In this document: in pieces, positions 1 to 28,347 of the stretch | Numbering within the stretch: position 1 is the first letter of the stretch | How the letters are laid out: every line of letters starts with the position of its first letter | From: a virus | IMG/VR virus record: IMGVR_UViG_3300031857_001044 | Coordinates: 1-28,347 of that record | Strand: one strand, 5' to 3' | Length of the DNA: 28,347 nt | Made by a program: the position numbers and the translations under genes | The notes under the pieces: generated by a model | Databases searched by the model: none | What the model saw: only the letters and a program-made list of their open reading frames with translations | What the model was told of the DNA's origin: nothing

Positions 1-2404
1 AGCCGCCCTGGAAGGTGGGCTTGACCGGAGACTTGATGGGCGAGGGCGGCTCGGCGGGCTTGGCAGCGCCAGCACTCGGCGTCGCGGCCGGGGCCTGCTG
101 CGGGATCGCGTGAAAGACTTTCAGATCCTCGACGAGCTGCAAAAGGGCCTTGCCGTTCTTGGAGATCGGCGGGTTGCCGATCGTGACCTTCGCGGTCCCG
201 GCCTGGATCTGCAGCATTCGTTTCCCGTCGATGACGACCGGCAGCACGGCGTTGGCCGTCGTGATCGCGCCCTGCTTCAAGAGGGCTGCCGCGACCTTCT
301 GGAACTTCTCGGTATTGGGGCCGGCGAAGGTCGGCATCGCCGGCTTCTGGACCGCGGGTCCGGGCGGCGGTGCAGGCGGCGGTGCCGCGGGCGTTACCGA
401 GGCCGCGGGGTCCTGGCCCTTCACGTCGAGCCCGGCGAAGCCGAAGATGTAGTCGCGGCGCTTCTTCAAGGTGAACGCCAGGTCGGCCTTGCCGGCGGCA
501 TCGCCGGGACCGTGCGCGTCGACCAGCTTGTCGATGACGTCGTCCGTCATCACGGCCAGCTTCTTCGCCGAGGCCGCGATCTGGCTCGTGGTCATCGAGC
601 CGAAGACCGCCGCCGCCTGGGCGTTGATCTTGGGGTCGCGCAGCGTCGTCATCTCGGTGGCCGCGGTGCCGAGCTTGTCCTTGGGCAGCCCCTGAGCGCG
701 GAACAGCAGCGCCCCGCCCGGGTCGATGTTGACGGCCTTGCCGTCCTTCATCACCAGGTTGTCGAAGGACATGCCGACCACGTCGTAGTTGGAGAGCCAG
801 GCGTGGACCGCGAAGTCTGCCTGCGCCGCGGCCAGGTGTGCCGGATTGTTCTTGTCGAAGGCGGTGACGCCATCGATCATCTTCGAGGCCACGCCAAGCC
901 CGCCCCCGTGCTGGCCTTCCAGGTTGACGAGCTTCATCTCCGGGGCACCGACGCCGGCGGCCAGCATCAGCTTGGCGGCCAGGATCTCGTTCTTCGCCCG
1001 GTCGTCGGAGACGGTCTGGGTGACGGCGCCGGAGACGAGCTTGGCGTTACCCTTGACCAGCCATTTGTCCTCGCCGTCGGAATAGATCGCCCCGGGGTTC
1101 GAGCCGCCCGGCTTGGCGGCGGTCTTTGACCAGCCCGAGAGCGCCTGCGGCCCGGAGATCTTCTCGGCCGTTGCCGCGGCCTTGACCGACGAGGCCTTGG
1201 CGTCGATCAGGGCCTTGGCGTAGAAGGCGGCCCCAGCGGCCCATTTGAGCTGCGAGTTGATCGCCTGCTTGGCGGCCTGCTTCTCGTTGAACTCGGTGAG
1301 CTTCTTGCCGGCGATCTGGGCTACCGCCATGGCCGGGCCCTTGTCGCCCGCGGCGGCGGCGGTGTAGGCGGCCTGGGCGAGGTTCTGCCACTTGGTATTG
1401 GTCGTGGACCCCACCTTGGGCGGCAGCGGCAGCCCGGCGGCGTCGAAGCTCTTCCATTGCCCGCCGATCGGCGTGCCCGCCTCCCAGCGCGGCTGCGCAG
1501 ACCAGGCCCCCTTGGACGGGACCTTAGCCTTCTTGACCTTCTCTGCGGCCGCCAGGCGGTCGACGAGCTGCTGGTCGTGCGGCTTATTCAGGAAGTTCTT
1601 GAGCTGGCTGCGGGGCGCCAGGCGCATGGCCTGAGTCTCCCAGCCCATGTCCTTGGGCGTTCCGCCCTCGCGCACGGCCACGTAATAGCGGGCCTTGGAG
1701 GTGTCGCGGTCGACGTCGCCCAGGATGCCGACGATCCGGACCTTGAGCCCGGTTTCCTCGTAGGCCTCCTTGATGGCGTTGGCCTGCAGCGAGAGGCCCG
1801 GCTCGGCGGTGCCCTTGGGGTAGGTGTGCTTGTAGCCGCCGAACTCGTTGGTGGGCTTGGTCAGCCAGACCCGGCCGTCCGGCTCCAGGATGACGACGCC
1901 AGAGCCGACCGTCTTGTTGGGGGTGGCCACGAACGGGACGTCGTCGTCGATGCCCTTCATCTGGCCCGGCACCTTCGACCATCCGGCGAGGGTGGTCGGC
2001 GCCTTCCAGGGCTTGAGCGCGACGCCGTTCAGGCTGTCCGGCGTGTTGCCGCCGGGCGTGAAGGTCGCGGTCTTCTTCGGGTCGGTCCAGGTGTCCTTAT
2101 GGCTGGGCACGGATGGGTAATTGACCATCACGGGCGTGCCCTTCTCGCCCAGCTTGGGGTGCGGCTTGGCGTTGGGCCCTGGCTGCGCCTTGGAGGCCCA
2201 GGAGGCGCCGCCGAAGCCGAAGCCGAAGGTCAGCTGCGGGATGAGCAAGGAGCCACCAGCGAGGCTCTTGGGCGCGAACTGACCGCCCTTCTTGCCGGGG
2301 GCGCCGGCCGGCCAGCGGTTGCCCTTCATCTTCGAGAGCGTGATCTGCAGCCGGATCTCCGAGAGCTGGTCGGCGATCTCCTTGGTGATGGTCTTGGTCG
2401 TCAC
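1..2404 (-). CDS. Nudix + PI3K/HipA-like kinase head-region protein (3' end missing)
   Basis: Partial gene: the GTG start is at 2404 and the frame is still open at the left edge (about 801 codons seen). It begins 3 bases after the preceding gene stops. Near residues 29-45 is a basic Gly-rich motif (RWPAGAPGKKGGQFAPK); a related RWEAGTPIGGQW lies near residue 305. A Nudix box spans residues 198-220: it keeps the metal-binding KEAYEETGL core but has Leu for the first Glu and Lys for the Arg. From about 430 to 660 there is a kinase-like fold: Gly-rich SNPGA, an ATP-type lysine in WLVK (K451), then NYDVVGMSFDN (D541, D548, N549) and IDPGG (D561). Pro/Ala-rich linkers follow, then a PTFAGP unit and a second PTFQGG at the edge, suggesting repeats further left. 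Position after MuF suggests a virion-associated protein. The domain calls rest on motifs read by eye; nucleotide hydrolysis and kinase activity are inferred. Confidence 0.75.
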   Translation of the reverse strand, partial: MTTKTITKEIADQLSEIRLQITLSKMKGNRWPAGAPGKKGGQFAPKSLAGGSLLIPQLTFGFGFGGASWASKAQPGPNAKPHPKLGEKGTPVMVNYPSVPSHKDTWTDPKKTATFTPGGNTPDSLNGVALKPWKAPTTLAGWSKVPGQMKGIDDDVPFVATPNKTVGSGVVILEPDGRVWLTKPTNEFGGYKHTYPKGTAEPGLSLQANAIKEAYEETGLKVRIVGILGDVDRDTSKARYYVAVREGGTPKDMGWETQAMRLAPRSQLKNFLNKPHDQQLVDRLAAAEKVKKAKVPSKGAWSAQPRWEAGTPIGGQWKSFDAAGLPLPPKVGSTTNTKWQNLAQAAYTAAAAGDKGPAMAVAQIAGKKLTEFNEKQAAKQAINSQLKWAAGAAFYAKALIDAKASSVKAAATAEKISGPQALSGWSKTAAKPGGSNPGAIYSDGEDKWLVKGNAKLVSGAVTQTVSDDRAKNEILAAKLMLAAGVGAPEMKLVNLEGQHGGGLGVASKMIDGVTAFDKNNPAHLAAAQADFAVHAWLSNYDVVGMSFDNLVMKDGKAVNIDPGGALLFRAQGLPKDKLGTAATEMTTLRDPKINAQAAAVFGSMTTSQIAASAKKLAVMTDDVIDKLVDAHGPGDAAGKADLAFTLKKRRDYIFGFAGLDVKGQDPAASVTPAAPPPAPPPGPAVQKPAMPTFAGPNTEKFQKVAAALLKQGAITTANAVLPVVIDGKRMLQIQAGTAKVTIGNPPISKNGKALLQLVEDLKVFHAIPQQAPAATPSAGAAKPAEPPSPIKSPVKPTFQGG

Positions 2405-2407
2405 GTT

Positions 2408-3292
2408 TCAGCCTTTTCCGCCCGAATGGCGGGGATGCTCCTTGGGCAGGAGGTCGTTGTCCTGGATGTAGCCGGGCCGGGCGGGCGAGCCGCGGCGTAG
2501 CAGCGTGAGGTGCGCGTTGACCCGGGCCATGGCCCAGGCCGAGCGGGAGACGCCCGGGCGGTGGCTCACCGAATAAGCGCCGGCACCACGGCGCCAGACG
2601 GCCTTGAGCGCGGCGAGCGACGCCTTCTTGGCCGGGTCGCTACCGTGCGCCTCGTTGTGCTCCTCGACCTTGCGCTTGAGGCCGGCTTCGGCCGCGTCGT
2701 CGAGCTCGATGCCGCCTGCACGACCGGCCGCCGAGCCCTTGGGGTTCTTGTCCGAGCCGCGGATCCGGTCCTCGGGCGGGGCCGGCGTCTTGCGCGGGTC
2801 CTCGGCCTTGTCGATGTCCTTGCGGCCCATGGGCACGGGCACGTGCACGGCCGACGGCGTCGGGCCCATCTTCTCCAGGCGGCTCTTGATCCCTTCGGCC
2901 CAGGCCTTGCCGGCGTTGCCGCCCCAGAGCAGCCAGGCGATCGTCCCGGCCGTAGGCCCACCGTCGGGCTCTTTCACGTCGGGGCGGTAGTTCTTAGCGT
3001 GGCGTGAGAAGAAACCCGTCATCTGGCCGATCACCTGGTCGGAGATCGCGTCGCCGTTGGCGAGGTTCGTGGCCCGCTGCACGCCAGAGCCGATGCCCTG
3101 GTCGCTGGCCTGCGCGTTGGAGAGGCCTCCCCGCTTCCATTTGCGGCGCAGCTCCAGGCCACGGCGGGCAGCGCTGCGGACGGACTCGGGCGGAACGTGG
3201 CCGCCATCGGATTTCTCCACCCGTAGAATTGACGCAGAGATCCGCGCCTTGAGCAGCAAGATGCGGTTATGAAGATCGTAAGTCGTGGCCAT
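2408..3292 (-). CDS. Conserved two-domain phage head-region protein
   Basis: 294 aa, ATG start with GGAG seven bases upstream. Residues 33-133 hold a module seen in many phage proteins: VPPESVRSAARRGLELRR, then FFSRHAKN, then TIAWLLWGGNAGKAW. A charged linker follows. Residues about 222-294 form a second module, AVWRRGAGAYS, SHRPGVSRSAWAMARVNAHL, and a YIQDNDLLP end. Both modules turn up in phages next to portal, MuF or prohead genes and are thought to be structural or assembly-related, but I know of no proven activity. No signal peptide or membrane segment. It lies between MuF and the Nudix-kinase gene in the leftward head operon, so a role in capsid assembly or packaged cargo is the natural inference. 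Confidence 0.8.
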   Translation of the reverse strand: MATTYDLHNRILLLKARISASILRVEKSDGGHVPPESVRSAARRGLELRRKWKRGGLSNAQASDQGIGSGVQRATNLANGDAISDQVIGQMTGFFSRHAKNYRPDVKEPDGGPTAGTIAWLLWGGNAGKAWAEGIKSRLEKMGPTPSAVHVPVPMGRKDIDKAEDPRKTPAPPEDRIRGSDKNPKGSAAGRAGGIELDDAAEAGLKRKVEEHNEAHGSDPAKKASLAALKAVWRRGAGAYSVSHRPGVSRSAWAMARVNAHLTLLRRGSPARPGYIQDNDLLPKEHPRHSGGKG

Positions 3293-3309
3293 GAAAGGAC
3301 TCCGGCGCG

Positions 3310-3537
3310 GTGGAGAGGCTCGATAACCTCCAAGTTTACAGGCGACTTCTGTCCTTGTGCGACGAGCTGTCGGAGCTGGCCGACCGCTGCTGGTCGCCGG
3401 CCGGGAAGACCGCGATCTTGATCGTGGCGAACTCGGCTCGGATCATGAGCCGGGCCCTCTACAAGGGTGGGGTGAAGGACTCCATCGACGCGATGCAGGG
3501 GCCGCGGATCCCTCGGCGCTACCGCGTCCGCCGCTAG
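3310..3537 (+). CDS. Small basic protein on the opposite strand inside the head operon
   Basis: 75 aa, not recognised. The GTG start has AAAGGA ten bases upstream. It fills the 241-base gap between the leftward MuF and two-domain genes, and its TAG shares the CTAG tetranucleotide with the MuF stop, so the two genes converge with overlapping stops. The product looks mainly alpha-helical, with an amphipathic N-terminal half (LLSLCDELSELADRCW) and a strongly basic tail (RIPRRYRVRR), as in small nucleic-acid-binding proteins. Codon use is GC3-rich like its neighbours. A weak TTGAGC/GAAGAT promoter may lie inside the start of the leftward gene. It could be a moron-like gene; the alternative is that the gap is leader sequence and the ORF is chance. 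Confidence 0.55.
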   Translation: MERLDNLQVYRRLLSLCDELSELADRCWSPAGKTAILIVANSARIMSRALYKGGVKDSIDAMQGPRIPRRYRVRR

Positions 3538-4670
3538 TCGGCGAGTTGTTCGGCCTCGAAGCGCCGGATCCAGACCGTGCAGCGGCAGTTGGGGTGCGCC
3601 GGCGGCAGCGTCATCGGGCCCTGGGGTGTGTTGAAGGGCTGACCGAACTTGACCCCGCGCTTGGGGTTCATGGCCGGGATGGGACCGCAGATCTCGCACA
3701 AGCGCTCGTCCCGGGCGACGATCCATTGCCGGCGGACGAGCTGCTCTGGCACCTTGAACTCGTCGATGGCCTGCCGCCAGGCGTCCTGGATCCCGAAATT
3801 GGTCGTCCTCAGCGCCTCGGTCCGGGCGATCGTCTGGGCCCGGAACTGCAGGTACTTGCGCGAGTAGGCCGCCACCATCTTGTCGATCTGGGCCTCGGTG
3901 AGCGGCTTGCCGGTGGCCATGGCGTTCTTAAGCGTGCCGTCGAAGCGGAAGTCGCGCAGCCGGCGCTCCAGGATCCCGTCCTTGACGTTCCCCTCGGCGT
4001 CCAGCGCGTAGGTCTGGGCTCCGCCCGGGGCGCGGGAAATCTTGCCGCCCAGGTTCCAGCCCGCGGCCCCGCCGCGCAGGTGGAAGCTCTCCAGCTCCTT
4101 CTTGAAGTTGTCGACCGCCTTGGCCTGGCGGGCGGTCAGGCCGATGACGGGCTTGATCGAGCGGGCCTGGTCGCGGGGGTTCTGCCCGGCGCGCATGCCG
4201 GAGATGAGCACCTCGCGCACGCCCTCCCGGGTCGTCTCGTCGATCTGGCGGATAAGACCCAGGCTGTAGGTCTGCAGCCAGTCAATCAGGCGCGGGTTGA
4301 GGCGGTTGAACTGGAAAGCGGCCCCGGCGATGCGGTCGTTGATGGTCTTGGCGGCGACCCCGCCGGCGGACCAGACGGTGTCCTGCAGGGCGTTGGTGAC
4401 CCCCTCGGCGGGCGGCAGCTGCAGGAGGGCCATGACCTTGTTCACGTCCCCGGATTTGAGGGCCTCGGCAATGGCGTCGATATCCACGGCCGCGGCCTGG
4501 GCCTGGAGCGCGCCCAGGATGGCCTTGGACAGGCTCGGCTCCAGCTTGGCGGCCATGGCCTCCACCTCGGCCAGGTCGGCCGGCCGGCGGGCCTTCGTGA
4601 TGGCCTCGGGCGGCATCCAGGCGGGAACGAGGCGGCGGTAGGGGCCCTGCGGGTGTGCGGTAAATGTCAC
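3534..4670 (-). CDS. MuF-type head morphogenesis protein
   Basis: 378 aa from GTG 4670, chosen because GGAGGT lies nine bases upstream; an in-frame TTG at 4694 has no such site. The C-terminal half is a phage Mu gpF (SPP1 gp7-like) domain: an ARTEALRTTN helix, then QWIVARDERLCEICGP, and the terminal HPNCRCTVW signature with paired Cys/His probably binding zinc. The N-terminal 150 residues are helical and Ala-rich, as is usual for minor head proteins that contact the portal. Family members are minor capsid proteins needed for head assembly or DNA ejection. It lies two genes after portal in the same direction (with a rightward island between), the canonical portal-MuF order. Its promoter would lie in 4671-4746, shared with a divergent rightward promoter. 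Confidence 0.9.
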   Translation of the reverse strand: MTFTAHPQGPYRRLVPAWMPPEAITKARRPADLAEVEAMAAKLEPSLSKAILGALQAQAAAVDIDAIAEALKSGDVNKVMALLQLPPAEGVTNALQDTVWSAGGVAAKTINDRIAGAAFQFNRLNPRLIDWLQTYSLGLIRQIDETTREGVREVLISGMRAGQNPRDQARSIKPVIGLTARQAKAVDNFKKELESFHLRGGAAGWNLGGKISRAPGGAQTYALDAEGNVKDGILERRLRDFRFDGTLKNAMATGKPLTEAQIDKMVAAYSRKYLQFRAQTIARTEALRTTNFGIQDAWRQAIDEFKVPEQLVRRQWIVARDERLCEICGPIPAMNPKRGVKFGQPFNTPQGPMTLPPAHPNCRCTVWIRRFEAEQLAD

Positions 4671-4688
4671 AGAAATGATACCTCCGAC

Positions 4689-4717
4689 TTGCAAAAGGCG
4701 CGTGTTGCGCTCATTAT
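4689..4717 (+). promoter_or_regulatory. Rightward promoter 1 with dyad in the spacer
   Basis: -35 TTGCAA (4689-4694), 17-base spacer, -10 CATTAT (4712-4717). The spacer ends with GGCGCGTGTTGCGCT (4697-4711), an imperfect inverted repeat (GGCGC-n5-GCGCT) directly abutting the -10. The same arrangement recurs at 6471-6499 and 9819-9848. A repressor bound here would block RNA polymerase. The predicted transcript starts about 23 bases before the gene at 4747. Confidence 0.75.
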
Positions 4718-4746
4718 GCGCTCACCCTAAACCAAACGGAGGATGA

Positions 4747-5139
4747 ATGAGCACACCCAAACCCACCGAGTTTCAAAGCCTGCGGCTCGCCCAGGCGGCG
4801 CCGGCGATGTACCAGGCGCTCAAGGAGCTGGAGCCCAAGCTCCAGTTTATCAGCCAGGCCGAGGCCTGGGACAACCGGACCCGCGCCGCCGCCATGGTCG
4901 CCTGGGCCACGGCCGAGTCGGCCATCGCTGAGGCGGAGCGCCGGGAGGGCGAGGTCACCCTGCAGCCACCCGCCAGCGAGCTCGCTCTGATCCTGCAGGA
5001 GATGCTCGACGCCGAGCAGGACTGGCTCACCTCGACGGCGGTGCCCGAGGACTACCAGCGCGCCCGCGCCCGCAAGATCGCGGCCACCGGGCAGGCCCGG
5101 CTGTTCCTGGAGATGCTGAAAGGGGCCAAGCTATGCTGA
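4747..5139 (+). CDS. Hypothetical helical protein, first gene of rightward island A
   Basis: 130 aa, not recognised. ATG 4747 is preceded by GGAGG at 4738-4742. An ATG at 4743 in another frame is less likely, because only the 4747 frame couples to the next gene through an overlapping stop and start. The protein is rich in Ala, Glu and Leu and predicted almost all helical, with no cysteine cluster, signal peptide or membrane segment. It is the first of seven overlapping genes (4747-6456) transcribed against the surrounding head operon from promoter 1. Function unknown; position suggests an accessory (moron-type) cargo gene. Confidence 0.75.
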   Translation: MSTPKPTEFQSLRLAQAAPAMYQALKELEPKLQFISQAEAWDNRTRAAAMVAWATAESAIAEAERREGEVTLQPPASELALILQEMLDAEQDWLTSTAVPEDYQRARARKIAATGQARLFLEMLKGAKLC

Positions 5140-5354
5140 AGATCCGCCGCCCCCGCCCGGCCATGGTTCCAGCCCCGGCCCTTTCCTGGCGCGCCGACCC
5201 CGATTCCGCGATCGTGCAGCGCGCCCTCCTGCACCGCCAGCGCGACCCGCGGCTGCAGCCCGAGCCCTTGTGGCGAGCGATCGCCGGCGGCTTCCTGTTC
5301 TGGCTGCTGATGATCGGCCCGGTCCTGGCCTATGTCTGGTGGCTGCTCGGGTGA
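5133..5354 (+). CDS. Small single-pass membrane protein
   Basis: 73 aa, not recognised. The ATG overlaps the last bases of the previous gene, so translation is probably coupled. The N-terminal 45 residues are Arg/Pro-rich and soluble (KIRRPRPAMVPAP). Residues 48-72 form one strong transmembrane segment (AIAGGFLFWLLMIGPVLAYVWW) ending almost at the C-terminus. By the positive-inside rule the basic N-terminus is cytoplasmic, giving a tail-anchored topology. No lipobox. Small membrane proteins in phage accessory islands are often involved in superinfection exclusion or membrane sensing, but nothing here proves that. Confidence 0.7.
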   Translation: MLKIRRPRPAMVPAPALSWRADPDSAIVQRALLHRQRDPRLQPEPLWRAIAGGFLFWLLMIGPVLAYVWWLLG

Positions 5355-5623
5355 CGCCCAGCCCGTCCATTCCGCAGGGCGTGTTCGAGGCCACCCGGGA
5401 CGAGGTCCTGGCCATGGCCGCGGCCGAGTCCGAGCGGCGGATGCAGGGCCTGGCCCGCTACCTGATCGACCACTACCCCGAGACCGCGCAGGGCAAGCAG
5501 GCCCGGCGGTCCTTCCTGGCCGGCTTCGAGCAGAAGCACGGCCCGAACCTGCGCCAAGACCTGGAGGCCCGAGCCCGGGCCTATTGGTCAAGCCGGCGCC
5601 AACAAGAGGAAAAACCCGTATGA
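5351..5623 (+). CDS. Hypothetical protein
   Basis: 90 aa, not recognised. The GTG start overlaps the upstream TGA (GTGA), typical coupling in this island. The protein is charged and helical, for example a run of DEVLAMAAAESERRMQ-like residues, then a Tyr/His patch (ARYLIDHYPET) and an aromatic/basic C-terminus (AYWSSRRQQEEKPV). No metal site or membrane segment visible. The coupling on both sides supports a real gene even though the function is unknown. Confidence 0.65.
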   Translation: MTPSPSIPQGVFEATRDEVLAMAAAESERRMQGLARYLIDHYPETAQGKQARRSFLAGFEQKHGPNLRQDLEARARAYWSSRRQQEEKPV

Positions 5624-5832
5624 CCACCCCGAACGACCGCAAGGTCGACTGCTACCAATGCCGGCACCGCAGCGAGCTAGACTGGTCGCCGAATTCCCGC
5701 TGCAACAACCTCATCGCCATGCCCAAGGCCGACCCGCACGGCGTGGCCAAGGGCTGGTGCATCTGGCCGATCTATTTCGATCCGGCCTGGATACTCGAAT
5801 GCAAGGGCTTTGCGCCGAAGGATCCGGAATGA
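5620..5832 (+). CDS. Small cysteine-rich (zinc-finger-like) phage protein
   Basis: 70 aa. Starts at ATG 5620, overlapping the preceding TGA. It carries CYQCRHR near residue 11, a third Cys about 17 residues on, then GWCIWPIYFDP and a terminal ECKGF. This C-x2-C ... C ... C spacing followed by W-P-FDP-W and CxGF is a recurring pattern in small phage and prophage proteins of unknown role, probably a zinc-binding fold. The next gene also encodes a C-x2-C pair protein. Function unknown; the fold assignment is by motif only. Confidence 0.75.
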   Translation: MTTPNDRKVDCYQCRHRSELDWSPNSRCNNLIAMPKADPHGVAKGWCIWPIYFDPAWILECKGFAPKDPE

Positions 5833-6032
5833 GCTCATCGAAGAACGCCGTCGAAAACCAGGTGCGTAAAGCCAGCGAGCGCCTCACCGGCCTGAAATTC
5901 TGCTTCTCCTGCAGCAAGGAGCGGCCGGTCGAAGGTGGCGGCATGCGCAAGAACAGCTGGAAGTGCGCCCATTGCCTCAAACGGATCTCGACCACCTGGT
6001 ACGGGCGCGAGCCTAAAGGGGGGGCCAATTGA
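5829..6032 (+). CDS. Small zinc-ribbon protein
   Basis: 67 aa with two C-x2-C knuckles: CFSC at about residue 25 and CAHC about 22 residues later, separated by a basic Gly-rich stretch (KERPVEGGGMRKNSWK). This is a classical four-cysteine zinc ribbon; the basic surroundings suggest nucleic-acid binding. The ATG overlaps the upstream stop (ATGA) and its own TGA overlaps the next start. Such small zinc ribbons in phages often modify transcription or translation, but no specific family is recognised here. Confidence 0.75.
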   Translation: MSSSKNAVENQVRKASERLTGLKFCFSCSKERPVEGGGMRKNSWKCAHCLKRISTTWYGREPKGGAN

Positions 6033-6133
6033 CCGCGCTCATTGCCGCATTTCTCCTGGCCCACTTCGAGGCCGCCTGGGGCTGGTGGGTCGCCTGGACC
6101 GTGCTGGTGCTCGCCGGAGGGTTTCGCCGATGA
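6029..6133 (+). CDS. 34-residue single-TM micropeptide
   Basis: TTG start at 6029 overlapping the preceding TGA, with a run of seven G (6018-6024) acting as ribosome binding site, and a TGA that overlaps the ATG of the next gene. The product is 34 aa and almost entirely hydrophobic: a TALIAAFLLAHFEAAW start, then GWWVAWTVLVLAGG, ending FRR. That is one membrane helix with a basic cytoplasmic end. It exactly fills the space between two coupled genes, which is the main evidence that it is translated. Function unknown. Confidence 0.55.
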   Translation: MTALIAAFLLAHFEAAWGWWVAWTVLVLAGGFRR

Positions 6134-6456
6134 GCAGCCACTTGCCACCATCGCCGCGTCACCTGGAGGTCGAGCGCCTGGTCTTGAAGGGCCTCTCGGT
6201 CAAGGAGATCTCGGCCATCCTCAATATTGCGCCATCGACGACCCGCTGCCACGTGACCGAGCTGCTGCACCGACGCGGCTGCCGGGACCGCCGGGAGCTG
6301 ATCGCCGATCGTCTGTTCGAGCTGCAGGGCCTGGTCATGGACATAGCCGAGTGGGCCTGGGGCATGCCGGTCCCGCCGACGAGCGCCGTCACTCTGCAGG
6401 AGCGTGTGGCGGCCGCGACGGGCGTCAAGTTCAAGGACTACCGGCTCGTCGCGTAG
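6130..6456 (+). CDS. LuxR/GerE-type HTH regulator (DNA-binding domain only)
   Basis: 108 aa. Residues about 9-60 match the GerE/LuxR four-helix DNA-binding domain: LEVERLVLKGLSVKEISAIL, the recognition region IAPSTTRCHVTELLHR, then CRDRRELIA. There is no receiver or autoinducer domain, only a C-terminal helix-rich tail (about 45 residues). It ends island A and starts on an overlap with the upstream stop. Stand-alone GerE domains in phages probably act as transcriptional switches; the target is unknown. It lies just before the second dyad promoter, so it could co-regulate that site. Confidence 0.8.
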   Translation: MSSHLPPSPRHLEVERLVLKGLSVKEISAILNIAPSTTRCHVTELLHRRGCRDRRELIADRLFELQGLVMDIAEWAWGMPVPPTSAVTLQERVAAATGVKFKDYRLVA

Positions 6457-6470
6457 TGCGCTTTTGTGCC

Positions 6471-6499
6471 TTGCGATTGGCGCGTCATGCGCCGATAAT
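6471..6499 (+). promoter_or_regulatory. Rightward promoter 2 with perfect dyad in the spacer
   Basis: -35 TTGCGA (6471-6476), 17-base spacer, -10 GATAAT (6494-6499). GGCGCGTCATGCGCC (6479-6493) is a perfect GGCGC-n5-GCGCC dyad, identical over 15 bases to the copy at 9828-9842, and abuts the -10. The ATG of the HTH gene starts only six bases after the -10, so the transcript should be leaderless or nearly so. This is the layout expected of a self-repressing regulator. Confidence 0.8.
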
Positions 6500-6505
6500 C
6501 GCGGC

Positions 6506-6733
6506 ATGACCACCGATGAGTTCAACCTCCGTGCCTCGGCCTGCCTCGGCGGCCGCGGCTGGATGACCCGCCTGGCCGCCATCACCGGCGTCCATTACGC
6601 CACCGTCAAGCGGTGGGCCTCGGGCGAGCTCGTCGTCCCGGCCTACGCCTGCGCGCTGATCGAGCTCTTAGAGGTGGTGCCGGAGGCTATGCGTCCGGAG
6701 CGATTTCACCGCCAGGCGCGTCGGGCGGCATGA
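6506..6733 (+). CDS. Small XRE-like HTH protein; candidate repressor of the dyad promoters
   Basis: 75 aa. A helix-turn-helix is visible at about residues 14-52: WMTRLAAITGVHYATVKR, then WASGELVVPAYACALIELLE, the usual A..tGv...tv.rw.sG..pvp spacing of XRE-type proteins. The start at 6506 is fixed by the promoter: the -10 ends six bases upstream and there is no Shine-Dalgarno, so it is probably translated from a leaderless message. Its 3' end overlaps that of the leftward portal gene by 47 bases. Direct placement on a dyad that recurs at two other promoters makes it the best candidate for the protein that binds them; this is inference. Confidence 0.7.
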   Translation: MTTDEFNLRASACLGGRGWMTRLAAITGVHYATVKRWASGELVVPAYACALIELLEVVPEAMRPERFHRQARRAA

Positions 6734-8036
6734 AGTCCTCGGCCCCATCCTCCGGGGCCAGCGGCAGACCGGCCAGCTTGCGCAGGTGGTTCTCCAGCTC
6801 GCGGTCGGGGAAGAGCGTCGCCCCGGACTGAGCCAGCGTCTGAATAAAGGTCGAGACCTCGACCAGGTTCTGCTTCTCAAGGTCGGCCGGCACCAAGGTC
6901 GGCATCGTCGCGTAGTCGAGGCCGTTGAGCGACCAGAGCCGCGGCAGCAGATGGCGGTTGAAGGTGTCGGCGATCGACTTGGTGAAGGCGCCGAGCGCGG
7001 TGGCGAACAGCGCCGTCTTGTCGGACGAGAGCGCGAACGAGCCCACCGACTGCTGGCCCAGGAAGATGAAGTCGGCCAGGACCGAGGTGGCGATCGCCCG
7101 GTTGTAGCGGTCGATGACCTTGGAGGTGTCGAACTGGCGCGAGCCGCCGGTCGAGAGCAGCTCGAACTCGAACAGCCGGTTGCCCGAGCTGTCGCGGTCG
7201 GACGGGATCAGGATGCCTTCCTGCTGGTCGCGGCGGACCTGGGTCACCATCCGCTGCCAGGCCTGGAGGATGGCCTTGTCCTGCGCGTCGGCGGACTGGT
7301 CGAAATATTCGCCCGGAATCCGGGCCACGGGCAGGCCGGCCAGGTCGCGTTCCAGGCCGATGCCCTCGATCTCCTCGATGCGCTTCTTGAAGAACCATGG
7401 GCGGTAGGCGTTGCGCAGGATCGACCGGCCTTCCGGGTTCGACCGCTCGGCGGTCGTGCGGAACAGCAGCATCTTCTCGTAAGGGATCAGGACCTGCGGC
7501 CGCTCGATCGGCTGCTGGACGACGCCTTGCAGCGAGCCGTCCTCGGGGCTGATCTCCCAGCGGACGATGGTCTGCTGGCTGCGCAGCGCGATCTGCCGGA
7601 TGCCGATCAGGCCGTCCTCGTAGGACGAGCGGCGCGCCGGGTCGGTCTGCTTCTGGCCCAGGCGGCGCTTCCAGACGATCTCCATGGGCGCGTAGCCGTA
7701 GACGAACATCGAGCAGATCTCGCCGATGACCTCGGTCCATGGTGTGTCGAGATCGTCGAGGACTTCCTCGACGAACGTCTTGCCGGCGTCGCCTTCCTCG
7801 TCGTCGGTGGCCGCCTGGACGGTCCACTCGCATTGGCGGACGAGGGTGGTGATCGCGAACAGCATGGCCCCGACGATCGGGTCGTTGTCGGCCATCTCGC
7901 GGTAGACGCGGACCCCGCGCTCGGCGCGCAGCTCCTTGAGGAACTCCTCGGTGATATAGCCGCCATATTGGCGCAGCCCCGGGGTACCGATCGAGGTGGG
8001 GTCGAATTTGAGTTTTCCGGGTGCGACGTCAGCCAT
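6687..8036 (-). CDS. Portal protein, Mu gp29-like (DUF935)
   Basis: 449 aa, the usual portal length. The N-terminus has the LKFDPTS, GLRQYGG, YREMADNDPIVGAMLFAI pattern of DUF935/Mu gp29-like portals (ring-forming proteins through which DNA enters the head). Further along are RWEISPEDGSLQGVVQQ, YEKMLLFRTTAERSNPEGRSILRNAY, and a C-terminal SVLADFIFLGQQSVGSFALSSDKT region, all portal landmarks. The start at 8036 overlaps the terminase stop by eight bases. The acidic, Pro-rich tail (PPDAPGGEIAPDA) overlaps the convergent HTH gene. Function as portal is secure by family and by order terminase-portal-MuF. Confidence 0.92.
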   Translation of the reverse strand: MADVAPGKLKFDPTSIGTPGLRQYGGYITEEFLKELRAERGVRVYREMADNDPIVGAMLFAITTLVRQCEWTVQAATDDEEGDAGKTFVEEVLDDLDTPWTEVIGEICSMFVYGYAPMEIVWKRRLGQKQTDPARRSSYEDGLIGIRQIALRSQQTIVRWEISPEDGSLQGVVQQPIERPQVLIPYEKMLLFRTTAERSNPEGRSILRNAYRPWFFKKRIEEIEGIGLERDLAGLPVARIPGEYFDQSADAQDKAILQAWQRMVTQVRRDQQEGILIPSDRDSSGNRLFEFELLSTGGSRQFDTSKVIDRYNRAIATSVLADFIFLGQQSVGSFALSSDKTALFATALGAFTKSIADTFNRHLLPRLWSLNGLDYATMPTLVPADLEKQNLVEVSTFIQTLAQSGATLFPDRELENHLRKLAGLPLAPEDGAEDFMPPDAPGGEIAPDA

Positions 8037-9312
8037 TTAGATCTCCGGTCGGCATGCCGCCAAGCCAGGGAGAGATCTTCGTCTCCCCGCCCGGCCTCAT
8101 CGCCGTGAATATTGCGGGCGCGATCTGGCGGTGCTGCTCGACGGCCAGCGCCAGCGCCATCACGCAGTCGTCATTGTATCCCGCCGGGGCGGTGTAGCGT
8201 ACTCCGGTGCGCGTGTACTCGTACTCGAACAGCTCCAGCTCCGAGCGGATTGGTCCGTCGGGGATCTTGATGTCGCCGGACTGGATGACGACGGCCAGGC
8301 CCTCCATGAGACGCTGCTTGGACGACGACGAGAACTTGAAGCCCTCGATGGTCCGGCGCTTCTTCTGCATCCGCTCGACGATCGGATCGCCGACCCCGGT
8401 GGAGTCGACGAGCGTGCGGGTCTTGCCGACCAGGCCAAGGATGCGGCTCTCGGTCTCGTCCCATGGCACGCCCTGCCAGCGGTCGAAGCCGCAGACGGCG
8501 CGCTGCTTGTCGAGGCCCACGACCACGGTCCAGTCGACCGATTTGGCGAGGTCGACGCCGCAGGCGATCGGCGGCGCGTCGGAGATCGGGCCGATGCAGC
8601 GAGCGATGTTCTTGATGCCGAAGGGGTTCCCCTCGTCGTCGGAGGGCTCGGCCAGGTAGAGCTCGCGGAACACATTCTCCGGGAGCTGGCGCTGCGCGTC
8701 GAGGATCTCGTCCTTGTCGAGCACCCCGCCCTCGACCGCGTCCCAGGCGGTGAGCTTGGCATAAGCCATGCCGGGCTCGCCGGATTCGGCCTTCCGGGCC
8801 ATCTTGAAGTGCCAGTTGGCCCGCCCCTTGACGTTTCCAATGATCCGGACCGGACCGCGGGTGGCGGTGAGCGTCGAGCGGACCGCGATCCAGCTGTCCT
8901 CCCGGACCCGCGACGCCTCGTCGATGACCGACGCGAAGACGTCCTCGCCGTAGAGGTTGTCGGGCTTCTCGCCGGACTTGAACCAGATCACGGCCCCGTT
9001 GGGCAGGGCGATGGTGAGGTCGCCCTCGTTGGCCGCGTACATCGCCCGCGGCAGGCCGCGTTTCAGGCGGCGGAAGGCGATCTTGGCCTGGGGGTAGACC
9101 GGTGCCACCCACCAGAAGTTGCGGCCCGGCTGGCCGTGCACGACGGCCTGCTCGAACAGCCAGGCCAGGCAGCCCACGGTCTTGCCGGCCTTGGTCGAGG
9201 CCTCGATGATCCCGTAGCGGGCCGGCAGACCGTTGACGTCCGCGCAGTCGAAGATGGCCGCCTGCTGCGCCGGATAGAGCCAGGGGCGGACATATTCAAT
9301 CGTCCGCTGCAT
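8029..9312 (-). CDS. terL: Terminase large subunit
   Basis: 427 aa from ATG 9312, overlapping the small subunit by 17 bases; the frame extends further but overlaps the upstream gene more. ATPase: Walker A-like EASTKAGKT at residues 37-45, Walker B FASVIDEA at 126-133. RNase H-like nuclease: CGVDLAKSVDWTVVV with D254, LVDSTGVGD with D303, and YNDDCVMALALA with D381/D382. It cleaves concatemers and drives DNA into the procapsid through the portal. A complete, intact gene with all catalytic acids in place. The packaging type (cos or pac) cannot be read from the motifs alone. Confidence 0.95.
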   Translation of the reverse strand: MQRTIEYVRPWLYPAQQAAIFDCADVNGLPARYGIIEASTKAGKTVGCLAWLFEQAVVHGQPGRNFWWVAPVYPQAKIAFRRLKRGLPRAMYAANEGDLTIALPNGAVIWFKSGEKPDNLYGEDVFASVIDEASRVREDSWIAVRSTLTATRGPVRIIGNVKGRANWHFKMARKAESGEPGMAYAKLTAWDAVEGGVLDKDEILDAQRQLPENVFRELYLAEPSDDEGNPFGIKNIARCIGPISDAPPIACGVDLAKSVDWTVVVGLDKQRAVCGFDRWQGVPWDETESRILGLVGKTRTLVDSTGVGDPIVERMQKKRRTIEGFKFSSSSKQRLMEGLAVVIQSGDIKIPDGPIRSELELFEYEYTRTGVRYTAPAGYNDDCVMALALAVEQHRQIAPAIFTAMRPGGETKISPWLGGMPTGDLNG

Positions 9313-9802
9313 CCCTCTCGCCGATCTTGAGCGTGAAGACGACCGGCGCCTCGCCGTCCTTGCCCGGCACCTCGACCTTGCCCACCGCGCTGCGCGCATC
9401 CTGGTCGCGCCAGCCGGCCCGGGCCTTGAGGTAGAAGATCCCGGCGGTGACGACGTTCTTGTGGGTCTTGTCGGTGGCGACCGAGAACAGCGTCTTGGCG
9501 ACCTGGGCGTGGGCGAAGATGTCGCCGTGCTCCAGCTCCTCCCCGAAGTGCTTTCGGAGCGTCTTGGGGTCGATGCCCTGCGGCCAGTTGATGAGCTTGG
9601 CGACCTGTTCCTCGGTGTAGCCGACCCCGCGCAAGAGCACCACGAGCTGCCGGTGCTCGGGCTTGGGCTCGAACACCATGCCCGTTTTTTTAGTGCGGGA
9701 ACCCTCGCCTGGGCGAAAGAGGTCCTGCACCGGGGGTTTCTTGCCGGCGGCAGCAGGGCTTCGGGCAGCCGTTTTTCGGGGTTTCGGGGCCTGTTTTGTC
9801 AT
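9296..9802 (-). CDS. terS: Terminase small subunit-like DNA-binding protein
   Basis: 168 aa. A basic Lys/Pro/Ala-rich N-terminal 35 residues is followed by an HTH-like region: HRQLVVLLRGVGYTEEQVAKL then GIDPKTLRKHFGEEL, then helices (HAQVAKTLFSVATD, IFYLKARAGWRD). This is the pattern of small terminase-type proteins that recognise the packaging site and recruit the large subunit. It directly precedes terL with overlap, and is the first gene of the leftward late operon. Its start at 9802 faces the rightward promoter at 9819-9848. Small subunits diverge fast, so the call leans on the HTH plus position. Confidence 0.8.
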   Translation of the reverse strand: MTKQAPKPRKTAARSPAAAGKKPPVQDLFRPGEGSRTKKTGMVFEPKPEHRQLVVLLRGVGYTEEQVAKLINWPQGIDPKTLRKHFGEELEHGDIFAHAQVAKTLFSVATDKTHKNVVTAGIFYLKARAGWRDQDARSAVGKVEVPGKDGEAPVVFTLKIGERDAADD

Positions 9803-9818
9803 CTTCGTGATAATTCGC

Positions 9819-9848
9819 TTGCGTCTTGGCGCGTCATGCGCCTATTAT
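9819..9848 (+). promoter_or_regulatory. Rightward promoter 3 with perfect dyad in the spacer
   Basis: -35 TTGCGT (9819-9824), 18-base spacer, -10 TATTAT (9843-9848). Contains GGCGCGTCATGCGCC (9828-9842), identical to the copy at 6479-6493 and again abutting the -10. It drives the island beginning at 9875 and lies back to back with the terminase start at 9802, so a protein bound here could affect both early-island and late transcription. Confidence 0.8.
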
Positions 9849-9874
9849 GCGTCACCTTTTGGATGGAGGTGCAA

Positions 9875-10384
9875 ATGAAGCAAGAAACGCAAGCAGCAAC
9901 CGAAGCGCCGGTGCCCGCGGACAAGGCACCAAGAAGCAGTTGGAAGGCGGTGCGGGTGGGGTGGGAGGCGCTGGCCAAGGCCGGGGTGGTTCCACCGGTC
10001 CCGGATTTCCCGATGTCCAACGTGACCTACACGAAGATCTGCAGCCGGATGGCCGAGGCGGCGCTTGCCCACGACATGGTCGGGCTGGGCAATCTGGGTG
10101 CGGCGGTGAAGGGTAAGCAGACCTACGCGGTGCTCACCCGCCACTTCGCCGAAGCCTGCGTCCTAGCGGTAACGGCGCAGCTTGGGCTGGGCATCGAGGG
10201 TGGGATTCTTCACCCGGTGCCGACCCCGCCCAAGAAAAAGCCCGCGGCCAAGAAAGCCCAGGCGCCCGTGCCCTTGGCCCCGGCCGAGGACGATGCGCTG
10301 ATGGCGGCGATCAAGGCGCAGCGGACCAAGCGGGCCGCCAAGGTCGCCAAGGCCAAGACGAAGGAGGTGAACCATGGGGCGTAA
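9875..10384 (+). CDS. Hypothetical protein with a histone-like Lys/Ala/Pro tail
   Basis: 169 aa, not recognised. Start at ATG 9875 with GGAGGT just upstream; an in-frame ATG at 9863 overlaps that site and is less likely. The middle (residues 20-110) is a compact helical domain with conserved-looking stretches FPMSNVTYTKICSRMAEAAL and YAVLTRHFAEACVLAVTAQL. The last 60 residues are Lys/Ala/Pro-rich (PKKKPAAKKAQAPVP, then KAQRTKRAAKVAKAKTK), resembling a histone H1-type nucleic-acid-binding tail. First gene of island B. A DNA- or RNA-binding role is a reasonable guess, no more. Confidence 0.75.
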   Translation: MKQETQAATEAPVPADKAPRSSWKAVRVGWEALAKAGVVPPVPDFPMSNVTYTKICSRMAEAALAHDMVGLGNLGAAVKGKQTYAVLTRHFAEACVLAVTAQLGLGIEGGILHPVPTPPKKKPAAKKAQAPVPLAPAEDDALMAAIKAQRTKRAAKVAKAKTKEVNHGA

Positions 10385-10667
10385 GGTCGAGCAGAGCGCC
10401 GAGGGCTTCCTCGTGCGCGAGACGGTATCGGCGGAGGAGCGCCAGGTGACCCCGGCGTTCCCGACCGAGGACGAGCTGATCGCCTATCTGGCCAAGCACG
10501 GCGACTTCTGGGACCAGGCCGGCGGGAAAGGCCCCTGGGACCGGGTTTCGGCCACCCTCTTCGTCCGGGAGCTCAAGGAGCTGCCCACGATGATGATGAT
10601 CGGCGGGCAGCTGGTGCGCGCCCGGGAGATCCCTTTGGCCCTGATCGCCCAGGAAGGAGGTGGCTGA
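10374..10667 (+). CDS. Hypothetical protein
   Basis: 97 aa, not recognised. ATG 10374 has a strong AAGGAGG seven bases upstream, and the gene overlaps the end of the previous one by 11 bases. It begins with basic residues (MGRKVEQSAEGFLV) and contains a DELIAYLAKHGDFWD helix and TMMMIGGQLVRARE. The C-terminus, QEGGG, is encoded by the ribosome binding site of the next gene. No membrane segment or metal site. Confidence 0.72.
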   Translation: MGRKVEQSAEGFLVRETVSAEERQVTPAFPTEDELIAYLAKHGDFWDQAGGKGPWDRVSATLFVRELKELPTMMMIGGQLVRAREIPLALIAQEGGG

Positions 10668-10936
10668 TGGCCAGCGTCTGGTTCGAAACAAAGAATGGGG
10701 GCGCGCCCGTGAAGCTCGCGGGCAACCTCAGCCCCAAGGCCGCGGCGGCGGGCTTTGACGACTTCGTCAAGCGCTACCTCGCGGAGAAGCCCACCCGCAA
10801 GGCCGTGCCGTACCATCGGCTCGAAGCCCTGCTGTTCGATTCCAAGGGGGCCCTCTTCGGCCTCGTCTGGGTCGAGCTCATGTCCCCACCGTCGGCGCCG
10901 GAGCCCGGCCAGCCCAAGCGGGAAATCACCACTTAG
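10667..10936 (+). CDS. Hypothetical protein
   Basis: 89 aa, not recognised. Starts at ATG 10667, TGATG-coupled to the preceding stop, with GGAGG six bases upstream. The alternating pattern ASVWFETKNGGAPVKL, LFDSKGALFGLVWVELM suggests beta strands, with a central helix (AGFDDFVKRYLAEK). The Pro-rich end is probably disordered. Soluble, no known motif. Confidence 0.7.
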   Translation: MASVWFETKNGGAPVKLAGNLSPKAAAAGFDDFVKRYLAEKPTRKAVPYHRLEALLFDSKGALFGLVWVELMSPPSAPEPGQPKREITT

Positions 10937-10944
10937 GAGAAGCC

Positions 10945-11202
10945 ATGCGTAATTTCACCACGACTACCCCTGCCGCTCGGACCGAGCCATTTTGGATGGG
11001 AGCCTGCCTCGGCGCCCTGATGATGCTGCTCACGGTGCTGGCCTACGAGCGCCTGACCCGCCAGCCCGACCCGAGCGCGGTCACTATGCCCACCGACGTC
11101 ATCAAGGCCTACAACATGGGCGTGAAGGACGCGCTCCGGACCAACCCGCCGTCTCTCGACCTAGAATCGGTCTGCGTCGAGCTCTGGGCCAACCGGAGGT
11201 AA
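10945..11202 (+). CDS. Small membrane-anchored protein
   Basis: 85 aa, not recognised. ATG 10945 has TAGGAG eight bases upstream. The N-terminal 15 residues are polar; residues 16-33 form one membrane helix (PFWMGACLGALMMLLTVLAY), followed by ERLTRQPDP and a 45-residue soluble domain with a single Cys near the end. The topology is a type II-like signal anchor, with the C-terminal domain probably outside the cytoplasmic face if the usual charge rule holds, though flanking charges are weak. Third small TM protein in the rightward islands. Confidence 0.7.
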   Translation: MRNFTTTTPAARTEPFWMGACLGALMMLLTVLAYERLTRQPDPSAVTMPTDVIKAYNMGVKDALRTNPPSLDLESVCVELWANRR

Positions 11203-11207
11203 GCGCC

Positions 11208-11513
11208 ATGGCCATCAAGCACGCACGCATAGAAGTGAAGCGCACGGTCCGGATCAAGCTCTCGCTCACAGCCGACGACTGGCAGCTCTACGGACGCCAC
11301 GGCGAGGAGCAGTACAAGGATCGCGAGGACGTCGCTAGGGCCCTCAACCAGGCGATCGAGCTGGCCTTGAACGGGCCTGGCCCCGACCACGAGCGTGTCG
11401 CCAGGGCCTTTCGGCTGCTCGCTCAGATGACTCCGAGCCGGTTTGGCGCCAACGACACCGAAGGCCGGGGAATGCTCCACGAGATCTGCCACCTCGCCGG
11501 CATCGACCATTAA
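11208..11513 (+). CDS. Hypothetical protein with beta-strand/helix architecture
   Basis: 101 aa from ATG 11208 (GGAGG 12 bases upstream, a slightly long spacing). It opens with HARIEVKRTVRIKLSLTADDW, a basic strand-strand-helix start reminiscent of ribbon-helix-helix-like proteins, then EDVARALNQAIELALN, and ends with FGANDTEGRGMLHEICHLAGIDH. Not matched to a named family with confidence. It could be a small DNA-binding regulator of island B; this rests on overall shape only. Confidence 0.7.
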   Translation: MAIKHARIEVKRTVRIKLSLTADDWQLYGRHGEEQYKDREDVARALNQAIELALNGPGPDHERVARAFRLLAQMTPSRFGANDTEGRGMLHEICHLAGIDH

Positions 11514-11533
11514 CCCACCCACCAAGGAGACGT

Positions 11534-11881
11534 ATGAACACCTCGACTTTTCTGAAGACCGCGGCCCTCGGGCTCGCCTTTCTCACCGCCCAGGCCAGCG
11601 CCGAGTTTCTCGACGGCAACGAGCTTCACATCCGCATGAACAGCAGCGAGACCTGGGAGAAGGCCTACTCCTACGGCTACGTGGCCGGGGTCACCGACGC
11701 CGGCCTCGGGGTCACGCATTGCGCGCCGGCCAACGTCACGCTCGGCCAGGTCATGGATTTGGTCAGGAACCACCTGGCGCAGCACCCCGAGCGCCGGAAC
11801 CGCAGCGGCGACATCCTGATCAACCAGGCGCTGCGGGCGGCCTGGCCGTGCCCGCAACGGTCGCGGGGGCAGGGCACATGA
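11534..11881 (+). CDS. Secreted Rap1a/Tai-like protein
   Basis: 115 aa. Residues 1-23 are a clear Sec signal peptide (FLKTAALGLAFLTAQASA, cleavage after A23). The mature part follows the Rap1a/Tai family plan: FLDGNEL, YSYGYVAGVTDA, HCAPANVTLGQVMDLV, LAQHPERRN, and INQALRAAWPC, with C63 and C106 able to pair. Founding members are periplasmic immunity proteins that neutralise type VI secretion amidase effectors (Tae4 type). Phages also carry relatives whose partners are unknown. AAGGAG precedes the ATG. In a phage this could protect the host from rivals or modulate the phage's own cell-wall enzyme; only the family likeness is seen here. Confidence 0.8.
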   Translation: MNTSTFLKTAALGLAFLTAQASAEFLDGNELHIRMNSSETWEKAYSYGYVAGVTDAGLGVTHCAPANVTLGQVMDLVRNHLAQHPERRNRSGDILINQALRAAWPCPQRSRGQGT

Positions 11882-12087
11882 CCAGCGACGAGCTCCCGTG
11901 GTCGTTCGCTGACGGTCACGTGGTCGGCCACGTGATGGTCACGAACCTTTCACGCGCCCGATGCACCATCTGCGGCGCTACCATAGCGATCGGGCAGTCA
12001 GACGGCCTCGGCGAGATCGTCGAGACCGTCGACACCTTCGCCCGCCGTCACCTGCACGGGAAGCCGACCTACCCCATCGACGAATGA
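11878..12087 (+). CDS. Small CxxC protein
   Basis: 69 aa, ATGA-coupled to the preceding gene. Contains a single CTIC knuckle at about residue 27, preceded by VVGHVMVTNLSRAR, and a C-terminal TFARRHLHGKPTYP segment with two histidines that could complete a zinc site (C2H2-like). Not recognised as a named family. Similar C-x2-C ... H proteins are common in phage early operons. Confidence 0.7.
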   Translation: MTSDELPWSFADGHVVGHVMVTNLSRARCTICGATIAIGQSDGLGEIVETVDTFARRHLHGKPTYPIDE

Positions 12088-12476
12088 GCAAGCCGCGCAA
12101 GAAGTATCAGCCAAAGGTGATCAAGGTCCCGGTGACAGGGGGCCTGGTCGCGTCCTTCCGGCAGACGTTGCGCGACTGCGAGATCGCGATGCGGATCGCG
12201 CCGAACGACAAGAGCTTTGACGGCTTCGCGCAGATCTTCAACGTCATCGGCCTGGCGGCGCACCGGGCGGTCCCGACCGACCCGGACCTTCGGCTCTTGC
12301 AGTCCGGGGCCCTTTCCCTGCAGCAGATGGCCCAGAGCCACGAGCGGACCGGGAAATGGATCATCGGCCCGCTCGACCTGCAGTCCCTGGTGATCGCCGG
12401 TCAGGCGGCGCAGCGGCTCTTGACCCGGCTCGACGTCGCCACCCTCTACCTGGCGTACCGCGAGGTGTCTGCGTGA
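12084..12476 (+). CDS. Hypothetical helical phage protein
   Basis: 130 aa, ATG overlapping the preceding TGA. The N-terminus is basic (SKPRKKYQPKVIKVPV). The rest is helical, with FDGFAQIFNVIGLAAHRA, LQSGALSLQQMAQSHERTGKW and DVATLYLAYREV. Proteins with this 'ALSLQQM..SHERTGKW' pattern occur in phage accessory regions without assigned function. No membrane or metal site. It overlaps the next gene by GTGA. Confidence 0.72.
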   Translation: MSKPRKKYQPKVIKVPVTGGLVASFRQTLRDCEIAMRIAPNDKSFDGFAQIFNVIGLAAHRAVPTDPDLRLLQSGALSLQQMAQSHERTGKWIIGPLDLQSLVIAGQAAQRLLTRLDVATLYLAYREVSA

Positions 12477-12856
12477 TCGACGTCCCGCTCTACCTGCGGA
12501 CAGTCTTTGCGGCCGGCGACGACGGGATCCTCACCGAGAAGGTGGCGGCCAAGCTCGACGTCGACTTCCACGAGGCCCGCTCGATCCTGGAAAGCCTGTT
12601 TCGGGCGCGCAAGCTCTCGCGGCTGCCGAACCCGCGGGGGCGCGGGCTGGTCTGGCGGATCCCCAAGCGGGGCGACGCGGACGCCGGGCTATTGTGGGAG
12701 CCGGGCTCGGGCGACTTCCGGGTAGACCCCGCGGTGCTGCGGGCCATCCAAGGCGTCAAGGGGGCCAAGGGGCGCCTCATCAAGGCCAAGCGCGGGCCCA
12801 AGCCCCACCAAGCCGACAAACCGGCCCCGAAGGCCGGCCAGCTCGAACTCTTCTGA
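12473..12856 (+). CDS. Winged-helix-like protein ending in a clamp-binding motif
   Basis: 127 aa from GTG 12473, coupled to the preceding TGA. Residues 1-65 look like a winged helix: VPLYLRTVFAAGDDGILTEK, LDVDFHEARSILESLF, then basic RARKLSRLPNPRGRG and VWRIPKRG as the wing. The C-terminal third is Lys/Pro-rich (KAKRGPKPHQADKPAPK) and ends exactly in GQLELF, which matches the bacterial sliding-clamp-binding consensus QL(S/D)LF. The inference is a DNA-binding protein tethered to the host beta clamp. It ends one base before the stop of the leftward gene at 12857. Confidence 0.72.
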   Translation: MIDVPLYLRTVFAAGDDGILTEKVAAKLDVDFHEARSILESLFRARKLSRLPNPRGRGLVWRIPKRGDADAGLLWEPGSGDFRVDPAVLRAIQGVKGAKGRLIKAKRGPKPHQADKPAPKAGQLELF

Positions 12857-13159
12857 CTACTCGACGAATGCCACCTGGGTCTTGCCGCCGTGACCGTGGA
12901 TCAGGTCGACGGCCTTGAGGTTGTCGTAGACCACGGTCGAGTTGATGATCGAGCGCCAGCGCAGCGCCACCGATCCGTCGGTGAACTCGACTCCCTCCGC
13001 CACGATCCCGGTGCCCGAGGTGCCGCTCTCGTCCTCGGTGCGCAAAAGCACGAAGCGGCGTAGGTTGACGCGCTTCTCGATGGGCAGGGCGGGAGCAGGG
13101 GCCGGGGCGGGCTCTGCGGCGGTCGTCTTGGGTTGGGCGTCGTTCGTCTCGTCGTTCAT
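12857..13159 (-). CDS. Conserved phage hypothetical protein
   Basis: 100 aa; AGGAG six bases before ATG 13159. The N-terminal 30 residues are Pro/Ala-rich and probably disordered. The C-terminal 70 carry RFVLLRTEDESGTSGTG, EFTDGSVALRWR and TVVYDNLKAVDLIHGHGG, a pattern found in many small phage proteins next to membrane and holin-like genes and assumed to be a small beta-barrel. It is the last gene of the leftward methyltransferase operon. Function unknown. Confidence 0.78.
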   Translation of the reverse strand: MNDETNDAQPKTTAAEPAPAPAPALPIEKRVNLRRFVLLRTEDESGTSGTGIVAEGVEFTDGSVALRWRSIINSTVVYDNLKAVDLIHGHGGKTQVAFVE

Positions 13160-13380
13160 GGGTTTCTCCTGGTGACATGGGCGTTGAAAAGGCGCCGCAG
13201 CACGTAACTACGGGCGATGCTGATGGCGGTGAAGATCAGGCCGATGCCGAAGGCGTCGGCGAGTGAGACGTTGAAACCAAACAAAGGCAAGACCAGCAAG
13301 TTGGCGAGCCAGTTGACGCCAAACCCAATGACCACGTTGGCGATGGATTCGACGAAGGATCCGAGACGCGATTGGCTCAT
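13156..13380 (-). CDS. DUF7220-like two-TM membrane protein
   Basis: 74 aa. SRLGSFVESIANVVIGFGVN and LLVLPLFGFNVSLADAFGIG, then LIFTAISIARSYVLRRLFN, fit the DUF7220 phage membrane family: two membrane helices with a basic RSYVLRRLFN end inside. Its stop overlaps the start of the next gene (ATGA). The ribosome binding site is weak. Function is unknown in the family; position between a methyltransferase and another small TM protein does not settle it. Confidence 0.8.
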   Translation of the reverse strand: MSQSRLGSFVESIANVVIGFGVNWLANLLVLPLFGFNVSLADAFGIGLIFTAISIARSYVLRRLFNAHVTRRNP

Positions 13381-13389
13381 GCATGGCTT

Positions 13390-13560
13390 TCACGCCGCGC
13401 CGAAAAAGGTCCAGCCAATCTGAAAGGCCTCCCAGGCGCCACGGATGATCATGCCGATGACGACCAGGCCGGCGACCCAGGCGCAGGTGACCAGGCCCCA
13501 CACCGCGGCCTTCTCGACCACGGTCTCCAGGGCATCGGCGATCCGCTGAACCGACATCAT
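13390..13560 (-). CDS. Small single-TM protein
   Basis: 56 aa from ATG 13560 (or the adjacent ATG 13557), overlapping the methyltransferase stop (ATGATG). Residues 18-40 form a membrane helix (AAVWGLVTCAWVAGLVVIGM). The N-terminal part is amphipathic (VQRIADALETVVEK) and the end is aromatic (AFQIGWTFFGAA). Small size and tight coupling support translation. Could be a holin- or antiholin-like partner of the neighbouring DUF7220 protein, but no family is recognised. Confidence 0.65.
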   Translation of the reverse strand: MMSVQRIADALETVVEKAAVWGLVTCAWVAGLVVIGMIIRGAWEAFQIGWTFFGAA

Positions 13561-14876
13561 GCCTTCTCCTTGGCGGTGGACTTGGCGGCGGCCTTCTTCT
13601 TGGCGGCCTTCTCCGCCCCGACGATGACCTTGGCCGGCTGCCGTTCGGCCAGGATCTCGGTGAAGGTCCGCCCGTCGCCGTCGAGCACGGCGTTCTGGCC
13701 CGTGAAGGCCTGCCAGCGCAGGATGGCGACGTCGACATAGGCCGGGTTGAGCTCGACCGCGTAGACGCAGCGGCCGGTCATCTCGCCGGCGATGATGGTG
13801 GTGCCCGAGCCCGAGAACGGCTCGTAGACGGCCTGGCCCGGGCTGGAGTTGTTCTCGATTGGGCGCTTCATGCACTCGACGGGCTTCTGGGTGCCGTGGA
13901 TCGTCTCGGCGTCCTCGCCCTTCTGGTCGATCGTCCAGAGCGTCGTCTGCTTGCGGTCGCCGGCCCAATGGCCCTTGCCGGTCTTGCGGACGGCGTACCA
14001 GCAGGGCTCGTGCTGCCAATGGTAGTCGCCGCGGCCGATGACCAGGCGCGGCTTGGCCCAGATGATCTGGGAGCGGATGTTGAAGTCGCAGGCCATGAGG
14101 CTCTCGGCCACCGTGGTGGCGTGCAGGGCCCCGTGCCAGACATAGGCGACGTCGCCCGGGAACAGGGCCCAGGCGTCGCGCCAGTCGGCGACGTCGTCGT
14201 TCAAGACCTTGCCCGTGCGCTTGGAGTTGTTCACGCCGACCTTGTGGCGCCACTCGGGGTCGTAATTCACGCCGTAGGGCGGATCGGTGACCATGAGGTT
14301 CGGCTTGACCGGCCCGAACAGGCGCGTGACGTCCGTCTCGACGGTGGAGCTGCCGCAGATGATCCGGTGGTTGCCCATGACCCACAAGTCGCCCGGCACG
14401 GAGACAGGGTCCTCGGGCGGCGGTGGGATCTCGTCCGGGTCGGTGAGGCCATCGGTCCCGTCCGGTGCCAGGAGGCCGTCGAGCATCTTGCCGTCGAAGC
14501 CCAGGAGGTCGAGGTCGAAGCCCATCTGTCCGAGCTCGGCCACCTCGACCTTCAAGAGGTCCAGGTCCCAGCCGGCGTTCAAGGCCAGCTGGTTGTCGGC
14601 GATGACGTAGGCGCGTTTCTGCGCCTCGCTCATGTTCTTGAGCTCGATGACCGGCACCTCGGCCAGGCCGAGCTTGCGGGCCGCCATGACCCGGCCGTGG
14701 CCGGCGATGATGCCGTTCTCGCCGTCGACCAGGACCGGATTGGTCCAGCCGAACTCCCGGATTGAGGAAGCGATCTGCGCCACCTGGGCGTCGGAATGGG
14801 TGCGGGAGTTTCGGGCGTAGGGGATCAGGTCCCCGATCGGTCGGTACTGGACCGCCAGCTTGTTCGAATCGGCCAT
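13557..14876 (-). CDS. ParB-domain DNA methyltransferase (N6-adenine/N4-cytosine, beta class)
   Basis: 439 aa. Residues 10-80 are a ParB-like domain (LIPYARNSRTHSDAQV, the GENGIIAGHGRVMAARKLG core). Residues 165-395 are an amino-DNA methyltransferase with the catalytic DPPYGV at 198-203 preceding the SAM-binding FSGSGTT at 354-360, the beta-class motif order. The tail is Lys/Ala-rich. Family members methylate A-N6 or C-N4 at short sites, and phage copies often protect DNA from host restriction. No restriction enzyme is next to it, so it is an orphan. ATG 14876 has no Shine-Dalgarno and lies just after a terminator-like hairpin; an upstream in-frame ATG at 14960 is also weak. Recognition site unknown. 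Confidence 0.92.
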   Translation of the reverse strand: MADSNKLAVQYRPIGDLIPYARNSRTHSDAQVAQIASSIREFGWTNPVLVDGENGIIAGHGRVMAARKLGLAEVPVIELKNMSEAQKRAYVIADNQLALNAGWDLDLLKVEVAELGQMGFDLDLLGFDGKMLDGLLAPDGTDGLTDPDEIPPPPEDPVSVPGDLWVMGNHRIICGSSTVETDVTRLFGPVKPNLMVTDPPYGVNYDPEWRHKVGVNNSKRTGKVLNDDVADWRDAWALFPGDVAYVWHGALHATTVAESLMACDFNIRSQIIWAKPRLVIGRGDYHWQHEPCWYAVRKTGKGHWAGDRKQTTLWTIDQKGEDAETIHGTQKPVECMKRPIENNSSPGQAVYEPFSGSGTTIIAGEMTGRCVYAVELNPAYVDVAILRWQAFTGQNAVLDGDGRTFTEILAERQPAKVIVGAEKAAKKKAAAKSTAKEKA

Positions 14877-14888
14877 GTCGCGGTGCGG

Positions 14889-14923
14889 AAAAAGGTGCCC
14901 AGGGTCGCTGGCAAACCCTGGGC
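14889..14923 (-). terminator. Intrinsic terminator or attenuator before the methyltransferase
   Basis: Read on the minus strand: GCCCAGGGT, a 9-base loop, ACCCTGGGC, then ACCTTTTT. The 9-bp stem is perfect (14897-14905 with 14915-14923) and the U-run is three bases after it. It ends only 13 bases upstream of the methyltransferase ATG. It could attenuate that operon or stop leftward read-through from the replication operon across the antisense of the DUF932 genes. Confidence 0.65.
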
Positions 14924-15005
14924 GGCGGATGGAGGTGCCTGAGCACGGCACAGCCAGCATTCCTGAAAGGCTAACACCGAACGCACCCCCGGCACAAGGG
15001 CAAAA

Positions 15006-15020
15006 GGCGCATCACGCACC
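15006..15020 (-). promoter_or_regulatory. Degenerate copy of the dyad operator
   Basis: On the minus strand this reads GGTGCGTGATGCGCC, two mismatches from GGCGCGTCATGCGCC, preceded by TT and followed by TTTTGC where the other copies have their -10. The -10 and -35 are poor, so I call an operator-like site only. It lies between the methyltransferase and DUF932 genes, 34 bases from the -35 edge of the rightward promoter's -10 element. Confidence 0.45.
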
Positions 15021-15039
15021 AAAAAAAGCGTGCCAGGAG

Positions 15040-15068
15040 TTGACTTTTATCACGGGAATGACAATCAT
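15040..15068 (+). promoter_or_regulatory. Promoter of the DUF932 operon with shared TCACGGGAATGAYAATC element
   Basis: -35 TTGACT (15040-15045), 17-base spacer, -10 AATCAT (15063-15068). The stretch TCACGGGAATGACAATC (15050-15066) differs in one base from 20862-20878, before the recombination operon. It contains a short dyad, ATCA-n6-TGAC. Likely an operator or an activator site common to the two operons. The predicted leader to the DUF932 gene is about 40 bases. Confidence 0.65.
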
Positions 15069-15113
15069 GGCACCCATACCGCAGCGGAGCGGGAAACCCA
15101 AAGGAGAAACCTG

Positions 15114-16133
15114 ATGGCACACATGATTGATACCACCACCGGCCAGGCCGCGATCGCCTACGTGGGCGAAACGCCCTGGCATAAGCTCGGGCAGCGGCTG
15201 CAGCCCGGGCAGAGCATCGATGCCTGGCGCAAGGCCGCGGGCCTGGACTACGAGGTGAAGAAGGCCCCGGTGGCCTTCTGCCCGGACGAGGCCCTGGCCG
15301 AGCTCGCGCATTTCGGCGGCCGCAACGTCCTCTGGCGCTCGGACACGAAGGCGCCGCTCTCGATCGTGAGCGACGACTACAAGATCGTGCAGCCCGCCGA
15401 GGTCCTCGACTTCTTCGCCGAGCTTGCCAAGATCGGCGGCTTCGAGCTGGAGACCGCCGGCGCGCTTTCCGGCGGCACGCGGATCTGGGCCCTGGCCAAG
15501 GTCGGCGAGGGCGCCCCGGTGATCGGCCAGGACAAGGTCCGGCCCTACGTCCTGCTCGCCACCTCCTACGACGGCACGATGGCCACCACGGGCAAGTTCA
15601 CGGCCATCCGGGTGGTCTGCCACAACACGCTGACGATGAGCGTGGGCTTCCAGGACGCCGGCAAGATTGAGGGCGACAAGGTCGGCGCGGTTTCCAGCAT
15701 CGTGAAGGTGCGCCACACCGACACCTTCGACCCCGACCGGGTCCGGCTGCAGCTCGGCATCGTTCGCGACACCTTCGAGCGGTGGCTGGTGGAGACCCGC
15801 ATCCTGGCCGAAACCGGGCTCACCGAGGCCGATGCCGACGGGTTCTTGAAGAAGCTCCTGCCCGAGCCCTACGCGCCCCAGGGCCAGCCCAAGCGTAAGG
15901 TCGAGGACACCCGCGGCTACGCCCGGATCATGGAGCTCTTCCAGGGCAAGGCGATCGGGTCGGATCTGACCGGCGGGCAGACCGCCTGGGCGATGCTCAA
16001 CGCGGTCACCGAGTATGTCGACCACGAGCGCGGGTGGGCGGACGACACCCGCATGACCTCCGCCTGGTTCGGCCCGGGCGAGCAGCTCAAGAACAAGGCC
16101 GCAGCCCTGCTGCACGAGATGGTCGCGGCCTGA
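15114..16133 (+). CDS. DUF932 / TIGR03299 phage-plasmid protein
   Basis: 339 aa from ATG 15114, preceded by AAAGGAG. Clear DUF932 landmarks: ETPWHKLGQRL near the N-terminus, LWRSDTKAPLSIVSDDYKIVQP, LATSYDGTMATTGKFTAIRVVCHNTL, KVRHTDTF, and a C-terminal AMLNAVTEYVDHERG, WFGPGEQLKNKAAALL. The family is widespread on phages and plasmids, is usually strongly expressed early, and has no settled biochemical role; a DNA-maintenance or recombination-related job is often suggested. First gene of a rightward four-gene operon under the promoter at 15040-15068. Confidence 0.92.
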   Translation: MAHMIDTTTGQAAIAYVGETPWHKLGQRLQPGQSIDAWRKAAGLDYEVKKAPVAFCPDEALAELAHFGGRNVLWRSDTKAPLSIVSDDYKIVQPAEVLDFFAELAKIGGFELETAGALSGGTRIWALAKVGEGAPVIGQDKVRPYVLLATSYDGTMATTGKFTAIRVVCHNTLTMSVGFQDAGKIEGDKVGAVSSIVKVRHTDTFDPDRVRLQLGIVRDTFERWLVETRILAETGLTEADADGFLKKLLPEPYAPQGQPKRKVEDTRGYARIMELFQGKAIGSDLTGGQTAWAMLNAVTEYVDHERGWADDTRMTSAWFGPGEQLKNKAAALLHEMVAA

Positions 16134-16141
16134 ACCACCCC

Positions 16142-16161
16142 GGCCCGCCACCCGGCGGGCC
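16142..16161 (+). other. RNA hairpin between DUF932 and the next gene
   Basis: GGCCCGCC-ACCC-GGCGGGCC: a perfect 8-bp GC-only stem with a four-base loop. It has no T-run, so it is not a standard terminator. It lies 9 bases after the DUF932 stop and 10 before the AGGAG of the next gene. It could stabilise the DUF932 message end, be an RNase processing site, or tune downstream translation. Confidence 0.6.
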
Positions 16162-16180
16162 CAATAACCAAGGAGAAATG

Positions 16181-16540
16181 ATGAACCTGAAAATACGCAC
16201 CATCGAATCGGCCCTGGAAGTCTTGCGCAACCTCGGCTGCGCTTACGCGGTGAAGACCGCCGACAAGCAGATCTACGAGCACGGCACGCTGTTCGTTGAG
16301 CAACCCGCCCGGCAGAAACGCGGCACCAAGTACGGCTACGGCGCCATCAAGCGCTACTACCTGCCCTTCATCGAGAACATGGCGCCCGGCGATTACGTCG
16401 AGGTCCCGACCGGCAGCTTCGACATCATCGACCTCCAGGCCGGGCTCTCCGCCTGCTGCGTCAAGATTTGGGGCACCGGCAGCACCACCACCTCGATCAA
16501 CCGCGAGAAGCAGGCGGTCGAAGTCCTGCGGGTGCGCTGA
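16181..16540 (+). CDS. Hypothetical protein
   Basis: 119 aa, not assigned to a named family. Two adjacent ATGs are possible; 16181 has the better spacing (5 bases) from AGGAG. It starts with NLKIRTIESALEVLRNLGCAYAV, and later has YGYGAIKRYYLPFIENMAPGDYVEVPTGS-like strands and INREKQAVEVLRVR at the end, all suggesting a small alpha/beta domain that may bind nucleic acid (basic Tyr/Lys-rich face). Second gene of the DUF932 operon, which argues for a supporting role to that protein. Confidence 0.75.
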   Translation: MNLKIRTIESALEVLRNLGCAYAVKTADKQIYEHGTLFVEQPARQKRGTKYGYGAIKRYYLPFIENMAPGDYVEVPTGSFDIIDLQAGLSACCVKIWGTGSTTTSINREKQAVEVLRVR

Positions 16541-16542
16541 TC

Positions 16543-16953
16543 ATGTGGATCTGCATGAACGACGCCTTCCTCTCGATCGTCGCGCACCCGCGGCGCCACG
16601 ACCTGCTCCTGGTCCGCGCCCGGGTGAAGGGCCACATCGAGCGGGTGTTCCCCAAGGCCCGCGTCTACCGCACCCCGGACCGCGACTACCTTTTCCGGGC
16701 CTGCGTGCCGCGGCCCGAGGTCGGCAAGGCGGTGGCCAAGAGCCTGCGCGAGATCGAGTACGGGAACTTCAAGGACTCGGTCGCCGACGACCATCTGCAC
16801 ACGGCCTACGCCCAGGTCTGGGGGACGATGCTGCGCCTGCAGAACCGCTACGAGCCGGCCTACCGCAACCCCTACCAGGGGAGCCTTGCGCTCGGGCTCG
16901 ACGCGGACGATGGTCGGATCCGGTTCGACTACCCCTACCGGAGCCCGCGATGA
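16543..16953 (+). CDS. Conserved phage hypothetical (MWICMNDAFLSIV family)
   Basis: 136 aa, ATG 16543 two bases after the previous stop. The N-terminus MWICMNDAFLSIVA, the RDYLFRACVPRPEV middle, and YGNFKDSVADDHLHTAYAQVW, MLRLQ near the C-terminus form a pattern I recognise from many phage early regions, always small and without a defined activity. It has no membrane or metal motif. The last residues overlap the next start. Likely a DNA-metabolism accessory given its constant pairing with DUF932-type and recombination genes. Confidence 0.82.
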   Translation: MWICMNDAFLSIVAHPRRHDLLLVRARVKGHIERVFPKARVYRTPDRDYLFRACVPRPEVGKAVAKSLREIEYGNFKDSVADDHLHTAYAQVWGTMLRLQNRYEPAYRNPYQGSLALGLDADDGRIRFDYPYRSPR

Positions 16954-17138
16954 ACGACCAGGCCGAGGCGCAGCGGCGCCAGATCGATCTCTCGGGGCCC
17001 TCGGGCAACGCCTTCGCCCTGATCGCGATCGCCCGGCGGCACTCGGTCGACCGGGGCGACCCGGCCGAGCGGACCGCGGCCATCGAGCGCGAGCTGCGGG
17101 CTAAGGACTACCAGCACCTGCTCGTCAACCGGCCTTAA
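16950..17138 (+). CDS. Small hypothetical protein
   Basis: 62 aa, ATGA-coupled to the preceding gene. QRRQIDLSGPSGNAFALIAIAR then helical, charged residues to AKDYQHLLVNRP. The IDLSGPxGNAFALI start occurs in small phage proteins that lie just after DUF932-type genes; role unknown. Its TAA shares the TTAA tetranucleotide with the stop of the convergent gene at 17135. Confidence 0.75.
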   Translation: MNDQAEAQRRQIDLSGPSGNAFALIAIARRHSVDRGDPAERTAAIERELRAKDYQHLLVNRP

Positions 17139-17557
17139 CCGCGAAAGAACGCCCGCAAATCGTCGAGCCCGGCGCGCAAGAGCAGGACGCCGCGCCTGGG
17201 CGAGACGCCCAACCGCTGGGCCGCCAGGTTGGCGAAATCGCCCCAACAGGCCACGGCCCAGACGACCTTCCCCTCCCGTTCCCGCATCGAGCGCATGGCC
17301 GCGTTGTAGTCGGTGAGCGCCTCGCCGTCGCGGACCATGTCGCCGGGCCACCGGCCGCTGCCGTTGGTGATCTCCATGCCGTTGGCTGAGACGGGCGAGC
17401 GGATCGCCCGCCGGTAGAGCTGGCCCAGGCGCTCGCCGGCCTCGTGCTGCTCGGCCTCGATGACCCCGCGGTGCAGGTACCAGGCCAGGGGATCGGCGGT
17501 GACGTTGACCAGCACGTCCCGGCGCCGGCCGCGGCGCCGTTCGAAGACTGGCTTCAC
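17135..17557 (-). CDS. DUF6456-like putative regulator
   Basis: 140 aa from GTG 17557, GTGA-coupled to the helicase stop. A basic head (FERRRGRRRD) is followed by DPLAWYLHRGVIEAEQHEAGERLGQLY-type sequence (residues 22-48), and the C-terminus has WGDFANLAAQRLGVSPRR then VLLLRAGLDDL, an HTH-like end. This two-part pattern resembles DUF6456 proteins, common as late regulators in alphaproteobacterial prophages. As the last gene of the leftward replication operon it would fit a Q-like or late-switch role. The family likeness is by eye and moderate; the regulatory role is inferred. Confidence 0.6.
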   Translation of the reverse strand: MKPVFERRRGRRRDVLVNVTADPLAWYLHRGVIEAEQHEAGERLGQLYRRAIRSPVSANGMEITNGSGRWPGDMVRDGEALTDYNAAMRSMREREGKVVWAVACWGDFANLAAQRLGVSPRRGVLLLRAGLDDLRAFFRG

Positions 17558-19029
17558 CAAGGCGTCTCGATGATCTCGAAACGGCGGCGCTCGAAGTGGA
17601 AGTTGGCCTTGACCTCGCCCGGGGTGCCGATCTCGTCGTGGTACCGGCTCTTGGCCACCCGAATGATCGACTGGTCGTTCTGGCGGTGCACCACGATCCC
17701 GACGTCGGCCTTGTTGTACCAATGGCTCGAATCCGAGATGTCGTAGAGCGTCGGGATCTTGTAGCCGCCGTCGACGTCCTTTTGCTGCTTGGACGGGTGG
17801 GCCACGATGATCAGGTGGACGTTGAACTTGCGGGCGAAGCGGCGGAAGGACTTGATCGCCCGGCCCGTGTACTCGGTCAGCGACTCGTCGCGGTTGCGCA
17901 GGTGGTCCATCTCGTTCCATGGGTCGATGACCAGGATCTTGGCCCCGCGCTGGCAGACCGCGGCCTCCATCCGGTCCAGGAGCCAGTCGACGGTGACGTC
18001 CTCGTCGTCCGAGCCCACGATGAATGTGAAGCGCTCGTCGATCCAGGCGTCAGCCTGGGCGAGCTCGTCGGGCGTCGCGTGCTGGACCGGCCGACCGATC
18101 TTCCAGGTGCGCAGGTTGCGGCGGTGGTCGCGCTGCGGGAGCTGCTCGAAGGAGGCGAAGGCGGCCGCGAGACCGTTGGCCTCGACCAGACGGCAGACCA
18201 GATCGTTGACCCACGTGCTCTTGCCCATCGATGGGATGCCGGTCACGACCGTGAAGTCGCCCAGGCGCACCCGGTAGTGGTTGCGCAGGAGCGGGAAGCC
18301 GCAGTCGTAGCCCACAGCGGGCGGCACGGGCGGCAGCTCGCTCATCTTGAACACGCCCTCGACCCGGAGCCATTGCGCCCGTTGTAGGGTCTCCACGACG
18401 CCCTTGTGGCCGTATTCGAGCAGGACCTCGTTCAGATCCTTGAGCCGGCGCGAGCGGTCCCGGGCCATGGGGTAGGTGACCCACTTGCAGCGGAACTTGC
18501 CGAGCCGGATCGAGAGGTCGTGCAGAAGCGCCGTGCCAGGTTCGTCGCCGTCGACGGCCAGGATGATCTCCGGCGCCCGGTCGACCGAGAGCAGGGGCTT
18601 GGCGGCGTCGATGAAGCTGTACTTGGCCGACGGGCCCTCGCCGATCGCCTCCTTGGGCGCGCCGTCGGGCACCGAAACCGAGCGGATGTAGCCGCATTGG
18701 ATGGCGGCGAAGGCGTCGAACTCGCCCTCGGTGATCACGAGCGGCTGGCCGAGCAGCGTCTCGTCGCGCAGGATGTCCTCGTTCCACAATGCCTTCTGCC
18801 CGCCCTTGTCCTGCCAGATCTTGCCCTTGTCGCCCATGGCGACGCCAGTCCTGAACTTGCGATTGACGATCTCCCCGCCTCGAAAGAACGGGAAGACCAA
18901 GGCCGCGTCACCAGACCCTTTGGCGGGCTCGGACCACAGGCCGAGCTTGACTGCCAGCTCCGGGTCCAGGCCGCGGGCCTCGATCTGCTTCTCGTGCTTT
19001 GGTGAAAGGGTTCGGGCGATCGCTATCAT
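17554..19029 (-). CDS. T7 gp4-like TOPRIM primase-helicase without its zinc finger
   Basis: 491 aa from ATG 19029, with GGAGG eight bases upstream. TOPRIM: EGEFD at 101-105, AVDGDEPG around 158-165, KDLN at 197-200. RecA-type helicase: Walker A GIPSMGKST (264-272), FASFEQ (291-296), Walker B VIDPW (367-371), VAHPS (409-413), and NKADVGIVVHR (439-449). T7-like replicative primase-helicases join these domains to an N-terminal zinc finger; here that finger is encoded upstream in another frame (18908-19219). The gene overlaps it by 122 bases. The protein as read corresponds to the short, helicase-only form (like T7 gp4B). It should unwind DNA at the replication fork. Confidence 0.93.
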   Translation of the reverse strand: MIAIARTLSPKHEKQIEARGLDPELAVKLGLWSEPAKGSGDAALVFPFFRGGEIVNRKFRTGVAMGDKGKIWQDKGGQKALWNEDILRDETLLGQPLVITEGEFDAFAAIQCGYIRSVSVPDGAPKEAIGEGPSAKYSFIDAAKPLLSVDRAPEIILAVDGDEPGTALLHDLSIRLGKFRCKWVTYPMARDRSRRLKDLNEVLLEYGHKGVVETLQRAQWLRVEGVFKMSELPPVPPAVGYDCGFPLLRNHYRVRLGDFTVVTGIPSMGKSTWVNDLVCRLVEANGLAAAFASFEQLPQRDHRRNLRTWKIGRPVQHATPDELAQADAWIDERFTFIVGSDDEDVTVDWLLDRMEAAVCQRGAKILVIDPWNEMDHLRNRDESLTEYTGRAIKSFRRFARKFNVHLIIVAHPSKQQKDVDGGYKIPTLYDISDSSHWYNKADVGIVVHRQNDQSIIRVAKSRYHDEIGTPGEVKANFHFERRRFEIIETPW

Positions 19030-19219
19030 CGAAAAATCCTCCGTGCCACGAACAATGGTGGCAAAAATAAAGAATGGAATCGGACGATACCTTGACCGAC
19101 AGGCATCGCGAGTTCTTCTTGCGTCTTGTGGGCGAGCACTTGGGGCAGATGGTCGTGAACTCCCCATCCCGGGAGCCTATGTCGAGACCCTCGGCCCGGG
19201 CCTTGTCGTAGCGGTTCAT
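18908..19219 (-). CDS. Primase zinc-finger gene, overlapping the helicase in another frame
   Basis: 103 aa as read, ATG 19219. Residues 10-61 are the zinc-binding domain of T7 gp4-like primases: CPKC, PTRRKKNSRCLSV, YFCHHCSWHGGFF. After FFDD (near residue 65) the sequence becomes Arg/Pro/Gly-rich with no family likeness, and this part overlaps the helicase gene in the helicase's +1 frame. Removing one T from the TTTTT at the junction would join CHHCSWHGG directly to FSMIAIARTLSP of the helicase. So either a +1 frameshift makes a full-length primase-helicase, or the two parts are separate proteins, or the sequence has a homopolymer error. Starts four bases after the DUF1376 gene. Confidence 0.8.
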   Translation of the reverse strand: MNRYDKARAEGLDIGSRDGEFTTICPKCSPTRRKKNSRCLSVKVSSDSILYFCHHCSWHGGFFDDSDRPNPFTKAREADRGPRPGPGAGSQARPVVRARQRVW

Positions 19220-19222
19220 GGC

Positions 19223-20020
19223 CTAGCCCCCGTTGGCGGCCATCGGCACGTAGCCGGGTGCTGCCTGGGCCGCACCGGTGGGCTGGTCGTCCCAGCGGCC
19301 CTGGTTCAGCCAGGTGGTCGGGTGGGCGATGTACCGAGGGTCCTTGCCCTTGCAGGCCTTGGCATAGCGATCGACCGCGGCCAGGAGGGCCGGTTGCTCG
19401 ACGAGCTTCTTGGCCACCTGCCAGGCGCGGTAGGCGGCCTTCTTGCCCTCCTTCCTGGGGTAGACCGCCCAGAACGACTCGAACGGCTCTGGGTAGACGA
19501 TGCCCTTGATCCCCACATCCACCGGCCCGTCGAGGGCCGGCTCGACCCCGGGCAAGAGCCCCATCGGAGGAGTCTGTGATTCTTCACTCTCTGAGGGTGA
19601 AGGTGAAGGTGAAGGTGACGGGCATTCCTCAAGCACTGCTTGGGGAGTGCTTGAAGCAATGCTACTAGCATGCTTCGAGCGGTGCTTTTCCCACCTCTTT
19701 TCGGCGGCGACCCTGGCCCTTTCCTCGTGCCGAGCCGCATTCTGCGCGGCTTCGGCGAGCTCCTGGTCGATGCGCTTGTGCCGCCAGACCCCATCCTTGA
19801 CGACGAAAAGGGGCTCAATTATTGCGCGGTTCAATCGCCAAGAACGCAGCGAAAGTTTGGTGATCTTCGCGAGAGTTTTATCGTCGTTCGGCAGCGGGCC
19901 GTTGCGCCAGTAGTCCATGATCAGCAGGAGGTAGGCCCCATGCTGCTCGGTCGAGAGGCGCGTTGTGTCCGCCAGGTAGTCCGCCACGTAGAGCGGCATC
20001 CAGATCTTCGTTCTGCTCAT
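19223..20020 (-). CDS. DUF1376 replication-initiation-type protein
   Basis: 265 aa from ATG 20020; an in-frame ATG at 20125 would add a poorly conserved Pro/Arg-rich 35 residues. Residues 4-60 are DUF1376 (WMPLYVADYLADTTRLSTEQ, YLLLIMDYWRNG), and the C-terminal 80 are the FWAVYPRKEGKKAAYRAWQV and YIAHPTTWLNQGRWDD modules found in phage replication proteins. Between is a disordered SPSPSPSPSE linker encoded by a tandem GGTGAA repeat. It is first in the leftward operon before the primase zinc finger and helicase, so a helicase-loading or initiation role is the likely one. Confidence 0.88.
   Translation of the reverse strand: MSRTKIWMPLYVADYLADTTRLSTEQHGAYLLLIMDYWRNGPLPNDDKTLAKITKLSLRSWRLNRAIIEPLFVVKDGVWRHKRIDQELAEAAQNAARHEERARVAAEKRWEKHRSKHASSIASSTPQAVLEECPSPSPSPSPSESEESQTPPMGLLPGVEPALDGPVDVGIKGIVYPEPFESFWAVYPRKEGKKAAYRAWQVAKKLVEQPALLAAVDRYAKACKGKDPRYIAHPTTWLNQGRWDDQPTGAAQAAPGYVPMAANGG
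19596..19619 (-). repeat. Tandem hexamer encoding the Ser-Pro linker
   Basis: Four units of GGTGAA (the last GGTGAC) read on the plus strand; on the coding strand they give the repeated Ser-Pro of the DUF1376 protein linker. Such a hexamer can change copy number by slippage without a frame change. Confidence 0.7.
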
Positions 20021-20116
20021 GGCCGTCCCCTGGCGGGCGGCAGGCCCAGCCGGGCTTGGGGCCCGGTCCTTCGTTTTTTGCTCATACGGTCTCCATCCGT
20101 GGAAAACGGAACGGCA

Positions 20117-20144
20117 GACTATCATCGTGATGACACTTCTTCAA
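20117..20144 (-). promoter_or_regulatory. Putative leftward promoter of the replication operon
   Basis: On the minus strand: TTGAAG (20144-20139) and, downstream, TCATCACGATGATAGTCT. TCACGATGATAGTC is TCACGGGAATGATAATC with GGA deleted and one substitution, and TCATC-AC-GATGA is a perfect dyad. The -10 (TAGTCT at 17 bases, or GATAGT at 15) is weak. The shared element suggests co-control with the DUF932 and recombination promoters. Confidence 0.45.
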
Positions 20145-20177
20145 CCGCTGCCACCGTCATGAGAGTAGGTGGAGGGC

Positions 20178-20546
20178 TCAGGCGACCTCGACGATCTCGA
20201 TCCCGTGCAAAGCGGCGAGCAGCTTTGCCTTTAAGCGGTAGACAGGCGTGCGCGTTGGGGCAGACTTGACGTCCTCGACCACCACCCGGCCGGTCCGCAC
20301 CTCTCGGTAGCGGAAATCTGCCACGTACGTGCAGATGAGCTGGCCTTCCACCTTAAGGGGGAATCTCGGTTGGCACTCCAAACCCTCGATCTCGCCCGCG
20401 GCCTGGGCGAGCTTGAGCCAAGCGTAGCGTTGAGCCTCTGCCTTCGATGCGAAGCGCATGCCATCCACCACGGTCGGCTGGTTGCCGAACTTGGTCGTCG
20501 GACGGGCAAGGCGTCTGTTCACGGCAAACGAACGATGCAAAGTCAT
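20178..20546 (-). CDS. DUF1064 nuclease-like protein
   Basis: 122 aa from ATG 20546. DUF1064 pattern: KFGNQPTVVDGMRFASKAEA then YVADFRY, VVVEDVKSAPTRTPVYRLKAKLL, with the D ... E-x-K nuclease-type residues (ADF and VEDVK). Family members are small restriction-endonuclease-fold proteins found in phages, proposed to act in recombination or Holliday-junction processing. It faces away from the repressor gene; their start codons share CATG. The leftward promoter must lie inside the repressor gene. Confidence 0.85.
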   Translation of the reverse strand: MTLHRSFAVNRRLARPTTKFGNQPTVVDGMRFASKAEAQRYAWLKLAQAAGEIEGLECQPRFPLKVEGQLICTYVADFRYREVRTGRVVVEDVKSAPTRTPVYRLKAKLLAALHGIEIVEVA

Positions 20547-20811
20547 GGGTAGCTTCGAAAAACCGAACAAGGCCAATGGGATGAACCGGGACGACATGCG
20601 GCAGACGCTGCGAGCGCTGATAGAGCGCCACGGGCTGAACCCGCACATCCTTTCACAGAAAGCGAATATACGCGCTTCCACCATCTACAATTTTATGTCA
20701 GGCACCTCTAAATCCCTCAGCCTGACCGTCATCGAGAAAATAGCGGAGGCGGTGGGTGTGCCCGCATCGGAGATCCTGGGAGAAACGCCGTCGGGCGCGG
20801 GAGTTGCGTGA
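20545..20811 (+). CDS. CI/Cro-like HTH repressor
   Basis: 88 aa from ATG 20545, or 76 aa from ATG 20581 (MNRDDM), which avoids overlapping the DUF1064 start. The XRE domain is clear: LRALIERHGLNPHILSQKAN, the recognition region IRASTIYNFMSGTSK, and LTVIEKIAEAVGVPASEILG. There is no C-terminal peptidase domain, so it is a Cro-sized or short CI-type regulator. It sits between the leftward DUF1064/replication side and the rightward recombination operon, the usual place for the switch, and is a candidate to bind the TCACGGGAATGAYAATC elements. No strong ribosome binding site is visible. Confidence 0.82.
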   Translation: MGSFEKPNKANGMNRDDMRQTLRALIERHGLNPHILSQKANIRASTIYNFMSGTSKSLSLTVIEKIAEAVGVPASEILGETPSGAGVA

Positions 20812-20849
20812 GAATGACGCACGCGGGCTATCACAAGACGAATAGTTTT

Positions 20850-20878
20850 CTGGCGCTTCTGTCACGGGAATGATAATC
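20850..20878 (+). promoter_or_regulatory. Promoter of the recombination operon with shared element
   Basis: -10 GATAAT (20872-20877) inside TCACGGGAATGATAATC (20862-20878); the -35 region is poor (TTCTGG at 18 bases). The 17-base element matches 15050-15066 except one base. A weak -35 plus a conserved element suggests an activator or a repressor acts here. The gene starts about 25 bases downstream of the predicted transcript start. Confidence 0.6.
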
Positions 20879-20906
20879 TCTCCCTCCGATAACCAAGGAG
20901 GGAGCG

Positions 20907-21920
20907 ATGCCCGCATTAGCGTTCAAGTCCGAAGCCGAGTGGCTCTCGATCCGAGAGCTCCACGTCGGCGGCAGCGAGGTCGCCTCGCTGTTCTACACCT
21001 GGCAGAGCCCGAGCGGCGAAGCCCGCGTCCTGCACCTGTTCGAGGACCCGCCCGAGGGGTTCACCCTTGTCGGCTGCTGCTCGCCGTTCAAGACCGGTTA
21101 CCGGCTCTGGATGGAGAAGTCCGGCCAGGTCGAGCCCGACCCGCTCGATGAGAACGAGCGCGTCCAGGCCGGCCTGTTCCTGGAGCCGGCGCTGGCGGCC
21201 TGGGCCAAGCAGCGCTGGAGCTGGGCGGCCATGCGCAAGGTCCGCCGCTACCTGACTCACCCCGAGGTCCCGGGCTGGGGTTCCTCGCTCGACTACGAGA
21301 TCAACGAGCCCGGCCGGCCACCGGTCGAGTTCAAGAACGTCGACGGCGGCAGCTTTTGCCGGAACTGGATCTGCGACGGCCAGGACATCACCGGCCTGCC
21401 CCTGAACTACGCGCTGCAGGTCCAAGCCCAGATCGGCGTGGCCGAGGCCAGCCACGGTTGGATCGTGGCCTGCGTCGGCGGCAACCAGCTCCGCCGCGGC
21501 CGCATCGAGCGCCACGAGCCCACGCAGGAGAAGATCACCGGGGCGGTCAGCGCTTTCTGGCAGGCTATCCGCGACGGCAAGACCCCCACGGCCGTGGCCG
21601 ACTACGAGGCCGTGGCCGAGCTCCACCGCTACGGCGACAAGGGCCTGCCCGAGGTCGACCTCAGCCAGGACACGGAGTTCGACCGGCTCTGCAACCGGTA
21701 CCGACGCCTCAAGGTCCACGCCGACAAGGTCGAGGTCGCCATCTCCAACGTCAAAGGCCGGCTCGCCGCCCGCCTGGGCGACGCCACCCGCGCCGTCTCC
21801 GGCGGCTTCAAGGTCACCTGGCCCGCCATCACCCGTCCCGCCAAGCAGATCCCGGCTCGCTGGCAGGAAGAGCTCACCTACCGGGGCGCACTTCTCATCA
21901 CACCCACCAAGGAGGATTGA
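20907..21920 (+). CDS. YqaJ-type phage exonuclease
   Basis: 337 aa. ATG 20907 is preceded by AAGGAGG. YqaJ/lambda-exonuclease fold: IRELHVGGSEVASLFYTW near the start, GLFLEPALAAW (E93), GSSLDYE (D129), and VEFKNVD (E141, K143), the full catalytic set for a two-metal 5'-3' exonuclease, then ALQVQAQIGVAEAS and IVACVGGNQL. It should resect double-strand ends and pass single strands to the annealing protein encoded next. The C-terminal 80 residues form a helical tail. It heads the rightward recombination operon. Confidence 0.93.
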   Translation: MPALAFKSEAEWLSIRELHVGGSEVASLFYTWQSPSGEARVLHLFEDPPEGFTLVGCCSPFKTGYRLWMEKSGQVEPDPLDENERVQAGLFLEPALAAWAKQRWSWAAMRKVRRYLTHPEVPGWGSSLDYEINEPGRPPVEFKNVDGGSFCRNWICDGQDITGLPLNYALQVQAQIGVAEASHGWIVACVGGNQLRRGRIERHEPTQEKITGAVSAFWQAIRDGKTPTAVADYEAVAELHRYGDKGLPEVDLSQDTEFDRLCNRYRRLKVHADKVEVAISNVKGRLAARLGDATRAVSGGFKVTWPAITRPAKQIPARWQEELTYRGALLITPTKED

Positions 21921-21923
21921 CCC

Positions 21924-22931
21924 ATGTCGACCAACGTCCGGGCGCTCGCCGCGCCCGCCAACCAGGGAGGGGCGCTGGCCCTCTCCGAAGCGGACCTCGT
22001 CCAGGTCCTGAAATCCAGCTTCTACCCCGGGGCCACCGACGCCTCGATCAAGATGGTCATCGCCTACTGCAAGGCGGCCCAGCTCGATCCGATGCTCAAG
22101 CCCGTCCACATCGTGCCCATGAACGTCAAGAAGCCCGGGTCCCGCGACTCCGAGTGGCGCGACGTCGTCATGCCCGGCATCGGCCACTACCGCATCCAGG
22201 CCACCCGCTCCGGCGTCTATCTCGGCAAGACCGAGCCCGAGTTCGGCCCGGACGTCGAGAAGACCATGGGCGGCAAGAAGGTCACCTTCCCGCAATGGTG
22301 CCGGGTCACGGTCAGGAAGGCCGTCGGCAACCAGGTGGCCGAGTTCACCGCCCGCGAGTTCTGGCTGGAGAACTACGCCACCGCCGGCCGCGACACCGAC
22401 GCGCCCAACGCCATGTGGGCCAAGCGGCCCTACGGCCAGATCGCCAAGGTCGCCGAGGCGCAGGCCCTGCGGCAGGCCTTCCCGGAGCTCCTGGGCGGCA
22501 CCAACACGGCCGACGAGATGGAGGGCAAGGCGCTCGACGAGGGCTTGATCGACATCACCCCGAACCCGCCCGCCAGGCCGCCGGCCGCGGCCAAGCAGGC
22601 CCTGGACGCCTTCGCCGGCAAGACCATCGAACCGCCGCGGCAGGAGGCCAAGGCGGACGCCGACGACCCTTTCGAGAGCGACGGCACCCTGCCGGAGCTG
22701 CCGCTCGACGTCGTGACCGCCTTCCACGAGAGCGGCAAGTGGATGCCGGCCTGGAAGTGGATCAGCCAGAACATGGACGGGATCGACCCGGCGATCCGCC
22801 AGGACTTCGTCGACGAGTACGCGGCCATCCTCAAGGCGGTCCGGGACTACAACGAGAAGTACGCCCAGGCGGTCGCGGACTTCCTCAACCGCTACGGGGT
22901 AAGCCTCAATGAAGCCGACAACGCGTCCTGA
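21924..22931 (+). CDS. bet: Bet/RecT-family single-strand annealing protein
   Basis: 335 aa, AAGGAGG before the ATG, three bases after the exonuclease gene. Residues 20-190 match phage Bet/RecT: ATDASIKMVIAYCKAAQLDP, KPVHIVPMNV, DVVMPGIGHYRIQATRSG, MWAKRPYGQIAKVAEAQALR. The C-terminal 140 residues are longer than a minimal Bet: Pro/Ala-rich and acidic (DDPFESDG), then a helical region with HESGKWMPAWKWISQNMDG. Partners with the YqaJ exonuclease in end-joining recombination of phage DNA and concatemer formation. Confidence 0.93.
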   Translation: MSTNVRALAAPANQGGALALSEADLVQVLKSSFYPGATDASIKMVIAYCKAAQLDPMLKPVHIVPMNVKKPGSRDSEWRDVVMPGIGHYRIQATRSGVYLGKTEPEFGPDVEKTMGGKKVTFPQWCRVTVRKAVGNQVAEFTAREFWLENYATAGRDTDAPNAMWAKRPYGQIAKVAEAQALRQAFPELLGGTNTADEMEGKALDEGLIDITPNPPARPPAAAKQALDAFAGKTIEPPRQEAKADADDPFESDGTLPELPLDVVTAFHESGKWMPAWKWISQNMDGIDPAIRQDFVDEYAAILKAVRDYNEKYAQAVADFLNRYGVSLNEADNAS

Positions 22932-23157
22932 AGCCCGCGGCCATGTGGAGGCGGCGCTCGGCGCCCGCTTCCGCAAGGTCCGCAAGACCCAGAAGGTCAC
23001 CCTGCTCGACCTGGCTCAACGCCTCGGCTGCTCGGTCAACACCGTGCGCTGGCACGAGGCCGGGGCCCGGATGATGCGCGTCGACGACATCGTGCGGGCC
23101 GCCGAGATCATCGGCGTCGACGCGGCCGAGCTCACCCGCCTCGACGAAACCGCCTGA
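22909..23157 (+). CDS. Small XRE-family HTH protein
   Basis: 82 aa, overlapping the Bet gene by 23 bases in another frame. An XRE HTH is clear: FRKVRKTQKVTLLDLAQRLG, SVNTVRWHEAGARMMRVDD, AAEIIGVDAAEL. The short basic N-terminus and absence of any other domain suggest a Cro-like regulator of the recombination operon. It is the third HTH-type regulator in this window near a control region, which may reflect layered switching. Confidence 0.82.
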   Translation: MKPTTRPEARGHVEAALGARFRKVRKTQKVTLLDLAQRLGCSVNTVRWHEAGARMMRVDDIVRAAEIIGVDAAELTRLDETA

Positions 23158-23176
23158 CCCATCCAAAGGAGAAACG

Positions 23177-23422
23177 ATGGACACCATGAACGATTCAACC
23201 GCCCCCGCCTCAAGCAGCCAGACCGACCAGATCACGATCCGGGCGATCGACGCCACAGAGGTGCCCCTCGCATCCGAGAGCGGCCCGCACGGCTACCGCC
23301 TGGCCAAGAAGCCCGACGGCGAGCTGGTCCTGCAGGGGGCCTTCGTGCGGACCCGGGGCTTCGCCGAGCGCACGACCATCTGGCGCGACCAGGAGACGGT
23401 CGCCTGGGAGCCGGCCAAATGA
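23177..23422 (+). CDS. Hypothetical protein
   Basis: 81 aa, AAAGGAG before ATG 23177. A Ser/Thr/Ala-rich start (residues 1-24), then mostly strands: ITIRAIDATEVPLAS, GYRLAKKPDGELVLQGAF, TTIWRDQETVAWEPAK. Looks like a small beta domain. Not recognised. Its end overlaps the next ATG. Confidence 0.72.
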   Translation: MDTMNDSTAPASSSQTDQITIRAIDATEVPLASESGPHGYRLAKKPDGELVLQGAFVRTRGFAERTTIWRDQETVAWEPAK

Positions 23423-23682
23423 CCTACCTCGCCGAAATCGAAACCCGCGTTGCCGGCATCCCGTGCATGGTCGGTGTCCGGAGCTTCTTCCACCAGCCGC
23501 CGCACCTGGGCTCGCCCTTGAGCTGCGACAGCGCCGACGACTTCTACGGCTACACCGACGCCGAGTGGGAGATCCTGGACCGCCGCGGCCGCAAGGCGTC
23601 CTGGCTGGAGAAGAAGCTCACGGCCGCCGAGCGGGCGCGGGTCGAGCAGGAGGTGGCGCAATGCATGCTCGACGACGCGTGA
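23419..23682 (+). CDS. Hypothetical protein
   Basis: 87 aa, ATGA-coupled start. Contains two cysteines (GIPCMVGV, LSCDSAD), an acidic aromatic stretch (DDFYGYTDAEWEILD) and a charged helical end (LTAAERARVEQEVA). This YLAEIETRVAGIPCMVGVRSF start with PPHLGSP is seen in small phage proteins of unknown function. No transmembrane segment. Confidence 0.75.
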   Translation: MTYLAEIETRVAGIPCMVGVRSFFHQPPHLGSPLSCDSADDFYGYTDAEWEILDRRGRKASWLEKKLTAAERARVEQEVAQCMLDDA

Positions 23683-23855
23683 GAGGCGACCACGTCGTCC
23701 TCGACACCACGACGCAGGCGTTCCGCTGCGGCCATTGCGGCGCGACGTATCTGCCCAAACTGCCGGCGCCGATCGCGATGTTCGTCGCGATGGCCAAGGA
23801 GTTCACCAAGACGCACCGCGGGTGCAAGCCCCGCCAACAACAGGAGAAACCATGA
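23661..23855 (+). CDS. Small zinc-binding protein (CxxC ... HxxxC)
   Basis: 64 aa. ATG 23661 chosen because GGAGG lies seven bases upstream; GTG 23679 overlaps the previous stop but has no ribosome site. FRCGHCGATY gives one C-x2-C pair, and THRGC near the end supplies a possible His and Cys; between is FVAMAKEFTKTHRGC. This is a recurring small phage zinc-ribbon type. It overlaps the previous gene by 22 bases and its TGA overlaps the next start. Confidence 0.75.
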   Translation: MHARRRVRGDHVVLDTTTQAFRCGHCGATYLPKLPAPIAMFVAMAKEFTKTHRGCKPRQQQEKP

Positions 23856-24262
23856 GCAAAGACCACAACCTTATTGAGGACCTGATGACCGCTGGCGCTC
23901 GAATCGCCGATGCGGCTCGCAAGGTGATCGCAGAAACGGAGGGGACCGACCCGGCCAGCGTTGAGATCCGGATTCCGGTCATCGCCCCGGGCCTGCGCGT
24001 CGTCGTCGAGGCCGGGCCGTCGGTGTCGGCTGCGAACGCGGTCCAGACGGCCAATCTGAAGGCCGGCGGCAAACCCAAGATGCGCCACGCCGACGCGGTG
24101 CGCCGAGCGGCCGAGCTGCTCGTCCAGGAGGCCGCGACCATCATGGAGTGCAGCACCAAGCCAGGCAGCACCGACGATTGGGACGGCAACGCTGCCGAGA
24201 AGCAGAGCTACGACGAGATGATGGAAGTCGCCGACGCGCTCCTGCGGGGAGGTGCGAAATGA
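23852..24262 (+). CDS. Hypothetical helical protein
   Basis: 136 aa; AGGAG six bases before ATG 23852. Predicted helices NLIEDLMTAGARIADAARKV and ADAVRRAAELLVQEAATIM flank a short strand region (VEIRIPVIAPGLRVVVEAG). One Cys only. Not recognised. Middle gene of a run of coupled small genes after bet. Confidence 0.72.
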   Translation: MSKDHNLIEDLMTAGARIADAARKVIAETEGTDPASVEIRIPVIAPGLRVVVEAGPSVSAANAVQTANLKAGGKPKMRHADAVRRAAELLVQEAATIMECSTKPGSTDDWDGNAAEKQSYDEMMEVADALLRGGAK

Positions 24263-24585
24263 GCCGGCACACCCCAGGACCCTGGCACTACATCGGCGAC
24301 AGCCTCACCCACCGGCAATTCGGCGTCTACGCCTGGGGGCAGAGCCCGCAGGAGCACGTCTGCACCGTCAACGACCTGCCGGTGCCGCTCCTCTGGCAGC
24401 GCGACCCCGACGTGGCGATCGCCAACGCCCGCCTGATCGCGGCCGCGCCCGACTTGCTGAAGGCGCTCCGTCAAATAGTGAGCCAGATCGACCAAGGCGG
24501 AAGCGAAGGGAAGGTGTTTGCGCGTGATAACTGCATCGCCGCAGCCCGGGCCGCCATCGCCAACGCGACCGGAGATGCTGCATGA
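24259..24585 (+). CDS. Small phage protein (HTPGPWH family)
   Basis: 108 aa, ATGA-coupled, GGGAGG upstream. SRHTPGPWHYIGDSLT at the start and ANARLIAAAPDLLKALR in the middle are the hallmarks of a very common phage and prophage family of unknown function. C-terminal helix AAARAAIANATG. Often found among nucleic-acid metabolism genes, as here. Confidence 0.85.
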   Translation: MSRHTPGPWHYIGDSLTHRQFGVYAWGQSPQEHVCTVNDLPVPLLWQRDPDVAIANARLIAAAPDLLKALRQIVSQIDQGGSEGKVFARDNCIAAARAAIANATGDAA

Positions 24586-25160
24586 AGGAGCGTCCGATCC
24601 TGTTCAGCGGGCCAATGGTCCGCGCCATCCTCGACGGCCGCAAGACGCAGACAAGGCGCGTTGTGAAGGCGTGTCATATGGTCATGGACCATGGCGAAGA
24701 TGCGGCCGGCAATTGCATCAACGCTGGCTACATTCCAGCGATTCCACTTTGCCCCTACGGTCGGCGCGGAGACCGCCTCTGGGTGAGGGAGACGTGGTCG
24801 CAGCATCCGCGCTTCGCGGACGTGGCCTTCCGCGCCGATGGCGACGAGTTCGAGGACAGCGACGGGTTCCTCTGGGCCCCGAGGTGGAAGCCCTCGATCC
24901 ACATGCCACGCTCCCTGTCGCGCATCCTGCTCGAAGTGACCGGCGTGCGCGTGGAGCATCTCAACGAGATCAGCGGTGCGGACTGCATCGCCGAGGGCAT
25001 CGTCGAGGCCGAGGCGCCACAGTACGTTTTCGGGCTGCACGAGGCCTATCGCGACCTCTGGGAAAGCATCAACGGCCCGGGCTCCTGGATCACGAACCCC
25101 TGGGTCTGGGTGGTCGAGTTTCGGCGCGTCGAGCCGGGCTCCCGGAAGGAGGCCGCATGA
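24582..25160 (+). CDS. ASCH-like phage protein
   Basis: 192 aa. KERPILFSGPMVRAILDGRK then TQTRRVVK, CPYGRRGDRLWVRETW, and a C-terminal SWITNPWVWVVEFRRV mark the ASCH/PUA-like family often annotated 'morphogenetic protein' in phages. ASCH domains bind RNA or modified nucleotides; the TQTRR segment is the conserved basic surface. Its exact role in phage is not known. Coupled on both sides (ATGA). Confidence 0.88.
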   Translation: MKERPILFSGPMVRAILDGRKTQTRRVVKACHMVMDHGEDAAGNCINAGYIPAIPLCPYGRRGDRLWVRETWSQHPRFADVAFRADGDEFEDSDGFLWAPRWKPSIHMPRSLSRILLEVTGVRVEHLNEISGADCIAEGIVEAEAPQYVFGLHEAYRDLWESINGPGSWITNPWVWVVEFRRVEPGSRKEAA

Positions 25161-25501
25161 TCAACCCTTGCGTGTGGCTCGTCCGCAAGGAGGACGGCCG
25201 GGTCACCTACACGACCGACCGGCAGCGCGCCGACGCCTGGATGCGCGACGCCCGCCGTAAAGTGACGTCGCTCTGCCGGGTCCAGGACGCCGAGGCAGAG
25301 GCCGTCGTGGCCGCGCACGCCAAGCGCCTGGCCTTGGAGCTGGAATGCCTGCTGCTCGACTGCAAGGACACGGCCGCGGTCAGCAAGTGGTGGGACAGCG
25401 CCCACGAGGCGCTCGACCAGTACCGGGCCGACCTCGACCGCCTGTACCCACCGCCGCCGACCCGCATGGGCGAGCCCGTCACCACGAAGGAGGCCGCATG
25501 A
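25157..25501 (+). CDS. Hypothetical protein
   Basis: 114 aa, ATGA-coupled, AAGGAGG upstream. The first 35 residues read as a small strand-rich region (CVWLVRKEDGRVTYTTDRQR), the remainder as two long helices (EAEAVVAAHAKRLALELECL and AVSKWWDSAHEALDQYRADL) that may form a coiled coil. Not recognised. The end, TTKEAA, is encoded by the ribosome site of the next gene. Confidence 0.72.
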   Translation: MINPCVWLVRKEDGRVTYTTDRQRADAWMRDARRKVTSLCRVQDAEAEAVVAAHAKRLALELECLLLDCKDTAAVSKWWDSAHEALDQYRADLDRLYPPPPTRMGEPVTTKEAA

Positions 25502-25857
25502 CCTTCCGCGTGCCGAACCAATTCCGGATCCGCGGGGGCCGCCTCGCCAGCGACGACAGCTTCGGGACCACCGGCGCCTTCCTGCTGCGTCTGCGCGACG
25601 GGCAGGAGCTGTTCTCGATCGCCTCCGCCGCCATGGGCTGGGAGCATGTCAGCGCCAGCCGGCCCGACCGCTGCCCGACCTGGGACGAGATGTGCGAGGT
25701 CAAGGACCTGTTCTGGGAGCCCGAGGACTGCGTCGTCCAATTCCACCCGCCGGAGAGCCAGTACGTGAACGTCCACCGCTATTGCCTGCACCTCTGGCGG
25801 CCCACCGGGTTCCAGATCCAGATGCCGCCCTCGTTCCTGGTGGGACCCAAGCCATGA
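25498..25857 (+). CDS. DUF7694-like conserved phage protein
   Basis: 119 aa. Landmarks: RVPNQFRIRGGRLASDDSFG, GAFLLR, MGWEHVSAS, RCPTWDEMCEVKDLFWE, VVQFHPP, YVNVHRYCLHLWRP. This set is characteristic of DUF7694 phage proteins, very frequent in early operons and without known activity. The conserved Trp, Cys and His residues look like an enzyme or ligand site. ATGA-coupled start. Confidence 0.88.
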   Translation: MTFRVPNQFRIRGGRLASDDSFGTTGAFLLRLRDGQELFSIASAAMGWEHVSASRPDRCPTWDEMCEVKDLFWEPEDCVVQFHPPESQYVNVHRYCLHLWRPTGFQIQMPPSFLVGPKP

Positions 25858-26198
25858 GCCCGCAGCTCGGCCTGTTCGACCCGCCGCCGGCGACCGCCCG
25901 GCTCAACCGCCGCCAGGAAGGCCGCAAGCGGCGCGACGAGGGCCTCCAGGCGGTGAGCCAGGGCTGGGACGCCTGGCTGGCCCAGGCCCGCGCCGTGGCC
26001 CGCCGTGTGGCCCAGGAAAGGGGCAAGGTGACCAGCGACGACATCCACACGCTCTGCCCGCTGCCGGAGGGCGCGCACCACAACCTCATGGGCGCGGTGT
26101 TCAAGACCACCGGCCTGGTCCAGATCGGCTGGACGCAGACCGAGCGGCCCGAGGGCCACGGGAGGGTGATCCGTGTCTACGCCCACCCGCCGGCCTGA
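25854..26198 (+). CDS. Winged-helix-like protein starting with a clamp-binding motif
   Basis: 114 aa. The first residues, SPQLGLFDPP, contain QLGLF, matching the sliding-clamp-binding consensus. After a basic linker (NRRQEGRKRRDE) and a helix (WDAWLAQARAVARRVAQE) comes a likely winged helix: GKVTSDDIHTLCPLPEG, NLMGAVFKTTGLVQIGW, HGRVIRVYAHP. The domain is common in phages, but the clamp motif makes a fork-associated role likely here. Compare the protein at 12473, which ends in QLELF. Confidence 0.78.
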   Translation: MSPQLGLFDPPPATARLNRRQEGRKRRDEGLQAVSQGWDAWLAQARAVARRVAQERGKVTSDDIHTLCPLPEGAHHNLMGAVFKTTGLVQIGWTQTERPEGHGRVIRVYAHPPA

Positions 26199-26730
26199 GC
26201 GCATCTCGACCCGGGAGGCCGCGTTGATCTGCGGCCTCTCCCAGCGCAAGCTGCAGCAGCTCTGCCAGCTGGGCGAGATCCCGGGAGCGGCCCGCCTGGG
26301 CGGCAAGTACACGCTCGACGAGGCGCTGCTGCGCGCCTGGATCGCTGCCAACGTGAGGTGCCATTGCTGGTACAACGGTTTTCGAGTCCGGTTCAGGAAT
26401 GCCCGCCAAGCCAAGGAATTCGGCCTTTGTGGGCCTTTTCAAAGGTTTAGGGGCCGCGCATGGAGCGCAATCGTTGAACGGCGCGTAAAGCCCGCGGTAC
26501 CGCCAACCGGCACAGAGAAAAAAAGCCCACCGGTAGGACTCACGGTGGGCAAATCCAAGTCATCAGGGAGGGAGAGATGCTTGGAGGAGACGACTCATCA
26601 TATCCCGGAACCGTCCTCGTCGGACGACCCGCGCCCCTGCCGCGACCGGAGCCGCCGCTCGCGCTGCCAGTCGTCCCGGCACTCGGGGCTGCAGAACGGC
26701 AGCCCGGCCGCGATCGTCTCGCTGCAGTAA
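26173..26730 (+). CDS. Excisionase/MerR-type HTH protein with an uncertain tail
   Basis: The GTG at 26173 has GGAGGG six bases upstream. Residues 9-57 are a small winged HTH of the excisionase type: RISTREAALICGLSQRKLQQ, LGEIPGAARLGGKYTLDEA, LRAWIAANV. From about residue 62 (CHCWYNGF) the sequence has no family likeness, and codon bias falls. The frame runs on through the terminator at 26518-26550 and overlaps the leftward zinc-finger gene by 133 bases, ending only at 26730. The functional protein is probably just the HTH; the extension may be a fusion left by a recombination event at the early/late boundary. Directs transcription or excision by family. Confidence 0.55.
   Translation: MSTPTRRPERISTREAALICGLSQRKLQQLCQLGEIPGAARLGGKYTLDEALLRAWIAANVRCHCWYNGFRVRFRNARQAKEFGLCGPFQRFRGRAWSAIVERRVKPAVPPTGTEKKSPPVGLTVGKSKSSGRERCLEETTHHIPEPSSSDDPRPCRDRSRRSRCQSSRHSGLQNGSPAAIVSLQ
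26518..26550 (-). terminator. Intrinsic terminator at the end of the lysis genes
   Basis: Minus strand: GCCCACCG, loop TGAGTCCTAC, CGGTGGGC, then TTTTTTT (26524-26518). A perfect 8-bp stem followed directly by seven T is the textbook form. It lies 47 bases past the stop of the zinc-finger gene and ends the leftward late transcript before it meets the rightward early operon. Confidence 0.88.
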
Positions 26731-26837
26731 TGGCAAAAGCCCATCGGCCGCGGCTGGTCGGTGCGGCGACGGGCGGACAGCAGCAGCTCCAGCTCCCGCT
26801 CGTTGCGCGCCTGCGCCTGGTCCGCCTCGTCGGCCAT
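26598..26837 (-). CDS. Small zinc-finger protein after the endolysin
   Basis: 79 aa, TGATG-coupled to the endolysin stop. A helical, charged first third (ADQAQARNERELELLLSARR) precedes FCHYCSETI and FCSPECRDDWQRE, a C-x2-C ... C-x3-C zinc finger as in TraR/DksA-like small phage proteins, and then a basic Ser/Arg-rich tail. Its role is unknown; the position after the lysin, before a terminator, is typical in alphaproteobacterial phages. Confidence 0.8.
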   Translation of the reverse strand: MADEADQAQARNERELELLLSARRRTDQPRPMGFCHYCSETIAAGLPFCSPECRDDWQRERRLRSRQGRGSSDEDGSGI

Positions 26838-27352
26838 CAGCTCAGATAGAAGGCGCGCTCGTCCTCGCGCCGCTTGACCAGGCCCGGGAGCACCCTGCCG
26901 CCGGCCTTGGTCCAGGCCATGAACGCCTCGGCCGCACCCTCGAAGTCGCTGCGGTTGTGCTTCATCCGGATCGTGCTGCGCTGCAGATTGCCTAGTCCCA
27001 CATTGAAAGCAAAAGAGACGCACGCTCCAAACTGGCCAGGACTAGGCCGAACAGTAAGAAGTCGGGAAACGCCTCGCTCAAAAACCGCAAGGTCCGCATC
27101 CAAAAGGGCATCGATCTCTTCATCGGTCCAGATCCTGTTGTCGTCAGGACGCAAAGGATACTCTTTCCGGATCATCGGCACGGGGCCCTTGGCGAGCAGC
27201 TCCGGGGTCCGGGCCATCGGCAGCCGGATCTGGTCCTGGTAGAGCACGTGGCCGACGCCGATCGTCCAGATATGCGCCGGGCACAAGTACGGCCGGTTCC
27301 GCTTGCCCTCGTGCTTGACCATCTTGGCCTTCACCTCGGGCGGCGTTTTCAC
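26837..27352 (-). CDS. Endolysin, GH24 lysozyme (T4-type)
   Basis: 171 aa from GTG 27352, GTGA-coupled to the holin stop. The catalytic triad is visible: MVKHEGKRNRPYLC and PAHIWTIGVGH give Glu-8-Cys-5-Thr, the GH24 arrangement with Cys in place of Asp. Further GH24 features: FNVGLGNLQRST and AFMAWTKAGGRVLPGLVKRRE. It cleaves the peptidoglycan glycan backbone. No signal peptide or signal anchor, so it needs the holin for release. The insertion near residues 35-70 (MARTPELLAKGPVPM) is longer than in minimal GH24 enzymes. Confidence 0.92.
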   Translation of the reverse strand: MKTPPEVKAKMVKHEGKRNRPYLCPAHIWTIGVGHVLYQDQIRLPMARTPELLAKGPVPMIRKEYPLRPDDNRIWTDEEIDALLDADLAVFERGVSRLLTVRPSPGQFGACVSFAFNVGLGNLQRSTIRMKHNRSDFEGAAEAFMAWTKAGGRVLPGLVKRREDERAFYLS

Positions 27353-27852
27353 TTCTTGCTCCAGTTGCGGCTGCCGAACCAGAAACCGATGATGCCGCCG
27401 AGCATCGCCATCTCGTCGGAGCTGAAGATCAGGTCGCCGAACTTCACCAGGTCGTCGACGCCGTTGATCAGCGCCGGGTTCTGGAAGGCGTACCAGGCGA
27501 ACCACGCATTGATGGCGCAGAGCTCCAGGACGAAGATGTAGGTCACGGTCGGCCGCACCGTGCCCACATAGTTGGCGACCCACCGGCTGGCCCGGTCGAG
27601 CACCTTCTGGTCGTGCTCCAGGGCGGCCACGGTCATCTCGGCATCGGCCTGCATGGCGACCTGGTCGGTGCGGATCTCCTCGACCCGCTGCTGCGCCAGG
27701 AAGCCCTCGCGCATCATCTGTGCCTGGATCTCGCCCTGCATCCGGGCCAGCGCCAGCTCGTGCGCCTTGTCCTGCCGGTCCTGGAAATATTCGAGCAGCT
27801 TGGGCAGGCCCGAGATCAAAAGCCCGCCAAGGGTGGAGATGAGAGAAAGCAT
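27349..27852 (-). CDS. GTA-type three-TM holin
   Basis: 167 aa, ATG 27852 with GGAGGT seven bases upstream. The N-terminus has a hydrophobic helix (LSLISTLGGLLISGLPKLL), then a long charged coiled-coil-like stretch (QDRQDKAHELALARM through QADAEMTVAALEHDQ), then the SRWVANYVGTVRPTVTY signature, and two membrane helices (IFVLELCAINAWFAWYAF and MLGGIIGFWFGSRNW). This matches holins of the gene-transfer-agent release family. It should open the membrane for the endolysin encoded next. Confidence 0.9.
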   Translation of the reverse strand: MLSLISTLGGLLISGLPKLLEYFQDRQDKAHELALARMQGEIQAQMMREGFLAQQRVEEIRTDQVAMQADAEMTVAALEHDQKVLDRASRWVANYVGTVRPTVTYIFVLELCAINAWFAWYAFQNPALINGVDDLVKFGDLIFSSDEMAMLGGIIGFWFGSRNWSKK

Positions 27853-27912
27853 AGGGTTGACCTCCGCAGCGTCGTTGAAAGTTGTCAGGGGGTTATTGTG
27901 CGTGAAACCGGA

Positions 27913-28323
27913 TCAGCCGTGGTCCATGGCGACCTGGACCATGACCCAGACACCGAGCGCACCCGCGGCCAGGATCAGGACGATGAGCAGGCCGGTGCCG
28001 ATGTCCTCAACGAGATCCTTGCGGCGCTGGATCTGGTCGCGGATCAGCCGCTCGCGGCGGGCCTTGATGTCGCGGCGCATTTGGATGAGCTCGCGGTAGC
28101 CGTCGAGCCCGAGGTGGTTGAGATCGCCGTAGAGGAACATGTGGTAGATCTCCTTCTCCATCTCTTCGAGCTTCTTCTTGGCGGCGAACTGGTCGAATGC
28201 CTCGGCCGTCTCGGACCGGCCGAAGGCGAGCTTCTTGAAGAGCGGCGGCTTCTTGCTCTCCTGGCCCATCCACTCCTGCAGATCGGCCACGGCCGAAGCC
28301 CACTTGCCGAGCTGGCCGAACAC
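27913..28323 (-). CDS. Conserved membrane protein between tail and lysis genes
   Basis: 136 aa from GTG 28323; the frame is open upstream to the right edge, so the start could lie outside. KPPLFKKLAFGRSETAEAFD, KKKLEEMEKEIYHMFLYG and LNHLGLDGYRELIQMRRDI form a conserved block seen in phage genes next to holins, followed by basic residues and one strong C-terminal membrane helix (IGTGLLIVLILAAGALGVWV). Topology: soluble N-terminus inside, tail-anchored. Possible spanin- or holin-accessory role; function not established. Confidence 0.78.
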   Translation of the reverse strand: MFGQLGKWASAVADLQEWMGQESKKPPLFKKLAFGRSETAEAFDQFAAKKKLEEMEKEIYHMFLYGDLNHLGLDGYRELIQMRRDIKARRERLIRDQIQRRKDLVEDIGTGLLIVLILAAGALGVWVMVQVAMDHG

Positions 28324-28347
28324 GTCCTCGGCCTCGCGCCCGAGCTC

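What the first reader, a model, noticed from the sequence alone, without database searches (positions are those of the whole stretch)
1..2404. Nudix and kinase-like domains in one head-region phage protein
One protein joins a Nudix box (with the salt-bridge Glu and Arg both changed but the metal site kept), a PI3K/HipA-like kinase core (K451, D541, D548-N549, D561), repeated RW-x-AG-P Gly-rich motifs and Pro-rich linkers with a repeating PTF unit. It is encoded just after MuF and the two-domain head protein. A nucleotide-processing plus phosphotransfer enzyme carried in or on the virion would be able to act on the host at injection, for example on alarmones, NAD derivatives or host proteins.
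Basis: partly seen in the sequence, partly recalled or inferred. Interest (0 to 1): 0.7.

Follow-up and report, generated by a model that had tools for sequence, protein, structure and literature searches.

The report
Phage-head effector: Nudix plus kinase
A phage gene next to the capsid genes encodes one long protein carrying a Nudix hydrolase and an unnamed protein-kinase-like enzyme (and, in its complete relatives, an ADP-ribosyltransferase); hundreds of related kinases occur in phages, some joined to capsid proteins, so these enzymes are probably carried in the virus particle and delivered into the bacterium to reprogram it.

Summary
The gene lies on the minus strand (2404 to 2, GTG start) and runs off the contig, so its C-terminus is missing. 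Residues 165-282 are a Nudix domain (Pfam E 6.7e-12; model pLDDT 95; nearest structures Ap4A and Ap6A hydrolases). Residues 424-660 fold as a kinase (pLDDT 97; nearest structure CtkA, then CotH and HipA). K451, E473, D541 and N549 are invariant in 118 of 118 relatives. No Pfam or NCBIfam family covers this kinase. A scan found at least 584 relatives in viral contigs and 72 in bacterial genomes. Complete relatives of the same clade end in an R-S-E ADP-ribosyltransferase (ART), so the missing end is most likely an ART. Nudix, kinase and ART occur fused, split into neighbouring genes, or in permuted order. The Nudix subfamily was seen without the kinase only at contig ends. In relatives the kinase is fused to MuF, minor capsid protein 2, or a DUF2213 head protein. 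The repeated RW-x-x-G-x-P-GGQF motif flanks the modules and also joins portal proteins to swappable toxin-like domains. Best reading: a virion-borne polyvalent effector built on an unnamed kinase family. Substrates are unknown.

The parts
2..2404 (-). Nudix-kinase polyvalent protein, 801 aa, GTG start, C-terminus cut by the contig end
   Evidence: GTG start and N-terminal sequence VTTKTI.KEIA conserved in L002
2267..2317 (-). tag 1: RWPAGAPGKKGGQFAPK (residues 30-46)
1559..1912 (-). Nudix domain (residues 165-282); the conserved N-terminal extension begins near residue 80
1745..1813 (-). Nudix box (residues 198-220), Glu to Leu and Arg to Lys, catalytic EE kept
1448..1489 (-). tag 2: RWEAGTPIGGQWKS (residues 306-319)
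1205..1432 (-). helix-rich linker module (about residues 325-400)
   Evidence: sequence; similar modules in relatives, inference
425..1135 (-). CtkA/HipA-fold kinase domain (residues 424-660); K451, E473, D541, N549, D561
2..337 (-). Pro-rich PTF-initiated linker modules leading to the missing C-terminus (ART expected)
2408..3292 (-). upstream 294-aa protein (phrog_2859 / DUF5824), its TGA stop 3 bases before the GTG start
3534..4694 (-). MuF-like head morphogenesis protein
   Evidence: phrog_3517 E 8e-67
6687..8036 (-). portal protein
   Evidence: phrog_113 E 1.5e-82
8029..9399 (-). terminase large subunit
   Evidence: phrog_2 E 2e-30

Best explanation
This is a virion-borne, host-directed multi-enzyme effector (a polyvalent protein) that carries a Nudix hydrolase, an unnamed CtkA/HipA-fold kinase and, beyond the contig end, most likely an R-S-E ADP-ribosyltransferase. 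It is made late with the head proteins, loaded into the head, and enters the cell with the DNA. There the kinase phosphorylates a host protein, the ART ADP-ribosylates host macromolecules as T4 Alt does, and the Nudix cleaves a nucleotide-diphosphate compound that goes with the kinase step. Shown here: the Nudix and kinase folds (as predicted models), conserved catalytic residues, head-gene context, and fusions of relatives to head proteins. Inferred: the ART at the missing end, packaging and injection, catalytic activity. Not known: substrates. Because Nudix and kinase are nearly always linked and their divergence tracks closely while the ART varies, the Nudix-kinase pair looks like one working unit and the ART a partly exchangeable arm.
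For: Pfam Nudix. Models with pLDDT 97.3 and 95.1. Foldseek: CtkA E 3.5e-5 prob 1.0; Ap4A hydrolase E 5e-10. Catalytic residues invariant across 118 kinases. Window kinase inside a supported set of 33 rows, 21 of them Nudix-kinase-ART. ART PF03496 at the C-terminus of complete relatives, with ExE in 56/56, Arg 50/56 and Ser 49/56. Of 130 distinct kinases, 68 have the Nudix and 63 the ART in the same or an adjacent protein. Of 80 loci found with the Nudix alone, 73 have the kinase and the other 7 lie at contig ends. Distance correlation kinase-Nudix 0.77, kinase-ART 0.29. MuF, portal or TerL within 8 kb in 30 of 41 Nudix-kinase loci. MuF-kinase-ART (L102, L108), min_cap2-kinase-ART (L118) and DUF2213-Nudix-kinase (L070) as single proteins. 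Permuted ART-kinase-Nudix in Pseudomonas chromosomes, the ART there weak. Split homologues labelled particle-associated in fHe-Yen8-01.
Against: The window protein itself has no visible ART. There is no mass spectrometry or activity data for any fused member. 'Particle associated' covers 52 of 136 genes of fHe-Yen8-01, including a primase and methyltransferases. Many kinases lack Nudix, ART or both. The kinase could use a small molecule or transfer AMP or an amino acid instead of phosphate, as other kinase-fold enzymes do. The distance correlations share a common phylogeny, and the Nudix query profile came from loci first found through the kinase.
Confidence: 0.72

Rival explanations
1. The protein is made late and acts inside the producing cell (nucleotide house-cleaning and phosphorylation of phage proteins during assembly) rather than being injected.
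For: Late-module location alone does not prove packaging; the particle-associated label in fHe-Yen8-01 is not selective.
Against: The same kinase is one polypeptide with MuF, minor capsid protein 2 and a DUF2213 head protein, and a viral structure hit is annotated as a portal protein. A pure assembly role would not explain repeated pairing with ARTs of several Pfam families.
Confidence: 0.13
2. An anti-host polymorphic toxin system for competition between lysogens, as proposed for MuF toxins: the C-terminal enzymes kill or stall competitors that lack immunity.
For: Tag-linked swappable nuclease-like domains on portal proteins; WXG100 and zeta-toxin architectures among kinase proteins; MuF toxins are known (PMC5576092).
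Against: No immunity gene was identified next to the window gene (not searched systematically); several carriers in this family are phages of 86-96 kb with large multi-enzyme proteins.
Confidence: 0.15
3. The kinase is a pseudo-enzyme or binding scaffold and only the ART (and perhaps the Nudix) is catalytic.
For: No activity data; distant from characterised kinases (12% identity to CtkA).
Against: K, E, N, D and N invariant in 118 of 118 sequences spanning several bacterial phyla, which selection would not keep in a scaffold.
Confidence: 0.05

Closest known systems
Polyvalent proteins of phages (Iyer et al. 2017, PMC5512222) and virion-packaged ART/Nudix proteins (2022 survey, PMC9503650)
   Same: Large multi-domain proteins near head genes, MuF and portal fusions, ART domains, predicted injection
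   Different: A search of those texts found no HipA- or PI3K-like kinase. The polyvalent kinase they describe lacks the whole C-lobe and keeps a His-Asp pair; this one has C-terminal helices and N539-x-D541. A Nudix-kinase pairing was not found in the passages read
Phage T4 Alt
   Same: ART encoded with structural genes and expected to enter with the DNA
   Different: Alt has no Nudix or kinase; the ART here is PF03496-like and known only from relatives
CtkA of Helicobacter pylori and HipA/HipT kinases
   Same: Same overall kinase fold (TM 0.64 to CtkA); Lys/Glu/Asp/Asn/Asp catalytic set
   Different: 12% identity; below the Pfam HipA_C cut-off; no HipB-like partner seen; different domain company
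MuF polymorphic toxins (PMC5576092)
   Same: Head-protein module joined to swappable C-terminal enzymes; some relatives are direct MuF-kinase-ART fusions
   Different: In the window MuF is a separate gene and the effector carries its own N-terminal tag
Split Nudix / kinase-ART genes of Aeromonas phage ST4, Pseudomonas phage Dolphis, Yersinia phage fHe-Yen8-01, Morganella phage Mecenats66
   Same: Homologous Nudix, kinase and ART domains at one locus
   Different: Encoded as two proteins with a ~160-aa protein between; kinase unannotated there

Membership tests
Nudix hydrolase superfamily | PF00293 match above the curated cut-off | tested here: met
   46 bits against 21.1, E 6.7e-12
Nudix hydrolase superfamily | Catalytic glutamates of the Nudix box (REUxEE) | tested here: met
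   E213, E216, E217 present; the matching Glu columns invariant in 52 sequences
Nudix hydrolase superfamily | Canonical salt-bridge Glu and Arg of the box | tested here: not met
   L204 and K212; substitution is family-wide, ST4 keeps the canonical pair
Protein-kinase-like fold, CtkA/HipA branch | Kinase fold with ATP Lys, helix-C Glu, catalytic Asp, Asn and metal Asp | tested here: met
HipA toxin family (PF07804) | Score above the HipA_C cut-off | tested here: not met
   14 bits against 30.5
HipA toxin family (PF07804) | Adjacent HipB-like antitoxin | not tested
   no HTH partner looked for systematically; immediate neighbours are head genes
Polyvalent-protein kinase of PMC5512222 | Loss of the whole C-terminal subdomain; conserved His-Asp pair with insert | tested here: not met
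   model has C-terminal helices 162-234; N-x-D instead of His-Asp
Virion-packaged ART polyvalent protein | ART domain in the polypeptide | tested here: inconclusive
   cut off by the contig end; present in complete relatives
Virion-packaged ART polyvalent protein | Presence in purified virions | not testable with these tools
   only an annotation for split homologues
MuF polymorphic toxin | MuF domain in the same polypeptide | tested here: not met
   separate gene in the window; met in relatives L102, L108

The most novel reading that the evidence does not exclude
Nudix and kinase form an obligate two-step enzyme unit acting on one shared host target or metabolite (for example making or trimming a nucleotide-linked mark next to the ART's ADP-ribosylation), delivered by virions through a short RWxxGxP-GGQF tag that phages reuse to attach exchangeable effector domains to head proteins.
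Probability: 0.2. Interest if true: 0.85.

Novelty: new variant of a known kind. Interest (0 to 1): 0.62.

Why it matters
It points to a widespread kinase family (at least 584 viral and 72 genomic loci) absent from Pfam and NCBIfam that sits where T4-Alt-like injected enzymes sit, and in which one Nudix subfamily is tied to the kinase almost without exception. That gives a concrete, testable set of enzymes for how phages reprogram a cell at entry. The shared tag before swappable domains suggests a general way phages load effectors into the head.

Tried and rejected
Plain sequence or profile search of the kinase against PDB gave only chance hits; fold comparison was needed. Pfam HipA_C and HipA_2 matches are below cut-off, so the domain was not filed as HipA. 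BLAST of the 30-aa tag against phage records found nothing; the degenerate DNA pattern scan worked instead. Two tag hits (L165, L179) lie at the very start of low-complexity ORFs and look like chance. The paper on Morganella phage Mecenats66 does not mention these proteins, and no paper in the held library names fHe-Yen8-01. PADLOC gave only a weak Nudix-like match for relatives and none for the window. A profile from the window's MuF missed the MuF part of MuF-kinase fusions; Pfam found it. A paired test of Nudix and ART linkage on the tree had too few independent contrasts to decide.

Full report
Observation. The window is one IMG/VR record of 28,347 bases. The gene lies on the minus strand from a GTG at 2404 down to base 2 and is open at its 3' end: 801 aa are readable and the C-terminus is missing. 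The TGA of the upstream 294-aa protein lies 3 bases before the GTG (sequence). Upstream, on the same strand, are MuF, portal and terminase genes.

Nudix. PF00293 matches residues 165-282 at E 6.7e-12. The model of residues 70-293 from 52 relatives has mean pLDDT 95.1, and its nearest solved structures are Ap4A hydrolase (E 5e-10), Ap6A hydrolase Ndx1 and a diadenosine polyphosphatase. The box lacks the usual salt-bridge Glu and Arg (L204, K212). In the relatives this is the rule: consensus G-x5-(L/M/I)-x7-K-E-a-(Y/F/W)-E-E-(T/S)-G-L. Aeromonas ST4 keeps both residues, and L111 and L085 keep the Arg. The catalytic Glu columns are invariant. So it is a subfamily trait and no sign of decay.

Kinase. 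No Pfam, PHROG or NCBIfam model covers residues 424-660 of the window protein, and HipA_C is matched only below its cut-off. The model from 118 relatives has mean pLDDT 97.3 and pTM 0.94. Foldseek ranks CtkA first (E 3.5e-5, probability 1.00, TM 0.64), then CotH, HipA and actin-fragmin kinase. K451, E473, N539, D541 and N549 are invariant in 118 of 118 sequences, D561 in 117, D548 in 102. The viral structure library returns phage proteins, some annotated as ADP-ribosyltransferase, one as portal protein and two as Nudix-domain proteins.

The missing part. Complete relatives such as L003 (49% identical) carry Nudix, kinase and an ART of PF03496 in one protein. In 56 ARTs the ExE motif is invariant, with Arg in 50 and Ser in 49. 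The nearest relative, L002 (74%), is also cut by its contig end but reaches further and contains the stretch that precedes the ART in L003. On a kinase tree the window lies in a supported set of 33 rows, 21 of which are Nudix-kinase-ART. The window protein therefore most likely ends in an ART; this is inference.

How the parts go together. Of 130 distinct kinase domains, 45 share a polypeptide with the Nudix and 23 more have it in a gene within 3 kb; 63 have the ART in the same or a neighbouring protein by my profile, and Pfam finds ART families in further proteins my profile missed. Orders vary: Nudix-kinase-ART; kinase-ART plus a separate Nudix gene; Nudix-kinase alone; kinase-Nudix; and, in Pseudomonas syringae-complex chromosomes, a weakly recognised ART followed by kinase and Nudix. 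Of the 80 best loci found with the Nudix profile alone, 73 hold the kinase; the other seven have the Nudix close to a contig end. That profile came from loci first found through the kinase, so more distant lone Nudix members could be missed. Pairwise distances of kinase and Nudix correlate at 0.77 over 58 loci, kinase and ART at 0.29 over 51. Shared ancestry inflates both figures, but the contrast suggests that Nudix and kinase move as a unit while the ART is exchanged more freely. The reverse does not hold: many kinases, including the MuF-fused ones, have no Nudix nearby.

Link to the virion. MuF, portal or terminase genes lie within 8 kb in 30 of 41 Nudix-kinase loci, MuF usually a few kilobases or less upstream. 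Stronger, some relatives are single proteins with MuF, kinase and ART (L102, L108), with minor capsid protein 2, kinase and ART (L118), or with a DUF2213 head protein, Nudix and kinase (L070). Among 39 further kinase proteins, 12 match Phage_Mu_F. In Yersinia phage fHe-Yen8-01 the kinase-ART protein, the small middle protein and the Nudix protein are all annotated particle-associated, but so are 52 of its 136 genes (my count), so this is moderate support only. No paper on that phage was found.

The RW motif. It occurs at residues 30 and 306, on either side of the Nudix domain; composition predicts about 1e-6 matches. In the first locus set 51 of 53 copies lay in proteins with these domains. 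A scan of IMG/VR for the encoded pattern gave 56 stretches, with the motif in frame in 49. Beyond this family it sits at the junction between portal proteins and variable C-terminal domains, including a ribonuclease-family match in L171 and a weak AHH-nuclease match in L188. L033, where Nudix and kinase-ART are separate genes, has one copy near the N-terminus of each. It therefore behaves as a module-border tag. Whether it binds head proteins, is cleaved, or is only a linker is not known.

Mechanism. Shown: predicted folds, conserved catalytic residues, gene context, fusions to head proteins. Inferred: late synthesis, loading into the head, entry with DNA, phosphorylation of a host protein, ADP-ribosylation of host targets, and Nudix cleavage of a nucleotide compound linked to the kinase step. 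Substrates are not known; similarity to Ap4A hydrolases and to HipA-type kinases, some of which are known to phosphorylate aminoacyl-tRNA synthetases (own knowledge), makes a translation/alarmone target a lead and no more.

Relation to known systems. Virion-packaged ARTs, Nudix fusions and multi-domain polyvalent proteins are described (PMC5512222, PMC9503650), as are MuF polymorphic toxins (PMC5576092). The polyvalent kinase described there lacks a C-lobe and keeps a His-Asp pair, which was tested here and not met. No held paper found by the searches describes this kinase family or its pairing with a Nudix; papers outside that library were not searched. The finding is filed as a new variant of a known kind.

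Noticed in passing
L171, L187, L188, L216: Portal proteins carry a C-terminal extension joined by the WPAGTPxGKGGQFRPK tag to variable toxin-like domains (ribonuclease-like, AHH-nuclease-like, others)
   Followed up: partly
L029:763-2460 (same protein in L030): Tagged protein with a helical module and an HEAAH metallopeptidase-like motif, encoded directly upstream of a Nudix-kinase-ART gene
   Followed up: partly
L124:7137-9284, also L125, L126, L145: Pseudomonas syringae-complex chromosomes encode a divergent ART-kinase-Nudix protein; a LacI-type regulator lies upstream in L124
   Followed up: partly
L136:7335-8618: Kinase fused to a DSP-PTPase phosphatase domain of the polymorphic-toxin type; four of 39 scanned kinase proteins share this
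   Followed up: no
L105:6795-8684: Endozoicomonas protein joining a Scabin-like ART (just below cut-off) to the kinase
   Followed up: no
L069, L071, L075, L088: Phages with two kinase genes: one kinase-ART protein and one compact Nudix-kinase protein
   Followed up: partly
window 13557-14960 (-): ParB-like nuclease/DNA methyltransferase fusion
   Followed up: no

Follow-up and report, generated by a model that had tools for sequence, protein, structure and literature searches.

Three promoters in the window, as we call the whole 28,347-nucleotide stretch of viral DNA analysed here, carry a palindromic dyad in the spacer between their -35 and -10 elements, and the locus poses the question of which protein reads this dyad and with what effect on the genes behind it. 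The answer that we consider very probable, judging from sequence comparisons, is that HTH6506, a small HTH protein encoded behind one of these promoters, is a repressor that would bind the dyads as a dimer and control its own promoter together with those of accessory genes.

Dyads in the promoter spacers of the window

The features concerned, by position in the window, are the following:

4689-4717, plus strand: operon A promoter; -35 TTGCAA, 17 bp spacer AAGGCGCGTGTTGCGCT around the dyad at 4697-4711, -10 CATTAT
4697-4711, no strand assigned: predicted dyad operator GGCGCGTGTTGCGCT, motif score 16.2 bits
4747-6456, plus strand: accessory operon A, with six small ORFs; the final one, 6130-6456, encodes a LuxR/GerE-type HTH (Pfam GerE, 3.3e-9)
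6448-6462, no strand assigned: weaker second dyad, 12.5 bits, overlapping the end of ORF 6130
6471-6499, plus strand: HTH6506 gene promoter; -35 TTGCGA, 17 bp spacer TTGGCGCGTCATGCGCC around the dyad, -10 GATAAT
6479-6493, no strand assigned: predicted dyad operator GGCGCGTCATGCGCC, 20.6 bits
6506-6733, plus strand: HTH6506, 75 aa, proposed autorepressor binding the dyads (orthologues, AF2 model, possibly Aca-like fold)
9819-9848, plus strand: operon B promoter, divergent from terS; -35 TTGCGT, 18 bp spacer CTTGGCGCGTCATGCGCC around the dyad, -10 TATTAT
9828-9842, no strand assigned: predicted dyad operator GGCGCGTCATGCGCC, 20.6 bits
9875-12856, plus strand: accessory operon B, with roughly nine small ORFs, most of them function-unassigned; the first start, 9875, was picked by eye and is placed at 9950 by the gene caller
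15006-15020, no strand assigned: weaker dyad GGCGCATCACGCACC, 15.1 bits, between the ParB-methyltransferase gene (minus strand) and ORF 15114 (plus strand)

Read directly from the window sequence, all three promoter dyads (4697, 6479 and 9828) abut the -10, which bears out an earlier, sequence-only reading that had placed three dyads between a TTGC -35 and a -10 and against the latter. The same reading had described a 15-base identity at the three promoters, a slight overstatement: the copies at 6479 and 9828 are identical, but the copy at 4697 differs at 3 of 15 positions. The weaker dyad at 6448-6462 lies 31 bp upstream of the HTH-promoter dyad, start to start, and has counterparts at spacings of 33, 30 and 30 bp in the related records G001, G002 and G003; none was seen in G007 or G008. 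No clear -10 was found beside the dyad at 15006-15020; in G002 (58901) and G003 (3683), the methyltransferase gene is preceded by dyads with a -10.

In the proposed mechanism, a dimer of HTH6506 would bind the 15-bp palindrome GGCGCRYNRYGCGCC, and since this palindrome fills the -35/-10 spacer of what appear to be ordinary sigma-70-type promoters, bound repressor and RNA polymerase would be mutually exclusive. One palindrome lies in HTH6506's own, predicted leaderless, promoter; the remaining ones head small accessory-gene operons, which in the window run against the direction of the late genes. Once the DNA has entered the cell, the dyad promoters would fire from the host polymerase until the accumulation of HTH6506 shut off the whole set and its own gene, a negative feedback amounting to an Aca-like or Cro-like delayed shut-off.

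Two predicted operators of a second type, O2, lie close to dyads and outside the dyad module:

4665-4680, no strand assigned: O2 operator TGTCACAGAAATGATA, 32 bp upstream of the dyad at 4697
9797-9812, no strand assigned: O2 operator TGTCATCTTCGTGATA, 31 bp upstream of the dyad at 9828, over the terS start codon

The O2 family is present in several of the dyad phages and also in a relative that has no dyads (G005), in agreement with the earlier proposal that the regulon is separate from another switch.

Placement of the dyad and its association with HTH6506

The pattern GGCGC-N5-GCGCY has 7 matches on both strands of the window; shuffled sequences average 1.82, and 2 of 100 of them have as many as 7. 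A loose pattern allowing three mismatches shows no excess, with 69 matches observed and 63.8 expected. The motif count by itself is weak evidence and the unlikely part is the placement; the analysis was therefore shifted to placement and conservation. A rule describing the -35/-10 arrangement around a 15-mer is obeyed at 294 of 56574 strand-positions of the window, compared with 3 of its 14 GCGC-N5-GCGC strand-places (binomial 5e-5). Across the eight dyad records, which are partly related, 28 of 260 strand-places fall in promoter spacers, whereas 17 control arms give 6 of 1272 (Fisher 4e-17), under a rule written only after the sites were known and with two of the 28 rows doubtful, one an apparent chance GC run and the other the opposite strand of a counted dyad. 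In G005, 0 of 28 GCGC-N5-GCGC strand-places obey the rule.

These counts bear on whether the dyads are operators at all. GC-rich genomes offer many such arms, as the 260 strand-places attest, and the dyads could in principle be RNA hairpins or features of promoter or GC composition. We regard this as extremely improbable: other GC-rich dyads are seldom placed in promoter spacers, the corresponding promoters of G005 do without dyads, and the dyads lie upstream of the predicted start and would thus not be transcribed, which argues against an RNA hairpin.

MerR-type promoters classically have a dyad between -35 and -10, and MerR requires a spacer of 19-20 bp. HTH6506 could accordingly be a MerR-type activator acting through the spacer, and it does have a weak Pfam match to MerR_1 (E 0.1), one that is nevertheless below the Pfam cut-off. 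Among the 26 listed dyad promoters, however, a TTG -35 is found at 16-18 bp in 19 and only at 21 bp in two, the latter being a further point for the activator; the other five, among them the promoters of the G002 and G003 HTH genes, have none. The hexamers can also be near consensus (e.g., TTGACT-18-TATGAT and TTGATT-17-TATAAT). An activator of this kind is therefore improbable, and repression by HTH6506 remains the preferred reading. Some high-scoring dyads are found without a clear promoter, e.g., G002 7107, G007 6034 and G008 5410.

Promoter-spacer dyads at accessory operons recur in eight contigs, as expected of the cargo-gene regulon first proposed, and in some relatives the regulon exceeds three promoters, with the HTH gene itself among its predicted targets. 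Each record is a fragment from an uncultured phage. Eight of the records encode an HTH6506 homologue, and promoter-embedded dyads occur in seven, all of which keep the recognition helix TVKRW; the eighth, L018, has no dyads and was kept as a negative, its HTH (L018/G004) being 35-37% identical with an altered recognition helix. The relative G005 (TerL 74%) has neither homologue nor dyads, and HTH6506 is the sole window protein with matches in each of the six other HTH-bearing dyad records but none in the dyad-less G005 and G006.

Each element also retrieves the other. A search with the HTH alone brought in two new, closely related contigs, G007 and G008, both with dyad promoters, including one before the HTH gene, while scans of the viral contig collection for dyad promoters picked up six contigs, namely four known HTH carriers, G011 and G010; the HTH carrier G003 was not picked up by these scans. 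Retrieved through its dyad promoter alone, G011 encodes an HTH in which the TVKRW helix is conserved, at 27.8 bits (next background match 10.1 bits, in six frames over 527 kb from 17 records); the best of its other protein matches to the window reaches only E 0.007, so that none besides the HTH is significant. G010, a 7.3 kb fragment, has a perfect dyad promoter, and no recognisable HTH6506 homologue was found within it; a small HTH at 6690-6926, which ends a dyad-headed operon, was considered and rejected at 7.1 bits, the background level. The assignment of HTH6506 as regulator thus holds in so far as the HTH predicted dyads and dyads predicted the HTH, and is qualified by G010, with a dyad but no homologue, and L018, with a distant homologue but no dyad.

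A natural comparison comes from equivalent promoters that either have or lack the dyad, in step with the presence of the HTH. Dyad-bearing counterparts of the operon A promoter, divergent from tail genes, lie at G001 11691, G007 3535, G008 2922 and G002 13234, and those of the operon B promoter at G001 4528, G002 1558, G003 12762 and G008 18115. G005 retains a promoter of each type, both dyad-free, although the terS-divergent one ranks no higher than third by score among the readings of that region. By these sequence criteria, the dyad tracks the phage HTH and not the phage backbone.

This association weighs against two other candidates for the binder. The phage encodes at least three further HTH proteins, and one of them (XRE 22909, XRE 20548 or the LuxR-type 6130) might bind the dyad, with HTH6506 merely another target. 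XRE 22909, however, is matched in the dyad-less G005 (67%) and unmatched in G011 (43 kb), as it is in G001, G003 and G007, although these are short fragments; LuxR 6130 is matched in G001 only, among the loci compared; and the O2 operators, common to G005, need a binder of their own. With HTH6506 alone tracking the dyad, this alternative is unlikely. Phages often borrow host operators, and a host transcription factor site would account for G010, where the dyad stands without a detectable HTH. Still less probable than the MerR-type activator, it is opposed by the dyad's attachment to the phage HTH rather than to the backbone and by the promoter-embedded pattern in its TTGA form, which has 0 matches in 84,980 species genomes. 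HTH6506 and its dyad constitute a well-supported regulator-operator pair obtained purely from metagenomic data.

HTH6506 and known phage repressors

The dyad lies in the HTH gene's own core promoter in all six close orthologues; G002 and G003 have a weak -35 there that is not TTG. The -10 is followed by the ATG at 6-7 nt in 6/6, which puts the predicted start at or adjoining the ATG, and the message is predicted to be leaderless. In G000, G007 and G008, the gene comes directly behind an operon of small genes with a dyad at its head. It is not operon-terminal in G002 and G003; in G011, it lies within an operon headed by a dyad promoter and is not last, since the contig ends in a further ORF that starts immediately behind it. 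No match to HTH6506 or to the G011 or G010 HTH was obtained in INPHARED (50,697 records) at E<=0.01, and none of 83 candidate stretches from an HTH alignment search of the genome contig collection was confirmed.

The AF2 model of HTH6506 (pLDDT 90.6) was compared with known structures. Among the VIA-align matches listed, the best are Aca2 chains (Z 8.1 and 8.0, 69-71 residues aligned), with other HTH proteins close behind them; Aca10 reaches Z 6.6 and Aca1 Z 6.5. The HTH fold is a crowded one, and the tool warns that Z near 8 can reflect a common arrangement. Foldseek gave no match to the model at E<=0.001, an hhalign comparison with Aca2 of Pectobacterium phage ZF40 (gp30) found no sequence homology (probability 1.4%), and the HTH6506 profile had 0 matches at E<=1 to PDB sequences, though Aca1, 2, 7, 10 and 11 are among the PDB chains. 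The ZF40 aca2 promoter (gp30 was confirmed as Aca2) reads TTGCTT, a 16-bp palindrome, A and TATAAT, the palindrome being, we assume, the published IR1; as in HTH6506-type promoters, it fills the -35/-10 spacer. Aca repressors are described as having an inverted repeat within the core promoter, in some cases accompanied by another close to it (PMC9410906), and NE0471, SO3848, 5JAA and Aca1, named as fold neighbours of Aca10 (PMC9410881), are also fold neighbours of the HTH6506 model. Like an Aca, HTH6506 is a small HTH protein and a putative autorepressor with the dyad within its own core promoter; unlike Aca, which has one operon, it is found in phages with several dyad promoters each, it has its own, predicted leaderless, promoter, and no known acr was found. 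Most likely, HTH6506 would work as Aca repressors do; membership of an Aca family is not claimed.

Other phage repressors share part of this arrangement. Lambda Cro and CI are autoregulated phage repressors, the cI message being leaderless, and phage P1 C1, a large protein, has scattered asymmetric operators; HTH6506, proposed as a multi-operon, autoregulated phage repressor, resembles both, and differs from C1 in its 75 aa, its 15-bp palindrome and the separate second operator family. The mycobacteriophage cluster A repressor is described as having many stoperator sites across the genome, asymmetric and also able to halt elongation (PMC9283540); HTH6506 would share with it the multiple genome sites, but the dyads are palindromic and many lie in promoter spacers. 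In the Aca2 structure paper, binding of YdiL, a stand-alone homologue, to distant sites is considered possible (PMC8434428). In the open-access Aca and phage-operator literature, covered by titles and abstract openings, no Aca-like autorepressor over several bacterial-phage operons was found, and the nearest published case is the archaeal Aca8 work (PMC11065993); the literature search returned no occurrence of the exact 15-mer dyad. In archaeal viruses, as described there, one consensus regulatory sequence stands at many early small genes and at the regulator's own gene and is proposed as a marker of anti-defence genes (PMC11065993). The likeness, which is one of description, lies in one shared tag at many small-gene operons and the regulator gene; the Aca8 system differs in its archaeal TATA/BRE promoters, its predicted wHTH and its partly validated cargo.

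Accessory cargo behind the dyads

Because the proposed regulation resembles that of anti-CRISPR gene clusters, the dyad may mark new counter-defence genes. A broader reading, which we put forward tentatively as somewhat less than an even chance, is that HTH6506 and its dyad form a transferable module in otherwise unrelated phages, replacing the operator in existing promoters, and that the dyad tags unrecognised anti-defence (anti-CRISPR, anti-restriction) genes. Several operons would then be gathered into one Aca-like self-limiting regulon, with the dyad playing in bacterial phages the part that the Aca8 regulatory sequence has in archaeal viruses. Were the Aca-like reading correct, several phage operons would be under a single Aca-like autorepressor, and the dyad-headed operons would supply a short, testable list of counter-defence candidates.

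The cargo set comprises 83 proteins encoded within dyad-headed operons or next to them, a small number of the genes being neighbours not strictly downstream; it excludes ORFs below 40 aa, the G008 operon duplicating that of G007, the far end of one G003 operon and most of the G002 and G003 methyltransferase operons. None of the 83 matches an anti-CRISPR-named family in 25 of the 29 matching PHROGs families, Pfam, NCBIfam or PADLOC, a search that novel Acrs would escape. Most are without a named function in PHROGs and Pfam, where the matches are two LuxR-type HTHs and one each of pyrophosphatase, endolysin, GNAT and Rap1a. NCBIfam returns chiefly LuxR-type regulators, and PADLOC yields one clear match, the phage-defence candidate PDC-M57A (4.5e-9), the others being weaker.

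Dyad-bearing promoters of the window

Three promoters of the window (G000, a virus record of 28,347 bases) carry a 15-bp dyad in the spacer between the -35 and the -10, abutting the -10 in each case; the dyad consensus is GGCGCRYNRYGCGCC. The leftward portal, terL and terS genes are situated between the rightward units that these promoters head.

4689-4717: promoter TTGCAA-17-CATTAT, heading the operon at 4747-6456
4747-6456, rightward: operon of six genes
6448-6462: weaker dyad, 31 bp upstream of the HTH-promoter dyad
6471-6499: promoter TTGCGA-17-GATAAT, heading the HTH gene
6506-6733: gene of HTH6506, a 75-aa helix-turn-helix protein
9819-9848: promoter TTGCGT-18-TATTAT, heading the operon at 9875-12856
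9875-12856, rightward: operon of about nine genes, divergent from terS
15006-15020: weaker dyad, adjoining a ParB-type methyltransferase gene

Since only six nucleotides separate the -10 of the HTH promoter from the ATG, the HTH message is predicted to be leaderless. The last gene of the operon at 4747-6456 (operon A) encodes a LuxR/GerE-type HTH protein (6130-6456 in the window, 9186-9359 in locus L005 of contig G001), which may add another regulator below the dyad network.

Co-occurrence of the dyad with HTH6506

A TerL scan of viral contigs returned nine loci; among these, TerL identity to the window is 91% in G001 (L005), 74% in G005 (L006), 67% in both G002 (L007) and G003 (L008), and 52% in G006 (L009). 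Promoter-spacer dyads and HTH6506 orthologues are both present in G001, G002 and G003; dyads of this kind were looked for and not found in G005 and G006, and G005, G006 and G009 have no orthologue. Scanning with the HTH alignment alone brought in two new contigs, G007 and G008, close kin to one another with tail genes in common with the window, and both have spacer dyads, among them TTGATC-16-TAGAAT immediately 5' of the HTH gene and seven nucleotides from its ATG. Two dyad-plus-promoter pattern scans of viral contigs matched six contigs, namely four known HTH carriers together with G011 and G010, and missed G003, itself an HTH carrier. G011, fetched by its dyad promoter, has two such promoters, and the operon led by one of them includes an HTH homologue (42957-43190); another ORF starts after this gene at the contig end. 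Against a profile of six close HTHs, this homologue scored 27.8 bits versus 10.1 for the runner-up in 527 kb (17 records, six frames); besides the HTH, the best protein match between G011 and the window ORFs reached an E of only 0.007. G010 (L041; 7.3 kb, 53% GC) has a near-perfect dyad promoter, TTGATT-17-TATAAT at 5402-5422, and no recognisable HTH6506 homologue within its 7.3 kb; its dyad-headed operon ends in a small HTH gene (6690-6926) without detectable homology to HTH6506. L018 (G004, contig IMGVR_UViG_2846966018_000003) encodes a homologue at 9971-10195 (35-37%) and has no dyads. All records compared are uncultured or fragmentary. Searching bacterial genomes (a collection of 84,980 species genomes) for the TTGA form of the dyad promoter gave no match.

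When window ORFs of at least 50 aa were compared with nine other records, HTH6506 was the only one matched in G001, G002, G003, G007, G008 and G011 yet without a match in G005 and G006. XRE22909 does not track the dyad, as it is common to the window and dyad-less G005. All seven records having both HTH and dyad retain the recognition helix YxTVKRW, G011 included at 32% overall identity; in the L018 homologue this helix is altered.

Bare motif counts give modest enrichment only. Placement is more distinctive: 28 of 260 GCGC-N5-GCGC strand-places in the eight dyad records fit a -35/-10 rule versus 6 of 1272 for 17 control arms (Fisher 4e-17). This rule was fixed with the first sites already in view, some of the records are related to one another, and two of the 28 rows are doubtful. 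The window alone gives 3/14 against a base rate of 294/56,574, and G005 gives 0/28.

Proposed repression and a second operator family

AF2 models HTH6506 with confidence (mean pLDDT 90.6) as a fold of four main helices. The centres of the two GGCGC arms are separated by ten base pairs, roughly one turn of the DNA helix, the spacing that a symmetric HTH dimer would give; such a dimer on the dyad would block polymerase. A TTG -35 lies at 16-18 bp in 19 of the 26 dyad promoters listed and only at 21 bp in two, and the other five have none, so that most would need no MerR-like help. A dyad occupies the HTH gene's own promoter in 6/6 close orthologues, and G000, G001, G002 and G003 have another dyad 30-33 bp upstream of it; at the level of sequence, this is an autorepressor design. 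Intergenic positions account for 32 of the 35 listed dyads, and the targets are accessory operons and, in G002 and G003, also the methyltransferase operon. In four phages (G002 58901, G003 3683, window 15006, G001 858) a dyad lies just 5' of the ParB-domain/N6_N4 methyltransferase gene; of these, only the G002 and G003 copies have a clear -10. Homologues in G005 or G006 exist for six of the 83 cargo proteins.

The sequence-only reading had suspected a switch separate from the dyad regulon, and a second palindrome family (O2), which occurs in dyad-less G005 too, fits that suspicion. O2, T[GAT]TCA-N6-TGA[CTA]A and mostly TATCAY...RTGATA, has 22 sites in 7/10 records, 21 of them intergenic (reversed arms give 2): five in the window (4665, 9797, 15048, 20120, 20860), six in G005, and others in G001, G002, G003, G007 and G008; it is absent from G006, G010 and G011. 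O2 starts 31-32 bp upstream of the starts of window dyads 4697 and 9828, and the distance is 30-32 bp at promoters of these two types in G001, G007 and G008. XRE22909, common to the window, G005, G008 and G002, is a candidate O2 binder. The terS start codon (9802) sits within the O2 operator at 9797-9812, and, to judge by an AATTAT seven bases upstream on the minus strand, the terS message may be leaderless.

G005, without the HTH, has promoters at the corresponding terS-divergent (TTGCTT-17-AACAGT) and tail-divergent (TTGCAA-17-AACAGT) positions, each preceded by an O2 site and followed by GTCACC (regions 24440-24640 and 39280-39470, L061); the tail promoter is the top-scoring reading of its region, and the terS promoter ranks third and was picked by position. 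Their spacers are unrelated to those of the dyad promoters. In place of the dyad, the -10 is followed directly by an O2 site at the tail promoter and by an incomplete O2 site at the terS promoter, an apparent operator replacement. The dyad thus looks like a replaceable promoter insert whose occurrence tracks the HTH.

Resemblance to Aca repressors

Aca2, of the anti-CRISPR-associated repressors, is the leading structural match to the HTH6506 model (Z 8.1 and 8.0), followed by SO3848, NE0471, MqsA, Aca10, HigA2 and Aca1; in this crowded fold class a Z of about 8 may reflect a widespread HTH arrangement. PMC9410881 names NE0471, SO3848, 5JAA and Aca1 as structural neighbours of Aca10. According to PMC9410906, the core promoter of Aca families contains an inverted repeat, at times accompanied by a second repeat. 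The aca2 promoter of phage ZF40 (gp30 = Aca2), read from its record, comprises TTGCTT, a 16-bp palindrome, one base and TATAAT, the same layout as the window's dyad promoters. In archaeal viruses, PMC11065993 reports, many early genes and aca8 share a single consensus regulatory sequence. By analogy, HTH6506 probably works like an Aca governing several operons; it is not classed as one because it lacks sequence homology to Aca2, its profile matched no PDB chain, and the matches listed for the 83 cargo proteins include no anti-CRISPR-named family. One of those 83 proteins matched the PADLOC phage-defence candidate PDC-M57A at 4.5e-9 (alignment A4).
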